64,000 nt of DNA. Origin: Aurantiacibacter marinus. GTDB taxonomy: Bacteria; Pseudomonadota; Alphaproteobacteria; Sphingomonadales; Sphingomonadaceae. The notes below the pieces were generated by a model, which was not told the DNA's origin, did not search any database, and worked only from the letters and a program-made list of their open reading frames with translations. Below, one piece after another: positions 1-64,000 of this stretch. The stretch's first letter is position 1. Each line of letters opens with the position of its first letter. The translations under genes and the position numbers were made by a program. The stretch covers positions 1,178,001-1,242,000 of the forward strand of contig NZ_LDCP01000001.1 of assembly GCF_001021555.1 (NCBI RefSeq). The letters run 5' to 3'.

Positions 1-13
1 TAACTCTGTGCAC

Positions 14-1027
14 ATGACAACTGCTCCAGTCCGCACCGACACACTCGACCTTATCGGCAACACGCCGATCGTTCTCCTGTCCGGCCCAAGCGAGGCTGCG
101 GGGTGCGAGATCTGGGGGAAGTGTGAATTCGCCAACCCCGGCGCATCTGTAAAAGACCGTGCCGCGCTGTACATTGTTCGCGATGCGGAAGCGCGCGGTG
201 AGTTGAAGGCGGGCGGAACCGTAGTCGAAGGTACGGCGGGCAATACCGGCATCGGGATTGCGCTGGTGGCCAACGCGCTGGGCTACAAGACCGTGATTGT
301 CATGCCGGACAACCAGTCCAGGGAAAAGATGGATACGCTGCGGGCATTGGGCGCGGAGCTGGTCACCGTTCCGCCAACCAAATTCGCGGATCCCAATCAC
401 TTCGTCCACACCAGCCGCCGCATTGCGGAGGAAACGGACAATGCGATCTGGGCGAACCAGTTCGACAATGTCGCCAACCGCCGCGCCCATATCGAAGGCA
501 CAGCGCCGGAAATCTGGGCGCAGCTGGAAGGCCGGGTGGATGGCTTTACCTGTGCCGTTGGCACCGGCGGTACGCTGGCGGGTGTGGGCATGGGGCTGAA
601 AGCGCAGGACGAGAATGTGCGCATCGCGCTGACCGATCCGCATGGCGCGGCGCTGTTCAATTATTACGCCAATGGGGAGCTGAAGTCCGAAGGGTCTTCC
701 GTAGCAGAAGGCATTGGGCAAGGCCGGATCACGGCCAATCTGGAAGATGCGCCCATCGATACGCAATTCCGCATTTCGGATGAGGAAGGGATGGACTGGG
801 TTGCCCGGCTATTGCGCGAAGAAGGCCTGTGCCTTGGCCTGTCGTCCGGCATCAATGTGGCAGGCGCGGTTGCGCTCGGCCGGCAATTGGTGGCCGAAGG
901 GCGCGAGGACGCGCGGGTTGCCACCATCCTGTGCGACAGCGGATTCCGCTATCTTTCAACGCTCTACAACGCGGAATGGCTGAAGAAGAAAGGCCTGCCG
1001 GTATTCGACTGGCTAGGTTCATCTTGA
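14..1027 (+). CDS. cysK: Cysteine synthase A (O-acetylserine sulfhydrylase)
   Basis: PLP enzyme that joins sulfide to O-acetylserine to give cysteine in the cytoplasm, the last step of sulfate assimilation. The protein opens with the family signature LIGNTPIVLL; the Schiff-base lysine is K47 in NPGASVKDR. The phosphate loop is GTAGNTG rather than TSGNTG, a form I recall from an alphaproteobacterial subfamily. The ATG at 14 is preferred over the in-frame GTG at 8. No stop is visible upstream, so a start outside the window cannot be excluded. Length (337 aa) is normal. The partner genes cysH and cysI lie about 32 kb downstream. Confidence 0.93.
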   Translation: MTTAPVRTDTLDLIGNTPIVLLSGPSEAAGCEIWGKCEFANPGASVKDRAALYIVRDAEARGELKAGGTVVEGTAGNTGIGIALVANALGYKTVIVMPDNQSREKMDTLRALGAELVTVPPTKFADPNHFVHTSRRIAEETDNAIWANQFDNVANRRAHIEGTAPEIWAQLEGRVDGFTCAVGTGGTLAGVGMGLKAQDENVRIALTDPHGAALFNYYANGELKSEGSSVAEGIGQGRITANLEDAPIDTQFRISDEEGMDWVARLLREEGLCLGLSSGINVAGAVALGRQLVAEGREDARVATILCDSGFRYLSTLYNAEWLKKKGLPVFDWLGSS

Positions 1028-1045
1028 TCGGTTAGGATTGCAGTC

Positions 1046-1444
1046 ATGGTTTTGGACCCGCGCGATCTTTTGAAATCCCGGATGTCGGCGGCTGTAACGC
1101 CTGCTGCACCGGCAGAACAGGTTTACGTTGCGCTTGGCGGCACGCGGGCGGAGCGGTTTCAGCGGCTTCAGATTGGTGGATTTGGCATCCTTGCGATGAT
1201 CCTGCTCATCGGGCTGGCCGATATTGTGATCACCCGCGCTCAGGAAACAGAAGCGAATTCCGTACCCGAAGCTGCGCCTACCGTGGCCGCAAGCGAAACG
1301 AGCGCGCCGAGTGATCCTCTTGCTGATGCAGGTGTGGTGCCCGATGTACCTGCAACCCCGACGCCCGCGGCAGCTGATCCTTCCGCAAACAAGACGGGCG
1401 ATGTCCCGCCGCCCTCCAGCGTTCCCAATGCTCCGCTCCAATAA
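1046..1444 (+). CDS. Small single-pass membrane protein, unknown function
   Basis: A 132-residue protein I do not recognise. It has a short polar N-terminus, one clear hydrophobic segment at about residues 43-62, and then a low-complexity tail rich in Pro, Ala, Ser and acidic residues (about 65-132), expected outside the membrane. It starts 18 bp after cysK with an AGGA about 8 nt before the ATG, and its 3' end overlaps the next gene by 17 bp. That overlap suggests the two are translated together in front of the dcw cluster. The reading frame agrees with the strong third-position GC bias of the neighbours. Confidence 0.6.
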   Translation: MVLDPRDLLKSRMSAAVTPAAPAEQVYVALGGTRAERFQRLQIGGFGILAMILLIGLADIVITRAQETEANSVPEAAPTVAASETSAPSDPLADAGVVPDVPATPTPAAADPSANKTGDVPPPSSVPNAPLQ

Positions 1445-2306
1445 GGCGCTGTGCGGCGCAATGCTGCTTGCATTGTCGACGGTACCGGCTGCTGCGCAGG
1501 ACCAGGCATCTCCGCAGGAAGTGCCATCGCCGCATACAATTGGGTTGATGGGAACGGTTCCGATTTACTGGGGAGAGGCCGCCGGGTTCGAAGAGCTGAT
1601 TGCCGGCAATGCGCCACCCCATTGGGCGCGCAAGGTGCTGGAACGCCGCGCGGCAATTGCTCCGCTGGACTATTTATCGGAAGCAGCCCTTTCGCCCCAC
1701 CGTCATCTCCTGCTCGCTCAGCCGCGCGGTTTGAACGGGGAGGAAAACGTCGCGCTCGACGCGTGGGTGCGCGGGGGAGGGCGCCTGCTGCTGTTTGCCG
1801 ATCCGTGGATGACAGGCGAATCGCGCTTTCATGTCGGAGACAGGCGCAGGCCGCAGGATATTGCACTGTTGTCACCGATTCTGGCCCGCTGGGGTCTTGA
1901 GATGCGCCTTGAGGACAATTCCGGCGGTGACCACGATCACAGCGAAGTCGAATATGTCCGGCATGGTGATCAGGTGTTGCCGACCAGTCTGGCCGGGCAA
2001 TTCGTTATTCTGCCTGAAAGTGAACTTTGTACGCTCCTGCTGGACGGACTGCTCGCCCATTGCCGGATCGGAGAGGGTGAAGTGCTGGTCATGGCAGATG
2101 CAGCGATTCTCGACGTTGCAGGGCCTTACCTCCATGCCGAAGCGGGCCTCGAGTCGCTCCTGACGCAGATTTTTCCACAAATCGGGGAAAATGCGGGAAA
2201 TCGCGAGGATTTGCCCCAGGCTCGAGTCGGAAGTGACGGAAATCCGCCAAGTTTCCCTTTAGTATCTGTGGCCAATCATCACGCTAGAGGTGCGAATCCG
2301 CCCTAG
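1428..2306 (+). CDS. Exported GldG/DUF4350-like protein upstream of mraZ
   Basis: Predicted 292-residue exported protein. From the ATG at 1428 it has a good signal peptide (charged start, LCGAMLLALSTVPAAAQ). An earlier in-frame ATG at 1401 would add nine residues. The middle holds the motif LLLAQPRGLNGEENVALDAW and then GGGRLLLFADP, which resembles the periplasmic GldG/DUF4350 domain of proteins tied to ABC-type systems. The assignment is by resemblance only. It directly precedes the mraZ control region, and its last 130 bp contain MraZ-like boxes, so this coding sequence probably doubles as regulatory DNA for the dcw cluster. Confidence 0.65.
   Translation: MLRSNKALCGAMLLALSTVPAAAQDQASPQEVPSPHTIGLMGTVPIYWGEAAGFEELIAGNAPPHWARKVLERRAAIAPLDYLSEAALSPHRHLLLAQPRGLNGEENVALDAWVRGGGRLLLFADPWMTGESRFHVGDRRRPQDIALLSPILARWGLEMRLEDNSGGDHDHSEVEYVRHGDQVLPTSLAGQFVILPESELCTLLLDGLLAHCRIGEGEVLVMADAAILDVAGPYLHAEAGLESLLTQIFPQIGENAGNREDLPQARVGSDGNPPSFPLVSVANHHARGANPP
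2181..2205 (+). promoter_or_regulatory. Forward MraZ-like box array
   Basis: Three G-rich pentamers, CGGGG, GCGGG and GCGAG, repeat with a 10-bp period (A-rich 5-nt spacers) inside the 3' end of the upstream gene. MraZ of E. coli is known to bind TGGGN repeats with 5-nt spacers. The match is good for two units and weak for the third. Confidence 0.4.
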
Positions 2307-2330
2307 TAAAATCAACGACTTGCGGGCTTC

Positions 2331-2377
2331 TCCCACAATTTCCCGCAATTTCCCCTTCCATCCCGCGCAAACCCGCG
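2331..2377 (-). promoter_or_regulatory. MraZ operator: five 10-bp-spaced boxes
   Basis: On the plus strand the units begin at 2331, 2341, 2351, 2361 and 2371 and read TCCCACAATT, TCCCGCAATT, TCCCCTTCCA, TCCCGCGCAA and ACCCGCG. On the minus strand this is GCGGG-GCGGG-AGGGG-GCGGG-GTGGG with exact 5-nt spacers, the geometry known for MraZ operators. It lies between the upstream stop codon (2306) and mraZ (2508), where autoregulation is expected. Confidence 0.7.
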
Positions 2378-2507
2378 TTATTCCTCTGCTTCATCGGAGA
2401 AGCCGACTGTGTTGCGCCTCGAACTGGGGCGGTCTGGCTGCGCTTGCGCGCGGCTGGATACGAGAGAGCTTTGTCCGGCGGGGAAATTTGAACCGGGGAG
2501 TGAGGAC

Positions 2508-3002
2508 GTGTCGCAGCGGCCGACAGGATTTGGAGGACAAGGCTTTTCGCTTCGCGGCGAGAAGGATCGCTTTGTCCTGCCTCCCAAGCTGCGTAATCGT
2601 ATCTTCGAAGCCACTGGCGAGCGTACCTTGTGCATCGGCCAGCATTCCAAATGGCCCTGCCTGACCGGCTTTGGTCTTGATCGGCAGGAACAGTTCGACA
2701 CCATCCTTGACCGCGAACAGCGCATTGCAACCGAATTGGGCAACCAGTTCGACCGTGATGAAATGATGCTCAACCTGTGGGATTTCGAAGAAGTGCCGTT
2801 CGACAAGAGCGGCCGCTTCGTTTTGCCAGACACGGTGGTCGGCATGTTCGACGTTGCGGGCGAAATCTATTTTCAGGGCGTGGGCGAATTCATCACTATG
2901 TGGAACCCGCAGGTCTTGCTGGCGCAGGAAGGCCCCAATTTCCGCGGCCCGCAGGCCAAATGCCGTTCCGAAATGGCCAAGGCGGAGGCGAAGCGCAAAT
3001 GA
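2508..3002 (+). CDS. mraZ: Transcriptional regulator MraZ
   Basis: First gene of the dcw cluster and regulator of it; MraZ forms a ring of AbrB-like domains that binds tandem G-rich boxes. The GTG at 2508 is taken as start because GGGGAG precedes it at good spacing and it gives the usual length (164 aa); the open frame extends further 5' without family similarity. Two MraZ half-domains are visible, each with a conserved segment: [12 protein letters not shown] near the N-terminus and [11 protein letters not shown] in the second half. Its stop overlaps the rsmH start (ATGA). Confidence 0.92.
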
Positions 3003-3949
3003 TCGCCCCTGCTCCGCATATCCCTGTACTGCTCGATGAAGTGATTGAGGCGCTTGCCCCTCAGCCCGGCGATGTCATGATCGATGCGACCTTTGGTGCA
3101 GGCGGGTATACCCGGGCACTGCTGGATGCGGGCGTGACCGTACATGCCTTCGACCGTGATCCCGATGCCATCGCCGCGGGCGAGGAATGGCCAGAAACGA
3201 AAGGTGATGCCCCGCGCCTGGTGCTGCATCCGCGGCGGTTTTCCGAAATGGTTGCCGGGATGGCCGAAGTCGGCATCGCGCAGGTGGACGGTATCACCAT
3301 GGATATCGGTGTTTCCTCCATGCAGCTGGACCAGGCGGAACGTGGCTTCGCCTTTTCCACTAACGGTCCGCTCGATATGACAATGAGCAAGGCAGGTCCG
3401 ACCGCTGCCGATTTTGTCAATGAGGCGGCGGAAGAAGATATTGCCAACGTGCTCTATCGTTACGGAGAAGAGCGCCAGTCGCGCCGCGTTGCACGCGCCA
3501 TCGTAGCAGCGCGTCCGCTGACCACGACGGGCGAGCTGGCTGATGTCGTACGCAAAGCGCTGCGGTATAAATCGGGCGTGGGCAAAGACCCGGCGACGCG
3601 CAGTTTTCAGGCGATCCGCATCCATGTGAATGGAGAGCTGGACGAACTTGAGGCGGGCCTGAATGCCGCCGAAACCCTGCTGCGCGAAGGCGGTCGTCTT
3701 GCTGTTGTCAGCTTTCACAGCCTTGAAGACAGGATTGTGAAAACCTTTCTTCGCGATGCCGCAAACATGAACCCCCGCGGCTCGCGTCATCTGCCCGAAG
3801 CGCGGATCGCCCCCTCCCCGCGCTTCGGGCAACTGAGCAAAGCGATCAGGCCATCGGCTGCGGAACTCGCACGTAATCCGCGTTCGCGATCTTCCACTCT
3901 GCGTAGCGCGACCCGCACGGCGGAACCGGCCCGGGAGGATGCAGCATGA
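2999..3949 (+). CDS. rsmH: 16S rRNA (cytosine1402-N4)-methyltransferase
   Basis: SAM-dependent methyltransferase that N4-methylates C1402 in the 16S rRNA decoding centre. The start is the ATG overlapping the mraZ stop, immediately giving [13 protein letters not shown], the family N-terminus. The SAM-binding segment [17 protein letters not shown] follows, then [11 protein letters not shown] and near the C-terminus [15 protein letters not shown]. At 316 aa it is full length. The longer open frame running from 2777 is only chance extension over mraZ. Position two in the dcw cluster is standard. Confidence 0.96.
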
Positions 3950-4491
3950 ACGCGCTTGCTTCCAATGGCCCGCGCGGCATTCGCCGGATCGGCTGGTTCG
4001 CGGCGCTTGGCGCATGCCTTGCGCTTTACGGGATGCTTCACATCAAGGTGACAGCTGTGCATGCCGATGTCGTCCGCGCAGAACGGCAGATTGTATTTCT
4101 TGAAGAACAGAACATGCTGCTGGAAACAGAATTCCTCACCCGTTCCAATCAGGTCCAGCTTGCGGCGTGGAACCGGGTTGATTTCGGCTTCCAGTCGCCG
4201 ACTGCAGACCAGTATATCGATAGCCCGCGCCAACTGGCGCAATTCGGCATGGCTCCTGCGGAAGGCGCGCCGCCGCCTATTCGCCTTGCGGGTCTGCGTT
4301 CCGGCGAGGATGTGCCTGAATTTCCGCAGATCGTTTCCCCGCTCACCGGCAAGCCGATTGACGCAAACCTGCTCGAAGAAGATCGGTCTTCCGAAAGGGA
4401 AGGCACTCTGGCTGTAACTATTGCTCCAGGTCCCTTGCGCATTCCGATTGCGGGCCGCGCACAAGCCACTGTGGGAGTTGCCCAAAGGTGA
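3946..4491 (+). CDS. ftsL: Cell division protein FtsL-like
   Basis: Bitopic divisome protein expected to pair with FtsB and FtsQ in the periplasm. It has a short cytoplasmic N-terminus, one transmembrane helix at about 15-33, and a heptad-like stretch ([17 protein letters not shown]) that fits the FtsL coiled coil. Assignment depends mainly on position between rsmH and ftsI and on this topology, because FtsL is poorly conserved. At 181 aa it is longer than E. coli FtsL (121 aa); the extra is a Pro-rich C-terminal tail without visible motif. It overlaps rsmH (ATGA) and ftsI by 4 bp. Confidence 0.85.
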
Positions 4492-6254
4492 CCGTTTACG
4501 CTGTACCGCGTACGATCATTGCCGGGCAGGCCGCGCTGGTTGACGAGCGCCGCCGATCCCTGTTGATTGCGCGCCTCCGCCTGCTTCTGGTTATCGTGGT
4601 GTTCGTGCTGGTCGCGATGGCGGCTTTGTTCAAGATCGCATTCATCGGCCTCGTCCAGCCGGGCCCTGCGCATCAGAGCATGGCTGATGCGCTGCTGCCT
4701 CCGCGCGGCGAGATTTCGGATCGAAACGGTGTGCCTTTGGCGCGCGCCTTTCCGGCCTACGCCCTGTGGTACAATCCAGCCGCGATGACAGAGGGCGGTG
4801 ATGGCGGCCCTCCGTTGGTGCGCACGCCGGAAGAAGTTGCGCTGGAACTCAAAGCCATATTCCCCGATCTCGATACGCATGAAATCACGCAGCAGCTGGC
4901 ATCCGGTCGCCCCGGATATTTGCGCCGCCGCGTGCTGCCTGACGATGCCAACCGGGTAATGCGCATCGGTGAACTGGCGCTGGAATTGCCGCAGGAGGAT
5001 GATCGCCACTATCCCCAAGGGTCATTGGCGGCGCATATCCTCGGCTATGTCGCAGCGGACGGGAACGGCCGCGTGGGAATGGAGCAGGTGCTTAATGATC
5101 GCCTGCTCGATCCGGCCACGCGCGGGGAACCTGTTGCTCTCAGCATCGATATGCGCGTGCAGGGCGCATTGGAAGACGAACTGCGCAGCGGCATGCTTTC
5201 GGTAAATGCTGTGGGCGCGGCAGGCATCGTGCTCGATGTCGATACCGGCGAAGTCCTGGCGCTTGCATCCTTGCCCGAATTCGATCCCAACCAGGTCGTG
5301 ACCGAAGATGTTGTCCTGTCGCAGGAACGCAGTGACGCGGGCGAAATGCCGCGTTCGTTCAACCGCGTGACCAACCAGGTGTATGAACTTGGTTCAACTT
5401 TCAAACCGCTGACCGTGGCGATGGGTATAGATGCCGGGACGATTACCGATCTTGGCCGCACCTGGCAGGCCTCGCGTCCTTTGATGGTTGGCGGCAATCC
5501 GGTGCGCGACAGCCACACTATCGGCGAACGGCTGAATGTGCCGCAAACGCTGATCCATTCGTCAAACATCACATCGGGCCAGATCGCTGCGGAAGTCGGC
5601 GGGCCGCGCATGCTCGATTATCTGACGCAGCTCGGCATGGCAGAGCCTGCCTATATCGAGCTTCCCGCTCGGGGCTCTCCGCTCGGCATGCGCGGTGACT
5701 GGAACGAGTCAAAGGCGATCTATGCCGGCTTTGGTCACGGTATCGCGGTTACGCCGCTGCATCTGGCAAGTGCTTACGCTGCCATGGTCAATGGCGGCAT
5801 CTGGCGTCCAGCCACGCTGCACCGGGTGGAACCGGGCCAGGCCCCCCGCGGACGCCGCGTTTTTCGGGCCAGCACCAGTGCACGGATGAACCAATTGCTG
5901 CGCATGATCGCTGTTTACGGCACAGGCCGCAATGCAGATGCGCCGGGCTTTCGCGTTGGCGGCAAGACAGGCAGTGCGGAAAAGCCGGGCGTTGGCGGCT
6001 ATCGCCGTACAACGCTGGTTTCTACTTTTGCCGCGGCGTTCCCGATGGATCGCCCGCGCTACGTCGTGATCGCAATGCTGGATGAACCGCAGGGAACTGC
6101 TGCCAGTTCCTATCAACGGACTGCTGCATGGAATGCTGCCCCGATCGTAGGCCGCCTTGTGCCGCGTATCGGCCCGCAGCTCGGCGTCCTGCCCGATGCG
6201 GACCGTGATATCGATCTGACTGATCTGCGCCCACTGGTCGAGAGGGGCAACTGA
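4488..6254 (+). CDS. ftsI: Peptidoglycan transpeptidase FtsI (PBP3)
   Basis: Septum-specific D,D-transpeptidase that cross-links new peptidoglycan with FtsW. One N-terminal membrane anchor (about 26-52) is followed by the PBP dimerisation domain and the penicillin-binding domain. Active-site motifs are all present: S303-T-F-K306, SSN at 358-360 and KTGS at 493-496. The GTG start at 4488 overlaps the ftsL stop. Length 588 aa is normal. Its stop overlaps the murE ATG by one base, so translation of ftsL-ftsI-murE is probably coupled. Confidence 0.96.
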   Translation: MTVYAVPRTIIAGQAALVDERRRSLLIARLRLLLVIVVFVLVAMAALFKIAFIGLVQPGPAHQSMADALLPPRGEISDRNGVPLARAFPAYALWYNPAAMTEGGDGGPPLVRTPEEVALELKAIFPDLDTHEITQQLASGRPGYLRRRVLPDDANRVMRIGELALELPQEDDRHYPQGSLAAHILGYVAADGNGRVGMEQVLNDRLLDPATRGEPVALSIDMRVQGALEDELRSGMLSVNAVGAAGIVLDVDTGEVLALASLPEFDPNQVVTEDVVLSQERSDAGEMPRSFNRVTNQVYELGSTFKPLTVAMGIDAGTITDLGRTWQASRPLMVGGNPVRDSHTIGERLNVPQTLIHSSNITSGQIAAEVGGPRMLDYLTQLGMAEPAYIELPARGSPLGMRGDWNESKAIYAGFGHGIAVTPLHLASAYAAMVNGGIWRPATLHRVEPGQAPRGRRVFRASTSARMNQLLRMIAVYGTGRNADAPGFRVGGKTGSAEKPGVGGYRRTTLVSTFAAAFPMDRPRYVVIAMLDEPQGTAASSYQRTAAWNAAPIVGRLVPRIGPQLGVLPDADRDIDLTDLRPLVERGN

Positions 6255-7738
6255 TGCGCCTGTTCGATCTCGCCCAACACGCCGGGATCGATGCGGGATC
6301 TGCTGGTGACGCGCTCATCACAGGTTTTGCCATCGATCACCGCAAGATCGCTCCGGGTAATGTCTTTGGCGCGTTCGAAGGCGCGGTTGTAAACGGCGAG
6401 GATTTCATCCCTGCAGCAATTGCCAGCGGCGCGGTCGCCATTGTCGCGCGGCCCGAAGCCAAGGTCGAAGGCGCGTTGCACATTGCAGATGCCACGCCGC
6501 GCAAGCTGTTTGCCCAACTGGCTGCGCTGTATTTCCGCCCGACGCCGGATGTCGTCGTCGCGGTGACCGGTACAAATGGCAAGACATCCTGCGTTGAAAT
6601 GACCCGGCAGATTTGGCGCATGTGCGGATTGCGCGCTGCCAGCATCGGTACGCTGGGTGTCACCACACCTGATGAAAGCGTTTCCACCGGGCTGACCACG
6701 CCCGATATCGTCACTTTCCTCGCCAACAACACCGGTCTTGCGCGTGAAGGCGTGACCCATGTCGCTTATGAGGCATCCAGCCACGGGCTGTCGCAGTATC
6801 GCAACGAAGGTCTGCCTGTCGCTGCTGGCGCTTTCACCAATCTTAGCCGCGACCATCTCGATTACCATTCCGACATGGAAGACTATTTTGCCGCCAAGAT
6901 GCGGTTGTTCAGCGAAGTCGTTGATGACGGCGGCGCTGCGGTAATCTGGGCCGATGATCAATGGTCGCAACGCGCCATGGATGTGGCGCAGGCACGGGGC
7001 CTGACAATCTTCACAGTGGGTGAGCAAGGCGCGCAAGAGTATGAGGGCATTCGCATTCTCTCTCGTACAGCAACGCAATTGGGCCAGGAACTTGCTGTGG
7101 CGCATGGCGGCGAAACCTATCGCTTCCGCTTGCCCCTGATCGGAGCCTATCAGGTTGCCAACGCGCTGATCTCTGCAGGCCTTGCCTTGGTAACCGGCAG
7201 CCCGGCGGCACAGGTTTTCGACGCGGTATCACGCTTGCAGCCCGTCCGAGGCCGACTGGAACGCGCAGCAATTGCTGCAACCGGCGCGCCGATTTATGTC
7301 GATTATGCCCATACCCCGGACGCATTGAGCGCTGCGATTGCCGCCCTGCGTCCACACGTGGAAGGCCGCCTGATCACCGTGTTCGGAGCGGGCGGAGACC
7401 GCGATACCGGCAAACGCGCACCGATGGGCGAAGCTGCAATGGCCGGGTCAGACCTGGTATTCATTACAGACGACAATCCGCGCGGCGAAGATGCTGCAAC
7501 AATTCGCGCGCAAGTGCTCGCCGGAGCATCCGGTGCACGTGAAGTCGCCGGTCGGCGTGAAGCCATTGCTGCCGCAATTGCCGAGGCGGGGCGCGACGAC
7601 ATCGTGTTGATTGCCGGCAAAGGACATGAACAGGGACAAATAGTGGGGTCAGGAGAAAACATGCGGGTTTTGCCCTTTGACGACGTGGCTGTGGCGCGTG
7701 AATGCGCTGCAGCATTCGCAGCGGGCGGGGCGGCATGA
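6254..7738 (+). CDS. murE: UDP-MurNAc-tripeptide synthetase (meso-DAP adding)
   Basis: ATP-dependent Mur ligase that adds the third residue to UDP-MurNAc-L-Ala-D-Glu. The P-loop is TGTNGKTSCVEM at about residue 100. The DNPRGED segment carries the DNPR signature that selects meso-diaminopimelate rather than lysine, as expected for a Gram-negative. ASSHGLSQ and SRDHLDYH are further Mur ligase motifs. Length 494 aa is usual. It overlaps murF by 4 bp (ATGA). Confidence 0.96.
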   Translation: MRLFDLAQHAGIDAGSAGDALITGFAIDHRKIAPGNVFGAFEGAVVNGEDFIPAAIASGAVAIVARPEAKVEGALHIADATPRKLFAQLAALYFRPTPDVVVAVTGTNGKTSCVEMTRQIWRMCGLRAASIGTLGVTTPDESVSTGLTTPDIVTFLANNTGLAREGVTHVAYEASSHGLSQYRNEGLPVAAGAFTNLSRDHLDYHSDMEDYFAAKMRLFSEVVDDGGAAVIWADDQWSQRAMDVAQARGLTIFTVGEQGAQEYEGIRILSRTATQLGQELAVAHGGETYRFRLPLIGAYQVANALISAGLALVTGSPAAQVFDAVSRLQPVRGRLERAAIAATGAPIYVDYAHTPDALSAAIAALRPHVEGRLITVFGAGGDRDTGKRAPMGEAAMAGSDLVFITDDNPRGEDAATIRAQVLAGASGAREVAGRREAIAAAIAEAGRDDIVLIAGKGHEQGQIVGSGENMRVLPFDDVAVARECAAAFAAGGAA

Positions 7739-9192
7739 GCGCCTTGGCACAGGCACTCAGCTGGCCGCGCGTCCGTTCCGACGGGGTTCGCCTTGCATTG
7801 TGGACTTCTGCTGAAATCGCAGCCGCTACAGGCGGGACTGCTTATGGTGAATTTCAGGTTAGCGGTGTCGAAATGGACAGCCGCGATGTGCAGGCAGGTG
7901 ATCTGTTTGTCGCGCTGAAGGGCGAAGCGATGGATGGCCACCGTTTCCTTGATGCAGCAATCGCCAACGGCGCGGCAGCTGCCATCGTGGACCGCCCGGT
8001 CGATTATCCACATGTCCTGGTAGAAGATACAACATCCGCCATGCATGCGCTGGCCCATGCCGCGCGCGTACGGTCATTTGCCACGATAATCGGTGTCACC
8101 GGATCAGTCGGCAAGACGGGTGTGAAAGAGGCAATTTTCACTTCGCTGGAACGCGCCAGCAGAGGCGGTGCGCATCGCTCTGTGCGCAGTTACAACAACC
8201 ATGTCGGCGTACCTCTGAGCCTTTCGCGCATGCCGGCACGCAGCCGCTTTGGCGTTCTCGAAATGGGTATGAACCACGCCGGCGAAATCGCAGACCTGAC
8301 GGTACAGGTTCGCCCGCATGTTGCCGTGATCACAACAATCGCCCCCGCTCACATCGAGAACCTCGGCAGCATGGCGGCAATTGCAGCCGCCAAGGCAGAG
8401 ATTTTTGGCGGACTCGAGCCCGGTGGCACGGCGATTATCCCGGCGGACAGCGATCATTTTGAATTGCTGCGTGATACTGCGCTGAAACTGGGCGCGAAGG
8501 TGATCAGCTTTGGCCGCTCTGCCCACGCCGATATGCGCCTGATGGATGCGGTGCCGCAGGCCAATGGGGGCGCGCTCGTGACTGCCAGAATGGGTGCGAT
8601 AGGGCTGTGCTACAATGTCGCGGAGCCGGGAGAGCACTGGATCGACAATTCGCTTTGCGTGATGGCCGCAGTCCATGCCGCGGGCGGCGATTTGGGCGCT
8701 GCCGGTCTTGCACTGGCTGAAATGGGCGGTCTCAAGGGCCGCGGGGCGCGGCTATCGGCCAAGGTTCCCGGCGGGCAAGCGCTGTTTATCGACGAAAGCT
8801 ACAATGCCAATCCAGCCAGCATGCGCGCCACTTTGCAGCAATTGGGGCAAACACCCGCCACCCGCCGCATTGCCGTGCTTGGCAGCATGAAGGAATTGGG
8901 CGATTTTGCTGAGGCATTTCATACCCAGCTGGCGCAGCCCGTGGCAGAAGCTGGCGTGGACTTTGCCGTTCTGGTCGGCCCGGAAATGTTGGCGCTCGCT
9001 CGGCAAATGGGGAAACTTCCGCGCGACACGCTTGGCAACGCTATCCGCTTTGCCCATTGCGAGAATGCGGGTGAAGCTATCGCGGCGCTACAGGAATTCG
9101 GATTGGCTGGCGGAGACGCTGTGCTGGTGAAGGGTTCCAATTCAGTAGGGCTTTCCCGCGTGGTAGAACATTTCGCCGCCCGAAAACGCTGA
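7735..9192 (+). CDS. murF: UDP-MurNAc-tripeptide--D-Ala-D-Ala ligase
   Basis: Mur ligase that attaches the D-Ala-D-Ala dipeptide made by Ddl, finishing the cytoplasmic UDP-MurNAc-pentapeptide. It shows the P-loop [14 protein letters not shown], the [11 protein letters not shown] segment typical of Mur[11 protein letters not shown] and [11 protein letters not shown]. The start chosen is the ATG overlapping the murE stop (485 aa); an in-frame codon at 7702 would only add residues encoded inside murE. A 23-bp gap separates it from mraY. Confidence 0.95.
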
Positions 9193-9215
9193 CAAAAAGG
9201 CCTTGCCGCGAACCC

Positions 9216-10283
9216 ATGCTGTATTTTTTCGCCGAACTGTTCGAATTCGAAGGTCTTCTGAACCTCATTCGCTACCAGACGTTTCGCGCCGGTGCGGCCA
9301 TGATGACAGCGCTGATCATCGGGCTGGTCATAGGGCCCAAATTCATCAGCATGCTGCGCGTGCGGCAGGGCAAAGGCCAGCCGATCCGTGCAGACGGGCC
9401 AGAATCGCATCAAGCCAAGGTTGGCACGCCGACCATGGGCGGGCTGATGATCCTGACTGCGCTGACGCTTTCCATGCTGCTGTGGATGGATCTTGCCAGC
9501 CCCTTTGTCTGGGCCTGCCTTGCCGTGACGCTGGGCTTCGGCCTGATCGGTTTTCTGGATGATTACGACAAGGTCACCAAAAGCAGTCACAAGGGCGTGT
9601 CGGCCAAGGTGCGGCTGCTGGGTGAATTCGTCGTGGCCGGGATCGCCAGCTATCTGATTGTCAGTCAGATCAACACCAATCTCTATATCCCGTTCTTCGG
9701 TACATCGGTTGCGCTGGGCTGGTTCTATTACATTTTTGCAGCCGTGGTGATCGTGGGTGCCGGCAACGCGGTGAACCTGACTGACGGGCTGGATGGACTG
9801 GCGACCATGCCAGTGGTGATCGCGGCGGGCGCGTTCCTGATTATCTGCTACCTTGTCGGCCGCGTCGATTTTTCCGAATATCTGGGCATCCCGCATGTCG
9901 CAGGCGCAGGCGAGCTGGCTATCATGTGCGCGGCTATCATGGGGGCGGGTCTCGCATTCCTGTGGTTCAACGCGCCGCCTGCGGCCGTGTTTATGGGCGA
10001 TACCGGATCGCTTGCCCTTGGCGGTGCGCTGGGCGCGATTGCTGTGGCAAGCCATCATGAAATCGTACTGGGTATCGTGGGCGGGTTGTTTGTCCTCGAA
10101 GCTGTGAGCGTCATCATTCAGGTTTTCTGGTTCAAACGGACCGGCAGGCGGATATTCCGCATGGCGCCGATTCACCATCATTTCGAACAGCTCGGCTGGA
10201 AGGAATCCACCGTTGTGATCCGCTTCTGGATCATCGCCATAGTTCTTGCCGTGATCGGCCTTGCGACGTTGAAAGTCCGGTGA
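9216..10283 (+). CDS. mraY: Phospho-N-acetylmuramoyl-pentapeptide transferase
   Basis: Integral membrane enzyme with about ten transmembrane helices that transfers phospho-MurNAc-pentapeptide to undecaprenyl phosphate, giving lipid I. Signature segments are visible: [24 protein letters not shown] with the catalytic Asp pair, [23 protein letters not shown] and the C-terminal [14 protein letters not shown]. At 355 aa the length is exactly typical. The ribosome binding site is weak. The stop overlaps the GTG start of murD. Confidence 0.97.
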
Positions 10284-11665
10284 TTACTGCGCGCGCCTTT
10301 TCCGGGAAACGCTATTGCGTGCTGGGACTGGCGCGGTCGGGTATGGCTGTGGCTGAGACGCTACTTGCCAGCGGAGCTGACGTGACTGTCTGGGACCGCC
10401 GCAGCGAACCGCGTGAAGCACTGGCGGGGATTGCCAGGATTGCCGATCCGCTGGAAATCGATCTTCTCGGTTTCGATGCAATCATCCTGTCACCGGGCGT
10501 GCCGCTGAACACGCACCCGCTCACGGAAAAGGCGAAGGCGGCGGGCGTGCCGATTATCGGCGATATTGAACTGTTCGCGCTGGCCCGGCCTGAATTGCCG
10601 CCGCACAAGGTTGTCGGAATCACTGGCACCAATGGCAAATCCACCACGACCGCGCTTGTCCACCATCTGCTTTCTAGCGTCGGAGTTGCGGCCCGCATGG
10701 GGGGCAACATCGGCTTGCCTATCCTTGCTGAAGAACCGCTGCCGGAAGGCGGAGTTTATGTTCTTGAACTGTCGAGCTATCAGATCGATCTGACGCGCTC
10801 GCTGGCGTGCGACCTGGCTGCGCTGATCAACATTACGCCGGACCATCTTGATCGTTACGACGGGTTTGCATCCTATGCCTTCGCCAAAGGCCGCCTTTTC
10901 ACGATGCAGGGCGCGGAAAATTTCGCTGTATTCGGCTGTGCTGATGCGCCGACCAAGGCTGTGCAGCAGGCTGAAGCAGCGCGCCGCGCTCCGGGCCGGG
11001 CGGTTTGCATCGATGCGGGCAAATGGGCAGAGTACCAGTCCGATTGGCCAAGCTTGCAAGGTCCCCATAACCTACAGAATGTCGCCATCGCTGCGGCAAT
11101 GATGGAAGACATGGGGTTTGGCCGCGAACAGATATTGACAGGCCTGGCCAGTTTCCCCGGCCTGCCGCACCGTATGGAACGTGTGACGGTCCGCGATGGC
11201 GTGCTGTACATCAACGACAGCAAGGCCACCAATCCGGCATCCACTTCCCCGGCACTCGCCGCGTTTCCGCCGGAAGAAGGACGCAAGCGCATCCACTGGA
11301 TTTGCGGTGGCCTTGCCAAGGAAGACAACCTGGACGATTGCGTGCCGTACTTCGGGAATATCGCTGGAGCCTATACGATCGGCGAGGCAGGTGCGATGTT
11401 CGCGGATATTCTGGAGCCGCATATGCCCGTCGAGCGGAGCGAATTGCTGGCGCAAGCTGTCAATCAGGCGCGCAAACGGGCCGCCGCGGGCGATGTCATC
11501 ATGCTGAGCCCTGCCTGTGCCAGCTTTGACCAATTCCGCGATTTCGAAGTGCGCGGCGATACGTTCCGCGAACTGGTAGCCGCGCTTTGCTGCGGCGGAG
11601 ACCGCGAAGCATGCGGGCTCACTGGTTCGGATTCCGGGCGCAATCCGGGAAGTTCGGCGGCATGA
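10280..11665 (+). CDS. murD: UDP-MurNAc-L-alanine--D-glutamate ligase
   Basis: Mur ligase adding D-Glu to UDP-MurNAc-L-Ala in the cytoplasm. It carries the P-loop [14 protein letters not shown], the ELSSYQIDL segment, [11 protein letters not shown] and [11 protein letters not shown], all in the order of the MurD family. The start is GTG in a 4-bp overlap with the mraY stop (GTGA). Length 461 aa. The stop overlaps the ftsW start. Confidence 0.95.
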
Positions 11666-12891
11666 CGACGAGCCCGATCTTCATTCCGCGTCCCGGAGAA
11701 CGCGGCAGCGGACCGCAGGGGCCGCGCATCCAGCGTGACTGGAAACGCGAATTGCGCGTTTGGTGGCGCGAGGTTGATCGTTGGCTGTTGTTCTTCATTC
11801 TTCTGCTGATGCTGGTCGGCACGCTGGCCGTCGCGGCAGCGTCGCCCGCCAGTGCGGGGCGTCTGTCCACTGTTTCTGAAACCCTGCCGGATTTGTATTT
11901 CTTCTGGGCACATGTCCGAATGCAGGTACTTGGCCTGTGCGTCCTGATCGGAACGTCATTGATGCCGGTCACGCTTTTGCGGCGCGGCAGCGTTGTTCTG
12001 GCAGGCCTCATGCTGACGGCACTGTTCCTCGTTCCGGTAATCGGCACAGAGGTCAATGGAGCGCGGCGCTGGCTGAACGTCGGAATGTCGTTGCAGCCCA
12101 GCGAATTCATGAAGCCTGCCTTTGCAATTGCAATTGCGTGGATACTTTCTTGGAAAATGCGCGACCCCAAATTGCCGGTCATCGGCATATCCGGGGCATT
12201 CGTCGGTTTGATTGTGGCGCTGCTGATGCTTCAGCCCAATCTGGGCGGCGCGATCTTGTTTGTGGGTACCTGGTTTGTGATGGTCATGCTGGCGGGCCTG
12301 CCTTTGCAAAGGATCGGAATGTTGACCGGTGCGGGGCTTGCAGCGCTGATGGCGGCTTACGTATTTTACGATAACGCCCGCAACCGCATCGACTCCTTTC
12401 TTGGCGGGCCTACCGCCTATGATCATGTCGATCTGGCCGGGCGGACTTTACAAGGCGGCGGCTGGACAGGCAGCGGGTTCTGGCTGGGTCAAAACAAGAT
12501 GCGCCTGCCTGAAGCGCACACCGATTACATCTTCTCCGTTATCGGTGAGGAGTTCGGCCTGCTGATCTGCGGCGTTGTCGTGCTGCTGTATCTTGCGATC
12601 GTGCTGCGCGTACTGGTGCGGCTGGTGGAGGAAGACCGGTTGTTCATCATCCTTGCCGCAAGCGGGCTGACCGCGATGTTCGGCGGGCAGGCCTTCATCA
12701 ATATCCTGGTGAACCTTCAGCTCTTCCCCAGCAAGGGCATGACCTTGCCCTTGGTCAGTTACGGCGGATCGTCAACGCTCGCGATCTGCTTCACTGTGGG
12801 ACTGCTGCTGGCGGTAACCCGCCGAAACCCCTATCTCGAGCGAGAGCCCTTCGACATCAAAGGCTCTTTCGAGAAGGACGAGGAAATATGA
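11662..12891 (+). CDS. ftsW: Lipid II polymerase FtsW (SEDS family)
   Basis: SEDS-family peptidoglycan glycosyltransferase of the divisome, partner of FtsI. About ten transmembrane segments follow a basic cytoplasmic N-terminus. Conserved pieces include NGARRWLNVG, LQPSEFMKPA, EAHTDYIFSVIGEEFG and the C-terminal LPLVSYGGSSTLA. The ATG at 11662 in an ATGA overlap with murD is chosen (409 aa); the longer frame from 11587 would read through murD. The gene overlaps murG by 4 bp. Confidence 0.95.
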   Translation: MTTSPIFIPRPGERGSGPQGPRIQRDWKRELRVWWREVDRWLLFFILLLMLVGTLAVAAASPASAGRLSTVSETLPDLYFFWAHVRMQVLGLCVLIGTSLMPVTLLRRGSVVLAGLMLTALFLVPVIGTEVNGARRWLNVGMSLQPSEFMKPAFAIAIAWILSWKMRDPKLPVIGISGAFVGLIVALLMLQPNLGGAILFVGTWFVMVMLAGLPLQRIGMLTGAGLAALMAAYVFYDNARNRIDSFLGGPTAYDHVDLAGRTLQGGGWTGSGFWLGQNKMRLPEAHTDYIFSVIGEEFGLLICGVVVLLYLAIVLRVLVRLVEEDRLFIILAASGLTAMFGGQAFINILVNLQLFPSKGMTLPLVSYGGSSTLAICFTVGLLLAVTRRNPYLEREPFDIKGSFEKDEEI

Positions 12892-14162
12892 CCGCATCTG
12901 CCCGCCATTTCGTGCTGGCTGCCGGGGGCACCGGCGGCCATTTGACGCCGGCCTTCGCATTGGCGCACGAATTGGAACGTCGCGGCCACCATGTGGCGCT
13001 GATCACCGATGAACGCGGGGCGGCAATTCCCGGCAAGCCCGATTTCCTGACCGCCCATGTTCTGCCTGCTGGCCGCTTTGGCAAGAACCCGCTCGGTTGG
13101 CCGCGCGGCGCGTCTGCAGTCCTGAAGGGCCGCAGCATGGCGAAGCGCTTGTATGAAACCTTCGCGCCTAGCGCCGTGATCGGTTTTGGCGGTTATCCCG
13201 CCTTGCCAGCATTGCTGGGTGCGCAGGCGCTGGGCATCCCGACGGTAATTCACGAACAGAATGCGGTGCTGGGCCGGGTCAATCGCCTGATGGCGGGCCG
13301 CGTCGATGCCATCGCCACGGCCTATCCCGAAGTTGACCGGTTGAAGCCGAAATACGGCGCCAAGGTTCATCTGGTCGGCAATCCGGTACGCCCAGACGTG
13401 CTTGCTTTACGTGAAGAACCATTTCCGGCTTTTACAGAAGACGGCCTTTTCCGCGTATTGGTAACTGGCGGCAGCCAGGGTGCAAGAGTGCTGTCGGCGC
13501 TGGTCCCGGATGCGCTTTCGATCCTTCCCACGGCCTTGCGCAGCCGGCTGCAAGTGACCCAGCAATGCCGGGCCGAAGATATCGAAGTGGTTCGCAAACG
13601 CTATTCCGATCACGATATCCCGGCAGAACTAGCCACATATTTTGAAGATATGGCCGCAACGCTCGCCGATGCGCACCTGTTCATCGGGCGCGCCGGGGCA
13701 TCGACCATTGCCGAACTCACAGCAGTCGGGAGGCCGGCCATCCTGTTGCCTTTGCCGATCGCAACAGACGATCATCAGACGGCTAATGCGCGCGAAATGG
13801 TCAAGTCAGGTGGTGCCCGTTCTATCCGTCAGCCTATGTCGACCGTGGCCGATCTGGAGAACGCAGGCTTTACCGACAAGGATAATGAAGACCGCAAACG
13901 TCAATCGGAAACCTTGCAGAAGCTCACCAAGGATATCAGCCGCCAGATCCAGGCGATGGCACAACGGCCGGAAACATTGGCCAATGCAGCCCACGCTGCA
14001 TGGAATTGTGGCAGACCCAAAGCAGCAAGTGACCTTGCCGATCTGGTCGAAGGTTTTGGCGGCGCGGATATGATGGATGTCATTCGTGTTGGCGAAAACA
14101 ATGCGCGTGGCGCATCTCAGGCAACTGCCACCAATGGCGCGGCGCGGGATCGCGGCGAATGA
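12888..14162 (+). CDS. murG: UDP-GlcNAc:lipid I GlcNAc transferase
   Basis: Membrane-associated GT-B glycosyltransferase that converts lipid I to lipid II on the cytoplasmic face. It shows the donor/acceptor loops [11 protein letters not shown] near residue 15, [25 protein letters not shown] and [13 protein letters not shown]. At 424 aa it is longer than the usual 355-390. The extra is a charged, probably helical stretch after the GT core (near [19 protein letters not shown]) and a disordered C-terminus. It overlaps both ftsW and murC by 4 bp. Confidence 0.95.
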
Positions 14163-15595
14163 AGGGCGTGGGCACCGATATTGGCACGATCCATTTCGTC
14201 GGTATTGGCGGGATCGGCATGTCCGGCATTGCCGAAGTGATGCACAATCTTGGCTATAAAGTGCAAGGCAGCGATATCGCCGAAAGTGCGCGGGTAGAGG
14301 CCTTGCGTGCCAGCGGCATGATCATTGCCATCGGCCATGATGCAGCCAATCTGGGCGATGCCGCCGTGGTGGTGACCTCCACGGCGGTACGCCGCACCAA
14401 TCCCGAAGTTGCCGCTGCGCTGGAAAACCGCATCCCGGTGGTGCGCCGTGCAGAAATGCTGGCGGAACTCATGCGCTTGAAGCGTACGGTCGCTGTTGCA
14501 GGTACGCACGGGAAGACGACCACGACCAGCATGATCGCCGCCTTGCTGGATGCTGGCGGCGTTGACCCCACGGTTATCAATGGCGGCATTATCGAAAGCT
14601 ACGGCTCCAACGCGCGGCTTGGTGATAGCGAATGGATGGTGGTGGAGGCCGACGAGAGTGATGGCAGCTTCCTGCGGCTAGACGGTACGATTGCAGTCGT
14701 CACCAATATCGATCCCGAGCACCTCGATCACTACGGCAATTTCGATGCCGTAAAGGATGCCTTCGTGCAGTTCATCGAAAACGTACCCTTTTACGGCGCG
14801 GCGGTACTGTGCCTTGATCATGACGAAGTGCGCAATGTGATTGCCAAGGTGCGTGACCGGCGCGTGATCACTTACGGCTTTTCCGCCCATGCTGATGTGC
14901 GCGCCGAAAATGTGGTGCCTGACGGGGGTGTAACGCGGTTTGACGCTGTGCAGACGGACCGTGACGGAAGCGAAACCCGCATCGACAATATTGTTCTTCC
15001 TATGCCCGGCAGGCACAATGTGCAGAATGCTTGCGGTGCGATTGCCGTGGCGCTGGAAATGGGCTGCACGGCGGACGCAATCCGCGATGGCTTCTCCCGG
15101 TTTGGCGGGGTGAAGCGGCGTTTCAGCCATGTTGGCGATATTGCCATGGATGGCGGCGGCAGCGTGACAGTGATTGATGATTACGCGCACCATCCAGTTG
15201 AAATCCGCGCCGTACTGTCGGCGGCAAAAGATGCCGCGTCAGGCCGCGTAGTCGCGGTCGCCCAGCCGCACAGGTTTACCCGGCTACGTGACTTGCTGGA
15301 GGATTTTCAGGGCGCCTTTGGCGATGCCGATCTGATCTACGCCGCGCCGGTTTATACTGCAGGTGAAGACCCCATCGAGGGCGTGGACGAACATGCGCTG
15401 GTGGCAGGTTTGAAAGCGCGCGGCCATCGCCACGCCGAAACGGTCGATGGTCCGGCTGATCTTGCGGAAAAGCTCTCACGGGCGCTTGCTCCGGGTGACA
15501 TGGTCGTGTGTCTCGGCGCGGGTGATATTACCAAATGGGCAGCAGGTCTTGCGGGCGATGTAGCGAAATACCGGGCCGGAGAGGCGCGCGGATGA
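14159..15595 (+). CDS. murC: UDP-N-acetylmuramate--L-alanine ligase
   Basis: First Mur ligase of the stem-peptide pathway, adding L-Ala to UDP-MurNAc with ATP. A Rossmann-like N-terminal motif ([16 protein letters not shown]) is followed by the P-loop [33 protein letters not shown] and [10 protein letters not shown], the classic MurC set. Length 478 aa is normal. It starts in a 4-bp overlap with murG and ends overlapping murB. Confidence 0.97.
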
Positions 15596-16551
15596 GTATT
15601 CAGCCGAACGATCAGATGAATGCCCAACCGGCACCCGGTTCTGACGAAGAGCCCGTCGGCAGCGGTTCTGTGCCAACTGGAGTGCGGGGCGATCTGAAAA
15701 AGGACGCGCCGCTGGCCAAGCTGGTCTGGTTCAAGAGCGGGGGCGCGGCGGACTGGCTGTTTGAGCCTGCCGACCTTGAAGATCTAACCAATTTCCTTTC
15801 CGGGCTGCAGCCGGGCACTCCCATCATGGCGCTGGGCCTGGGATCTAATCTCATAATCCGCGATGGCGGGATTCCCGGTGTGGTCGTGCGGCTGGGCAAG
15901 GCATTTTCCAGTATCGAGGTGAAACGCGACAATGTGATCGAATGCGGCGGTGGTGCGCCGGGTATTCTGGTTGCTTCCAAAGCCCGTGATGCAGGGATTG
16001 CCGGCATGGAATTCCTGCGCGGCATTCCAGGAACAGTCGGCGGCTTCGTGCGCATGAATGGCGGTGCCTATGGCCGCGAAGTGGCCGATATTCTGGTCGA
16101 CTGCGATGTTGTAATGCCTGACGGTAATTGTGTAACCATTCCCGCCTCGGATCTCGACTACAGCTATCGCCATTCGCGGCTGCCTGAAGGCGCTATCGTT
16201 ACCGCCGCCCGTTTCAAAGGCGAACCCGGCGATCCCGAGGCAATCGGCGCAGAAATGGACCGCATCGCCGAAGAACGCGAGAATTCGCAGCCATTGCGGA
16301 CCAAGACCGGCGGATCGACCTTCAAGAACCCCGTAGGCGGGAAAGCGTGGCAATTGGTTGACAAGGCCGGTTGCCGCGGACTGACCAAGGGCGGAGCGCA
16401 AGTGAGCGAAAAACACACCAATTTCCTGATCAACACCGGCGATGCCACCAGTGCCGACATCGAAGGCCTGGGCGAGGAAGTGCGCCGCCGTGTGAACGAG
16501 AAGACCGGCGTGTCGCTGGAATGGGAAATCAAGCGGGTCGGGAGGCCCTAG
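15592..16551 (+). CDS. murB: UDP-N-acetylenolpyruvoylglucosamine reductase
   Basis: FAD-dependent enzyme that reduces UDP-GlcNAc-enolpyruvate to UDP-MurNAc with NADPH. FAD-binding segments [20 protein letters not shown] and [22 protein letters not shown] are present, as is the catalytic loop [14 protein letters not shown]. The ATG overlapping the murC stop gives 319 aa with a roughly 35-residue disordered N-terminal extension. Only 4 bp separate it from ddl. Confidence 0.95.
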
Positions 16552-16555
16552 AATA

Positions 16556-17536
16556 ATGGCGCGTCTTTCTCCCTTGCACATACTTGTCCTGATGGGCGGC
16601 TGGGCTAACGAGCGTGAAGTTTCGCTCATGTCCGGCAAAGGTGTGGCTGATGCTCTGGAAAGCGCGGGGCATCGTGTGACTCGCCTCGATATGGACCGGG
16701 ATGTTGCTGCGAAAATTGCCGAAGCTGCGCCCGATGTTGTGTTCAATGCACTCCACGGCGTTCCGGGGGAAGACGGCACGGTTCAGGGCATGCTTGATCT
16801 GATGGGGGTGCCCTATACGCACTCCGGCCTCGCCACCTCGGTTGTCGCCATCGACAAGGAATTGACCAAGCAGGCACTCGTCCCGCACGGCGTGCCTATG
16901 CCCGGCGGGCGCGTGGTAAAAAGCGCAGACCTGTTCGAAGCCGATCCGATTGCGCGGCCTTATGTGCTGAAGCCGGTGAACGAAGGTTCGTCTGTTGGCG
17001 TGGCGATCGTCATGGATGATAGTACCTACGGCAATCCAATCGCGCGCGATGCCAAGGGACCGTGGCAGGATTTCGAAAGCTTGCTGGCAGAGCCATATAT
17101 TCGCGGCCGCGAAATGACGACAGCAGTGATCGACACGGCAGAAGGCGTGAAGGCGCTCGGCGTGACAGAGCTGATAATCGAGAGCGGGTTCTACGATTTC
17201 GAGCACAAGTATACCGAGGGACAAACAACCCACGTCTTCCCCGCCGATATCCCGGACAATATTGCCGCCCTTTGTCTCCGTTATGCGGAACGGGCACACC
17301 GCGTGCTGGGCTGCCACGGCACCAGCCGGACCGATTTCCGCTGGGATGACGAACGCGGCGAAGACGGATTGTTTGTGCTCGAAACCAACACGCAGCCCGG
17401 GATGACGCCGCTCAGTCTGGTGCCCGAGCAGGCGCGCTATTGCGGAATTGAATATCCCGATTTGTGCGAAATGATCGTCGAGGATGCGCTGCGCCGCACC
17501 GGTACGCTCCACTCGTCAGGCTCGGGCCAGGATTGA
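16556..17536 (+). CDS. ddl: D-alanine--D-alanine ligase
   Basis: ATP-grasp ligase that makes the D-Ala-D-Ala dipeptide used by MurF. It has the N-terminal GGWANEREVSLMSG, NALHGVPGEDGTVQG, the ATP-binding loop KPVNEGSSVGVAIV and the C-terminal metal and substrate segment LETNTQPGMTPLSL. Length 326 aa is standard. Its stop overlaps the ftsQ ATG by one base. A DdlA/DdlB distinction cannot be made from sequence alone. Confidence 0.95.
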   Translation: MARLSPLHILVLMGGWANEREVSLMSGKGVADALESAGHRVTRLDMDRDVAAKIAEAAPDVVFNALHGVPGEDGTVQGMLDLMGVPYTHSGLATSVVAIDKELTKQALVPHGVPMPGGRVVKSADLFEADPIARPYVLKPVNEGSSVGVAIVMDDSTYGNPIARDAKGPWQDFESLLAEPYIRGREMTTAVIDTAEGVKALGVTELIIESGFYDFEHKYTEGQTTHVFPADIPDNIAALCLRYAERAHRVLGCHGTSRTDFRWDDERGEDGLFVLETNTQPGMTPLSLVPEQARYCGIEYPDLCEMIVEDALRRTGTLHSSGSGQD

Positions 17537-18447
17537 TGGCGCGCAAAGTCACCCGCAACACCAAAGGTGTGCGCCGCCAGGCCCGGGCGCAGGGTAACAG
17601 CCGCCGTGTTCGCTCCGCGCGCAATACCGGCCAGTCGATCATCTGGCGGGCGCTTGGCATGTTGCCTTTCACGGACGAACAATTGCAAAAGGCCTTCACC
17701 GTGATGATCCTCGCGGGGGGCGTGGCCTTTGCACTGTTTCTTGCCAATGTTTCGGGCGCGAGCGCTGTGGCGTCCGACCGGTTCGCGCATGTCGCCTCCA
17801 ATGCCGGTTACAAAGTCGGCAATGTCGAGGTAAATGGCACGCAGCGCATGAATGAAATGAGCGTTTATGAACGCGCGTTCGGACAGAACGATCTGGCGAT
17901 GACGCGGGTGGATATGCACGGCCTGCGTGAAGAGCTGCTCGAACTGCCGTGGGTCCGGGATGCCCGGGTCTCGCGCCAACTGCCCTCAACGCTGGTGGTC
18001 GATATCATCGAACGCCAGCCCCATGCTGTATTGCAACGGCCAGACCGCCTGATGCTTATCGATCCCTCCGGTGTCGAACTGGAACCGATCAGCCGCGATG
18101 CAGCGAAGGATTATCTGTTGATCGAAGGGCCTGGCGCACAAGACCGCGTACGCGATTTGACCTCATTGCTCGACACCGCACCTGCATTGCAGTCGCAAGT
18201 GAAGGCTGCGGAATGGGTCGGCAATCGCCGGTGGAATTTGACGTTCATCACAGATCAGCGGCTCGCCCTGCCTGAAGGCGGAGACCGGGCTGCCGCGGCG
18301 CTTATAAGTTTTGCGCAGGCTGACGGCGTGCATCGCCTGATTGGCGGGCAGGCGGCCAGCTTCGACATGCGCAATGCGCCGCGCATGTACATGAATGTTC
18401 CGGGCCGCGCCGAGGCGCAGGAATTGGCCTTGGGGGAGGAAAGCTGA
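17536..18447 (+). CDS. ftsQ: Cell division protein FtsQ
   Basis: Bitopic divisome protein that scaffolds FtsL/FtsB. The N-terminal about 40 residues are very basic and cytoplasmic, followed by one transmembrane segment near 58-75, a POTRA-type domain (YKVGNVEVNGTQRMNEMSV onwards) and the FtsQ beta domain ending in RMYMNVPGRAEAQ. The ATG at 17536, overlapping the ddl stop, gives 303 aa; the longer frame from 17464 would lie inside ddl. Its stop shares one base with the ftsA ATG. Confidence 0.92.
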   Translation: MARKVTRNTKGVRRQARAQGNSRRVRSARNTGQSIIWRALGMLPFTDEQLQKAFTVMILAGGVAFALFLANVSGASAVASDRFAHVASNAGYKVGNVEVNGTQRMNEMSVYERAFGQNDLAMTRVDMHGLREELLELPWVRDARVSRQLPSTLVVDIIERQPHAVLQRPDRLMLIDPSGVELEPISRDAAKDYLLIEGPGAQDRVRDLTSLLDTAPALQSQVKAAEWVGNRRWNLTFITDQRLALPEGGDRAAAALISFAQADGVHRLIGGQAASFDMRNAPRMYMNVPGRAEAQELALGEES

Positions 18448-19742
18448 TGGCATCCCAGCAGAGAATTACGCGTGTAATTGGTGCCGTGAATATCGGATCG
18501 TTCCGCATATCCGCCATGATCGCAGGAGTAACCGAAAGCGGTGAACTTCAGGTGCTGGGCAGCGGCCACCGCGCCAGCCAGGGCATCTCGCGAGGCTATG
18601 TAGTTGATATGGCAGCAGCAACCTACGCCGCGCGCGATGCCATTGACCGGGCCGAAAAGCTCGCCGGAACCAATGTCGAAAGCGTGTGGATCGGGTGTTC
18701 GGGGGCAGGTCTCGCCAGCGAAATCCGGCCTGTTGAAATTGCCATTGGTGGTCGCCGGATCGAGGAAGAGGATATTGAGGCGCTGCTGATGTCTGCGCGC
18801 GAAGCGATCGCGCCCGATGGCCGCACGGTGCTGCATGCCCAGCCGGCGTGTTATTTCCTTGATGGCGCGCACGGCGTTGCCAATCCGAAGGGGCTTCATG
18901 CCGAACGCTTGGGCGTGGATATCCACGTGATGCTTGCCGATGGCGCGCCGGTGCGAAATGTGACCGAGGCTGTGCAGAACGCACATTTCGATGTGGAAGG
19001 CGTGGTCGCCTCTCCGCTCGCCACCGGCCTTGCCTGCCTGACCGCAGAGGAACGCGATCTGGGCGTGGCGATGGTGGAATTTGGCGGTGAAGTAACCAAT
19101 GTTTCCATCTATGCGGGCGGAATGCTGGTCGGTCTGACGGCCATCCCGCGCGGATCGAATGACATAACCGATGCCATCGCGAGCGCCTTTTCCATCCGCC
19201 GCTTTCAGGCAGAGCGGCTGAAATGCGTGAACGGCTCGGCCATCGCCAGCCCGACCGACCACCGCGAAATGATCCCGGTAACCGCTCCCGGTGAAGAAGG
19301 GCGCGGACCCGTCGCGCGCGGGGCGGATGACCGCAACCAGGTCCCGCGTGCGGAATTGATCGGCGTTATTACAGGAGAGCTGGACCTGCTGATGCGGGAC
19401 ATTGGCAAGGCACTGGAGGTTATGGGCTTCAAAGGCGGAAAACCTGGCTCTGCCGCCCGGCAGATCGCGATAACCGGTGGCGGCGCGGAAATGGCCGGCC
19501 TTGCAGATTACGCGCAGAGCACACTTGGCGTGCCTGTGCGGATTGGCCGCCCGGTCGCGCTGAAGGGACTGCCAGAGGCCCATTCCGCGCCCGGTTTCGC
19601 AACGCTGGCGGGCCTTGTTCTTTATGCTGCGGAAGATCCGATCGATATCCGTTCGGTCGGATCGCGCTTTACCAGCACGTCTACATATGGGCCGATTGCA
19701 ACCGTCATGCGGGTCTGGTCGGCAATGAGGGAGTATTTCTGA
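18447..19742 (+). CDS. ftsA: Cell division protein FtsA
   Basis: Actin-like ATPase that tethers FtsZ to the membrane. The fold begins with GAVNIGSFRISAMI, SHS2/1C-type sequence follows, and a phosphate-binding stretch VEFGGEVTNVSIY lies in the middle. ITGGGAEMAGLADYA is the adenosine motif, and the last residues VMRVWSAMREYF form the amphipathic membrane-targeting helix expected of FtsA. Length 431 aa. The next gene, ftsZ, starts 121 bp later with its own regulatory DNA. Confidence 0.94.
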   Translation: MASQQRITRVIGAVNIGSFRISAMIAGVTESGELQVLGSGHRASQGISRGYVVDMAAATYAARDAIDRAEKLAGTNVESVWIGCSGAGLASEIRPVEIAIGGRRIEEEDIEALLMSAREAIAPDGRTVLHAQPACYFLDGAHGVANPKGLHAERLGVDIHVMLADGAPVRNVTEAVQNAHFDVEGVVASPLATGLACLTAEERDLGVAMVEFGGEVTNVSIYAGGMLVGLTAIPRGSNDITDAIASAFSIRRFQAERLKCVNGSAIASPTDHREMIPVTAPGEEGRGPVARGADDRNQVPRAELIGVITGELDLLMRDIGKALEVMGFKGGKPGSAARQIAITGGGAEMAGLADYAQSTLGVPVRIGRPVALKGLPEAHSAPGFATLAGLVLYAAEDPIDIRSVGSRFTSTSTYGPIATVMRVWSAMREYF

Positions 19743-19744
19743 AC

Positions 19745-19764
19745 TTATGCACAATTGTGGATAG
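19745..19764. promoter_or_regulatory. Inverted pair of DnaA boxes before ftsZ
   Basis: TTATGCACA at 19745-19753 matches the DnaA consensus TTATNCACA exactly. TGTGGATAG at 19756-19764 is the reverse complement of CTATCCACA, an 8/9 match. The two face each other with a 2-nt gap, directly after the ftsA stop and about 100 bp before ftsZ. In Caulobacter ftsZ is a reported DnaA-activated gene, which makes the placement meaningful. A GAATC (CcrM-type GANTC) site lies at 19788-19792. Confidence 0.5.
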
Positions 19765-19863
19765 TGTCAGATTATATGTCACGCAGTGAATCGCTTTGTG
19801 GCACAGAGAAGTATTAACAACGATCACCGGACAGTTTTAGCTGCTTCCCGAGGGAACATCACC

Positions 19864-21543
19864 ATGAGCATCAATATCGGCCCCCCTTCCGTCGAAGAAC
19901 TCCGCCCCCGCATCACCGTGATCGGTGTAGGCGGTGCTGGTGGCAATGCCATCGCCAACATGATCGAGGCGGATATCGAGGGCGTCGATTTCATTGTCGC
20001 GAATACGGACGCACAGGCACTCAACACCTCCTCTGCCGAACATCGCATCCAGCTTGGCCCTGATATTACGCAGGGTCTGGGCGCAGGCTCGCGTCCCGAA
20101 GTCGGCCGTGCGGCTGCCGAAGAAACGACCGAGGAAATCGAACGCGCGCTGGAAGGCGTGAACATGGTGTTTATCGCGGCCGGTATGGGCGGCGGCACCG
20201 GGACCGGCGCTGCACCCGTAATCGCAAAGGTCGCGCGCGATCGCGGCATTCTGACAGTTGGCGTGGTGACGAAGCCATTCCTGTTCGAAGGCACGCGCCG
20301 GATGCGCAGCGCCGAGAACGGCATCGATGAATTGCAAAAGCATGTCGATACGCTGATCGTCATCCCCAACCAGAACCTGTTCCTTGTCGCCAAGGCGGAA
20401 ACGACTTTCAAGGAAGCGTTCCTGCTGGCCGACGAAGTGTTGCAGCAGGGCGTGCGCTCCATCACCGATCTGATGGTGATGCCAGGCCTGATCAACCTCG
20501 ATTTCGCCGATGTGCGCTCTGTCATGGGTGAAATGGGCAAGGCAATGATGGGCACTGGCGAAGGCGAGGGCGATAACCGGGCACTCGAAGCAGCCGAACG
20601 CGCCATCGCCAATCCGCTGCTGGATGGTGTCTCGATGCAGGGCGCCAAGGGCGTCATCATCTCCATCATCGGCGGCGAAGACATGAAGTTGCTGGAAGTA
20701 GACGAAGCCGCGAACCACATTCGCGAACTGGTCGATCAGGAAGCCAACATCATCTGGGGCAGCGCCTTCAATCCCGAGCTGGATGGCAAAATCCGCGTTA
20801 GCGTCGTCGCTACCGGGATTGAGCAAAGTGCGGAACAGATGGCCGAAAACACACGTCCGGTTGATTTGACTTCCGCGCGCGGCCCTTCACGTCCTGCAAT
20901 CCCTATTCCCACCGATAATGATCTTTCGGATGACATGGATGAAGACGATGCGCTCGATCTTGGTGCCATGGAAGAGCAGGAAGACGAAGTTGTCCTTTCA
21001 GAAGCCGTGGATACCGCTGATACCTCGCTGCCCGAACCGGCTGGTGATGACAGTTTCGGTATGGACGATACAGGTTTTGGCAGCAGTGCCAGTGCTTCCG
21101 GTGACGGGGATGACACGTTTGACCTGACCTCCAGCGATGAGGAAGTGGAAGTAGAGCCAGAGATGGATGGTGCTACTGCAGATCAAAGCGATGACGCTGG
21201 CGGAGATGACGAGCTGTTGCTTGATGCTGATCGCCTTGCCGAGCAGGACGAGCCGGTCGAGCCGGGCACAGGTGGCCGCCGTGCGCGGATGCTGGGCGGA
21301 GCCGCAGCGCCGCATGACGCGGATGAAGACGGCGCATCGGTCGATACCGCGTCGTCCGCACCTGTGGCACCTGCCGCAGCCGCAGTCGGTGAAGCCGCGT
21401 CAGGAACGACCTTGTTCGAACGCATGGCAAACCTTTCGCGCCAGGGCAAAGCTGACGATACAGACAGCGAAGCGGACGAAGACGATGATGATGGCAGCGC
21501 CATGCGGATTCCGCGTTTCCTGGGCCGTCAGAACAACCAGTAA
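19864..21543 (+). CDS. ftsZ: Cell division GTPase FtsZ
   Basis: Tubulin-like GTPase forming the Z ring. The globular domain (about 15-330) holds GVGGAGGNA, the tubulin signature GGGTGTG at 109-115 and the T7 loop [11 protein letters not shown]. Residues about 349-545 form a long, strongly acidic disordered linker. The last residues, [13 protein letters not shown], are the conserved C-terminal peptide that binds FtsA. The ATG at 19864 follows GAGGGA at good spacing; an upstream frame from 19786 has no family similarity. Length 559 aa, long mainly because of the linker. Confidence 0.96.
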
Positions 21544-21605
21544 TCGGACCAGCCGAACGAATTCGTTTTCGCTCGGTTCAGTGAAGACTGTATAGGGCGG
21601 GGTAT

Positions 21606-23315
21606 ATGAATCGTCCCCGCCCTATCAGTTTCATGCTCGCCGCAAGTGTGGCTTCGTTTACCCTTACATCGGCGTTGAACGCACCTGCGCATGCGCAGGA
21701 AGTGGTACAGGCGCTGCCCAATCCGGCCAGTGCTGAACTGAGCGATGCCTTGCGCCGCCTTTCGCGTAGCCCCGATAATGTGGCGGCTTTGGTTGATGCC
21801 GGACGCGCCTCTCTGGCGCTTGGCGATGTGAGCGGAGCGCTCAGCTTTCTTAGTCGTGCGCAGGCGCGGCGGCCCGAAGATGGCCGCGTCTTGACGGGAC
21901 TGGCACTGGTCGCGGTTCGGCGCGGAGAAGGTATCACAGCGGTCCAGCTGTTCGACAACGCCAATGCGGCGGGCGCATCGCTGTCGGATGTCGCCGCCGA
22001 ACGTGGGCTGGCCTATGATCTGATCGGCAATAATGCCCGCGCCCAGAGGCTCTACCGCCAAGCACTTTCTCGCCAGGCAAGCGACGAAGTCATTCGGCGA
22101 CTGGCCCTTTCCTATGCCATTTCGGGTGATGCTGCGGCGTCGGAGGCGACCCTGTTGCCGCTCCTGCAACGGCAGGATCGCAGCGCATATCGCAGCCGCG
22201 CCTTCGCGCTGGCCATAATGGGCCGCGATACAGAGGCAGTTACGATTGCGGAAACAATGCTGCCTCCTCGCCTGTCAGGCCGGTTGGCGCCGTATTTGCG
22301 CTATATGCCGCGACTTACCCCCTCGCAGCAGGCCGCAGCCGCCAATCTTGGCCGTTTTCCGGCGGCCTCTCGGATCGGTCAGGACTCGCCGCAAATTGCT
22401 GCCTTGGCCGGAGGCGCAGGCCAAACCACCAGCGCTCCTGTGTCCGGTGGAGACCGCCTGACGCCAAGCGGTGCAGCGCTTGGTCCTGCACGGCAAGCTG
22501 CGGCGGAACCAGTGGTTGCGCCCCCAGCCTCCGCACCCGAGCCTGCACCTGTTCAGGCACCCGTTCAGGCACGTGTTCAGGCACCAACCCCGACACCCAC
22601 TCCCGCGATATCAGGTGAGCTTCCTGCCATCACTACGTCCGAAGCGGTGCGCATGGCGGAAGCTGCGGTTCAGCCTACCGCCCAACCTACCATGCAACCG
22701 GCCTTTGAACGCCCGATACGACCGCCCCAACCAGCGCGCGAACAGTCCCCGGTAATTGTAGCAACTATCGGCGAAGATGCGGCCTTTCCAGCCGAGCAAG
22801 AGTCACGGCCTTCGTTTTCCTTGTCGGAGCCGGTGGCGCAGAGTTCTCCGATTTTCGAAGCTGAATCCGAACAGACAGCTGAACAGCTTGGCCTTGCGGA
22901 AGCATTCGCCGATTTCACCTTGCCGGGCCAGGGCCTGCCGGTCGCGCCCAGTGCGGGCGCGGTCGATATCACTGCGATCCAGCCTGCCCGCGAAGTTGTG
23001 GCACCGGCACCGGCACCGGCACCCACATCTCCGCCGCCGCCCGCAAACCCCAGCAGGCACTGGGTCCAGGTTGCAACCGGACAGGATGTCGGCGCATTCC
23101 GTTTCGACTGGCGCCGGATTGTGCGCGGTGCCGGCGGACTGCTGGATGGGCGAGAAGCTTACACAGCCCCGTGGAACCAGACCAACCGGCTGGTCACCGG
23201 TCCGTTCGAATCGCGTTCTGCAGCGCAAGCATTCATCGCCGAATTGGCTGAAGCTGGGGTGGATTCCTTCCGCTTCACCAGTGCCGCGGGTGAAGAGGTG
23301 GTTCCGCTGCGATGA
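21606..23315 (+). CDS. Periplasmic TPR protein with C-terminal SPOR domain
   Basis: Secreted protein of 569 aa with a signal peptide ending in AHAQ. Residues about 35-220 look like tetratricopeptide repeats (for example DVSGALSFLSRAQARRPEDG), then a long Pro/Ala/Gln-rich linker (about 250-480) leads to a SPOR domain (about 485-569, starting HWVQVATG). SPOR domains bind denuded glycan strands at septa, so a division role next to ftsZ is plausible but inferred. The linker contains short PVQAPVQARVQAPTP-type repeats. A small RBS precedes the ATG, which is 62 bp after ftsZ. Confidence 0.85.
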   Translation: MNRPRPISFMLAASVASFTLTSALNAPAHAQEVVQALPNPASAELSDALRRLSRSPDNVAALVDAGRASLALGDVSGALSFLSRAQARRPEDGRVLTGLALVAVRRGEGITAVQLFDNANAAGASLSDVAAERGLAYDLIGNNARAQRLYRQALSRQASDEVIRRLALSYAISGDAAASEATLLPLLQRQDRSAYRSRAFALAIMGRDTEAVTIAETMLPPRLSGRLAPYLRYMPRLTPSQQAAAANLGRFPAASRIGQDSPQIAALAGGAGQTTSAPVSGGDRLTPSGAALGPARQAAAEPVVAPPASAPEPAPVQAPVQARVQAPTPTPTPAISGELPAITTSEAVRMAEAAVQPTAQPTMQPAFERPIRPPQPAREQSPVIVATIGEDAAFPAEQESRPSFSLSEPVAQSSPIFEAESEQTAEQLGLAEAFADFTLPGQGLPVAPSAGAVDITAIQPAREVVAPAPAPAPTSPPPPANPSRHWVQVATGQDVGAFRFDWRRIVRGAGGLLDGREAYTAPWNQTNRLVTGPFESRSAAQAFIAELAEAGVDSFRFTSAAGEEVVPLR

Positions 23316-23462
23316 TCGGCTGCCCTAGGGCGAGGGCAATTTGTGCACACCTTGTGAACAACCCAGTCGAGTTTTGCCCGACCGTTTGACCCGCTTCGAT
23401 TGCGCCAAAGATGCTTGCCGACGCATTAAGCCTTGCATGACATATGAACTGGCAAGGGCCCG

Positions 23463-23969
23463 ATGAATACGGATCGCGCGACAATGGAACGGGCCGATGA
23501 TGCGGCTCCGGTGGAGATGTTGACGGCGCTCTTCGAAGCCCATGGCTGGAGTCATGAGCAAGTCTCCGAAGACGAAGTTACCGTAGAGATTCCAGGGAGT
23601 TGGACGACCTATCAACTGCGCGCCGTATGGCGGCGGGAGGACCATGTCCTGCAATTGCTCTGCCTGCCCGAAATCCGCGTGAACGATGACAAGCGTACTC
23701 CTGCCTACGAATTGCTGGCGATGATCAACGAACAGTTATGGCTCGGTCATTTCGATATCTGGTCGCAGGGCGGAATGCTGCTGTATCGCCACGGTTTGAT
23801 GCTGGGTGATGACGGGATGCTCAGCATCGACATGGCGCAGCACGCCATCGAATCCGCTGTTGCCGAATGCGATCGCTTCTACCCCGCGTTCCAATTCCTG
23901 TTGTGGGGTGACAAGAACCCGCGTGATGCACTGGACGCAGCACTGGTGGATGCAGCCGGAGAGGCTTAA
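23463..23969 (+). CDS. YbjN domain-containing protein
   Basis: Cytoplasmic protein of 168 aa that matches the YbjN family: an N-terminal segment (LTALFEAHGWSHEQVSEDEV), a central beta region ending RAVWRREDHVLQLLCLP and the helical LLAMINEQLWLGHFDIW. The biochemical role of YbjN proteins is not settled; they have a fold like type III secretion chaperones. It lies 10 bp before proC, and this YbjN-proC pairing suggests one transcript. Confidence 0.8.
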   Translation: MNTDRATMERADDAAPVEMLTALFEAHGWSHEQVSEDEVTVEIPGSWTTYQLRAVWRREDHVLQLLCLPEIRVNDDKRTPAYELLAMINEQLWLGHFDIWSQGGMLLYRHGLMLGDDGMLSIDMAQHAIESAVAECDRFYPAFQFLLWGDKNPRDALDAALVDAAGEA

Positions 23970-23979
23970 ACGGCGCTGC

Positions 23980-24780
23980 ATGTCTTACGAATCCATCCTG
24001 ATCGTCGGTTGCGGCAATATGGCCGGGTCCATGCTTGAAGGCTGGTTGGCTGCTGGCCTCCCGCAGAAACACTTCACGGTCGTCACGCCGACGCGGGAAA
24101 GCGTGCCCGGCGATGTCGAATTGCTTCGCGAAGTGCCGGACGGGCGCGATTTTGACGCTGTTCTGCTGGGCTTCAAGCCGTACATGCTCGCTAAAATTGC
24201 GCCCGCGTTGCAAGCTGTATGCGGGCCGCAAACGGCTGTGCTTTCCGTATTGGCAGGCGTTCAGCTGGATGTCCTGCGGGAACGCTTTCCGGCAGCAGGC
24301 GCGGTCGTTCGTGTGATGCCCAATCTGGCCTGCGCACTGGGCAAATCACCGGTCGCTCTGGCAGAGGAAGGTTTGAGCGAGCAGGGCCGTATCGAGCTTC
24401 TGGAATTGATCGACCATCTTGGGACGCCTGCCTGGGTGGGGGAAGACAAGTTCGACCTTGTGACAGCGCTTGCAGGAAGCGGTCCGGCCTTCGTCTACCG
24501 TTTTATCGATGCGCTGAGTGTTGCGGCTGTGCGGCTTGGCTTGCCAGAAGATCAGGCGCGCGAACTTGCTATCACCATGACAGAGGGCGCAGCCGCGCTC
24601 GCTGCCAGTTCGGAATATCCTCCGGGCAAGCTGGCGGACATGGTTGCCAGCCCTGGCGGGGTCACGCGGAAGGGCATGGATGTGCTCGATGATGGCGAAG
24701 CACTAACCCGCCTGATTACGGATACCCTGCGCGCAGCCCGTGACCGCAGCGTTGAAATGGCCCGAGAAGCCCGCGATTGA
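23980..24780 (+). CDS. proC: Pyrroline-5-carboxylate reductase
   Basis: NAD(P)H-dependent enzyme that makes proline from pyrroline-5-carboxylate. It shows the Rossmann start ILIVGCGNMAGSML, VLSVLAGVQLD, VRVMPNLACALGKS and the C-terminal signature LAGSGPAFVYRFIDAL and ASPGGVTRKGMDVLD. The ATG at 23980 gives 266 aa, typical; a longer frame from 23806 only overlaps the YbjN gene. proB lies about 3.3 kb downstream; the proA gene is not in the window. Confidence 0.95.
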   Translation: MSYESILIVGCGNMAGSMLEGWLAAGLPQKHFTVVTPTRESVPGDVELLREVPDGRDFDAVLLGFKPYMLAKIAPALQAVCGPQTAVLSVLAGVQLDVLRERFPAAGAVVRVMPNLACALGKSPVALAEEGLSEQGRIELLELIDHLGTPAWVGEDKFDLVTALAGSGPAFVYRFIDALSVAAVRLGLPEDQARELAITMTEGAAALAASSEYPPGKLADMVASPGGVTRKGMDVLDDGEALTRLITDTLRAARDRSVEMAREARD

Positions 24781-24795
24781 GCCGTTTCTTCGGTT

Positions 24796-24830
24796 AACCG
24801 GCGGTTTATCGAAAATCGACCGGTTTTGCT
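24796..24830 (+). terminator. Possible terminator after proC
   Basis: AACCGG at 24796-24801 can pair with CCGGTT at 24820-24825, with an inner TCGA-AAA-TCGA stem, followed by TTTTGCTT. The stem is short, so this is tentative. Confidence 0.35.
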
Positions 24831-24858
24831 TGAAAATCATTCGCAAAAACCCGATATT
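24830..24858 (+). promoter_or_regulatory. Candidate sigma-70 type promoter for the Bax-inhibitor gene
   Basis: TTGAAA (24830-24835) and GATATT (24853-24858) are separated by exactly 17 nt and lie about 50 bp before the next start codon. The -10 hexamer matches only 4 of 6 positions. Confidence 0.35.
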
Positions 24859-24908
24859 GTTTTCAACCCGGCCCACTACGGAGAGGCCGGACAAAGGAGT
24901 TTGAAAAC

Positions 24909-25685
24909 ATGGCAAACTGGAACGACAACCGCACACGCCCTGAAGGGCTGGGTGTGGCGCCGAGCCAGATGGGTGACGTGACTGGCCGCACAAGCTTTGA
25001 TGCGGGCCTGCGCAAGCACATGCTCTCGATTTACAATTATATGGCATCGGGCATCATGCTCACAGGCATTGTGGCCCTGCTGACTGCGCAAAGCGGCCTG
25101 GCGATCACATTTGCCCAGGGGCCGATGATGTGGCTGGTCGCACTGTCGCCGCTGGCGATCGTGTTCGCCATGAGTTTTGGCCGGAACAAGTTTTCGACAG
25201 CAACGCTGCAGGGAATGTTCTGGGGCTTTGCGGTTCTGATGGGCCTTTCGCTCTCGACGATCTTCCTGGTGTACACAGGCGGCTCGATTGCAGCGACGTT
25301 CTTCGCAACGGCTGGTGCTTTTGCCGGCCTCAGCCTGTTCGGCTACACCACGCAGAAGGACCTGTCCGGTATGGGCAGTTTCCTCATCATGGGTGTGATC
25401 GGCCTGATCATCGCGACTGTGATCAACATGTTCCTGGGATCCAGCACTCTTGAGCTGGCCATCAGTTTCCTTGGAGTGCTGATCTTCGCCGGACTGACGG
25501 CTTACGACACACAGCGTCTGAAGACGGAATATCTGACGATCCAGCAGATGAAGATGACCAATCCATCGGCGGCTGCTGCCTACCCGCTGGGCAAGATGGT
25601 CGTAATGGGTGCGCTGTCGCTCTACCTCGACTTCATCAACATGTTCCTCTTCCTGCTGCGCTTTATGGGCTCCGCCCGCGAATAG
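24909..25685 (+). CDS. Bax inhibitor-1/YccA family membrane protein
   Basis: Integral membrane protein of 258 aa with about seven transmembrane segments after a roughly 35-residue soluble N-terminus. The family shows GGSIAATFFATAGAFAGLSL, GLTAYDTQRLKTEY and the C-terminal ALSLYLDFINMFLFLLR. The conserved acidic residue in the YDTQ loop fits TMBIM/BI-1 proteins, thought to be pH-dependent ion leak channels or protease partners; the role here is unknown. AAAGGAG precedes the ATG and a good terminator follows. Confidence 0.9.
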   Translation: MANWNDNRTRPEGLGVAPSQMGDVTGRTSFDAGLRKHMLSIYNYMASGIMLTGIVALLTAQSGLAITFAQGPMMWLVALSPLAIVFAMSFGRNKFSTATLQGMFWGFAVLMGLSLSTIFLVYTGGSIAATFFATAGAFAGLSLFGYTTQKDLSGMGSFLIMGVIGLIIATVINMFLGSSTLELAISFLGVLIFAGLTAYDTQRLKTEYLTIQQMKMTNPSAAAAYPLGKMVVMGALSLYLDFINMFLFLLRFMGSARE

Positions 25686-25733
25686 GATATGCCTTGGCGG
25701 CCCCATTGGTCGCACAAAGGATTCGTTTGAACG

Positions 25734-25770
25734 TGCCCGGGGTGCAAATCTGCGCTCCGGGCATTTTCTT
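25734..25770 (+). terminator. Rho-independent terminator
   Basis: TGCCCGG (25734-25740) pairs with CCGGGCA (25757-25763), followed by TTTTCTTT. It closes the Bax-inhibitor transcript. Confidence 0.75.
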
Positions 25771-25847
25771 TATTGTTTCGGCGGGTTAGTCAGCTTGGCT
25801 TAACGCCGATTGGGGAATGATCCCCGGCGAGAGGATTTTTGCGCGAT

Positions 25848-26819
25848 ATGAACCGTTCATTGAAACCCGAATGTTCGCCTGAGATGAAGGCTCCTGTGAC
25901 GATCAGGTCTATTGCCGCGCGCGCCGTCTTTGCCGCCACGGCAACCGTTCTACTCGCCGCATGCGCAACGACGCCGCCTCCACCTCCGCCTCCCCCTCCT
26001 CCTCCTCCTCCGCCGCCGGTCGTGGAAGCCGTGCCCTATCGCCCGCTTCCGCCGCCACAGGCTGCGTACCAGATGACGATTCCGGCCAAGAACGCCTTTG
26101 GTATGCGGCAGACGGTCAACTCCATGCTGTCGCAGGACGAAGCGGTATGGCATTTCCGGTCTGGCTGGAACGTGGCGGCGCTTAATTGCACCCGCGATAT
26201 CGATCAGCCTATCCTTGATGCCTACGCTGTCATGTTGCGGCAGGAGGCCAGGCTGTTGTCGTCTGTAAATACCCGCGTTGAAGCGCAGTTCCGCGAATCA
26301 ACAGGCGGGTCGCGCCGTGATGCCTTGCTGGCGCGTGAAACGCATTCGACGGAGATGTATAATTACTTTGCATCGCCACCTGCGCGGCGCGACTTTTGCA
26401 GCACGGCCCTGGCTATAGCGAATGAGTATACGGCAGCGCAGCCAGCCGATTTCATGAGCTTCGCGCTCTCTGGGCTTCAGCGGTATGAAATGGCTTTTGA
26501 ACAGTTCTTCAGCGCGTACGAGCAGTATCAACTCGCGTCGGCCGACTGGGATGCCCGTTACGGCGCCCAATATGGCCGGTCCCAGCCGGGTTGGGTCGCG
26601 ATTTATGGCGATCGCGCGCAGCAGGCGGCAGCGGGCGTTGCCACGACTGGTCTTGTTCCTTTGGATCCGGTTTCTGTGCCCGACGCGGAAACGGGGGCAA
26701 CGATTCCCATAATTCCTGTTGATCAAGCAGCGTCCGGCACCCCTGTTGTGCAGCCGTTGTCAGGTGAAGGAGTGGTCGTTCCGCCGCCCCCGTCAGCTGG
26801 TGATGACGCCGCGCAATAG
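25848..26819 (+). CDS. Outer-membrane-type lipoprotein with polyproline run, unknown function
   Basis: A protein of about 323 aa I cannot assign. A lipobox (VLLAAC) follows a hydrophobic stretch; the lipidated Cys would be residue 39 from the ATG at 25848 or residue 27 from the ATG at 25884, which gives a more usual signal length. A TTG at 25839 lies closest to an AGGA. Directly after the Cys come 15 consecutive prolines, then a helical domain (about 80-230) and a Pro/Val-rich tail. The run should need elongation factor P for translation. It is flanked by a terminator upstream and obgE downstream. Confidence 0.65.
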   Translation: MNRSLKPECSPEMKAPVTIRSIAARAVFAATATVLLAACATTPPPPPPPPPPPPPPPVVEAVPYRPLPPPQAAYQMTIPAKNAFGMRQTVNSMLSQDEAVWHFRSGWNVAALNCTRDIDQPILDAYAVMLRQEARLLSSVNTRVEAQFRESTGGSRRDALLARETHSTEMYNYFASPPARRDFCSTALAIANEYTAAQPADFMSFALSGLQRYEMAFEQFFSAYEQYQLASADWDARYGAQYGRSQPGWVAIYGDRAQQAAAGVATTGLVPLDPVSVPDAETGATIPIIPVDQAASGTPVVQPLSGEGVVVPPPPSAGDDAAQ

Positions 26820-26999
26820 GTCGATTTGCGGCTTCAGGACTACGGTCAGGCAAACTACAGGTCTTGCGATTGTCTTGTCGCGGCCCGATCTTGCGCCTAT
26901 CGGACAAATTGAACATCTGCCCGAAACGGCAGGAAGCGCGACCATGCGCCCGCGACATGGGCAGATTTGTCTGTAAGCGAGGACAGCCAAGGGGGCTGA

Positions 27000-28094
<1,095 letters not shown>

Positions 28095-28098
28095 GGCC

Positions 28099-29220
28099 AT
28101 GGCCGTAAGCGCAATCAGGGATATTGCCTCAGCACGCAGGCTGGTCGTGAAGATCGGGAGCGCGCTGCTGGTCGAAGACGGCAAGCCCGCCCTGTTGCGG
28201 TTGCAATCGCTCGCACAGGATTTGTGGGCGCTGCGTGAAGCGGGCGTCGAAATTATCGTGGTCAGTTCCGGCGCGATCGCGCTTGGCGCGGCGCGGTTGG
28301 GTCTGCCCAAGGGGGGGCGGGCCAGCCTTGCCGATGCGCAGGCTGCCGCATCGGTCGGCCAAGTTGTGTTGGCGCAGTTATGGGCAGAAGCGCTGGGCAA
28401 GCACGATCTCACAGCGGCTCAGATGCTGGTAACCCTGGGTGATCTGGAAGACCGGCGGCGTTATCTCAATGCGGCAGCAACGCTGGAACGGTTGCTGGAA
28501 GCCGGCGCTGTGCCGGTGGTCAACGAAAATGACAGCGTTGCGACCGAAGAAATCCGGTTTGGCGATAATGATCGGCTGGCCGCCCGCGTAGCGCAGGCGG
28601 CAGGGGCTGATGCGGTGTTGCTGCTTTCCGATGTGGATGGCCTGTATGACCGTCCGCCGGGCCAAGCCGGTGCCCGGTTGATCGAACGGATCGAAGGGGT
28701 CACGCCGGAAATCATCGCCATGGCAAGCGACGGGTCCAGTTCTGGCCTCGGCTCTGGCGGGATGACCTCCAAATTGCAGGCTGCCCGGATAGCAGAGCGT
28801 GCAGGGATTATGCTTGGCATTATCAATGGTACGTATGAATCGCCAATTGCCAATGCGATCGCTGCAAATCGCGGAACGGTGTTCTTGCCGGTTCGGACGG
28901 ACAACGCGCGCAAGGCCTGGCTTGGCGGACGCCTGGCCCCTGAAGGTGTGCTGACAGTCGATGCCGGATGCGTGGATGCGCTGGGCAATGGCGCAAGTTT
29001 GCTGGCCGCCGGATTGACCGATGTTGACGGCGCATTTCAACGCGGCGCGCTTGTCAGTCTGCACGGCCCGAATGGTGAACGGTTGGGGCAGGGCCTCGTC
29101 GAATACAGCGCAGAGGAATGCCGAGCGATCCTTGGTCTGCAAGGCAGCGAACAAGAGGATCGGCTGGGTTACGCGCCGCGTGCCGCAGTTGTACACCGTG
29201 ATCATATGGTTCGCGGATGA
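28099..29220 (+). CDS. proB: Glutamate 5-kinase with PUA domain
   Basis: Cytoplasmic kinase that phosphorylates glutamate in the first step of proline synthesis. Amino-acid-kinase motifs VVKIGSALLVEDG, VSSGAIALGAARLG, VVNENDSVATEEIRFGDND and LLSDVDGLYD are present. A C-terminal PUA domain (about 280-370) follows. The ATG at 28099, just after the obgE stop, gives 373 aa, usual for the family. It overlaps the next gene by 4 bp. Confidence 0.95.
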   Translation: MAVSAIRDIASARRLVVKIGSALLVEDGKPALLRLQSLAQDLWALREAGVEIIVVSSGAIALGAARLGLPKGGRASLADAQAAASVGQVVLAQLWAEALGKHDLTAAQMLVTLGDLEDRRRYLNAAATLERLLEAGAVPVVNENDSVATEEIRFGDNDRLAARVAQAAGADAVLLLSDVDGLYDRPPGQAGARLIERIEGVTPEIIAMASDGSSSGLGSGGMTSKLQAARIAERAGIMLGIINGTYESPIANAIAANRGTVFLPVRTDNARKAWLGGRLAPEGVLTVDAGCVDALGNGASLLAAGLTDVDGAFQRGALVSLHGPNGERLGQGLVEYSAEECRAILGLQGSEQEDRLGYAPRAAVVHRDHMVRG

Positions 29221-30137
29221 GCGGCGCAAAAACCCTAGCGCTGACTGGAGGGACCGGCTTCGTCGGTCAGGCGGTGTTGGATGAAGCGGCGCGGCGCGGC
29301 CTTTCGGTCCGCGCGCTTGCTCGCCGCGAACAGGATCCGCGCCAAGGTGTCGAGTGGGTCAGGGGTGATCTTTCGTCCGCTGATGCGCTCGGACGGCTGA
29401 TGAAAGGCTGCGACACGGTGCTGCATATTGCCGGGGTGGTGAATGCGCCGGATGAAGCAGGATTTCTTGCGGGTAATGTAGAAGGCACGCAGAATGTGGC
29501 GGAGGCCGCGAGGCAGGCCGATGTGCCGCGCTTTGTCCATGTGTCTTCACTGGCCGCGCGTGAGCCGGGGCTGTCCGATTACGGGCGATCCAAACGTCTC
29601 GCTGAAGAAGTTGTGCAAGTGAGCGGCCTGGACTGGACCATTGTTCGCCCCCCCGCCGTTTACGGGCCCCGCGATACGGAAATGTTCGAGCTGTTCCGAG
29701 CTGCACGCTGGCGTTTTTTGCCAATGCCGCCGCCAGGGCGGACTTCGATTATCCATGTCGATGATCTTGCCCGGCTGCTGCTAAGCCTGCTTGCGTCACC
29801 TCCCATAGTGCAGGACCGGATATTCGAACCGGACGATGGGGCAGCGGGAGGTTTTACGCACAAGGAACTTGCGCGGGCTATCGGCAAGGCAATGGGCAAA
29901 GGCGTTTGGGCGCCTAGTCTTCCAGGCAAATGGCTTGCCGGGGCCGCCCGAATTGACCGCGCCCTGCGGGGTGAAAAGGCCAAATTGACGCCAGACCGGG
30001 CCCGTTACATGTCCCATCCTGATTGGGTGTCCGATCCCGAAAAGCGCGTTCCGGCTGCAATCTGGGAAGCTGTTATAAAGACAGATCAAGGGCTTGCAGC
30101 CACTGCGAAGTGGTACCGCGATACGGGCTGGTTGTGA
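29217..30137 (+). CDS. NAD(P)-dependent epimerase/dehydratase family protein
   Basis: Extended short-chain dehydrogenase of 306 aa. The nucleotide-binding motif is TGGTGFVGQAVLDEA near the N-terminus. HVSSLAAREPGLSDYGRSK holds the catalytic Ser and the YxxxK pair, and IVRPPAVYGPRD follows. The substrate is unknown; relatives act on nucleotide sugars, quinones or steroids. It begins in a 4-bp overlap with proB, so obgE, proB and this gene probably share a transcript. Confidence 0.85.
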   Translation: MSGAKTLALTGGTGFVGQAVLDEAARRGLSVRALARREQDPRQGVEWVRGDLSSADALGRLMKGCDTVLHIAGVVNAPDEAGFLAGNVEGTQNVAEAARQADVPRFVHVSSLAAREPGLSDYGRSKRLAEEVVQVSGLDWTIVRPPAVYGPRDTEMFELFRAARWRFLPMPPPGRTSIIHVDDLARLLLSLLASPPIVQDRIFEPDDGAAGGFTHKELARAIGKAMGKGVWAPSLPGKWLAGAARIDRALRGEKAKLTPDRARYMSHPDWVSDPEKRVPAAIWEAVIKTDQGLAATAKWYRDTGWL

Positions 30138-30244
30138 TGTCACGGCAATTGTTCGGTCCGGTCACTTGCTATTAAGTTTTCAATTGTTACGCTCCAGCTA
30201 GGGATTTTCGGGGATTGTTGCCGAAAAAGAAAAAGGGGGGCTTC

Positions 30245-30856
30245 ATGGCAAAGAGAACTCGGCCGGTTTCACGGCGTTCATTCGTTGGACTTATTACAGG
30301 CGCAGCGGCGGCGACAGTCATCAGCGCGCCAGCATCGGCGCAGCGCAGCTATACTGACAGCGATTCAGGCTCGAACGCTGATCCTGCAGGTGGCGGACGT
30401 TCAGGAATAACGGACAGCGATACCGGCAATTACGCCGATCGAGCAGGCAACGGCCGCGGAAGCCGCAGCGGTCTGACGGACAGCGATACTGGATCCTATG
30501 CCGATTCCGCCGGAAATGGCCGCGGTAGAAGCACGGAACTGACAGATAGCGACAGCGGCAACTATGCCGATCCTGCCGGAAATGGCCGGGGCAACAGCTC
30601 TGGACAGACAGACAGCGATAGCGGCAAATACGCTGATCCTGCCGGCAATGGTCGCGGTAGCTCAGGAACGACCGATGCCGATAACGGTTCGAACCGCGAT
30701 TGCGCCGGGCGAGGCCGTGGCAATGCTACCGGTGAAACGGATAGTGATTCCGGATCCTATGCCGATTCAGGTGGCAATGGCCGGACCGGAAGGACAGATT
30801 CCGACCCGACCGATTCATCGGGCTATGGCCGCGGCCGGGGTTCCTGCGCTTCATGA
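30245..30856 (+). CDS. Tat-exported Asp/Gly repeat protein (long paralogue)
   Basis: I do not recognise a family. The N-terminus has a twin-arginine signal, SRRSFVGLITGAAAAT, ending ASAQ. The mature part is about eight units of 19-22 residues with the core TDSDSGxYADxAGNGRG; the Asp spacing DxDxGxxxD recalls calcium-binding loops, but that is only resemblance. There are two cysteines in the mature protein, in NRDCAG and near the C-terminus (GSCAS). The ATG at 30245 follows a GGGGGG Shine-Dalgarno; an upstream frame from 30215 would disrupt the signal. A shorter paralogue lies 190 bp downstream and a hairpin follows the stop. Confidence 0.75.
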   Translation: MAKRTRPVSRRSFVGLITGAAAATVISAPASAQRSYTDSDSGSNADPAGGGRSGITDSDTGNYADRAGNGRGSRSGLTDSDTGSYADSAGNGRGRSTELTDSDSGNYADPAGNGRGNSSGQTDSDSGKYADPAGNGRGSSGTTDADNGSNRDCAGRGRGNATGETDSDSGSYADSGGNGRTGRTDSDPTDSSGYGRGRGSCAS

Positions 30857-30875
30857 TAGAGGTCCACGTGGCTTT

Positions 30876-30895
30876 GGCCTCCCCTACAGGAGGCC
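30876..30895 (+). terminator. GC-rich hairpin after the long repeat gene
   Basis: GGCCTCC (30876-30882) and GGAGGCC (30889-30895) form a perfect 7-bp stem with a 6-nt loop, 20 bp after the stop codon. The following CTTAAGCTTTCC is only weakly T-rich, so termination may be partial. Confidence 0.45.
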
Positions 30896-31046
30896 CTTAA
30901 GCTTTCCTATGCGGGGGCGGCGGCCTAACTTATTGCGCTGACAGTACCAAAAACTTCAGTCGCACTTGCAAAGCTGTTCCCGTGCGATAGGCATCACATC
31001 GGGCTCTTCGACACACGTCGGGGAAGGGATGTAAATTGGGGGCATA

Positions 31047-31424
31047 ATGGCCAAAAAAGCACAATCAGTTTCACGCCGTTCGTTCGTTGGTCTAATTACC
31101 GGCGCCGCAGCGACCACAGTAATCGCCACGCCAGTTATGGCGCAAAGCTCTGGCGTCACAGACAGTGACACTGGCCGCGGCGAGGACCTGGCGGGCAATG
31201 GTCGTAACCGAAATGTCACCGATTACGACACCGGTACCAATCGCGACTGCGCTGGTCTCGGTCGTGGCAACATCACTGGAGATTCAGACCGCGATTCCGG
31301 CCGCAGCGGCGATGTGCGTGGCAATGGCCGCAGTGGCCGGTCTGATCAGGACGGGTCCGACCGTGCCGGTTACGGCCGTGGCCCTAGTCGTCGTGGCGCT
31401 GGCCCTCGTGGCACCTGCCCTTAG
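31047..31424 (+). CDS. Tat-exported Asp/Gly repeat protein (short paralogue)
   Basis: A 125-residue paralogue of the gene ending at 30856. It begins with the same Tat signal (VSRRSFVGLITGAAAT, then VMAQ) and has four repeat units, matching the last three and one early unit of the long paralogue. TDYDTGTNRDCAGLGRGN aligns with TDADNGSNRDCAGRGRGN, and both end in a Gly/Arg tail with a last cysteine (GTCP). DNA identity over the signal region is high, so this looks like a tandem duplication that differs in repeat number. The Shine-Dalgarno is GGGGG. Function unknown. Confidence 0.75.
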   Translation: MAKKAQSVSRRSFVGLITGAAATTVIATPVMAQSSGVTDSDTGRGEDLAGNGRNRNVTDYDTGTNRDCAGLGRGNITGDSDRDSGRSGDVRGNGRSGRSDQDGSDRAGYGRGPSRRGAGPRGTCP

Positions 31425-31441
31425 TAAGCTAGATATCCTTT

Positions 31442-31461
31442 CCCTTGGTCTTCCCCAAGGG
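31442..31461 (+). terminator. Hairpin after the short repeat gene
   Basis: CCCTTGG (31442-31448) pairs with CCAAGGG (31455-31461) 17 bp after the stop codon; the downstream sequence TGATATTTGG has a weak T-run. Confidence 0.45.
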
Positions 31462-31670
31462 TGATATTTGGACTGTCTTAATCGTGGTCGCGGCACCGGC
31501 AGTGGCCATACGAACTGAGATCCGCGATATGAAAGGGGCCATGGCCGGCCAAGCTGCGCAGGGCCACGTCCACCAAACGGGTAAGCGTCTCATTATCTGA
31601 TATTGTGGGGACGGATCCGAAAATTCGGCTTCCGACCCTTCGTATTTCTGCACTAGGCTGGAAGTATTCC

Positions 31671-32870
31671 ATGACAGACAAATCCCCGGTAACCGGCGCG
31701 CTGGAAAAGCTTATTGCCCCGCTTTCCGCCGATGAATTTTTTGCCCAGTATTACGAACGGTCTGTCTTTCGCAGTCCGGTCAAGCATCCGGACATTGTCG
31801 ATCTGCTGAGCCTTGATCGCATCGACGAGATTATCTCTGACAGCGAATTGCCCGCCACCGCAATCGGGATGGCGAAATCCGGTCAGGGGCTGGAGTCTTC
31901 CGAATTCATCGGCGGCAACAATGCAGTAGATCGTGGCGCGGTGCTGGACAATTTCCGCAACGGAGCGACGATTATCCTGCCGCAGCTGCATTTCGCCGAC
32001 GGGAAGCTGTACAGTTTCTGCCTCGGGCTGGAGCGGGAATTTGGCGCACGGGTGCAAACAAATGTCTATCTCACTCCGCCAGAGGCACATGGTTTTGGCG
32101 TGCATTACGACAATCACGATGTCTTTGTGATCCAGGTCAGCGGAGCCAAGGAGTGGGAAATTTACGGGAGCCGTGATGGCCTGCCGTTCCGCGGCGAAGG
32201 CTTCCGCAAAGGCGTGGATGAAACGGGCGAGTTGAAAGAGAAATTCGTCCTGTCTGCGGGAGAGTGCCTGTATGTGCCGCGTGGGACTGCGCACCGCGCA
32301 CCCAATCACGGCAATGAGCCCAGCCTGCACATCACCGTTGGCATTCTTGTCCAGACATGGGCTGAATTCATGCTGGAAGCGGTGGCGGAGGCGAGCCTGC
32401 GTATCCCGGCCATGCGCAATTCCTTACCGCGTGACATGTTCTTCGACCGGGACAAGGCGCTGGCCGAGCATGCTGGCATGTTCCGGCAATTATCGGATGA
32501 ACTTGCTGCCAAGGCCGATTTCGAAACTACGCTCAACGTGTTCTCGGGCAATTTCGTGCGGGCGCAGGGACCGCGCGTTCGCGGTGCGCTGTTGGCGCTC
32601 GCTGAAGGGATTGGCTCGGATGATGTGCTGCATGTGCGTGACCACATTCTCTACAGCTTTGAAACGACGCCCGCTGCCGATGGGGAAGGTGAAGAGCTTC
32701 AGATTGTGCTTTCAGGATCCAGCATTCCGTTATCGGACAAGCTGGGTGCGCAATTGCAGGAGCGGCTCTCGTCCGGCAGTCTCCGCAAGAGCCAGTTCGA
32801 TGTCAGCGACGCAGAGGAACTGGAAGACGTGATCGGAACGCTTGTCGCCTACGGATTGCTGATCCGCTGA
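31671..32870 (+). CDS. JmjC/cupin-domain 2-oxoglutarate oxygenase
   Basis: Protein of 399 aa of the bacterial cupin_4/JmjC group (relatives of ribosomal oxygenase YcfD/RoxA), Fe(II)- and 2-oxoglutarate-dependent protein hydroxylases. The iron triad is H145-Y-D147 in VHYDNHD and H208 in GTAHRAP; ILPQLHFADGKLYSFC and the beta-barrel strands around them fit. The C-terminal winged-helix-like half follows. The ATG at 31671 is preferred over a longer frame from 31605. Substrate unknown: ribosomal proteins are the known targets of relatives, but the repeat proteins just upstream are alternatives. It converges on cysH with a 10-bp gap. Confidence 0.8.
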   Translation: MTDKSPVTGALEKLIAPLSADEFFAQYYERSVFRSPVKHPDIVDLLSLDRIDEIISDSELPATAIGMAKSGQGLESSEFIGGNNAVDRGAVLDNFRNGATIILPQLHFADGKLYSFCLGLEREFGARVQTNVYLTPPEAHGFGVHYDNHDVFVIQVSGAKEWEIYGSRDGLPFRGEGFRKGVDETGELKEKFVLSAGECLYVPRGTAHRAPNHGNEPSLHITVGILVQTWAEFMLEAVAEASLRIPAMRNSLPRDMFFDRDKALAEHAGMFRQLSDELAAKADFETTLNVFSGNFVRAQGPRVRGALLALAEGIGSDDVLHVRDHILYSFETTPAADGEGEELQIVLSGSSIPLSDKLGAQLQERLSSGSLRKSQFDVSDAEELEDVIGTLVAYGLLIR

Positions 32871-32880
32871 AGCGAAGGCT

Positions 32881-33666
32881 TTACAGGAACGGTTCGTAGC
32901 CCGGTGGGAGCGCGCCGTCGTCCGCGTCAGCATTGCCAGGCGAGTGGATGCCGCATTCGGTCTTGTCCCACCCGCGCCAGCGTCCGGCACGCGGGTCTTC
33001 TCCGGGTGCGACTGGCGAAGTGCAAGGCTCGCACCCGACCGACAGGAAACCCTTGGCCTCCAGCGGGTGGCGCGGCAGATCACGCTCTACGAAATATGCT
33101 TCCAGATCCGCCTTCACCCAGTCGCCCAGCGGGTTAAGCTTCAGGCGGCCCTCTTCGATTTCGAAGCGCGGGATGTCCTGCCGTGTTACCGACTGGAATG
33201 CCTTGCGACCGGAAATCCAGCTATCCAGCCCGGCTTTGGCGCGGGCCATCGGTTCTACCTTGCGGATCGCGCAGCAGCCATCGGGATCGTAGGACCACCG
33301 CAGCCCCGTCTCGTCCTTTGCCGCCAGAACGGCAGGATCCGGCTGGACTACGGATGTATTGCGCAGGCCAAGCCGCTCAATCAAAGCGTCGCGGTAGGCC
33401 AGGGTTTCCTCGAACATTTTCAGCGTATCGACAAAGACCACCGGCACAGTGGGATCTGCGCGGGCGACGAGGTCCAGCAACACCGCGCTTTCAGTACCGA
33501 AGCTGGATACGACAGCGACTTCGCCCAGCAGATTTTCCGCAAACAGGACGCGCAGCATATCGAGTGTTCCAACGCCGGTGAAGCGGGCATTAAGTGCATC
33601 AGCGTCGGCCTGTGTAAACGCAGGCCCGGTTTCGATCCGGTCGATGTCGCGCGCAGGTTCACCCAT
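32881..33666 (-). CDS. cysH: Phosphoadenylyl-/adenylyl-sulfate reductase
   Basis: Reduces activated sulfate to sulfite using thioredoxin. It has the PP-loop type nucleotide site VVSSFGTESAVLL near residue 52-64. The cysteines C131, C132, C212 and C215 match the [4Fe-4S] ligands of the APS-reducing branch, and the catalytic C238 sits in ECGIH. Those ligands suggest an APS-type (or dual) reductase rather than the cluster-free PAPS enzyme of E. coli. Length 261 aa from the ATG at 33666. It overlaps the DUF934 gene by 8 bp. Confidence 0.93.
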   Translation of the reverse strand: MGEPARDIDRIETGPAFTQADADALNARFTGVGTLDMLRVLFAENLLGEVAVVSSFGTESAVLLDLVARADPTVPVVFVDTLKMFEETLAYRDALIERLGLRNTSVVQPDPAVLAAKDETGLRWSYDPDGCCAIRKVEPMARAKAGLDSWISGRKAFQSVTRQDIPRFEIEEGRLKLNPLGDWVKADLEAYFVERDLPRHPLEAKGFLSVGCEPCTSPVAPGEDPRAGRWRGWDKTECGIHSPGNADADDGALPPGYEPFL

Positions 33667-34174
33667 GCCGCAATTTCCAGATTGGAACAGCCTCGTCGGC
33701 GGCGGGCTGATAGACATGTGGCCAGCGGGCAAGGGCGTTTGCAACATCGCCCTCATCCAGCGGCTGATCGGGCGCGAAAGCATCAAACCCGCAGCGGCGC
33801 ATATAGGCGATCTGATCCACCAGCACATCGCCCACGGCGCGCAGTTCGCCGGTGTAGCCATTTTCGCGCAAGAGGCGGGCTGCGGAATAGCCGCGCCCAT
33901 CTCCGTAAACGGGGAAGTTCACTTCGATTAGTCTGATGCGCGGCAGGTGCGGCAGCAAGTCGCGCGCGTCATCGCCCGGTTCCACGCGCACGGCGCTGGC
34001 ATCGGCCTGCTCCAGGAACGCATCGACGGTCACCTGTGCGCCGTCTGGCGCTTCATCGTCGCGGAAGCGCAGCTGAACTTCGTCGCGGCCAGTACCAAGA
34101 TCAGTACCAAGATCAGTACCAAGATCAGTACCAAGATCAGTACCAAGATCAGTGCCCGTATCGGAATCAGCCAT
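33659..34174 (-). CDS. DUF934 protein of the sulfate assimilation cluster
   Basis: DUF934 protein, found between cysI and cysH in many proteobacteria and thought to help sulfite reduction; biochemical role unknown. The domain covers the C-terminal about 130 residues (IEVNFPVYGDGRGYSAARLLRE is its best conserved segment; RCGFDAF follows). The N-terminus carries five GTDL units from a 12-bp tandem repeat, in frame so that copy changes do not shift the frame. From the ATG at 34174 it is 171 aa. It overlaps cysI by 8 bp. Confidence 0.88.
   Translation of the reverse strand: MADSDTGTDLGTDLGTDLGTDLGTDLGTGRDEVQLRFRDDEAPDGAQVTVDAFLEQADASAVRVEPGDDARDLLPHLPRIRLIEVNFPVYGDGRGYSAARLLRENGYTGELRAVGDVLVDQIAYMRRCGFDAFAPDQPLDEGDVANALARWPHVYQPAADEAVPIWKLRHG
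34091..34150. repeat. Five tandem 12-bp repeats in the DUF934 gene
   Basis: AGTACCAAGATC occurs five times head to tail with no mismatch (34091, 34103, 34115, 34127, 34139), encoding GTDL units on the minus strand. A unit of 12 bp keeps the reading frame whatever the copy number. Confidence 0.95.
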
Positions 34175-35801
34175 AAAGCGCCTCCTTGAAGCTATCCATG
34201 CCAATGCGGCGGTATGTATCGAGGAAGCGTTCGCCATCCTGGCGCTTTTCGAGATAGACATCGGCAACCGTTTCGACCGCCGCGATAATGCCTGCCTCGT
34301 CAAAGCCGCGCCCGGTGATCTTGGCGAGAGCGACATCTTCCGCTTCGCTGCCACCAAGCAGCAGCTGATAGTTTTCGACGCCTTTCTTATCGACGCCAAG
34401 AATACCGACATGGCCTGCGTGGTGGTGCCCGCAGGCGTTGATGCAGCCGGAGATCTTGAGCTTCAATTCGCCCAGAGCTTCTCCCTTGCCGCTGGCGGCG
34501 AAGCGTTCCGAAATTTTCTGCGCCACGGGGATGGAGCGGGCATTGGCAAGGCTGCAATAATCAAGGCCGGGGCATGCGATGATATCGCCGATCTGGTCCA
34601 GATTGGGCGCGCCAAGGCCTGCTGCCTCCAGCTTGGTCCAGAGTTCGTGCAGCCGTCCGATTTCGACATGTGGCAGCAGGATGTTCTGGGTGTGCATCAC
34701 GCGGCATTCGTCGAACGAATATTCGCGGGCGAGGTCTGCCATCAGATGCATTTGTTCTGCGCTGGCATCACCGGGAATACCGCCGACCGGCTTCAGGCTG
34801 ATAACAGCAGAGACATAGCCGGGTGCCTTGTGGGCCACGCAATTGCGGTCGATCCACAGCGCGAAGTCCGGGTCCGACCGGTCTGCGCGATCTGTCAATC
34901 CGCTGGCAAATGCAGGGGCATCAAAATACGGCTTGATCCGCTCCAGCTCGGCCAAGGGCGGTTCCACGCCCTGTTCCAGAAGGTGGGCGAATTCCGCTTC
35001 GACTTGCCGGGTATATTCCTCAGCGCCCATTTCGTGGACGAGGATCTTGATGCGGGCCTTGTACTTGTTGTCGCGGCGACCGTGGCGGTTGTAGACGCGC
35101 AAACACGCCTCCGAATAGGTCACCAGCTGATCAAGCGGCACGAAATCGCGGATCAGCGGTGCAATCATCGGCGTACGGCCCATCCCGCCGCCGACATAGA
35201 ATGCTGCGCCCAATTCGCCCGCCTCATTGCGCACGAGATTGATGCCGATATCGTGAAGCCGCATCGCTGCTCGGTCCTTGTCAGACGCAATAACGGCGAT
35301 CTTGAACTTGCGCGGCAAATAACTGAATTCAGGATGAAAACTGGACCATTGGCGTAGCAATTCTGCATAAGGGCGCGGGTCCACACGCTCGTCCCCGGCA
35401 GCGCCAGCGAAATGGTCTGAACTGATGTTGCGGATGCAATTGCCGCTGGTCTGGATGGCGTGCATTTCGACCTTGGCGAGGTCCGCCAGAAGGTCGCCTG
35501 CTTCCTCCAGCTTGATCCAGTTGTACTGGATGTTCTGCCGCGTGGTGAAGTGGGCGTAACCCTTGTCATATTTGTCGGCGATGTCCGCCAGCGCGTGCAT
35601 CTGTGTGCCGTTCAGCGTGCCATAGGGGATGGCGACGCGCAGCATGTAGGCGTGCAATTGCAGATACAGCCCGTTCATCAGCCGCAGCGGCTTGAACTGG
35701 TCTTCTGTCAACTTGCCTTCGAGGCGGCGGTGGCACTGGTCGCGAAATTCCTCGACACGCGCATCCACCATCGCCTGATCATATTGGTCATATTTGTACA
35801 T
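34167..35801 (-). CDS. cysI: Sulfite/nitrite reductase hemoprotein
   Basis: Siroheme and [4Fe-4S] enzyme that reduces sulfite to sulfide with six electrons. The cluster and siroheme ligand cysteines are C410, C416, C453 and C457 in ACPGLDYCSLA and SGCINACGHH. RQNIQYNWI and TSGNCIRNISSD are the siroheme-contacting arginine and asparagine segments. It is 544 aa with two ferredoxin-like halves. Nitrite reductases share the fold, but the flanking cobA and cysH indicate sulfite. Adjacent: DUF2849 gene (1-bp overlap) and DUF934 gene (8-bp overlap). Confidence 0.93.
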   Translation of the reverse strand: MYKYDQYDQAMVDARVEEFRDQCHRRLEGKLTEDQFKPLRLMNGLYLQLHAYMLRVAIPYGTLNGTQMHALADIADKYDKGYAHFTTRQNIQYNWIKLEEAGDLLADLAKVEMHAIQTSGNCIRNISSDHFAGAAGDERVDPRPYAELLRQWSSFHPEFSYLPRKFKIAVIASDKDRAAMRLHDIGINLVRNEAGELGAAFYVGGGMGRTPMIAPLIRDFVPLDQLVTYSEACLRVYNRHGRRDNKYKARIKILVHEMGAEEYTRQVEAEFAHLLEQGVEPPLAELERIKPYFDAPAFASGLTDRADRSDPDFALWIDRNCVAHKAPGYVSAVISLKPVGGIPGDASAEQMHLMADLAREYSFDECRVMHTQNILLPHVEIGRLHELWTKLEAAGLGAPNLDQIGDIIACPGLDYCSLANARSIPVAQKISERFAASGKGEALGELKLKISGCINACGHHHAGHVGILGVDKKGVENYQLLLGGSEAEDVALAKITGRGFDEAGIIAAVETVADVYLEKRQDGERFLDTYRRIGMDSFKEALYG

Positions 35802-36097
35802 CAGATTACCCAGTCCCAGCCGTTTTTCTCGGCTGCTTTATATCCAAGGTCGGGGCGCACAGTGGGGCCGAGCGCACGTACGCGGTCCTTGATATGCGCA
35901 GGGCGCGGCCCGCCATCTGTTGCCTCTGCGGCGATTGCGTAGGCGGCGTTGACGCGGCGCGCCGATTCCTCGCGGGCGAGAATTTCGGCGGCTTCTTCGC
36001 CAGCATCGGCGGCATCGGCGATGTGGAGCGACCAGCCTTGGCCATCCCACCACACGACCGCGCCGGTCTTCAGATCGTTACCAGTCAGGATTTTCAC
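35801..36097 (-). CDS. DUF2849 protein
   Basis: Small protein of 98 aa of the DUF2849 family, regularly placed beside cysI in alphaproteobacteria. Conserved features are LKTGAVVWWDG near the N-terminus and the C-terminal GPTVRPDLGYKAAEKNGW. No catalytic motif is evident; a helper role for sulfite reductase is inferred only from context. The start is GTG in a GTGA overlap with the cobA stop. Confidence 0.85.
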   Translation of the reverse strand: MKILTGNDLKTGAVVWWDGQGWSLHIADAADAGEEAAEILAREESARRVNAAYAIAAEATDGGPRPAHIKDRVRALGPTVRPDLGYKAAEKNGWDWVI

Positions 36098-36849
36098 GCT
36101 GCAACCTCCGCTGCAATTTGTTCGAGTGCGGCGTTTTCGCGCGCGGTCACTTCGCCAATTATGATGAGCGCCGGGCTTTGCACCGCCTCCGCCTCGACCA
36201 GATCGGGCAAGGCGGCCAGCGGTCCGCGCAGCACGCGCATTTCCGGGCGGCAGGCGTTTTCAATGACGGCCACCGGCATGCTCGGCGCAAGGCCATCTGC
36301 CATGAGTTTCTCAGCGATTTGCGGGGCGGTTTTGACGCCCATGTAGATCACCAACGTGCGCCCCTTGCCTGCAAGTCCGGCCCAGTCCTGATCGGACAGG
36401 CCCTTGCACTGGCCCGCCACAAAGCTGACGATGCTGGCGCTGTCGCGGTGGGTAAGGGCGATACCGGAAGCCGCCGCTGCGCCGTTGGCAGCGGAAATGC
36501 CCGGAACGACCTCAACGCGTACGCCATAAGCCTTGGCTGCTTCCATTTCCTCTCCGCCGCGGCCGAACACAAACGGGTCGCCCCCTTTCAGCCGCACGAC
36601 ATCGCGTCCAGCCTGTGCCTCGCGGACCAGAAGGGCGTTTATGTCCTCCTGCGGGAGAGTGTGTTTGGAGCGTTGCTTCGCGACAGAAATCAGCCGTGCA
36701 CCGGGCCGCGCCAGTGCCAGAATGGCAGGATCGACCAGCCCATCGTGAACGATGAGCCGGGCATTTTCGATCAGCCGCGCCGCGCGCAAGGTCAGCAGGT
36801 CAGGATCACCCGGACCTGCTCCGACAAGATGTATGGTGCCAGTTTGCAT
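36094..36849 (-). CDS. cobA: Uroporphyrinogen-III C-methyltransferase (siroheme synthesis)
   Basis: SAM-dependent enzyme that doubly methylates uroporphyrinogen III to precorrin-2, the siroheme precursor that CysI needs. The SUMT signature is VGAGPGDPDLLTLRAARLI at the N-terminus, with RLKGGDPFVFGRGGEE and the LVIYMGVK segment. It is 251 aa and lacks the CysG oxidase/chelatase part, so another gene must finish siroheme. The ATG at 36849 is used; a longer frame from 36882 has no family sequence. It heads cobA-DUF2849-cysI-DUF934-cysH. Confidence 0.93.
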   Translation of the reverse strand: MQTGTIHLVGAGPGDPDLLTLRAARLIENARLIVHDGLVDPAILALARPGARLISVAKQRSKHTLPQEDINALLVREAQAGRDVVRLKGGDPFVFGRGGEEMEAAKAYGVRVEVVPGISAANGAAAASGIALTHRDSASIVSFVAGQCKGLSDQDWAGLAGKGRTLVIYMGVKTAPQIAEKLMADGLAPSMPVAVIENACRPEMRVLRGPLAALPDLVEAEAVQSPALIIIGEVTARENAALEQIAAEVAA

Positions 36850-36917
36850 GGCAGCTAAATGGACGCGGGGCGCCAGCGCCACCAGCGAGAATGGGTTGGG
36901 ACGGGTGTAGGTTAGCT

Positions 36918-38057
36918 TTAGCTGTCTTTAACCGACCTCTGCTCAACTCGCTGCGAAATCGCCGCAACCAGCTGTTGGAATTGCTCGCTGTCCCGCAAGT
37001 TGAGATCGCGCTGGGGGAAGGGAATTTCCACGTTATTGTCCTGAAACAGATACCAAAGATTGGTCAGCACTTCGGATCGGATATTGCCAACGCCCATTTC
37101 CGGATCGGTGATCCAGCAGTGGATGACGAAATTGACGCTGCTGTCGCCATATTCGCTCATCCAAACAGTTGGGGCGGGGCTTTTCAAGATGCGTTTGCAG
37201 CTTCTCGCCGCCTCCAGCATGAATTCCTGCGCCTGCTTCATGTCGGCGCCATAACTGACCCCGACAGGCACCTGGATGCGCACCTTGCGGCTGGAGTATG
37301 ACCAGTTTTCCACCTGATTGATCATCAGGTTTTCGTTGGGAATAAGATATTCGCGCTCATCACGGGTGGTAATGGAAACAGCACGAATGCCGATTTTGCG
37401 AATTTGCCCGAAAACCTCGTTGCCTGCCTGATCGGCGATATTGATCACATCGCCGGGCTTGATCGATTTGTCCATCAGCAGGATGATGCCCGCGATCAGG
37501 TTACCGAATGTCTTCTGCAAGCCAAAACCGATGGCCAGACCGAACGCGCCTGAGAAGACTGCCAGAGCAGTCAGGTCGATGCCGAGAATGTCGATACCGA
37601 TCAGCAGCGCTACGGCCCATAAAGCTACGGTGATCAGCTTTTCAGCAAGCAGGCGCTGTGAAACATCCAGTTTCGTAGCGCGCTTCAGGCCTGACTTGGC
37701 AAGGGAGGTACTGATCCGCGCAAACAGGAACACGCCCACGATGACCATGACGACGGTGAGCACTGTCCAGACAGAGAACCGCGTATCGGCAATGGTAAAG
37801 CCCCATGCATCAAGCTGTTCGATAATCCCGCCAACGGTGGGCGCAGAATCAGCAACAGCGTCTTTCAGCGCTTCCGCACCCGCAATCGCTTCGTCGGCAG
37901 CGCTCGCTTGGGGCGTTGCTTCGACAACCGGTGTAACTATTTCGTTCGTGCCTTCTGATGCAGGCGTGACCGATCCATCAGTGAGGGCGCCAGCGCCAGC
38001 ACCAGCGTCTGCTTCGGTGCCAGTGGTATCGGGCGGGGTTACGGCAGTCGCGCTCAT
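36918..38057 (-). CDS. Small-conductance mechanosensitive channel (MscS family)
   Basis: Membrane channel opened by tension to release solutes in osmotic downshock. After an Ala/Pro-rich N-terminal about 75 residues it has three to four transmembrane segments. The last gives the pore helix (FGLAIGFGLQKTFGNLIAGI), followed by the MscS middle beta domain (GDVINIADQAGNEVFGQIRKIGIRA) and the C-terminal alpha/beta domain. Length 379 aa. Its start shares one base with the stop of the upstream cystathionine beta-lyase gene. Confidence 0.92.
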   Translation of the reverse strand: MSATAVTPPDTTGTEADAGAGAGALTDGSVTPASEGTNEIVTPVVEATPQASAADEAIAGAEALKDAVADSAPTVGGIIEQLDAWGFTIADTRFSVWTVLTVVMVIVGVFLFARISTSLAKSGLKRATKLDVSQRLLAEKLITVALWAVALLIGIDILGIDLTALAVFSGAFGLAIGFGLQKTFGNLIAGIILLMDKSIKPGDVINIADQAGNEVFGQIRKIGIRAVSITTRDEREYLIPNENLMINQVENWSYSSRKVRIQVPVGVSYGADMKQAQEFMLEAARSCKRILKSPAPTVWMSEYGDSSVNFVIHCWITDPEMGVGNIRSEVLTNLWYLFQDNNVEIPFPQRDLNLRDSEQFQQLVAAISQRVEQRSVKDS

Positions 38058-39280
38058 CAGATCTCCATCGCGGCAAACCCGCGTATCAGGTCATTCATCA
38101 AGTCGTCTGCATCCTCTAGCCCGATGGCAAGCCGCACGCCAAGCCCGCATCCTGTATCGATGCTTCCGGGCCATGCCCTGAAGTCGCGCACGCGGCCGGG
38201 ATCTACAGGAATAGCAAGGCTTTCATACCCGCCCCAACTGTATCCGATGCCGAAAAGGTCGAGCGCATCAATAAAGCGCGCGCGCGATTGCTTGTCGGCG
38301 TCACGGAATATGAAAGAGAACAGCCCGCAGCCTCCGGTAAAATCGCGCTCCCAAAGGCCGAACCCGGGCGCACCGGGCAGCATCGGACAAAGCACGGCAG
38401 AAACTTCCGGGCGGGCTTCCAGCCAGCTGGCAATTGTAATCGCGCTTGCCGTGGTCCGCTCCAGCCGGATGCCCATCGTGCGCAGGCCGCGCAGTGCCAG
38501 CGCCGCATCATCAGGCGATACGACTTGTCCCATATATTGCGAATGTTGCCTTATTCGGTCGATTAGCGGCGCGGCCGCTGATGCGCAGCCCATCATCAGG
38601 TCGGAATGGCCGCCAACGTGTTTGGTCAGGCTCATGATGCTGATATCGCAGCCACGCTCCAGCGCAGGGAAGCCAAGCGCGGATGCCCAGGTGTTGTCGA
38701 CAATGGAAATGACGCCGCGATCCCGAGCTATGTCGGTCAGGGCAGGGATGTCGCAGACTTCCATCGTCAGGCTGCCAGGACTTTCCAGCATGATCGCTTT
38801 GGTCTGATCTGAGATCATCGCCGCCAGGGCTTTTGGATCCAGCGGATCGAATGCACGTGCTGTTATGCCGAAGCGTTCCAGCATACCCAGCGCGATGCCG
38901 CGCGTCGGTTCGTAGGAATTGTCGGAGAACAGCAATTCGTCGCCTGGCTGGAGGATAGCCATCAGCGTGCAGGCGATGGCGGCAACGCCGCTTGGAAACA
39001 ATTCAGTCCCGTCTGCCCCGGGTTCGAGCCCGGTCAGCGCATCGGCAAGCGCCCATTGGGTAGGCCCGCCGCGCCGCCCGTAATAGAAATGTCCATCGGC
39101 ATTAGGCCTGCCCTTGGCGAGATCGGCAGTATCTTCATACAAATGGGTGCTTCCGCGCCAGACGGGCGGGTTGACCACCCCGCCTTTCTGCCCGGGTGCG
39201 CTGGTCCATTGTTTGCGCCGACCGGCTTCCACCAGACGGGTTGCGGGGCCATATTTGCTGGCATGGTCTTTGCCGCTCAT
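38057..39280 (-). CDS. metC: Cystathionine beta-lyase
   Basis: PLP-dependent C-S lyase that makes homocysteine from cystathionine on the way to methionine. The PLP lysine is in MSLTKHVGGHSDLMMG, and VDNTWASALGFPALERGCD and YYGRRGGPTQWAL are family segments. The sequence is of the Cys/Met metabolism family; the LTKHVGGHSD form fits cystathionine beta-lyase better than gamma-synthase. The ATG at 39280 gives 407 aa. It overlaps the sulfurtransferase upstream by 4 bp. Confidence 0.88.
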   Translation of the reverse strand: MSGKDHASKYGPATRLVEAGRRKQWTSAPGQKGGVVNPPVWRGSTHLYEDTADLAKGRPNADGHFYYGRRGGPTQWALADALTGLEPGADGTELFPSGVAAIACTLMAILQPGDELLFSDNSYEPTRGIALGMLERFGITARAFDPLDPKALAAMISDQTKAIMLESPGSLTMEVCDIPALTDIARDRGVISIVDNTWASALGFPALERGCDISIMSLTKHVGGHSDLMMGCASAAAPLIDRIRQHSQYMGQVVSPDDAALALRGLRTMGIRLERTTASAITIASWLEARPEVSAVLCPMLPGAPGFGLWERDFTGGCGLFSFIFRDADKQSRARFIDALDLFGIGYSWGGYESLAIPVDPGRVRDFRAWPGSIDTGCGLGVRLAIGLEDADDLMNDLIRGFAAMEI

Positions 39281-40122
39281 GCAGGTTCTCCGGTCGCCAC
39301 AGGCAAGGCGGGGTCGGCGCCCCATTCGCTCCAGCTGCCATCATACAACGCGCCCTCCTTGCCAATCAGATGGAGTGCGAACAGCAGCACCGATGCGGTT
39401 ATTCCGCTGCCGCAAGAGGCGACAATTGCCCGGTCAAGATCAACGCCGGCTGATTCAAACGCGGCGCGTATTCCGTCAGCATCCTTGAACGTACCATCCG
39501 GGTTCAGAACATAGCCGAACGGCAAATTGCGCGATCCGGGGATGTGACCTGTTGCTGTTCCTGCGCGAATATCGGGCGCGTCGCCGCAAAACCGGGCAGC
39601 GTCACGCGCGTCGACAACCTGTTCCGACTTGGTGTCGATGTTGGAAAGCACACCCTGTTTGTATCGTAGCGAGCTTGTCTCTGTGCCTCCGGCAGAAGCA
39701 AACGGGCGCGGGTGGTAAGGAATTTCGCCTGTCTCGATCGGCCTGTCTTCGGCGCGCCATTTTTCCAGTCCGCCATCCAACACCATCGCCTTCACGCCGT
39801 ACATCCGCAGCAAGAACCACGCCCTTGCCGCAGTTCGCATGGGGCTGTTGTCATACAGCGCGATGCGTGCGTTCTCAGGAAGGCCCAAAGCGGACATATG
39901 GGCGTCAAATTGTGCGCGGGTTGGCGGGGCAGATGGAACCGGATCGTCCGGATCTGTCAGCGCTTTCAAATCAAGAAATCGCGCACCGGGAATATGACCT
40001 TGCGCATATTCGTGCGACGGATCACGCTGCGCGGCAGGCAAGTGCGCCGATGCATCCAGTACCACCAGGCCAGTGGCACCCAGATTATCTTCGAGCCATT
40101 GCGTTGTGACGAGTGATTGCAT
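39277..40122 (-). CDS. sseA: 3-mercaptopyruvate/thiosulfate sulfurtransferase
   Basis: Two-domain rhodanese that moves sulfur from mercaptopyruvate or thiosulfate to a thiol acceptor. The active cysteine is C237 in CGSGITAS, the loop type typical of mercaptopyruvate sulfurtransferase. The N-terminal domain has YDNSPMRTA in place of a catalytic cysteine loop, as expected for the structural half. HIPGARFLD and HIPGSRNLPFG mark both domains. From the ATG at 40122 it is 281 aa. With metC and mscS it forms an overlapping set. Confidence 0.9.
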   Translation of the reverse strand: MQSLVTTQWLEDNLGATGLVVLDASAHLPAAQRDPSHEYAQGHIPGARFLDLKALTDPDDPVPSAPPTRAQFDAHMSALGLPENARIALYDNSPMRTAARAWFLLRMYGVKAMVLDGGLEKWRAEDRPIETGEIPYHPRPFASAGGTETSSLRYKQGVLSNIDTKSEQVVDARDAARFCGDAPDIRAGTATGHIPGSRNLPFGYVLNPDGTFKDADGIRAAFESAGVDLDRAIVASCGSGITASVLLFALHLIGKEGALYDGSWSEWGADPALPVATGEPA

Positions 40123-40176
40123 GATCCAGGGGATAGCCGCTGCGTACACTCAGGTAAATCGGCCAGTGATCCGCGG

Positions 40177-40710
40177 TCACATTACCGCCCTTGCGGAAAG
40201 CCGCGTGTGGATTTGCATATCACCGCTTAATTGCAGCGCGCGAAGCCTTTCTTCTCCGGCGGCTGGCGGTTGGCCAATCACGAATGCCTGCCGGATGGGG
40301 GCAATTCCCGCCCCGATGCAGCGCAGCCGCGCCAGCGGCAGGATCATCTGGTCCGGCGAATTGCCCACCGGCATTATTGCATGACGCGGCAATTGCCATT
40401 CGCCCACCACGCTTTCCCGCGCACCTGGATCAAGCTGGGAGATCTTGTGCAATCGCGCATCTGCCATGTCCGGCCCGCCCAACTGTTCCGCACTAGCCAG
40501 GCTGCTGTGGGCGCTGACCATGTCGCTCCACACCCGCAGCGCCACGATATGACTGGCTCCGCCGTTCGTCAGATTAAGGCGCCAGTTCAGCAACACGCGC
40601 GTCGGCCCGATTGATACGCGGATTGGAAAAAGTTCCAGCGCCAAAGCATGCTCATGGCTGGCGTCAACCGCATTCACGGCATCTTCTGGCTGTTGGTCCT
40701 GCTCATCCAT
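40177..40710 (-). CDS. Conserved hypothetical protein
   Basis: A 177-aa protein without signal peptide or membrane segment that I do not recognise. The sequence looks mainly beta (SIGPTRVLLNWRLNLTNGG, HIVALRVWSDMVSAH), with an acidic N-terminus and a basic C-terminus. The ATG at 40710 is chosen over a TTG at 40737. It ends 54 bp before the sseA start and lies divergently from queF, whose start is about 90 bp away. Codon use matches the neighbours. Confidence 0.65.
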   Translation of the reverse strand: MDEQDQQPEDAVNAVDASHEHALALELFPIRVSIGPTRVLLNWRLNLTNGGASHIVALRVWSDMVSAHSSLASAEQLGGPDMADARLHKISQLDPGARESVVGEWQLPRHAIMPVGNSPDQMILPLARLRCIGAGIAPIRQAFVIGQPPAAGEERLRALQLSGDMQIHTRLSARAVM

Positions 40711-40802
40711 GTCTCGCCGAATAGGCTGCGAAGCCAATTCTGCCTAGCATATGTCTCTCCGGCACTTGTGCGCAGGCACGCTTCGCGCCATTTGTGCAAA
40801 CC

Positions 40803-41282
40803 ATGAACGATACGCAAAACACGAAATTACAGCAGGGCCAGCCGCAATTCCTTGGCCAGCAGACACCATTACCAGCTTCCCCGGAAGAAGCGGTGCTGGA
40901 TTATGTCCCCAATCCGCGAGCAGGCGCGCTGTATCTGGTACGCTTCGCAGCGCCGGAATTCACCAGCCTGTGCCCAGTGACCGGTGCGCCTGATTTTGCC
41001 CATCTGGTCATCGATTATGCGCCCGGTGAGACGATTGTCGAATCCAAGAGCCTCAAGCTGTTCCTTGGTGCGTTTCGCAACCACAATGGCTTTCATGAAG
41101 ATGTGACAGTTGGCATCGGTCAGCGGTTGTTTGCAGAAATGCAGCCCCGATGGCTGCGGATCGGCGGGTATTGGTATCCGCGCGGCGGCATTCCCATTGA
41201 CGTCTTTTGGCAAAGTGGCGCGCCCCCGGCTGGTCTGTGGCTGCCCGACCAGGGCGTTGCTCCCTATCGCGGGCGCGGTTGA
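40803..41282 (+). CDS. queF: NADPH-dependent 7-cyano-7-deazaguanine reductase
   Basis: Reduces preQ0 to preQ1 in queuosine tRNA modification. The nucleophile Cys57 lies in SLCPVTG and the proton donor Asp64 follows in [27 protein letters not shown] carries the QueF signature. It is the short type I (unimodular) enzyme at 159 aa. The ATG at 40803 is taken; GTG at 40794 is the other possible start. Confidence 0.93.
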
Positions 41283-41366
41283 CCAGAAAGCTGGCCAAGC
41301 TTCTGGTTAAAGGCCGAGGCTTGCCTGCACGATTGCGTTTCGATTAGAGGCGGGCAACACTTCTTC

Positions 41367-41384
41367 CGGCAAGCTTTTTTGCCG
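41367..41384 (+). terminator. Small hairpin between queF and ugd
   Basis: CGGCAA (41367-41372) pairs with TTGCCG (41379-41384) around a T-rich loop, 29 bp before the ugd start. It may be a weak terminator or part of the ugd leader. Confidence 0.25.
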
Positions 41385-41412
41385 CATTACCTATCACGCA
41401 AAGGATACATCG

Positions 41413-42717
41413 ATGCACATCGTGATGATCGGCACCGGCTATGTCGGGCTAGTTTCGGGGGCCTGCTTCGCCGATTTTGGCCATGATGTAATCTGCGTGG
41501 ACAAGGACCAGTCCAAGATCGATGCTCTCCTCAACGGAGAAATCCCGATTTTCGAGCCAGGGCTTGATGAACTGGTCGCCAAAAATGTCGAAGCCGGACG
41601 GCTTTCCTTCACGCTTGATCTTGCAGAAGCTCTGCCAACTGCAAATGCCGTGTTTATTGCAGTCGGCACACCTTCCCGTCGCGGCGACGGCCATGCAGAC
41701 CTTTCCTATGTCTATGCCGCCGCACGCGAAATGGCACCATTGCTTCCCAAAGGTGTAGTCGTGGTCGATAAATCCACCGTGCCAGTAGGGACGGGAGACG
41801 AGGTGGAGCGCATCATCCGCGAAGAAGCGCCGGACCTGGAATTCTCCGTTGCCTCCAATCCCGAATTCCTGCGCGAAGGCGCTGCAATTGATGATTTCAA
41901 ACGACCCGACCGTGTCGTGATCGGCGTGAACGACGAGCATGCAGAGCGGGTACTGGAAGAGATTTATCGCCCGCTCACACGCAACGAAAGTCCGCTCATC
42001 ACCATGAGCCGCCGGGGCGCGGAACTGACCAAATATGCCGCCAACGCCTTCCTCGCTACCAAGATCAGCTTCATCAATGAAATCGCTGATTTATGCGAAA
42101 AAGTTGGCACCGACGTGGGTGATGTCGCCAAGGGAATCGGGCTTGATAGCCGGATCGGCAACCGTTTCTTGATGCCGGGCCCGGGCTATGGCGGATCATG
42201 TTTCCCCAAGGACACGCTGGCGCTGCTGAAAACCGGCCAGGATTATGAATCGCCCCTGCGCATTGTGGAAAGCGTGGTCGCCAGCAATGATCAGCGCAAA
42301 CGGTCCATGGGCCGCAAGGTCGTTAGTGCGATGGGCGGCGGGGAACAGCACGGCAAAACCGTTGCTGTCCTGGGCCTGACCTTCAAGGCGAATACGGACG
42401 ATATGCGCGATAGCCCGGCAATCAGCGTGGTGCAAGCTTTGCAGGATGCAGGGATAAAGGTGAAGGCCTACGACCCCGAGGGGATGGATCAGGCCGCCAA
42501 GGTGCTGAACAACGTAATCTATTGCGATGGCCCATACGAAGCGCTGGACGGAGCGGATGCGGCAGTGATTGTGACCGAATGGGATGCTTTCCGCGCGCTC
42601 GATCTGCAACGAATGAAGAGCTTGCTGAAATCTCCGCTACTCGTTGATTTGCGGAACCTTTATTCGCGCCGCGATGTCGAGGAGCACGGTTTCACTTACA
42701 TCGCCGTGGGGCGTTGA
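41413..42717 (+). CDS. ugd: UDP-glucose 6-dehydrogenase
   Basis: Oxidises UDP-glucose to UDP-glucuronate for surface polysaccharides. The NAD-binding start is MHIVMIGTGYVGLVSGACF, and the thioester-forming Cys263 lies in GYGGSCFPKDT. GTPSRRGDGHADLSYV, VDKSTVPVGTG and SNPEFLREG are family segments, and the C-terminal UDP-binding domain holds LGLTFKANTDDMRDSPA. Length 434 aa is typical. It ends at a bidirectional terminator shared with the tRNA gene. Confidence 0.97.
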   Translation: MHIVMIGTGYVGLVSGACFADFGHDVICVDKDQSKIDALLNGEIPIFEPGLDELVAKNVEAGRLSFTLDLAEALPTANAVFIAVGTPSRRGDGHADLSYVYAAAREMAPLLPKGVVVVDKSTVPVGTGDEVERIIREEAPDLEFSVASNPEFLREGAAIDDFKRPDRVVIGVNDEHAERVLEEIYRPLTRNESPLITMSRRGAELTKYAANAFLATKISFINEIADLCEKVGTDVGDVAKGIGLDSRIGNRFLMPGPGYGGSCFPKDTLALLKTGQDYESPLRIVESVVASNDQRKRSMGRKVVSAMGGGEQHGKTVAVLGLTFKANTDDMRDSPAISVVQALQDAGIKVKAYDPEGMDQAAKVLNNVIYCDGPYEALDGADAAVIVTEWDAFRALDLQRMKSLLKSPLLVDLRNLYSRRDVEEHGFTYIAVGR

Positions 42718-42729
42718 TCCGTTTCATGC

Positions 42730-42752
42730 AAAACCGTGCCCAGGACGGTTTT
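42730..42752. terminator. Bidirectional terminator between ugd and tRNA-Thr
   Basis: AAAACCGT (42730-42737) and ACGGTTTT (42745-42752) form an 8-bp perfect inverted repeat with a 7-nt loop. Each arm ends in T4 for its strand, so it can stop both ugd and the convergent tRNA gene. Confidence 0.75.
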
Positions 42753-42765
42753 CTCTAGCGGAAAC

Positions 42766-42841
42766 TGGTGCCGGCTGAAGGATTCGAACCCTCGGCCTGA
42801 TGATTACAAATCAACTGCTCTACCAACTGAGCTAAGCCGGC
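42766..42841 (-). tRNA. tRNA-Thr (anticodon TGT)
   Basis: Minus-strand 76-nt tRNA with encoded CCA end. The acceptor stem GCCGGCT/AGCCGGC is perfect, the D stem is GCTC/GAGC, the anticodon loop is TTTGTAA with anticodon TGT, and the T arm is GAGGG-TTCGAAT-CCTTC. The anticodon stem GTTGA/TCATC has one T-T mismatch at positions 28 and 42. The layout closely follows E. coli tRNA-Thr(UGU). Confidence 0.93.
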
Positions 42842-42949
42842 TACCGTTTTGTCCCATCGCCACGATGGCGTTCGGGAATCAAGAAGGCGCGCCTCTATCG
42901 CCAAATTGCCTGACTTGTCCAGCATCGTTTTCGCGCGGCGCATCCGTAC

Positions 42950-43750
42950 CTACTTTTTGACACGCCAGTCTTTGCGATATGTGGACTCTTCGCCGTATTT
43001 GCGCGCGTTGGCAGCTTTCTGATCGGCGAGCTCTTCTTTGGTGGAGATCCGTACGGCGTTTGCCTTGATCAACGTATCACGCCGGATCGGGATGAGCTGA
43101 ATAATCGGCGATCCGGCCGGAAGCACGAATTCGCCTGGACCACCGGTCCAGATAAACGGAAAGTTGATGGTAGTGGCGAACCTGTCGCAATCAACCAGGC
43201 CGGAAAAGCAATAGAATGGCAGCTCGGGCCGATTGGTGAGAGACTGGAACAGTACGGAGTATCCGTCTGGCACCCTGATCCGCCACGGATTGACGAATTT
43301 GAGCGGCATGGTCCCTGCAAACGGCGGTTGTGGAGCGCCAAGCTGCGCGGGATGATGCTGTTCAAGCGGCTGGAAAGCCACGTTTTCAGGCCAGCCCATC
43401 GCAATATTCATGCCATCATCTGGCACTCGCAATTGCACATCATACGGCAGCGGTATGACGAAGCCGAGCGAGAACGCGTCGGTCATTGGCAAGCACGCCT
43501 TTGCAGTGAGGCCGGGCAGGCCATGGGCATCGGGCATTCCCATTTCGCGTTCGAGCTTGCGGAACCATTCGGGAGCGAAGCGGATTGCGCGCTCCGGCGG
43601 CGGGATTGTGCCTTCAAGGCCGGGATCGCATAGAAATTCTATGCGTGGCTCGCCATCGCCATCACCATGGTTATCGCCATTGCCAGCTGCTGCCTGCCAC
43701 GCTGGAGGTGCAACGCCAGACAGACCGAAACTGATCGAAAAATCGCTCAC
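42950..43750 (-). CDS. Hypothetical protein, DUF6065-like
   Basis: Soluble protein of about 266 aa. It resembles proteins I recall as DUF6065, with the segment IPPPERAIRFAPEWFRKLER, a central PLKFVNPWRIRVPDGYS and the C-terminal TLIKANAVRISTKEEL. No catalytic motif or function is known to me. The start is GTG at 43750, 14 bp after the preceding gene on this strand, without a strong ribosome binding site, so translation may be coupled to it. Confidence 0.55.
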   Translation of the reverse strand: MSDFSISFGLSGVAPPAWQAAAGNGDNHGDGDGEPRIEFLCDPGLEGTIPPPERAIRFAPEWFRKLEREMGMPDAHGLPGLTAKACLPMTDAFSLGFVIPLPYDVQLRVPDDGMNIAMGWPENVAFQPLEQHHPAQLGAPQPPFAGTMPLKFVNPWRIRVPDGYSVLFQSLTNRPELPFYCFSGLVDCDRFATTINFPFIWTGGPGEFVLPAGSPIIQLIPIRRDTLIKANAVRISTKEELADQKAANARKYGEESTYRKDWRVKK

Positions 43751-43764
43751 ACCGTCATGATGCG

Positions 43765-44682
43765 TCAGGGCACCCCGAAGGTCCAGCCTTCAGTTTGCGC
43801 AATCCGGCGGTTCATTCCCTCAGGTGCCCAAAGTGCAATGTTTCCTGCCACCTTGCGCAGCCACGCAGCCGTCATCAGCGCATCGGAGGAATGGTCATCC
43901 ATTGGCCCGGTGCCACCAATCGGGGCGCTGCCGAGGTTGATGAGCGCTATGTCCAGTTCCTCGCGGAAGCGCACTTTGCTGCGCGAGGCGCTCCGCCCCG
44001 CCGCCATGGCGGCGAGGGCAGTATAGATTTCTACAATGACCGAACCCTCGCGCGGCAGGGGATCTACCGGCCATACGGGAATAGAGCCATCAAGCGCATG
44101 GAGGACCCGCATACCTGTCAGGCTGGATTTGCCAACCTGCGCCGCGCCGACGAGGTTGAAATTGGAATAGGGCTTGCAACCAACGGCTTCCTGCGCCCGC
44201 TCCGTAATCCTGAAACGCCCGCGGCCACCTGCTTCCCCTTGGGGCGCGAACAACTCTCCCTCTCGCCCGCCATGGCGGCGGAAATAGGCGCTGGCGACCG
44301 GATGGTCGACAAAACTGGAGGCGGACAGATGATCATCGCCTTCGCACACTGCGTCGATCATTCTCCACAGCGACCGTGCGTCGGCAGGGCTGCGGTCCCA
44401 GCCAGGGAAATACGCGCCTGCATCGGCAAAGGGCAGGGCAATTCCCAGATCAAGGCCAACGAGCGAATTGGCGGGAAGTTTATCGCGCAAAACTGCCAGT
44501 ACTTCACTGCGCGCCCAACCGCGTTTTCGCTCCACCAGCACAGGAGGTCCGCCATCGGCATGGGCGATCGCCATGGTAATCGCCTTGTGCCGCGCCCCTT
44601 GTGCACCCGACCAATCAACGGCGACAAACCATTCGAAGTCGCGAAAACCCGTCAGGAGCAGCGCCCTTCCATGATTTCCCAC
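43765..44682 (-). CDS. DUF429-like predicted nuclease (RNase H-like fold)
   Basis: A 305-aa protein. The N-terminal AVDWSGAQG, a middle LVGLDLGIALPF and the C-terminal DDHSSDALMTAAWL place acidic residues in the pattern of DUF429 proteins, which have an RNase H-like fold and are predicted nucleases. The family call is by motif pattern only; the function is not established. No ATG is available; GTG at 44682 gives the full domain and overlaps the lipoprotein gene by 31 bp. Confidence 0.6.
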   Translation of the reverse strand: MGNHGRALLLTGFRDFEWFVAVDWSGAQGARHKAITMAIAHADGGPPVLVERKRGWARSEVLAVLRDKLPANSLVGLDLGIALPFADAGAYFPGWDRSPADARSLWRMIDAVCEGDDHLSASSFVDHPVASAYFRRHGGREGELFAPQGEAGGRGRFRITERAQEAVGCKPYSNFNLVGAAQVGKSSLTGMRVLHALDGSIPVWPVDPLPREGSVIVEIYTALAAMAAGRSASRSKVRFREELDIALINLGSAPIGGTGPMDDHSSDALMTAAWLRKVAGNIALWAPEGMNRRIAQTEGWTFGVP

Positions 44683-45389
44683 GCATTGTCCTTATCCGCG
44701 AAGTAAATGCGCCGGGCAGTGCCGCGCGGATCGGCTGGAGATACCCTGAAAGGATCCAGAGCCATCTGCATGCAATCCTCGCCCCGCCAACCAACGAAGG
44801 ACCATTGCCCGAAGTTATCGGCAATAATCTGCGGTAGTGTGCCCTGTTCATCCGCCACCTGGGCGCTGAGCAGATCGAACCCGTGCGGTTTGACTTGCCA
44901 GACAGCAAAGCCTTCCAATCCGCCCCATCCCGCGCCGGAGACTTGCAGGCTGGCCATACGATTTGCGCTGGGGGAGAAATGCGGGCGCGCGCCTACGTCC
45001 ATGATGCTGCCATCGCCCTGGCGATCGACGATCTTGTAGCCAAAGCCTTCATACCCCCACCATTGCCAGCCAAGAAAACGCTCGCCTGAGAACCATTCCA
45101 TCTCGGTAATCTCGCCGGTCTTGGTATTGTCGACGCAGACCGTGCTGCCGCCAAGCGTCGAAACGGCGATGTATGAAACATCTGTCGCGGCCGCGTGATG
45201 AAAGCCGTCTGGTACAGGGATTGCCTCGGGTGGGCCGAATTCTTCCGGGTCCATCGGCTCAATCCGGAGCGATTGGCAGGCCGCGAGATCGGGCGGAGCG
45301 ACTGCGGGTTGCGACAGTGACATTGCGGGCCGTTGGATCTGGCATGCGGTCAGAACCAGAAAGCTTGCAAGTGCGGTCAAGCCTCTCAA
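44652..45389 (-). CDS. Lipoprotein of unknown function
   Basis: Predicted lipoprotein of about 245 aa. A lipobox VLTAC ends the signal peptide, and the mature part is rich in Gly and Trp (GWQWWGYEGFGYKIVDRQG) with several cysteines, likely a beta-rich periplasmic domain. I do not recognise the family. No ATG exists near the N-terminus; TTG at 45389 overlaps the rarA stop (TTGA) and gives a good signal length. TTG at 45416 is the other option. Translation is probably coupled to rarA. Confidence 0.65.
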   Translation of the reverse strand: MRGLTALASFLVLTACQIQRPAMSLSQPAVAPPDLAACQSLRIEPMDPEEFGPPEAIPVPDGFHHAAATDVSYIAVSTLGGSTVCVDNTKTGEITEMEWFSGERFLGWQWWGYEGFGYKIVDRQGDGSIMDVGARPHFSPSANRMASLQVSGAGWGGLEGFAVWQVKPHGFDLLSAQVADEQGTLPQIIADNFGQWSFVGWRGEDCMQMALDPFRVSPADPRGTARRIYFADKDNAWEIMEGRCS

Positions 45390-46699
45390 GATCTTTCGTC
45401 CCGCAGCTTCGCCCAATAATCCAGGCGTTCTTGCACCTTGCGTTCAAAACCCCGCTGGACGGGTTGGTAAAATTCCTGCCGCGGCATGCCCTCTGGCCAA
45501 TAATTGTCGCCGGAAAATCCTTCATCCGCATCGTGGTCGTAGGTGTACCCTTTGCCGTACCCCACGTCTTTCATCAGCTTGGTCGGCGCATTCACGATGT
45601 TCATTGGCGGCATCAGGCTGCCAGTTTCCCTGGCGCTGCGGAAAGCTGCTTTCTGCGCCTTGTAAACCGCGTTCGATTTGGGTGCGGTGGCAAGATAGAT
45701 GCAGGCCTGAACCAGTGCCAGTTCGCCTTCAGGACTGCCGAGGAACTGGTAAGCATCCTTTGCCGCCATGCACTGCGTCAGCGCGGCAGGGTCGGCCATG
45801 CCGATATCTTCCACCGCCATACGTACCAGTCGCCGGGCAAGGAACAGCGGTTCCTCCCCCGCCACAAGCATGCGCGCCATGTAATACAAGGAGGCTTGAG
45901 GGTCGGACCCGCGCACTGCCTTGTGCAGGGCTGAAATGAGGTTGTAGTGCCCCTCCCGGTCCTTGTCATAAACGGCCACGCGGCGTTGCAGGAATTGGCC
46001 CAGGGCCGCGGGATCAAGGGGGCTTTCGATCTTCGCATTGTAAAGCGTTTCGGCCTGATTGAGCAGAAAGCGCCCGTCGCCGTCGGCGCTGGCGATCAAG
46101 GCGTCTTTTGCTTGCGGAGTAAGAGGCAGGGGGCCTTCCAGTTCCTCTGCCCGGTCAAGCAATTTGCCCAAGGCCTCCGCATCAAGGCGGTGCAGGATCA
46201 GGACCTGCGCACGGCTGAGCAATGCTGCGTTGAGCTCGAAGCTGGGATTTTCCGTCGTCGCGCCGACCAGCGTTACTACGCCGCGTTCTACGAATGGTAG
46301 AAAACCGTCCTGTTGTGCGCGGTTGAACCGGTGGATCTCGTCCACGAACAGCAATGTGCGCTGACCAGCTTTCTTGGCTGTTTCAGCAGCGGCAAAAGCC
46401 TTCTTCAGATCAGCCACGCCGCTGAATACTGCGCTGACAGCCTGATACCGCATGCCTACTGCATCCGCGAGCAATCGAGCGATGCTGGTCTTGCCGGTGC
46501 CCGGAGGTCCCCACAGGATCGTGCTGGACAGGCGCCCGGCTGTCACCATTCGGCCGATTGCGCCTTCCGGACCGGTCAGATGTTCCTGCCCGATAATCTC
46601 GGCGAGCACAGCGGGTCGCAGGCGATCGGCCAGTGGCGCATCAGCGGAACTCTCATCTGCCGAAGGCTGGGGCGGGTCATCGTTGAATAGGTCGGCCAT
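45386..46699 (-). CDS. rarA: Replication-associated recombination protein A (AAA+ ATPase)
   Basis: AAA+ ATPase of the RarA/MgsA/WRNIP1 family that acts at stalled forks. Walker A is GPPGTGKTS (64-72), Walker B FVDEIHRFNRAQQDGFLP, sensor GATTENPSFELN, and the C-terminal tetramerisation domain contains LYYMARMLVAGEEPLFLARR. The ATG at 46699 gives 437 aa, as usual. It is divergent from the PadR gene, with 97 bp between the starts. Confidence 0.95.
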   Translation of the reverse strand: MADLFNDDPPQPSADESSADAPLADRLRPAVLAEIIGQEHLTGPEGAIGRMVTAGRLSSTILWGPPGTGKTSIARLLADAVGMRYQAVSAVFSGVADLKKAFAAAETAKKAGQRTLLFVDEIHRFNRAQQDGFLPFVERGVVTLVGATTENPSFELNAALLSRAQVLILHRLDAEALGKLLDRAEELEGPLPLTPQAKDALIASADGDGRFLLNQAETLYNAKIESPLDPAALGQFLQRRVAVYDKDREGHYNLISALHKAVRGSDPQASLYYMARMLVAGEEPLFLARRLVRMAVEDIGMADPAALTQCMAAKDAYQFLGSPEGELALVQACIYLATAPKSNAVYKAQKAAFRSARETGSLMPPMNIVNAPTKLMKDVGYGKGYTYDHDADEGFSGDNYWPEGMPRQEFYQPVQRGFERKVQERLDYWAKLRDERS

Positions 46700-46755
46700 G
46701 TGCGTGCCTTTTAACGTGCTCGAAAAATTTTGCACGAACCCTTGTTGCGATAGAT

Positions 46756-46771
46756 CTAAGATATATCTTAG
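46756..46771. promoter_or_regulatory. 16-bp perfect palindrome in the rarA-padR intergenic region
   Basis: CTAAGATATATCTTAG is a perfect palindrome 26 bp before the PadR start codon. AT-rich dyads next to padR genes usually bind the PadR protein itself, so this is a likely autoregulatory operator, possibly overlapping the promoter -10 region. Confidence 0.6.
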
Positions 46772-46796
46772 TGGTGGGACAAGTCAGGAGCTTATC

Positions 46797-47687
46797 ATGG
46801 TCAAGAAGACTGAAAAGAACGCGAAACCGCGCAAACCCTCGAAGCCGCCCAAGCCGCCCAAGCCAGCGACACGTCGCCGCACCGCCAAGGCGCAAGAGGA
46901 AGTGATCGAGCCGGAAGAGATGGAAGCGGTCGATGGTGATGCGGATCACGGCCACGACAATGATGATATCGAGATAGAGGTAGAGATCGGAAATGGCTCG
47001 CGCCGCAGAAGCCGCAGCTATCGCCGCGAATTCGACGGCCAGAATTTGTTCGGCTCCGACGGCGTATTCGGACCCGACGGTCCGTTCGGCGCAAGCGGGC
47101 CGTTCGGGGCAGGCGGGCCGTTCGGTTCCCAAGGCCTGTTCGGTCCTGGCGGATTGTTCGGGCAGGGCGGCAAACGTGGCGGCCACCGCAGTCGGCGCCG
47201 CGGCCAAGGCGGACCAATGCAGAAACGGGAGCGCATGTTCGGGCCCGGAGAATTGCGGCTGGTCCTGCTGGCCATGCTCGCCGAGGAGCCGCGCCACGGT
47301 TATGAGCTGATCAAGGCGCTCGAAGAAATGACCGAGGGTGCCTATTCGCCAAGTCCAGGCATCATTTACCCGACGCTGCAACTGCTTAATGATGAAGGCG
47401 TCATTGCCGCGCAGGAAAGCGAAGACGCACGCAAGCTGTATCAGGCCACCGAAGCAGGTCTTGCCGAATTGGCAGACCGCGCAGACGATCTTGAAGGGCT
47501 GTGGAACCGGCTTGGCCGCAAGGCAGAGCGGGCCCGTCCGACGGCATCGGCCGACCTGTTCCGTTCGCTTGGCAATCTGGCGACGGTCATCACCAACCGT
47601 GCTTCAAAGAACGGGATGAATTCTGTCGATAAGGACAAGGTCATCGATCTGATCGACGAACTCGCCCGCCGGATCGAGCGGCTGTAG
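46797..47687 (+). CDS. PadR family transcriptional regulator with Gly/Phe repeat extension
   Basis: A 296-aa regulator. The winged-helix PadR domain is in the second half: LRLVLLAMLAEEPRHGYELI, YSPSPGIIYPTLQLLNDEGV and YQATEAGLAEL, followed by a dimerisation helix. The N-terminal about 140 residues are unusual: a Lys/Pro-rich start, an acidic stretch, then repeats of LFG/PFG plus two to three residues plus G (about residues 81-123), and a basic GGHRSRRRGQGG linker. The known PadR effectors are small molecules. A palindrome at 46756-46771 fits autoregulation. Confidence 0.88.
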   Translation: MVKKTEKNAKPRKPSKPPKPPKPATRRRTAKAQEEVIEPEEMEAVDGDADHGHDNDDIEIEVEIGNGSRRRSRSYRREFDGQNLFGSDGVFGPDGPFGASGPFGAGGPFGSQGLFGPGGLFGQGGKRGGHRSRRRGQGGPMQKRERMFGPGELRLVLLAMLAEEPRHGYELIKALEEMTEGAYSPSPGIIYPTLQLLNDEGVIAAQESEDARKLYQATEAGLAELADRADDLEGLWNRLGRKAERARPTASADLFRSLGNLATVITNRASKNGMNSVDKDKVIDLIDELARRIERL

Positions 47688-47723
47688 CTGCGCGATTTTG
47701 CAAGCTGCGTGAGCCATGATAAA

Positions 47724-47751
47724 CCTTCCCCGGGGCGTTTCCCGGGGGAGG
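47724..47751 (+). promoter_or_regulatory. Hairpin that buries the Shine-Dalgarno of the next gene
   Basis: CCTTCCCCGGG (47724-47734) can pair with CCCGGGGGAGG (47741-47751) as an 11-bp stem with one G-T pair and a 6-nt loop. The 3' arm contains the Shine-Dalgarno GGGGGAGG, 5 nt before the ATG at 47757. It could hold back translation or act as a terminator for the PadR gene, but no T-run follows. Confidence 0.5.
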
Positions 47752-47756
47752 GTATC

Positions 47757-48212
47757 ATGAACACGCAAACATCATCGACGCCGTGGCATCTTTGGGCCGT
47801 CGGTCTGGTTACGCTGCTGTGGCATGCGGGCGGGGCTTTCGATTACGCGATGACCCAGACGCGCAACATGGATTACCTGCAAATGGCAGCCGATGAGGCC
47901 GATGTGCCGCTGGCGGTCATACTGGAATACTTCACCGACTGGCCGGTTTGGGCCGACGCCGCATGGGCATTTGGCGTATGGGGTGCGGTTGCAGGATCAC
48001 TGCTGTTGCTGCTGCGAAGCCGCTTTGCGCTTCCTGCATTCTATGTCTCGATTGCGGGGCTTGCGCTGACGACGGTGCACACCCTTACATCGGACTTGCC
48101 GGATGCTCTCAATACGCCATCGATGTGGGGCTTCAGCGCCATTGTTGTAATCGTACTTCTGGCGGTGATTTATTACAGCAAGCGGATGATCGCAGCCGGG
48201 GTGCTACGCTAG
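47757..48212 (+). CDS. Four-helix membrane protein, unknown function
   Basis: A 151-aa integral membrane protein with about four transmembrane segments (roughly 10-28, 63-85, 90-110 and 117-140) that I do not recognise. The loop AMTQTRNMDYLQMAADEADV after the first helix is the most polar part. It follows the PadR gene by 69 bp and could be its regulated target, which is inferred from position. Its last 9 bp overlap the 3' end of the convergent glycosyltransferase gene. Confidence 0.65.
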   Translation: MNTQTSSTPWHLWAVGLVTLLWHAGGAFDYAMTQTRNMDYLQMAADEADVPLAVILEYFTDWPVWADAAWAFGVWGAVAGSLLLLLRSRFALPAFYVSIAGLALTTVHTLTSDLPDALNTPSMWGFSAIVVIVLLAVIYYSKRMIAAGVLR

Positions 48213-49373
48213 GGTCCCGACTTTCGCTCCGCCCCGTTCGGACACCAATCGCAGATAGGCATCGGCAACAGCGGAATTGATCGCATCCCATGCGTATTCG
48301 CGGCTGCGCGCTTCGCCTGCGCGGCCATGCGCTTCCCGCAGGCCGATATCGCGAACATAGGCTTCGACCGCGTCGGCAAAGCCTGGTGCGTCGCCTGGCG
48401 TGACCAATCGGCCGGTCGCATTGTCCAGCACCAGGCTTGTTGAACCCGTGGCGCGCGCTGCAACCACCGGAATACCGCAGGCCATGGCTTCCAGCGTCAC
48501 ATTTCCGAATGTCTCGGTGACGGACGGATTGAGCAGCATATCCATGCTCGCGACCGCGCGGCCGAGATCTTGTCCGCCTTGAAAGCCGACGAACACCGCA
48601 TTGGGGCAATGCTGCGCGAAGAATGGTTTGGCCGGCCCTTCTCCCACCACCAGCACGCGGTGCGCGACGCCGCGTCCGCGCAGTTCCTCCACCGTTTCAG
48701 CAAAGACATCGAGGCCCTTTTCCAGCACCAGACGCCCGAGAAAGCCCACAGCCACCTCGTCATCGCCGATCCCGTGGCTGCGCCGCCATTCCAGATCGCG
48801 CTGGCCGGAATGGAAAATCTCCCGGTCCACCCCGCGCGCCCAGATGGTGATGTCATCCCCCATACCCTGTTCGCGCAAAACCTCCGCCATGCTCTGCGAA
48901 GGGGCGACCAGCGCATCGGCGCGGTTGTAGAACCGGCGCAGAATCGCCACCGCCACAGGCTCAAGAAAAGCCATCTTGTAATAACGTGGGTAGGTTTCGA
49001 ACCGTGTGTGCACGCTGGATAGGATCGGCAATCCCCGTTCCCGCGCCCAGCGAACCGCAGCATGGCCGGTCGGATCGGGGGAGGAGACGTGGATAACGTT
49101 GGGCGCAAAAGCCGCCAGATCGGCCTTCACAGCGGCGTTGAAGCCCAAAGGCACACGGTATTCACCGCGCCCGGGGATCGGCACATTGGGCACACCGACC
49201 AGATCACCAGCAGGCGGAAAGGCGGGATTGTCCACCTTGGGCGAATAAACCCGCACCTGTGCGCCCTGACGCAGCAGATACTCGGTCAAACGGTTCAAAG
49301 CCTGGTTCGCGCCATCACGAACATAATTGTAGTTGCCGCTGAACAGCGCAACGCGAAGGTCGGTCACATCCAT
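48204..49373 (-). CDS. Glycosyltransferase family 4 (mannosyltransferase-like)
   Basis: GT-B glycosyltransferase of 389 aa. The N-terminal acceptor domain begins VALFSGNYNYVRDGANQAL, and the C-terminal donor domain shows VGFLGRLVLEKGLDVFAE, LNPSVTETFGNVTLEAMACG with the EX7E pattern, and GIPVVAA. Relatives include alpha-mannosyltransferases (MgtA type) acting on glycolipids; the real acceptor is unknown. The ATG at 49373 is used; the longer frame to 49544 has no family similarity. Confidence 0.85.
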   Translation of the reverse strand: MDVTDLRVALFSGNYNYVRDGANQALNRLTEYLLRQGAQVRVYSPKVDNPAFPPAGDLVGVPNVPIPGRGEYRVPLGFNAAVKADLAAFAPNVIHVSSPDPTGHAAVRWARERGLPILSSVHTRFETYPRYYKMAFLEPVAVAILRRFYNRADALVAPSQSMAEVLREQGMGDDITIWARGVDREIFHSGQRDLEWRRSHGIGDDEVAVGFLGRLVLEKGLDVFAETVEELRGRGVAHRVLVVGEGPAKPFFAQHCPNAVFVGFQGGQDLGRAVASMDMLLNPSVTETFGNVTLEAMACGIPVVAARATGSTSLVLDNATGRLVTPGDAPGFADAVEAYVRDIGLREAHGRAGEARSREYAWDAINSAVADAYLRLVSERGGAKVGTLA

Positions 49374-49808
49374 TGCGCAATCCCTTAGGGGAGTGGCGCG
49401 CGGTTGGCGAGAGGTTGCAGGCACCAGAACCTTGCGAAGTTTCCCTGTACCGCGTTTGCGGGTGGGCTGAGCGCTGTGATGCCAGGCGGGACGGCGCAAG
49501 AGGAGGAGGGGCGGGACAAATGAAAGTGCCGGGTTCCCCCTCACATAATCACCATGCTCGCCAAAGTCGTGCGGATAGGTGAGGATACAAACGCGACTGC
49601 GGATGCGATGAAGGCTGTGGGAGGATTTTGAAGGCTGTTGAAGGGGCGGACTGGCAAAGCTGACCGGCCACGTGACTTCGGCTCCTGATCGTAGCTCCTG
49701 TTCGTACCCCCCGTTCGTCCCATCCGCATAAATAATTCACGCACCCTGAGTAACCGCCCGTCCGCTCATGGCGAATGGCGGTGTATCACTTACTCCAGGA
49801 GATTATTC
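49374..49808. other. 435-bp gap without a gene
   Basis: Between the glycosyltransferase start and the thioredoxin start. Open frames here lack coding features: they mix poor codon bias with Arg/Ser/Pro-rich translations on both strands. It presumably holds the two divergent promoters, but I see no convincing -35/-10 pair. AGGAG precedes the thioredoxin GTG start. Confidence 0.5.
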
Positions 49809-50204
49809 GTGAAGCATATCAGAGCCCTTATCCTTGCCATTGCCGCGCTGTTTGCGGCGCTTCCGCTGGCGGCCACTGCGCAGGTCAGCTGGACAAATTA
49901 TTCCGCCACCAGCTTTGCCGCCGCGCAGCAGGAAGGGCGCACCATTGTCGTTGATGTCCATGCCGACTGGTGCCCAACCTGCCGCGCGCAGACGCCGATC
50001 CTGAACGAGCTTCGCTCCGACCCGCGGCTCGCCGATGCCATTTTCATGCGTGTTGACTTCGATAATGACCGGGATTTCCTGCGCGCCCACCGCATTGCGC
50101 GACAGTCCACCATTCTGGTTTTCAGGGATGGTGATGAAAAGGGCCGTTCCATCGCGGAAACCAATCGCGGCCGCCTGCGCACATTCGTCCTCGGCCAGAT
50201 CTGA
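49809..50204 (+). CDS. Periplasmic thioredoxin-fold protein
   Basis: Exported 131-aa thioredoxin-like protein. A signal peptide (LILAIAALFAALPLAATAQ) precedes one thioredoxin domain whose active site is WCPTC (C55, C58), preceded by VVDVHADW. A DFDNDRDFLRAHRI segment and the STILVF strand follow. With the CcdA-like protein 31 bp downstream it probably carries electrons out to periplasmic thiols, for example in cytochrome c maturation or protein repair. The start is GTG after AGGAG. Confidence 0.85.
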   Translation: MKHIRALILAIAALFAALPLAATAQVSWTNYSATSFAAAQQEGRTIVVDVHADWCPTCRAQTPILNELRSDPRLADAIFMRVDFDNDRDFLRAHRIARQSTILVFRDGDEKGRSIAETNRGRLRTFVLGQI

Positions 50205-50235
50205 TCCGCGCGGCAATCACTGAAAGCTCGGCATC

Positions 50236-50955
50236 ATGTTAGCTAGCCTTGCCCTGGCCTTTGTCGCCGGTCTGGTGACGATCCTGAATCCCTGTGTCCT
50301 GCCGCTGGTGCCGATAATTATCGCCACAGCCATGGGCAAAAGCCGCTGGGGGCCGGTGGCCTTGGCAAGCGGGCTGGTGCTGAGTTTTTCGGTATTCGGC
50401 CTGCTGATCCTCAGCTTCGGTTTCAGCATTGGCATCGATGAAAGATTGGTACGGCTTGTGGCGGGGGCTTTGCTGATTGCGGCTGGCTTCGTCTTGCTGG
50501 TTCCGCGCGCACAGATGGCGTTAAGCGGGGCTGCCGCGCCGCTGACCGGGGCAGGGCAACGTTTGCTCGGCCGGACAAGCGGTGATGGTGCAGCAGGCCA
50601 GTTCGTGGTTGGACTGTTGCTTGGTCTGGTGTGGGCCCCGTGTGTGGGGCCCACACTGGGTATTGCCATTGCTGCGGCGGCGCAGGGCGAAAACCTGTTC
50701 AGCGCGTTTGGCATATTCCTGATCTTCGGGCTTGGGGTTGCAACCTCCATCCTCGCCTTTGCTTACGGTTCCCGCAAGGCTTTGGGGGAACGCAGCAAGA
50801 CGATGCTGGCGGTTGCCAGATATGCAAAGCCCATCCTTGGCGCGTCGGTTCTGCTGGCCGGTGTGCTGGTGGTGACAGGTTTCGACAAGGTGATCGAAAT
50901 CCTGGTGCTGGATGCTCTGCCGCAATCATTGGTGGAATTCACCACGCGATTTTAA
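50236..50955 (+). CDS. CcdA/DsbD-type thiol-disulfide transmembrane protein
   Basis: Six-helix membrane protein of 239 aa that passes reducing equivalents from cytoplasmic thioredoxin to the periplasm. The two membrane cysteines expected of the family are C20 in LNPCVLPL and C136 in WAPCVGPTLG. Like CcdA it lacks soluble DsbD domains. The adjoining secreted thioredoxin is the likely electron acceptor. A strong terminator follows. Confidence 0.9.
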   Translation: MLASLALAFVAGLVTILNPCVLPLVPIIIATAMGKSRWGPVALASGLVLSFSVFGLLILSFGFSIGIDERLVRLVAGALLIAAGFVLLVPRAQMALSGAAAPLTGAGQRLLGRTSGDGAAGQFVVGLLLGLVWAPCVGPTLGIAIAAAAQGENLFSAFGIFLIFGLGVATSILAFAYGSRKALGERSKTMLAVARYAKPILGASVLLAGVLVVTGFDKVIEILVLDALPQSLVEFTTRF

Positions 50956-51010
50956 GATTTTGGCTTTTAAAGCCCCCCCGACAATCCTTCGGGTCGCCCC
51001 GGGGATTGGG

Positions 51011-51046
51011 CCCGGTTCAACCGCCCCCCGGTTGGCCGGGTTTTCT
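51011..51046 (+). terminator. Rho-independent terminator after the CcdA-like gene
   Basis: CCCGG plus CAACCG (51011-51023) pairs with CGGTTG plus CCGGG (51029-51040), followed by TTTTCT. It ends 24 bp before the convergent oxygenase gene's stop codon. Confidence 0.75.
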
Positions 51047-51069
51047 CTGTTTGTGTTGCGGGCAAGGTT

Positions 51070-52233
51070 TCAGCCTTCCGGCACCATATCGAAGGCGATG
51101 CAGATGCGGTCTTCGCTGCACATGTGGGGAAAGGTGCGGTGGTGGATATGGCTGGGGAACATCAGCAGCATCCCGGGTTCCGGATGCACCAGGTGTGACG
51201 GCAGCGAGGCGTGGGTTGCTGCATCCAGCAGCCGCTCGGTCCAGCCGAACTCGATCGCGCCGGCCGGATCATCCGGCCCTTTCGACATGCCACCGGGTAC
51301 GGCGAGATAGTAGACCCCCGATAGCCAGCCGCCGTCATGTGTGTGCCATGTCTCGCATCCCCCTGCCGGGGCGATGATAGCCCAGGCGTTCATGCGTACG
51401 CGATCCGGCCGGGATGTGAACCACGGATGGTCCGAAGGTTTCAGCGACGCGGCGAAGCCGGCGGCATGATGTGCGATTTCTTGCAGCAAGCGGGTGATTG
51501 CAGGCTGTTCGCGCAGGCGCAATTCGTCCACCCGCCAGCTGTCCCGGCTCGCCTGTGCGCTATTGCCGAAGCGCAGCGCCGGATGGCTGCGCAATTCCTC
51601 GATTACTTCGCTGTTGAGGGCGTCCACATCCTCCAGTTGCTCTGATGAGAAAAAGGCGCTGCTTCCGCGCACAGCTTCGGCTTCTCCACGGCGCCCGAGC
51701 GCGGCCAGCGCGGTGGCCTGCGTTCCGAGGAGGCGCGTGGTGACGATGCCCCGGTTACGGAGAGCTTCGCAAATCCGCAGCGCCTCGTCCGGCTTGCCAA
51801 GATCAAACAGGATTGCTGCCAATTTGCGCAGCGCCGCCGAATTTGCAGGATCTTCGGCCAGTACGCTTTCGAGCAGAATGGTGGCTTCTTCGGGCCGCGC
51901 AAGCGCTCTCAGCACCGCTGCCTGTTCAATCATTACGGCACAGCGCAACCGAGGCTTTAGAACTGCGGTATCAAGCAGTGCGAGGCAATTTTCGCCCTCT
52001 TGCGCCTCACCCATTTTCAGGCAAGCGCGGGCCAGCAGCAAACTTGCACCGGGAGAGCGAGAGTCTGGCGCAATTGCGGTAATATCTGCCTTGGCGGTAG
52101 CGAAATCGTCTAGCGCGAGCGCCAGGGCGGCGCGTTGCTCGCGTAGCGACGTTGATGGCTTGGCAATCTGGCCGAGCAGGCGATAGTGTTCGGCGCGAAC
52201 CAGCTTGCGCGGTATCGGGAGATCAATCTGCAT
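51070..52233 (-). CDS. TPR-2OG-Fe(II) oxygenase, possible peptide hydroxylase
   Basis: 387-aa protein. Residues about 15-190 are tetratricopeptide-like helices (ATILLESVLAEDPANSAALR), and the C-terminal about 190 residues form a 2OG-Fe(II) oxygenase of the PF13759 type. WHTHDGGWLSGVYYLAVP carries H297 and H299, and H365 lies in SHIHHRTFPH; an Arg (R376) probably binds 2-oxoglutarate. The ATG at 52233 follows AGGTGG at 5 nt; GTG at 52242 is an alternative. Substrate unknown. The short peptide gene ending at 52276 lies 42 bp upstream on the same strand, and its product may be the substrate (inference). Confidence 0.8.
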   Translation of the reverse strand: MQIDLPIPRKLVRAEHYRLLGQIAKPSTSLREQRAALALALDDFATAKADITAIAPDSRSPGASLLLARACLKMGEAQEGENCLALLDTAVLKPRLRCAVMIEQAAVLRALARPEEATILLESVLAEDPANSAALRKLAAILFDLGKPDEALRICEALRNRGIVTTRLLGTQATALAALGRRGEAEAVRGSSAFFSSEQLEDVDALNSEVIEELRSHPALRFGNSAQASRDSWRVDELRLREQPAITRLLQEIAHHAAGFAASLKPSDHPWFTSRPDRVRMNAWAIIAPAGGCETWHTHDGGWLSGVYYLAVPGGMSKGPDDPAGAIEFGWTERLLDAATHASLPSHLVHPEPGMLLMFPSHIHHRTFPHMCSEDRICIAFDMVPEG

Positions 52234-52275
52234 CAGCACCACCTGTGCAACACGTGCTTGCTCCCGGCGGAAACC

Positions 52276-52401
52276 CTAGCTCGTCATTTCGCCGCCATCG
52301 GTACCGGGGCCAGTCAATGCCTCAATCGCATCAGCATTGCCGCCATCGACCTCCACAAGCTGCGGTTTGGTCCAGGTGCGGCGCTTTTGGTCTTCAGTCA
52401 T
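52276..52401 (-). CDS. Short ORF A1, candidate RiPP-type precursor peptide (41 aa)
   Basis: 41-codon ORF, too short for most gene callers, between typA and the oxygenase gene. AGGGGGA stands 6 nt before the ATG at 52401. The N-terminal half contains RTWTKPQLVEVD and the C-terminal half is GPGTDGGEMTS, Gly/Asp/Thr-rich. The pattern WxxPxLxxxD resembles the YxxPxLxxxG leader motif that RRE domains recognise in lasso and related peptides. A second short ORF at 52587-52703 shares the motif. Codon use is GC-rich like real genes. Coding status and RiPP nature are inferred; no RRE, protease or cyclase is in the window. Confidence 0.55.
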   Translation of the reverse strand: MTEDQKRRTWTKPQLVEVDGGNADAIEALTGPGTDGGEMTS

Positions 52402-52546
52402 CTATCTTCCCCCTAATCATGTGAATGCCCAAGCCGTAGCTATAACCTGTTCACGGGGGAAGTGGTTTGTGGCGCTCTCGTCATGATCTATTCGTCACGC
52501 TATCGTCCAACCCTGCTTCGTCAGGACGGCCATGCAGGGAGGTAAA

Positions 52547-52571
52547 GGCGCTCGGCGATCGCCACTGCGCC
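52547..52571 (-). terminator. Hairpin between the two short ORFs
   Basis: GGCGC (52547-52551) pairs with GCGCC (52567-52571) around an inner GGCGATCGCC palindrome. On the minus strand TTT follows, so it may attenuate transcription between A2 and A1. Confidence 0.3.
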
Positions 52572-52586
52572 GCCAATTATCGCTGC

Positions 52587-52703
52587 CTAGCTGGAAGGCA
52601 GATCCAGCGAATCGGTCACCGCACTGATGGGATTGCTCTCGATCTCGGCACGATCGAGGTCGGTGATCGTCGGGCGTGTCCAGCAAAGCTTGGCATCAAC
52701 CAT
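52587..52703 (-). CDS. Short ORF A2, candidate RiPP-type precursor peptide (38 aa)
   Basis: 38-codon ORF downstream of typA on the same strand. AAGGGA stands about 7 nt before the ATG at 52703. It contains LCWTRPTITDLDRAEIES, matching A1 at the WT(K/R)Px(L/I)xx(V/L)D pattern, and its C-terminal half is ISAVTDSLDLPSS. It has one Cys next to the Trp. It lies 186 bp from A1 with a hairpin between, so both could feed the oxygenase at 51070-52233. Coding status rests on RBS, codon bias and motif sharing. Confidence 0.5.
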   Translation of the reverse strand: MVDAKLCWTRPTITDLDRAEIESNPISAVTDSLDLPSS

Positions 52704-52816
52704 TCGTATTTCCCTTAGAAAGATAAGAAGCGACCCTTACCTCCGGGCACGAGGCGCCCGGTTGTGGGACGGGGAATTAGCGGAAGCGACGTTTCGACGC
52801 AAAGACCGATTTGAGC

Positions 52817-52845
52817 CCCTGCTTCGCCAAATCGGCGAAGCAGGG
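52817..52845 (-). terminator. Strong hairpin after typA
   Basis: CCCTGCTTCGCC (52817-52828) and GGCGAAGCAGGG (52834-52845) form a perfect 12-bp stem with a 5-nt loop, 14 bp after the typA stop. No clear T-run follows. A second dyad, CCGGGC/GCCCGG, lies at 52743-52761, closer to A2. Confidence 0.45.
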
Positions 52846-52859
52846 AAATCGGCAATGGT

Positions 52860-54695
52860 TTAGTCGCCCTTGCGGCGATGGCGCTTGCGCTCATGCGGAT
52901 CAAGGTGGAGTTTGCGCAGGCGGATGCTTTTCGGCGTCACCTCCACAATCTCATCGTCGCCAATGTAGGCAATCGCCTGTTCCAGCGTCATCTTGCGCGG
53001 CGGGGTCAGGCGGATGCCTTCGTCCTTGCCGCTGGCGCGGAAGTTGGTGAGCTGCTTTGATTTCAGCGGGTTCACTTCAAGATCGTCCGGCTTGGCATTT
53101 TCGCCGATGATCATGCCTTCATACAGCTTTTCACCCGGGCCGATGAACAATGTGCCGCGTTCTTCCAGCATGTTGAGCGCATAGGCCTGCGCCTCGCCCA
53201 TTTCCATGCTGATAAGCACGCCGTTCTGGCGGCCTGCGATCTTGCCCTTGTACGGGCCGTAGCTGTCGAACAGACGGTTCATGATGCCGGTGCCGCGCGT
53301 GTCGGACAGGAATTCACCGTGATAGCCGATCAGGCCGCGGCTGGGTGCGATGAAGGTCAAACGGGTCTTGCCACCGCCGCTGGGGCGCATGTCGGTCATT
53401 TCCGCCTTGCGAGTCGCCATTTTCTCAACGACTGTGCCCGAATATTCCTCGTCCACATCGACTACAACCGTTTCATACGGTTCCATCCGCTGGCCGTCTT
53501 CTTCCTTGTACAGCACGCGGGGGCGACTGATGGAAAGTTCAAAGCCTTCGCGGCGCAGCGTTTCGATCACGACACCAAGCTGCAATTCGCCGCGGCCCGC
53601 CACTTCGAAGGCGTCCTTGCCCTCAGCTTCGGTGATGCGGATGGCGACGTTGCCTTCGGCTTCACGCTCCAGACGTTCACGAATGACGCGGCTTTGTACC
53701 TTGTCGCCTTCGCGGCCCGCATAGGGGCTGTCGTTGACGGCAAAAGTCATCGAAAGGGTCGGCGGATCAATCGGGGATGCGTGGATCGGTACGCTGACGT
53801 GCGGTGCACAAAGCGTGTTCGATACGGTTGCCTCTGTCAGTCCGGCAATCGCGACAATATCACCCGCCTTGGCGTGCAGAACAGGCTCTCGTTCCAGACC
53901 GTTATATGCAAACACCTTGGTGGCGCGGCCCACTTCGACCTGGTTGCCGTGCACATCCAGCGCCTTGATCGGCATACCGGTTTCAAGGCGGCCACTTTCA
54001 ATGCGGCCTGTCAGGATACGGCCAAGGAAGGCATCGCGGTCCAGCAGGGTTGCCAGCATTGCAAATTCGCCGTCGGGATCGAGATCAGGCGCAGGAACAT
54101 GATTCACGATCATTTCGAACAACGGGATCAGATCGCCTTCGCGCGCATCCTGATCGGCGCTGGCATAGCCTGAGCGGCCCGAGGCGTAGAGCACGGGGAA
54201 GTCGAGCTGTTCGTCGTTTGCGTCGAGATTGACGAACAGGTCAAACACTTCATCCAGCACTTCGGTGGCGCGCGCATCGTGACGGTCGATCTTGTTGACG
54301 ACGACGATGGGCTTGAGGCCAAGGCCAAGCGCCTTGCCGGTCACAAACTTGGTCTGCGGCATGGGCCCTTCGGCAGCGTCTACCAGCAACACGACACCGT
54401 CGACCATGCTGAGGATGCGTTCCACCTCGGCGCCGAAATCGGCGTGGCCGGGCGTATCGACGATATTGATATGGTAGCTTTGCTTCGCACCCGGCGGCAA
54501 CCATTCGACGCTGGTGGGCTTCGCAAGAATGGTAATCCCGCGCTCTTGCTCCAGTTCGTTGGAATCCATTGCGCGCTCTTCAACGCGCTCATTTTCGCGG
54601 AAGGTGCCGGATTGACGGAAGAGCTGATCGACAAGAGTGGTCTTGCCATGGTCAACGTGGGCGATAATCGCCACGTTACGAAGGGGCGCGGACAT
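52860..54695 (-). CDS. typA: Ribosome-associated GTPase TypA/BipA
   Basis: Translational GTPase of the EF-G-like family that acts on ribosome assembly and in stress. It starts [20 protein letters not shown] (G1), then RGITILAK (G2), DTPGHADFG (G3) and NKIDR (G4). Domains II, III and V and a BipA C-terminal domain follow ([32 protein letters not shown]). The ATG at 54695 gives 611 aa, normal for the family; a longer frame to 54767 adds no conserved sequence. The two short ORFs follow on the same strand. Confidence 0.96.
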
Positions 54696-55057
54696 GCTGT
54701 TGTATTCCTGGGTTTGAGGGGCCCAGCCGAAACCGGACCAAAATAATGCAGTGCGGCTATGCTGCACCTGCGAATACGCGCGCCCCTAGCTTGTAACTGC
54801 CTTGGCTGCAAGGAGGATAGGCAAACTCTGGTCTGGCAGTCGTCAGGGTAAAGTGCTTTACGTATAGGTCAGGGTTCTACCTGTTGCGATATTGCTACAG
54901 TCGGTATCACATTGCTTAATCATCGCAATTACGCCGATTGTGCCCCCGAATATCGACGACTAATACAGCACCACCTGATAATAGGTCGCCAAGGTACCAG
55001 TGAAGATCGCCGAAAACGGCGGCATCGCTCGGTCCCGAGGGAGAGATGGAGATTTCG
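54696..55057. other. 362-bp divergent intergenic region
   Basis: Between typA and the TonB receptor gene, transcribed away from each other, so it should hold both promoters. A 14-bp dyad GTAAAG-TG-CTTTAC lies at 54848-54861 and could be an operator. No coding sequence with convincing bias is visible. GGAG at 55048-55051 is 6 nt before the preferred TonB start at 55058. Confidence 0.5.
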
Positions 55058-57796
55058 ATGAAAAACATTCACGCCGGCACTGCCGGTCTTTCGCGCCTGT
55101 TCCTGTGCAGCGTTGCTGCCGCTGCTTTGACCGTTCCCGGGCTTGCTCTAGCGCAAGATGTCCCTGAGGACGATCAGGAAGAAGAGGCAGAAGTTGCCCA
55201 GGGCAACACAATCCTTGTGACGGCGACCAAGCGCGAAACAACACTGCAGGAAATTCCGGTTGCTGTTTCTGTTACCGGCGGTGAAACGCTGGAACGTGAC
55301 CAGATTCGCGACATTCGCGATCTGCAGACCGTTGTTCCCTCCCTTTCGGTCGGTCAGCGGCAGTCCAGTGCCAACACCGGCTTCTTCATCCGTGGTTTCG
55401 GTAACGGTGCGAACAACGCCGGCATCGAACCGTCTGTCGGCGTGTTCATCGATGGTGTGTATCGCAGCCGTACGGCTTCCTCCATCAGCGATCTGCCCAA
55501 CGTGCAGCGGATCGAAGTTCTGCGCGGACCGCAGTCGACCCTGTTCGGCAAGAACGCTTCTGCCGGTGTCATCTCGGTCGTGACCGAAGAGCCGCAGTTC
55601 GATTTCGGCGGCTTTACCGAACTTTCCTACGGTAATTACGATGCCATCGTGGCGCGCGCTTATGTAACCGGCCCGCTGTCCGATACGGTTGCTGTCAGCG
55701 TGGGTGGTGGCCTCAACTCACGCGAAGGTTTCTATGAAGACCTTGGCACAGGTAACGAGTCCAACAACCGCGATCGCTGGTTCGTCCGCGGTCAGGCCCT
55801 GATCGACAATGGCACCGACCTCAGCCTGCGCATCATTGCCGATTATGACAGCATCGATGAAATTTGCTGTGCCGTTATCAACGCGCAAAGCGGCCCGGCA
55901 GCCAATGCCATCCGCGGTGTTGGCGGTCAGTTTACTGATCCGAACGATCCGTTTGCCGATGTGGTCACGAACAATTTCGATTCGATCAACCAGATCGTCA
56001 ACCACGGCATATCCGCGCAGCTTGATTATGATGTTGGTGATTTCACCTTCACATCCATCACAGCGTCGCGCACGACCGAATCCTTCACAGAGCAGGACTC
56101 GGATTTCTCCACTGCCGATCTGATTTTCCCGAACTCACAGGATCTGGAAATCAGCACCTTCACCCAGGAATTCCGCGTATCCGGAACCATTGGTGACCGC
56201 ATCGATCTGCTGCTGGGCGTGTTCTACATCAACGAAGATGTCGAACAGTCCAACCAGCTGCTGTATGGTGCGGATTTCCGCAACTATGCCAATTTGCTGA
56301 CAGTTGGCGGAAGCGGCGGGGCGTTCTCCCTGTTCCAGGACCCGAACAACCCTACCGCAGTTCCGCTTGATCTGGTGTTCAGCCAGGCTTTCGGTCAGAA
56401 CTATGTGAACCAGTTCTACCTTCAGGGTCAGGGCTTCACCGAAGCCTACACGCTGGATTCCGAAGCCTACTCCATCTTTGGCCAGGTCGATTTCGAGCTG
56501 ATCGATGGTCTCGTACTGACGCTGGGCGGAAATTACACGGATGACAGCAAGCAGTTTACGCAGAATGCTGTGTCGACCGATCTGTTTTCCTCGATTGACT
56601 TCGATGCGCCGCAGCTTGCGCCGTTCCGTGGTCAGGTCCTGACACAGGGCGCGGTAGCGACGACTGTAGGTAATCAGTTGAACCTCGGCCGCCGTGCGAC
56701 TGCAGCTGAGGTAACGGCGTTTGCGACGGGCACCAGTCCTGCTGGTGCTGCCGGTGCTGCTGCTTTCCCGACAATCCTTGCAGGGGCACAGGCTTTTGCC
56801 GCTGCCAATGTCAACAATCCGCTGGCCAACCCGCTGAACCCGCTCCGTGCGCTGCAATTCCTGCCGCCGTTCATCAACGTACCGAATACGGTCGAAGATG
56901 GCCGCGTCAGCGATAACAAGTTCAGCTACACCGCGCGCCTGGCATATGATGTGTCGCCAGACGTCAACGTGTATCTCAGCTACGCCACGGGCTTCAAGGC
57001 AAGCTCGGTCAACCTGTCGCGCGATGCTCGCCCGACTCTGGCCGATCGGGCAGCGATTATCGCAGCCAATCTTGAACAGCCGAATCAGACGTACGGTTCG
57101 CGCTTTGCCGGTCCGGAAGAATCGACGGTGTACGAACTTGGTATCAAGACCGATTTCGATATCGCTGCGCTCAACCTGACCGTGTTCCAGCAGGAGATCG
57201 AGGGCTTCCAGTCCAACATCTTCACCGGTTCCGGCTTTGTGCTGGCAAACGCTGGCAGCCAGTCGACCTTCGGTGTTGAATATGAAGGCCTGTTCTACCC
57301 GGTAGACGGCCTGACGATCAACACGGCGGTGACGTATCTCGATCCGGTGTTCGACGAATTCCTGCAGTCGGCACAGGGCGATATCTCTGGCACAACGCCA
57401 TCGGGTATCCCTGAATTCACCGTGATTGTGGGCGCGCAGTATGAAGCCGATCTGGGCGGCGGTACACTGGTCCCGCGGGTGAACTACCTCTGGACGTCGG
57501 AATATCAGCTGGTTGAAGGCCTGCCGGCTTTCGCAGTGAAGAATCCTGACGGTACGATTGCTGACGGTCAGCCGTCCATCGATGCCGGCCTGCCGTTCAC
57601 TGGTCGCCAGAACAATCTGACTGCATCGCTGACTTACGAAAGCGACATGGGTTATTCGGTGTCTATCTGGGGCCGCAATATTCTGGACGAACGCTTCCTC
57701 GGAACCGTGTTCGACAGCCCGGCACAGCCGCTCAGCGTTTCGGGTTACCCGAACGATCCGGCCACATACGGCATTACCGGTCGTTTCCGCTGGTAG
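55058..57796 (+). CDS. TonB-dependent outer membrane receptor
   Basis: Outer-membrane beta barrel that imports siderophores, vitamins or plant-derived compounds with TonB energy. The signal peptide (ending LALAQ) precedes a TonB-box-like ILVTATKRETTLQEIP, then the plug (SVGQRQSSANTGFFIRGF, VFIDGVYRSRTASS, EVLRGPQSTLFGKNASAG) and a large barrel ending in aromatic FRW. ATG at 55058 is preferred because of GGAG at 6 nt; ATG at 55046 would give 916 aa. The substrate cannot be read from sequence. A terminator follows. Confidence 0.92.
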   Translation: MKNIHAGTAGLSRLFLCSVAAAALTVPGLALAQDVPEDDQEEEAEVAQGNTILVTATKRETTLQEIPVAVSVTGGETLERDQIRDIRDLQTVVPSLSVGQRQSSANTGFFIRGFGNGANNAGIEPSVGVFIDGVYRSRTASSISDLPNVQRIEVLRGPQSTLFGKNASAGVISVVTEEPQFDFGGFTELSYGNYDAIVARAYVTGPLSDTVAVSVGGGLNSREGFYEDLGTGNESNNRDRWFVRGQALIDNGTDLSLRIIADYDSIDEICCAVINAQSGPAANAIRGVGGQFTDPNDPFADVVTNNFDSINQIVNHGISAQLDYDVGDFTFTSITASRTTESFTEQDSDFSTADLIFPNSQDLEISTFTQEFRVSGTIGDRIDLLLGVFYINEDVEQSNQLLYGADFRNYANLLTVGGSGGAFSLFQDPNNPTAVPLDLVFSQAFGQNYVNQFYLQGQGFTEAYTLDSEAYSIFGQVDFELIDGLVLTLGGNYTDDSKQFTQNAVSTDLFSSIDFDAPQLAPFRGQVLTQGAVATTVGNQLNLGRRATAAEVTAFATGTSPAGAAGAAAFPTILAGAQAFAAANVNNPLANPLNPLRALQFLPPFINVPNTVEDGRVSDNKFSYTARLAYDVSPDVNVYLSYATGFKASSVNLSRDARPTLADRAAIIAANLEQPNQTYGSRFAGPEESTVYELGIKTDFDIAALNLTVFQQEIEGFQSNIFTGSGFVLANAGSQSTFGVEYEGLFYPVDGLTINTAVTYLDPVFDEFLQSAQGDISGTTPSGIPEFTVIVGAQYEADLGGGTLVPRVNYLWTSEYQLVEGLPAFAVKNPDGTIADGQPSIDAGLPFTGRQNNLTASLTYESDMGYSVSIWGRNILDERFLGTVFDSPAQPLSVSGYPNDPATYGITGRFRW

Positions 57797-57840
57797 TCGC
57801 CTTGGCCGCGTCCTGGCGGCCTAAGAAATAATGGGAGGGG

Positions 57841-57866
57841 AAGGGGGCTTTCGGGCCCCCTTTTCT
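57841..57866 (+). terminator. Rho-independent terminator after the TonB receptor gene
   Basis: AAGGGGGC (57841-57848) pairs with GCCCCCTT (57855-57862), and TTCTTT follows. Confidence 0.8.
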
Positions 57867-57942
57867 TTGTGTGGAAAGCGGGTTGCACGCGGCGCAAATG
57901 TATGGTGCTTTGCCGGTGCTAAATTTTTGAGGGGACTTTCCA

Positions 57943-58422
57943 ATGGCATATGCAGGTTTCTGGATTCGCGTGGCTGCGTATCTGATTGACGTAATTCTTC
58001 TGAGTATCGCCCTGTATATCGTGCAGACGGTTACGGGCATCGACATGGGCATGGACTTCAGCGCTGCCCTTGATGACGCCGCAATTTCCGGGGGTACGCA
58101 GACCACGAGCTCGTTCGGTTCACTCATCAACATTGTCGTTGGTGTCGCGTATTTTGCCGGCATGGAAAGCTCCAACTGGCAGGCAACCATAGGCAAGAAG
58201 GCGCTGGGTCTGATTGTGACAGACAATAGCGGTGATCGCATCAGTTTCCTCAGAGGCGTTGGGCGTTATTTCGCCAAGATTCTTTCGGCCATCATCATTT
58301 TCATCGGTTTCATCATGGTGGCCTTCACTGACAAGAAGCAGGGCCTGCATGATATGCTGGCAAGCACTCTGGTCGTGAAAGGCCAGCCCGGCAGCCATGG
58401 CACCGCAGGCGTCTTCGATTGA
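57943..58422 (+). CDS. RDD family membrane protein
   Basis: Integral membrane protein of 159 aa with about four transmembrane segments. The RDD signature is RVAAYLIDVILLSIALYIVQ near the N-terminus, followed by SNWQATIGKKALGLIVTDN and RYFAKILSAIIIFIGFIMVAFT, and KKQGLHDMLASTLVV at the end. Small RDD proteins have been proposed to be ion or solute carriers; the function here is unknown. A terminator follows. Confidence 0.88.
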   Translation: MAYAGFWIRVAAYLIDVILLSIALYIVQTVTGIDMGMDFSAALDDAAISGGTQTTSSFGSLINIVVGVAYFAGMESSNWQATIGKKALGLIVTDNSGDRISFLRGVGRYFAKILSAIIIFIGFIMVAFTDKKQGLHDMLASTLVVKGQPGSHGTAGVFD

Positions 58423-58455
58423 GGCGCGGCTGATTGCCACAAACACTTAATCGGG

Positions 58456-58480
58456 AAGGGGGCAATTCGCCCCCTTTTCC
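58456..58480 (+). terminator. Rho-independent terminator after the RDD gene
   Basis: AAGGGGGC (58456-58463) pairs with GCCCCCTT (58469-58476), and TTCC follows. Confidence 0.75.
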
Positions 58481-58530
58481 TTGCCGGTTTTCGTGCCCTC
58501 GGCAAACGGAGCAATATCGATACAAGATGG

Positions 58531-59238
58531 ATGATCCTGCCGTTCAAACGCTATGCTGATTTCAAGGGGCGTTCGCGGCGCAAGGAATTCTGGCTGTTCC
58601 AGTTGCTGTACTGGATTGCCACCTTCGCGATCTATGCACTGATCCTTGCTGAAATGCTTTGGCGTGAAATGGACAATCGCGGCACCCACTCGGGACAAGG
58701 CTTCGGCCTGATCTTCATGACCGGGCTTGCCATCTATGCAATCAGGTTTCTTGCAACGCTTGTCCCATTCGTGGCCGTCACAATGCGGCGCCTGCATGAT
58801 CGCGGGTTGTCAGGCTGGTGGTTCGGCGCCTTGTTGCTGCTTGGCTTCGTGCCGCCTTTGAACATACTTGTCCTTCCCGGCTATCTAGTGCTGCTGATAT
58901 TCCTGTGCCTGGAGGGAGAAGTGGTTCCCCATAAATGGGGCTCAAGCCCGAAGGACCCGGGACAGGCGAGCGTGTCTAGTAGTGTTAGCGGATTAAAGGG
59001 ACCGCAGCGTTTGCGCAGGACGCGCACGCAGCAACGGCAGCGAAGCGCTCAATGCGAAAGCCAGCACCAGCACCAGCCCGCCGCCAAGAACGCTGAGGAT
59101 TTCGGTCCAGTCGGGCAGCCAGTCGAATTCGAACAGCTGCGTGACGATCAGCCATGCCACCCCTGTACCCAGCGCCAGCGCAACCCCTGCCAGCAACCCG
59201 GCAAGCAGGCCGAATTCAGCAAATTGCAGCGCGAGTAA
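58531..59238 (+). CDS. DUF805 membrane protein with long antisense C-terminal extension
   Basis: DUF805 protein of 235 aa. The family is about 120-150 aa with helices and a signature KRYADFKGRSRRKEFW at the start and RRLHDRGLSGWW in the loop; both are clear here, as are three to four transmembrane segments up to about residue 130. The remaining about 80 residues are Gln/Arg-rich, run over the antisense strand of the ABC permease gene for 246 bp and look like non-coding read-through. The family role is unknown. ATG at 58531 is used. Confidence 0.75.
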   Translation: MILPFKRYADFKGRSRRKEFWLFQLLYWIATFAIYALILAEMLWREMDNRGTHSGQGFGLIFMTGLAIYAIRFLATLVPFVAVTMRRLHDRGLSGWWFGALLLLGFVPPLNILVLPGYLVLLIFLCLEGEVVPHKWGSSPKDPGQASVSSSVSGLKGPQRLRRTRTQQRQRSAQCESQHQHQPAAKNAEDFGPVGQPVEFEQLRDDQPCHPCTQRQRNPCQQPGKQAEFSKLQRE

Positions 59239-61503
59239 TTGCCGCTTGCTTGCGCCCAGCACGCGCAGGATCACCGTGTCATAAATTCGCGCTGCCCGCG
59301 CGGCGGCAATTGCGCCCAGCAAGACGGCTATACCTGCCAATACCGCAACCGAAGCCGCAGCGAGAATGGCGAGCGAGACCTGGTCAAGGATCGCCCGTGC
59401 TTCGTTCAGGATCGGGCCAACCTCAATCACACTTGAGGATGGGAAGGCGCGCACCAGATCGCGCAACAACCCGCCGGTATCGGTGCCTTCGGGCAAGTCG
59501 ATCGTGGCGGCAAGATTATGCGGCGTATCTTCAAGTGTATTTGGAGAAAAGACCCATACGTTATTGAAACCAAGGCTTTCCCAGTCCACCCGCCGGAAAT
59601 TGGCAACGCGCGCACTGCGCTCCACACCGAGGATCGAAATGGTGATCATATCGCCAATGGACATATCGGCGGCGGTCGCAAGATCGACATCAACCGATAC
59701 CAACGGTTCACCGTCATAGTCCGCTGCCCACCATTCGCCTTCGGTCAGCACGTTGCCGTCGGGCAGCGCTGCGGAATATGTCAGCCCGCGCTCACCGCTG
59801 AGGCCCCAAGCGCCTTCCGGCAGTTCTTCCAGTTCGGCCACCACTATCTGTGCATCGTCCGGGCCGTAGGACACGATGGATCCGCGCATGGTTGGTACAG
59901 CATCGACAGCAGCATCAGCCGAAACGGCATTCACCGTGGCGTAGAATTCCTCCAGCCCATCCTTGGGGATATCGAGGACAAAGTAATCCGGCGCGCGTTC
60001 GGGCACGGATTGGCGGATATTACCGTCAAGGCTGGATTGCATGGCGGCCAGAAGAACGAAGGCGGAAAGGCCAAACCCGAGGGCAGTGACCAGCGATCCT
60101 GTCGCCGCGCCAGGGCGGTGGAGATTGGCCACGGCGGCGCGGACAATCGGATTAACGGCGCGCGGCGCACGGGCGGCACCGCTGCGGATAGCGCGGCCGA
60201 GCAGCGCCAGAAAGCCGAGCACCAATGCAGCTCCGCCAAGGAAGCCTGCCGAAAGCAGCGGCTGCTGCGAAAAACCGATCGCAAGGATCGCTATTCCAAG
60301 CAGACCGAGACCGACGGGTACAATCGCGCCGCGCCATTGCCGTGCGAGCGGGGAAACGCGCGCACGCATCAGCGCCATGGCCGGGAAATCGCGGGCCCGA
60401 ATCAAAGGAGGAGCCGCAAAAATGAGCGCTACCAGCAATCCAAACAACAAGGCACGCAGCAGCGCCCACGGGTCGAACACCAGCGTATTGCTGACCGGCA
60501 GCAGCGCGCCCAAAGCGCCCGCGAGCAACGGCGTCACCAGCACACCAACCACCAGCCCGGCAAGCGAGCCCGCCAAGGCCGCTGCGCCCACTTCCAAACC
60601 GTAAATGCGGGTGATGTCGCGCGATGTCGCGCCGAGTATCTTGAGCGTGGCAATCGAGTTGCGCCGCGCTTCCAGATAGGAATTTACCCCGCCGCCAATG
60701 CCGATGCCGGCGATCACCAGTGCAGCAAGTCCGACCAGCGTCAGAAATTCACCCATGCGGCTGACAAATCTGTCTGCTCCTGGTGACGCACGCTCGCTGC
60801 TGCGGGTGTCGAAGGGAACGCCGGGGAAGGCCTTTTCCAGCGCTTCCTGAAGCTGCTCCGGGTCGTGATTGCCATTATAGGCAAGGCGCGTCTTGCTTTC
60901 GAACATCGCACCGGGCGCCGTAAGGCCTGCACTTTGCGGAAAATCAACCGGGACGATGACAGTCTGGCCCAGCGCAAAGCCTTCGCTCAGGCGATCAGGT
61001 TCTTCGGCAATGATTCCAGCAACCGTAACGGCCTGCGTGCCAATGGTGATGATATCGCCCGTTCCGACATTGAGCCGCTCCGCTGCGCCAGGGGCGAGAT
61101 AGGCATCATTGCCTGTGGGTGCGCTCGCCGCACCGCTGCCTTCCAGAAGCAGCGTGCCATACATCGGATAATTGTCGGCAACGGCCTTCAGCTCGATAGG
61201 GACCGCAGCTTCTACCGTGCTGGCCATCGCCTGCAGCCGGTAACCAGGCGACAGCGTGCCGTATTGTTCAAGGAAAGCCGTTTCTTCCGCATTCAGCGTC
61301 CGCTGCCACAGCTCGATTTCGAAATCGCCGCCAAGCAGCGTCTGACCTTGCGAATCCAGTTCGTTTTGAATGGCAGACGTCAGCGATCCAATTGCCGCCA
61401 GCGCGCCCACGCCCAGGAAAAGACATACGAGCAGCAAGCGCAAGCCCCGAAATCCGCTCGACAAATCGCGTTTCGCGATGCTCCAGGCGCGGCTCCAGCT
61501 CAT
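58993..61503 (-). CDS. ABC exporter permease with two FtsX domains (YbbP-like)
   Basis: Large integral membrane permease of 836 aa, the partner of the ATPase at 61509-62210. It begins with an N-terminal transmembrane helix and a large periplasmic MacB-type core. Two sets of FtsX helices follow (for example SIATLKILGATSRDITRIYG and TVILRVLGASKRQLLALQ), separated by a further extracytoplasmic domain. Relatives YbbP and LolC-like permeases move lipids or peptides; the substrate is unknown. The ATG at 61503 is 5 bp after the ATPase stop. Confidence 0.9.
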   Translation of the reverse strand: MSWSRAWSIAKRDLSSGFRGLRLLLVCLFLGVGALAAIGSLTSAIQNELDSQGQTLLGGDFEIELWQRTLNAEETAFLEQYGTLSPGYRLQAMASTVEAAVPIELKAVADNYPMYGTLLLEGSGAASAPTGNDAYLAPGAAERLNVGTGDIITIGTQAVTVAGIIAEEPDRLSEGFALGQTVIVPVDFPQSAGLTAPGAMFESKTRLAYNGNHDPEQLQEALEKAFPGVPFDTRSSERASPGADRFVSRMGEFLTLVGLAALVIAGIGIGGGVNSYLEARRNSIATLKILGATSRDITRIYGLEVGAAALAGSLAGLVVGVLVTPLLAGALGALLPVSNTLVFDPWALLRALLFGLLVALIFAAPPLIRARDFPAMALMRARVSPLARQWRGAIVPVGLGLLGIAILAIGFSQQPLLSAGFLGGAALVLGFLALLGRAIRSGAARAPRAVNPIVRAAVANLHRPGAATGSLVTALGFGLSAFVLLAAMQSSLDGNIRQSVPERAPDYFVLDIPKDGLEEFYATVNAVSADAAVDAVPTMRGSIVSYGPDDAQIVVAELEELPEGAWGLSGERGLTYSAALPDGNVLTEGEWWAADYDGEPLVSVDVDLATAADMSIGDMITISILGVERSARVANFRRVDWESLGFNNVWVFSPNTLEDTPHNLAATIDLPEGTDTGGLLRDLVRAFPSSSVIEVGPILNEARAILDQVSLAILAAASVAVLAGIAVLLGAIAAARAARIYDTVILRVLGASKRQLLALQFAEFGLLAGLLAGVALALGTGVAWLIVTQLFEFDWLPDWTEILSVLGGGLVLVLAFALSASLPLLRARPAQTLRSL

Positions 61504-61508
61504 GGCGT

Positions 61509-62210
61509 TCAAACGGCGGCCGTATCGGTGGCAATCAACCCGTCGCCAAGCGTCACCACGCGGTTGCAGCGTTCCGCCAGCTTGCGATCATGGGTAATGA
61601 TGATCAGCGTCGCTCCGGTTTCTGCGCGGCGTTCGAACAGGGCGTCTTCCACGCTTGCGCCGGTATTGGTGTCGAGATTGCCGGTCGGTTCATCGGCAAA
61701 GATCAACGGCGGCCGGGAAACGATGGCGCGGGCGATGGCCACGCGTTGCTGCTCTCCGCCGGAAAGCTGTGCGGGATAATGCGTAAGGCGGTGGCCAAGG
61801 CCAACAGCCTCAAGTTCAGCTGTTGCCCGTTCCCACGCTCCGTCCTCGCCCGCCAGTTCCAGCGGAGTGGCAACATTTTCGACTGCGGTCATCGTGGGCA
61901 GCAGGTGGAAGGCCTGCAGAACAATACCGATCCGTCCGCGCCGCGCCATGGCCAGCGCATCTTCGTTCAGCGCGGTAAAATCCTCGCCCGCAACAGTAAG
62001 CTTGCCGGACGTTGCGCGTTCAAGCCCGGACAACACGGACATGAGCGAGCTTTTCCCGCTGCCGGACGGGCCGAGCAGGGCGAGTGTTTCTCCGCGCGCA
62101 ACATCAAGGTCGATGCCGCGCAGGATCTCCACAGCAGCGTCCCCTTCGCCAAGGGTCAGGCGCAGGTTGCGGGCGGAAATGACGGGTGAGTTGTTAGAAG
62201 GGCTTGTCAC
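61509..62210 (-). CDS. ABC transporter ATP-binding protein (YbbA/LolD-like)
   Basis: Nucleotide-binding subunit of the ABC pair, 233 aa. Walker A is GPSGSGKS (47-54), the signature is LSGGEQ (149-154), Walker B is LIFADEP (169-175) and the H-loop is in ITHDRKL. The start is GTG at 62210. Expected to drive lipid or peptide extraction with the downstream FtsX-type permease. It is divergent from the lipoprotein esterase gene that starts at 62238. Confidence 0.93.
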   Translation of the reverse strand: MTSPSNNSPVISARNLRLTLGEGDAAVEILRGIDLDVARGETLALLGPSGSGKSSLMSVLSGLERATSGKLTVAGEDFTALNEDALAMARRGRIGIVLQAFHLLPTMTAVENVATPLELAGEDGAWERATAELEAVGLGHRLTHYPAQLSGGEQQRVAIARAIVSRPPLIFADEPTGNLDTNTGASVEDALFERRAETGATLIIITHDRKLAERCNRVVTLGDGLIATDTAAV

Positions 62211-62237
62211 ACCGGTGCGATGGCATAGCTAGAGGGC

Positions 62238-62981
62238 ATGAACAAGCCATACCAAAGCCCGTGGGCGCAGCCTGTCCGCCTTTTGTCGATTGCACCCCTA
62301 GGAGCTGCGACTTTGATGCTGGCCGCCTGCGGAACAGAGGCTCCCATGGCGGAGCCGGTGAGCGAAGCCGAAACGCCGATTGCGGATGTGCTGCCGGTCA
62401 TGGGGCCGGAGCGGGTGATCCTTGGCTTTGGCGACAGCCTGATGGCTGGCTATAACCTCGAAGAGGCGCAGGGCTATCCCGAACGCCTGGAAGCGGTGAT
62501 GCGCACGCGCGGCGTGAACGCACGCCTTATCGACGCGGGCGTTTCCGGCGATACGACAGCGGCGGGATTGCAGCGGATTGCCTTCGTTCTCGATAATCTG
62601 GCGGAGACACCGGACCTGGCGATTGTGGAACTGGGCGGGAATGATCTGCTGCGCGGCATTACGCCGGATCAGACGCGCGCCAATCTTGCAGGCATTATGG
62701 ATGTGCTGGCCGCGCGCGATATTCCTGCGGTGATCATGGGTATGCGCGCGCCGCCCAATTTCGGCAGTGAATTCCAAACTGCGTTCGACGGCCTCTATCC
62801 CGATCTGGCCAGGCAATATGACGCAGCCTTGGTGCCCTTCTTCATGGAACCATTGATGGCGAACCCCGATCTGCTGATGCCGGACCGCATCCATCCCACT
62901 GCCAAGGGCATTGAGGAAATGGTCGCGGCGACGGTGGATACGGTTATTGGCGCTTTGCCGGAAGATAACGAAGGTAGCTAG
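62238..62981 (+). CDS. GDSL-type lipoprotein arylesterase/lysophospholipase
   Basis: Lipoprotein of 247 aa (lipobox LMLAAC, Cys31) with an SGNH/GDSL hydrolase domain. The catalytic triad is S67 in GFGDSLMAGY, D216 and H219 in DRIHPTAKG, and the oxyanion residues are in GGND (N135). This resembles TesA-type esterases. It should act on esters in the periplasm or outer membrane; substrate unknown. It is divergent from the ABC pair, and its 3' end overlaps the recF end by 4 bp. Confidence 0.9.
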   Translation: MNKPYQSPWAQPVRLLSIAPLGAATLMLAACGTEAPMAEPVSEAETPIADVLPVMGPERVILGFGDSLMAGYNLEEAQGYPERLEAVMRTRGVNARLIDAGVSGDTTAAGLQRIAFVLDNLAETPDLAIVELGGNDLLRGITPDQTRANLAGIMDVLAARDIPAVIMGMRAPPNFGSEFQTAFDGLYPDLARQYDAALVPFFMEPLMANPDLLMPDRIHPTAKGIEEMVAATVDTVIGALPEDNEGS

Positions 62982-64000
62982 AGCCGCTCCGCCGCACCAT
63001 CGGCGACCCGCCAGCTTGCCGCCACGCTGGCAATACCAGAAAAAGGGCCGGCTTCCGTTCCGGTCAACCACACCTGAGTGGCGCTATCCTGCAACCGCTC
63101 GAACAAGGCCTCTCGCCGCACAGGGTCGAGATGCGCGGCGACTTCATCCAGCAATAGCAGGCTGGCGCGCCCGCGTGCGGCAAGTGCGGCATGGGCAAGC
63201 GTAATCGCGATCAACATCGCCTTTTGTTCGCCGGTCGAACATTCGGCAGCAGGCATTCCTTTGCCATCCATCACCACTTTCAATTCATCGCGGTGAGGGC
63301 CGTTCAGCGTGCGCTGCGCTGCGCGGTCACGCCTGCGGTTGCTGGCGAGTTGATCGACCAGTGCGTCCTCCTCCAGTGCTCCGCCCGGTATATGGGTCAG
63401 GGCCGGGCGCGCAAAAGGCTGCGCGGGAAGGGCAAACAATTCCTGCGAAAGCGCTTCGATGAGCCGCGCACGCCCCTGCGCCAATTGCGAACCTGCCGCC
63501 GCCATTTGCGCCTCGATTGAGTCCAGCCATGCCGGTTCGGGTGTCCGCTCGTCTGACAGCAGCTTGTTGCGTTCCCGTAATGATGCTTCGTAACGGCTGG
63601 CATAGCGCGCATGGGCCGGATCTATGGCGACGGCGAGCCTGTCCATATAGCGGCGCCTTGTGCCCGCGCTTTCGGCAAACAGGCGGTCCATCGCCGGGGT
63701 CAGCCAGCCAACCGCGAGCCATTCGCCAAGGCTTATTGCGCTCGCTTCTGTGCCGTTCACTTGCACAATACGCCTGCCGGGCCGGTCTGCCTGCATCCCG
63801 GTACCAAGCTTCACCGGCTCTCCGTTATCGCCTGCATTCAGCAAAGCGCTGACGGCGAACCCGCCCTGCGCGGATTGGGCCGCCATATCTGCAAGTGCTG
63901 CGCGGCGCAGTCCCCTGCCAGGCGAGAATAGAGACAGGGCCTCGAGCACATTGGTTTTCCCTGCGCCGTTCTCCCCGACCAGCAAATTGATCTGGCGCGT
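62978..64000 (-). CDS. recF: DNA replication and repair protein RecF (5' end outside window)
   Basis: SMC-like ATPase for gap repair and SOS induction. Walker A is LVGENGAGKTN at the left of the fragment; the LNGPHRDEL segment, the signature STGEQKAML and Walker B LLLLDEVAAHLD are present. The frame stays open to the window edge (64000), where about 25 N-terminal residues of RecF are missing, so the gene is cut by the window rather than truncated. Confidence 0.92.
   Translation of the reverse strand, partial: TRQINLLVGENGAGKTNVLEALSLFSPGRGLRRAALADMAAQSAQGGFAVSALLNAGDNGEPVKLGTGMQADRPGRRIVQVNGTEASAISLGEWLAVGWLTPAMDRLFAESAGTRRRYMDRLAVAIDPAHARYASRYEASLRERNKLLSDERTPEPAWLDSIEAQMAAAGSQLAQGRARLIEALSQELFALPAQPFARPALTHIPGGALEEDALVDQLASNRRRDRAAQRTLNGPHRDELKVVMDGKGMPAAECSTGEQKAMLIAITLAHAALAARGRASLLLLDEVAAHLDPVRREALFERLQDSATQVWLTGTEAGPFSGIASVAASWRVADGAAERL

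Follow-up and report, generated by a model that had tools for sequence, protein, structure and literature searches.

Two short ORFs precede a TPR-oxygenase gene

The window, that is, the whole 64,000-nucleotide stretch of Aurantiacibacter marinus DNA analysed here, carries two short ORFs upstream of an oxygenase gene on its minus strand. A1 (52276..52401, minus strand) encodes a 41-residue peptide, MTEDQKRRTWTKPQLVEVDGGNADAIEALTGPGTDGGEMTS, and A2 (52587..52703, minus strand) a 38-residue peptide, MVDAKLCWTRPTITDLDRAEIESNPISAVTDSLDLPSS; sequence and profile searches point to both as precursor peptides. Each ATG is preceded at 7 nt by a Shine-Dalgarno sequence, AGGGGG for A1 (52409..52414, minus strand) and AAGGGA for A2 (52711..52716, minus strand). 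The peptides have a motif in common, WTKPQLVEVD in A1 (52345..52374, minus strand) and WTRPTITDLD in A2; that of A1 would serve for RRE-type recognition. An earlier note on this DNA had described these 38- and 41-codon ORFs with their Shine-Dalgarno sequences, the shared WT(K/R)P motif and the 42 bp that separate the end of A1 from the oxygenase ATG (52233), and all of this is confirmed.

Alignment places the predicted core of A1, ALTGPGTDGGEMTS, at 52279..52320 (minus strand), with a putative ring from Ala1 to Asp8, an Ile at -2 and a C-terminal Ser. The predicted A2 core, SNPISAVTDSLDLPSS, lies at 52590..52637 (minus strand) and would form a ring from Ser1 to Asp9, given Ile at -2; alternatively, an 8-residue ring would start from Asn, with Asn-Pro at the start of the core. 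No NCBIfam model matched A1 or A2. Two assignments were rejected, A1 as PqqA-like (E 0.05, under the cut-off) and A2 as DUF6284 (E 0.12).

The third gene (51070..52233, minus strand; Pfam) encodes a TPR protein with a 2OG-Fe(II) oxygenase domain (PF13759), 387 residues long from the ATG, and is proposed to act as a local tailoring enzyme. An alternative GTG start lies at 52242. The GTG form passes the PF13759 gathering cut-off (77.4 versus 27 bits), and the protein falls below that of NCBIfam TIGR02466 (59.2 versus 62.5 bits). Residues H297, H299, H365 and R376 are invariant among seven aligned oxygenases, this one included. In the AF2 model (pLDDT 91.6), the oxygenase part resembles 3bvc, 2rg4 and prolyl hydroxylases.

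The pairing of oxygenase and precursor recurs. The nearest homologue (42% identical), in another genus (genome G169), is preceded at 40 bp by a W-S-P-P precursor and, farther upstream, by a typA-like gene, and in genome G228 a WTQP ORF stands just before the homologue, which supports the earlier claim that the oxygenase belongs with the precursors. That homologous oxygenases should be flanked by such ORFs is borne out in the closest tier (E<1e-40, five genomes), where every homologue has RRE, lasso or precursor genes in its surroundings: in four genomes a leader-type ORF lies no more than about 7 kb away, and in the fifth there is an RRE gene; it fails in the distant tier, where eight of the nine examined have none. 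Precursors found with an oxygenase have an acidic tail in 6/7 cases versus 10/45 otherwise (p 0.002), in a post hoc, partly by-eye comparison of related rows; the raw automatic count is 7/7 versus 13/45.

A1 and A2 belong to a family of probable lasso precursors

Since the motif alone, used as a regular expression, retrieves many chance ORFs, profiles were used instead. With a first profile built from eight cluster-linked precursors, all from other genomes, all 1519 six-frame segments of the window were scored, and A1 ranked first among them (33.3 bits, E 2.6e-9), whereas the best score in 50 dinucleotide shuffles was 9.5 bits. A2 ranked second with a non-significant score (8.5 bits, E 0.15). 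A larger profile of 44 relatives, free of any sequence of the source genome, gave E 4e-14 for A1, 4e-4 for A2 and 0.5 for the next match in the window, a test that is not wholly independent because many of its rows were collected with a profile containing A1 and A2. A2 thus appears as a supported member of the family, less strongly so than A1, and, with these E values and either a 9-residue ring or an Asn-Pro start, it fits the lasso pattern more poorly. The profiles and the leader alignment support the earlier proposal of RiPP-type precursors whose leaders are of the kind bound by an RRE.

The family search covered 17,234 six-frame segments at 49 loci, window included (E<0.01). The Trp, the Pro and the ring Asp are invariant among 14 aligned precursors. 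The last residue is Ser in 50 of 50 profile matches, including 36 of 36 outside the training set, a count to which the C-terminal columns of the profile itself may have contributed a little. In the ring-acid column, 46 of 52 rows align, with 43 Asp and 3 Glu. Hence, the leader has the aromatic-x-x-P-x-L form of lasso precursors, with Trp in place of Tyr, and Asp or Glu falls at core position 7-9, counted from a predicted core start. The span from Trp to ring acid, both ends counted, is 25 residues in 31 of the 46 rows, 26 in A1 and 24 in A2; in BsfA, 25 corresponds to positions -17 to 8, according to the available text of PMC10368454. The predicted -2 position is occupied by Ile, Val or, once, Cys in 13 of 14 rows, the fourteenth being A2, which follows this rule only with a 9-residue ring. 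The family therefore departs from the usual Thr(-2) form and agrees with that of the Ile/Val subgroup.

One match in genome G213 (L195) reads W-S-S-L and lacks the Pro. Precursors linked to the clusters of G260 and G289 did not reach the profile threshold, and only the motif revealed them. Weak precursor matches in G152, G238, G249 and G290, read on short loci only, were dropped.

Selection was measured on other family members that form positional ortholog pairs, matched by the resemblance of their neighbours. In four pairs, dN was 0.25-0.43 versus dS 1.07-2.8; the two other comparisons, both cross-pairs, had a saturated (3.9) or non-computable dS. Among 40 genomes of the genus, no orthologue of A1, A2 or the oxygenase was found.

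The genome encodes two lasso maturation clusters

A genome-wide search (E up to 0.1) gave no PqqD, Transglut_core3 or Asn_synthase match in the window. The earlier note was thus right that RRE, protease and cyclase genes are absent there, and its suggestion that partners may lie elsewhere is met by a lasso cluster on another contig. In all, the genome holds two clusters with B1 (PqqD), B2 (Transglut_core3) and C (Asn_synthase) genes. The cluster called L074 (contig C3, about 43-51 kb; Pfam and NCBIfam matches) contains PqqD, Asn_synthase, Transglut_core3, NTP_transf_5, sulfotransferase, ABC and HPr-like kinase genes. Its B2 protein exceeds the NCBIfam lasso_biosyn_B2 cut-off (61.2 versus 33), and matches to lass_lactam_cya (E 8e-60), lasso_PqqD_Bac (E 1e-15) and HprK_rel_A (E 8.7e-9) lie under theirs. 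No leader-type precursor was seen in the 19 kb around L074, so that none was found to adjoin its B and C genes; a linked precursor is usual for lasso systems but is not known to define the class. A W-S-R-P match in L074 was set aside as chance, since it falls in another frame within a long gene. The final Ser, together with an HPr-like kinase encoded in trans (its match lying under the curated cut-off), corresponds to the paeninodin type.

The second cluster, L073 (contig C1, about 580 kb), contains PqqD, HPrK-like, methyltransferase, cyclase and Transglut genes, together with a precursor of its own that NCBIfam lasso_leader_L3 recognises. The leader of this precursor carries Tyr and, by the predicted cleavage YERPALTAFGSVRNLTG/GSGG, a Thr at -2. 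The L073 and L074 cyclases are 22% identical.

Precursors are scattered and co-occur with an L074-type cyclase

The source genome contains six family members, A1, A2 and at least four more, on four of its five contigs. The distance between precursor and cluster can be measured only within one contig, and the precursor nearest to L074 on the same contig lies about 66 kb away. The sixth precursor (L125) has no Shine-Dalgarno sequence by a simple rule. Two relatives show nine profile matches. The scatter of at least four further precursors over the genome suggests that one enzyme set serves many dispersed peptide genes.

Linkage was counted in 38 congeners without any training sequence. Precursors occur in all five with a cyclase at E<1e-100 versus 1 of the 33 others (p 1.2e-5). 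As this cut-off was set after the data had been seen, linkage at 1e-60 is also given: precursors are present in 5/9 untrained cyclase-positive genomes of the genus, and the remaining four carry cyclases of 29-33% identity. In the family sample, precursors occur in 8/8 genomes at E<1e-100, seven of which are training genomes, and in 1/12 with a cyclase between 1e-60 and 1e-100. Conversely, seven of the eight congeners with W-type precursors carry an L074-type cyclase. Genome G319 has a precursor match (E 4e-4) but no cyclase of the L074 type at E<=1e-60; by eye, its neighbours resemble another lasso cyclase and a kinase. No leader-type ORF was found at the G205 cluster, and the apparent lack of a linked precursor at the G309 cluster holds only up to the contig end just past PqqD. 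With scatter and co-occurrence observed, a dispersed-precursor system of the prochlorosin kind, in which one machinery would process many unlinked precursors in trans, is a possible reading.

Possible maturation of A1 and A2

A1 and A2 are probably class II-type lasso precursors, matured in trans by L074 and tailored by the oxygenase; the genes of their family stand alone or in small groups along the chromosome, at a distance from the maturation enzymes. They are best read as belonging to the Ile/Val(-2), C-terminal-Ser type because the WxxPx(L/V/I) leader, the ring Asp or Glu and the final Ser fit the phosphorylated Ile/Val(-2) peptides and the genome holds a fitting cluster; the lasso fold, not itself visible in sequence, is predicted. 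For the same reasons, the possible new RiPP system of the earlier note is not retained as a class of its own.

In the proposed order, the WTxPx(L/I) leader of A1 and A2 would be bound by the free-standing PqqD-type RRE (B1). The TPR-2OG oxygenase would then hydroxylate the linear precursor, possibly on an acidic residue of the tail. The HPr-like kinase would phosphorylate the C-terminal Ser, to which the nucleotidyltransferase and the sulfotransferase may add. The B2 peptidase would cleave after Ile-Glu, and the asparagine-synthetase-like cyclase would close the ring between residue 1 and the Asp8 side chain (in A2, that of Asp9), the product being exported by the ABC transporter. Except for the hydroxylation, L074 would supply each step in trans.

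The oxygenase might instead act by itself, hydroxylating A1 and A2 without ring formation, the leader being kept or cut by a general protease. The absence of RRE, peptidase and cyclase genes from the window agrees with such a stand-alone pair; likewise, no such gene was recognised among those called next to the G169 pair, and the sole PqqD gene of G169 lies elsewhere. We consider this unlikely, since A1 and A2 share the leader motif, a ring acid restricted to Asp or Glu and the final Ser with precursors beside lasso clusters, most genomes with the family also have the matching cyclase, and PqqD-type RREs are present elsewhere in the genome. Modification by hydroxylation only, which the earlier note had envisaged as one option, is probably not the case, the genome holding a lasso cluster that fits A1 and A2.

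Maturation by L073, or by both clusters, is very unlikely despite the full gene set of L073: its distant cyclase and its own Tyr-leader, Thr(-2) precursor, matched by an NCBIfam model, set it apart from A1 and A2, and congeners with W-type precursors mostly have the L074-type cyclase. Finally, A1 and A2 could be relics, precursors that strayed from their cluster and have ceased to be matured, with the oxygenase acting on another substrate. The lack of orthologues among 40 genomes of the genus and the low identity of the nearest oxygenase point that way, but both ORFs keep start, Shine-Dalgarno sequence, Trp, Pro, ring Asp and final Ser, the pair is also found in another genus, and dN is below dS in the four positional pairs of scattered members, which makes decay quite unlikely.

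Maturation of lasso precursors by L074 thus remains the preferred reading. On a broader scale, and with somewhat less confidence, we favour the view that a single lasso cluster without a precursor of its own would, in this genus, mature up to six to nine scattered precursors, each free to have its own regulation and local tailoring. The settings of these precursors, a type IV secretion locus or the vicinity of typA, and here a TPR-2OG oxygenase as local tailoring enzyme, form part of this reading, which as a whole is rather more probable than not.

Comparison with known systems

Prochlorosins are lanthipeptides made by ProcM, one enzyme set serving many genome-scattered precursors. The arrangement proposed here is similar in its scattered precursors and single machinery, and differs from the lanthipeptide chemistry of ProcM; if true, it would be the lasso counterpart of that system. 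Lasso genome mining usually seeks precursors beside the cyclase, so that scattered ones could be missed.

There is also a close likeness to the Ile/Val(-2) phosphorylated lasso peptides, represented by BsfA of Bradymonas and, as in silico predictions, by peptides of Acidobacteriaceae and Sphingomonadales (PMC10368454). Common features are the aromatic-x-x-P-x-L leader at -17 to -12, Ile/Val at -2, the Asp8 ring, and kinase, nucleotidyltransferase, split B1/B2, cyclase and ABC genes. In contrast, the available text of that paper describes an in-cluster precursor, a Tyr motif (YxxPxL) and phosphorylation of Ser3, whereas here we find Trp, a final Ser, scattered genes, a sulfotransferase and the TPR-2OG oxygenase. 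Paeninodin and SyanA (PMC9266682) likewise combine an invariant C-terminal Ser with an HPr-like kinase gene; the available text mentions neither an oxygenase nor dispersed genes for them. The same text reports that CanE of canucin A, a 2OG-Fe oxygenase, acts on the linear lasso precursor aided by B1, an activity only proposed here; unlike the TPR-fused PF13759 enzyme beside orphan precursors, CanE is encoded in the cluster. PMC11118758, in which RiPP precursors are predicted by a learned model, mentions in its available text a Sphingomonadales lasso family and may thus have met such orphan precursors. Neither dispersed lasso precursors nor a lasso oxygenase of the TPR-2OG kind turned up in the literature searched.

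If maturation in trans is true, one substrate-tolerant lasso enzyme set would yield many products from unlinked genes. The tolerance of RRE and peptidase for variable cores would become testable, as would the means by which two lasso pathways, with Tyr/Thr(-2) versus Trp/Ile(-2) leaders, stay apart. The TPR-fused 2OG oxygenase would be a putative tailoring enzyme with candidate substrates.

Among named genomes, the scan found a single distant oxygenase, in Sphingomonas deserti (29%). In plasmid records, cyclases came only from Tistrella (30-31%), and one Sphingobium oxygenase was found at 33%.

Two short ORFs beside an oxygenase gene

A1 (52276-52401, 41 aa) and A2 (52587-52703, 38 aa) are located on the minus strand of the window, upstream of a TPR-2OG oxygenase gene (51070-52233, minus strand; PF13759, 77.4 bits against a Pfam cut-off of 27), with typA directly upstream of A2. 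Each has a Shine-Dalgarno sequence 7 nt ahead of its ATG, and both carry the motif WT(K/R)Px(L/I)xx(V/L)D. An earlier note had described this ORF pair with Shine-Dalgarno sequences, the shared WT(K/R)P motif and the adjoining oxygenase, all of which were re-found where it had placed them. The NCBIfam model TIGR02466 scores the oxygenase just below its cut-off (59.2 against 62.5 bits), and A1 and A2 match no NCBIfam model up to E 10. The genome (G000; 2.84 Mb, 5 contigs) contains two more PF13759 matches outside the oxygenase gene.

As judged from sequence comparison, A1 and A2 are best read as part of a lasso peptide system with dispersed precursors, which a maturation cluster outside the window, L074, would serve in trans. 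An 8-row profile of cluster-linked precursors from other genomes gives E 2.6e-9 for A1 and only 0.15 for A2. With a profile of 44 relatives, which excludes G000 sequences but has many rows originally gathered with a profile that included A1 and A2, the values are 4e-14 and 4e-4, the next match being at 0.5.

A dispersed family of putative precursors

Searching G000 with a profile built from eight precursors, among them A1 and A2, brought up three more leader-type ORFs and a fourth at a weak E of 0.05. This fourth additional ORF is of the same form with a final Ser (MPKALKVWTTPACVDCDKTATSISAAAGPAGFDGGAFPNSYATS; E 7e-5); the G000 count is therefore six precursors, spread over four contigs, and the closest one on the contig that carries L074 is about 66 kb from it. 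With a 14-row alignment profile, matches at E<=0.01 occur in 8 of 40 genomes of the genus (nine in G213, six in G000, five in G309, four in G300, two in G314 and one each in G251, G306 and G319). Across the family, 12 of 298 genomes have matches at E<=0.001, among them G169 with nine and G023 with seven. One G169 contig (C2) holds five family precursors in about 2 kb (L206 4646-6658); by eye, no maturation gene was recognised among their nearest listed neighbours. In G319, a precursor-like ORF is seen by eye between lasso cyclase-like and HPrK-like kinase genes (L213 3756-7014), perhaps another type of lasso cluster.

Four cross-species precursor pairs at sites with matching neighbours gave dN values of 0.25, 0.41, 0.43 and 0.33 and dS values of 1.24, 1.8, 1.07 and 2.8, for ORFs that are short and dS that is high. 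One of these sites is in a type IV secretion locus, where the precursor adjoins VirB3 (Pfam) and VirB4 in G000 (L122 6391-6534), VirB3 (Pfam) in G213 (L190 5981-6121) and VirB3 by resemblance in G300 (L199 6070-6210), with a similar place in G309 (L186 5999-6139). A phage tail collar domain (PF07484) occurs in a secreted-looking protein encoded near a precursor in G000 (L122 7304-7915), and likewise near one beside the G169 lasso cluster (L089 4880-5515).

Peptide features were compared over 49 loci including the window, most of them picked for holding precursor matches. Ser is the final residue in all 50 segments at E<0.01, including 36/36 outside the training set. Of 52 rows, 46 align at the ring acid, which is Asp in 43 of them and Glu in 3; measured inclusively, the stretch from Trp to this acid has 25 residues in 31/46 rows, 26 in A1 and 24 in A2. 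One report (PMC10368454) describes BsfA, with a YxxPxL motif at -17 to -12, a predicted Gly1-Asp8 joining and Ile(-2) in place of Thr; it also describes Ile/Val(-2) precursors, whose clusters all include a kinase or phosphotransferase gene, and places some of them in Sphingomonadales. C-terminal Ser is presented in PMC9266682 as the phosphorylation site for HPr-like kinases.

Candidate maturation machinery

Profile searches for the RRE (PqqD), B2 peptidase (Transglut_core3) and cyclase (Asn_synthase) gave coinciding matches at two G000 places, both outside the window. The one at L073 is a lasso cluster of the ordinary kind; its own precursor, with a Tyr leader, is recognised by NCBIfam lasso_leader_L3 (23.8 against a cut-off of 19). 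L074 comprises PqqD, sulfotransferase, HPrK-like kinase, cyclase, NTP_transf_5, Transglut_core3 (NCBIfam lasso_biosyn_B2, 61.2 against 33), ABC transporter and PAS-LuxR regulator genes; no leader-type ORF was seen in the 19 kb examined, which extend about 6.5 kb and 4.3 kb past these genes. The L074 cyclase shares 42-43% identity with the cyclase of G169, which has a WTKP precursor some 2 kb away in its own cluster, and only 22% with the one in L073. The gene set is kept in G309, G306, G213, G300 and G251, with NTP_transf_5 unmatched in G213 and G300. A precursor is retained next to PqqD in G251; no linked precursor was seen in the clusters of G306 (one weak, unlikely match, E 0.4), G213 and G300, and in G309 the view is limited to the contig, which ends there. 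The sulfotransferase gene (L074 6825-7730) is a cluster member in 6/6 congeners compared (G309, G306, G213, G300, G251, G314).

The L074 cyclase is found in 11/40 genus genomes at E<=1e-60 and 7/40 at E<1e-100. Leaving out two training-sequence genomes, and with the 1e-100 cut chosen afterwards, precursors occur in 5/5 genomes with the cyclase at E<1e-100 versus 1/33 others (Fisher p 1.2e-5). At 1e-60, they occur in 5/9 untrained cyclase-positive genomes; the four without carry 29-33% identical cyclases. In the family, the cyclase reaches E<=1e-60 in 20/298 genomes: all 8 at E<1e-100 have precursors, 7 of these being training genomes, and among the remaining 12 only G290 has a precursor match. 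The L074 enzymes would process the dispersed precursors in trans, with putative ring formation and phosphorylation. Literature searches, judged mostly by their result lists and covering few subscription papers, turned up no account of dispersed lasso precursors; the A1/A2 system is best read from its genes as a probable variant of lasso systems.

The oxygenase and its relatives

In the predicted model of the oxygenase (pLDDT 91.6), a TPR array precedes the oxygenase part, for which 3bvc, 2rg4 and prolyl hydroxylases (4j25 among them) are structural matches. H297-x-H299, H365 and R376 are among the residues invariant in seven RiPP-linked sequences, the window's included, and are presumably the metal and 2OG ligands. 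2OG oxygenases usually have H-x-D; the PF13759 domain at 51070-52233 has H-x-H, as do 3bvc and 2rg4.

The oxygenase would be a tailoring enzyme travelling with two precursors, A1 and A2, and hydroxylating them. An acidic tail residue is present in 6/7 oxygenase-linked precursors versus 10/45 others, in a post hoc comparison made partly by eye; because acidic tails are commoner in the former, Asp/Glu hydroxylation is suggested, as with CanE. This 2OG-Fe enzyme acts on a linear lasso precursor, hydroxylating Asp14 with the help of B1, according to PMC9266682.

No orthologue of the oxygenase was found in the 40 genus genomes (next best at 30% identity, E 4e-22). In the family, 5/298 genomes have non-self matches at E<1e-40, set in RiPP-like neighbourhoods. 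A 55-aa W-S-P-P ORF in G169 ends 40 bp ahead of the oxygenase, with DUF805 and typA-resembling genes further upstream. The G228 oxygenase is immediately preceded by a WTQP ORF, amid HPrK-like, PqqD, NTP_transf_5 and ABC genes, with a cyclase match further on. Two copies in G260 accompany a WVEP ORF (about 6 kb off) and carbamoyltransferase, PqqD, HPr kinase and NTP_transf_5 genes; in G065, the stretch between the two copies holds a WIEP ORF as well as an Asn_synthase match. G205 has PqqD and ABC genes nearby, and a search there found no leader-type ORF. A weaker relative in G289 (31%) is likewise preceded by a WVAP ORF and by an Asn_synthase gene. The expectation that homologous oxygenases have precursor-type ORFs near them holds for the tier at E<1e-40, with such an ORF within about 7 kb in G169, G228, G260 and G065 and an RRE gene in G205. 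Among nine more distant homologues inspected (L040, L042-L047, L050, L075), it fails for eight, where nothing matches the machinery at E<=1e-3 and the precursor profile scores no better than E 0.8. Only L044 combines PqqD, cyclase and weak precursor matches. This G286 locus (6920-11021), with its PF13759 TPR oxygenase and a 74-aa W-R-S-P ORF, is possibly another oxygenase-linked lasso cluster.
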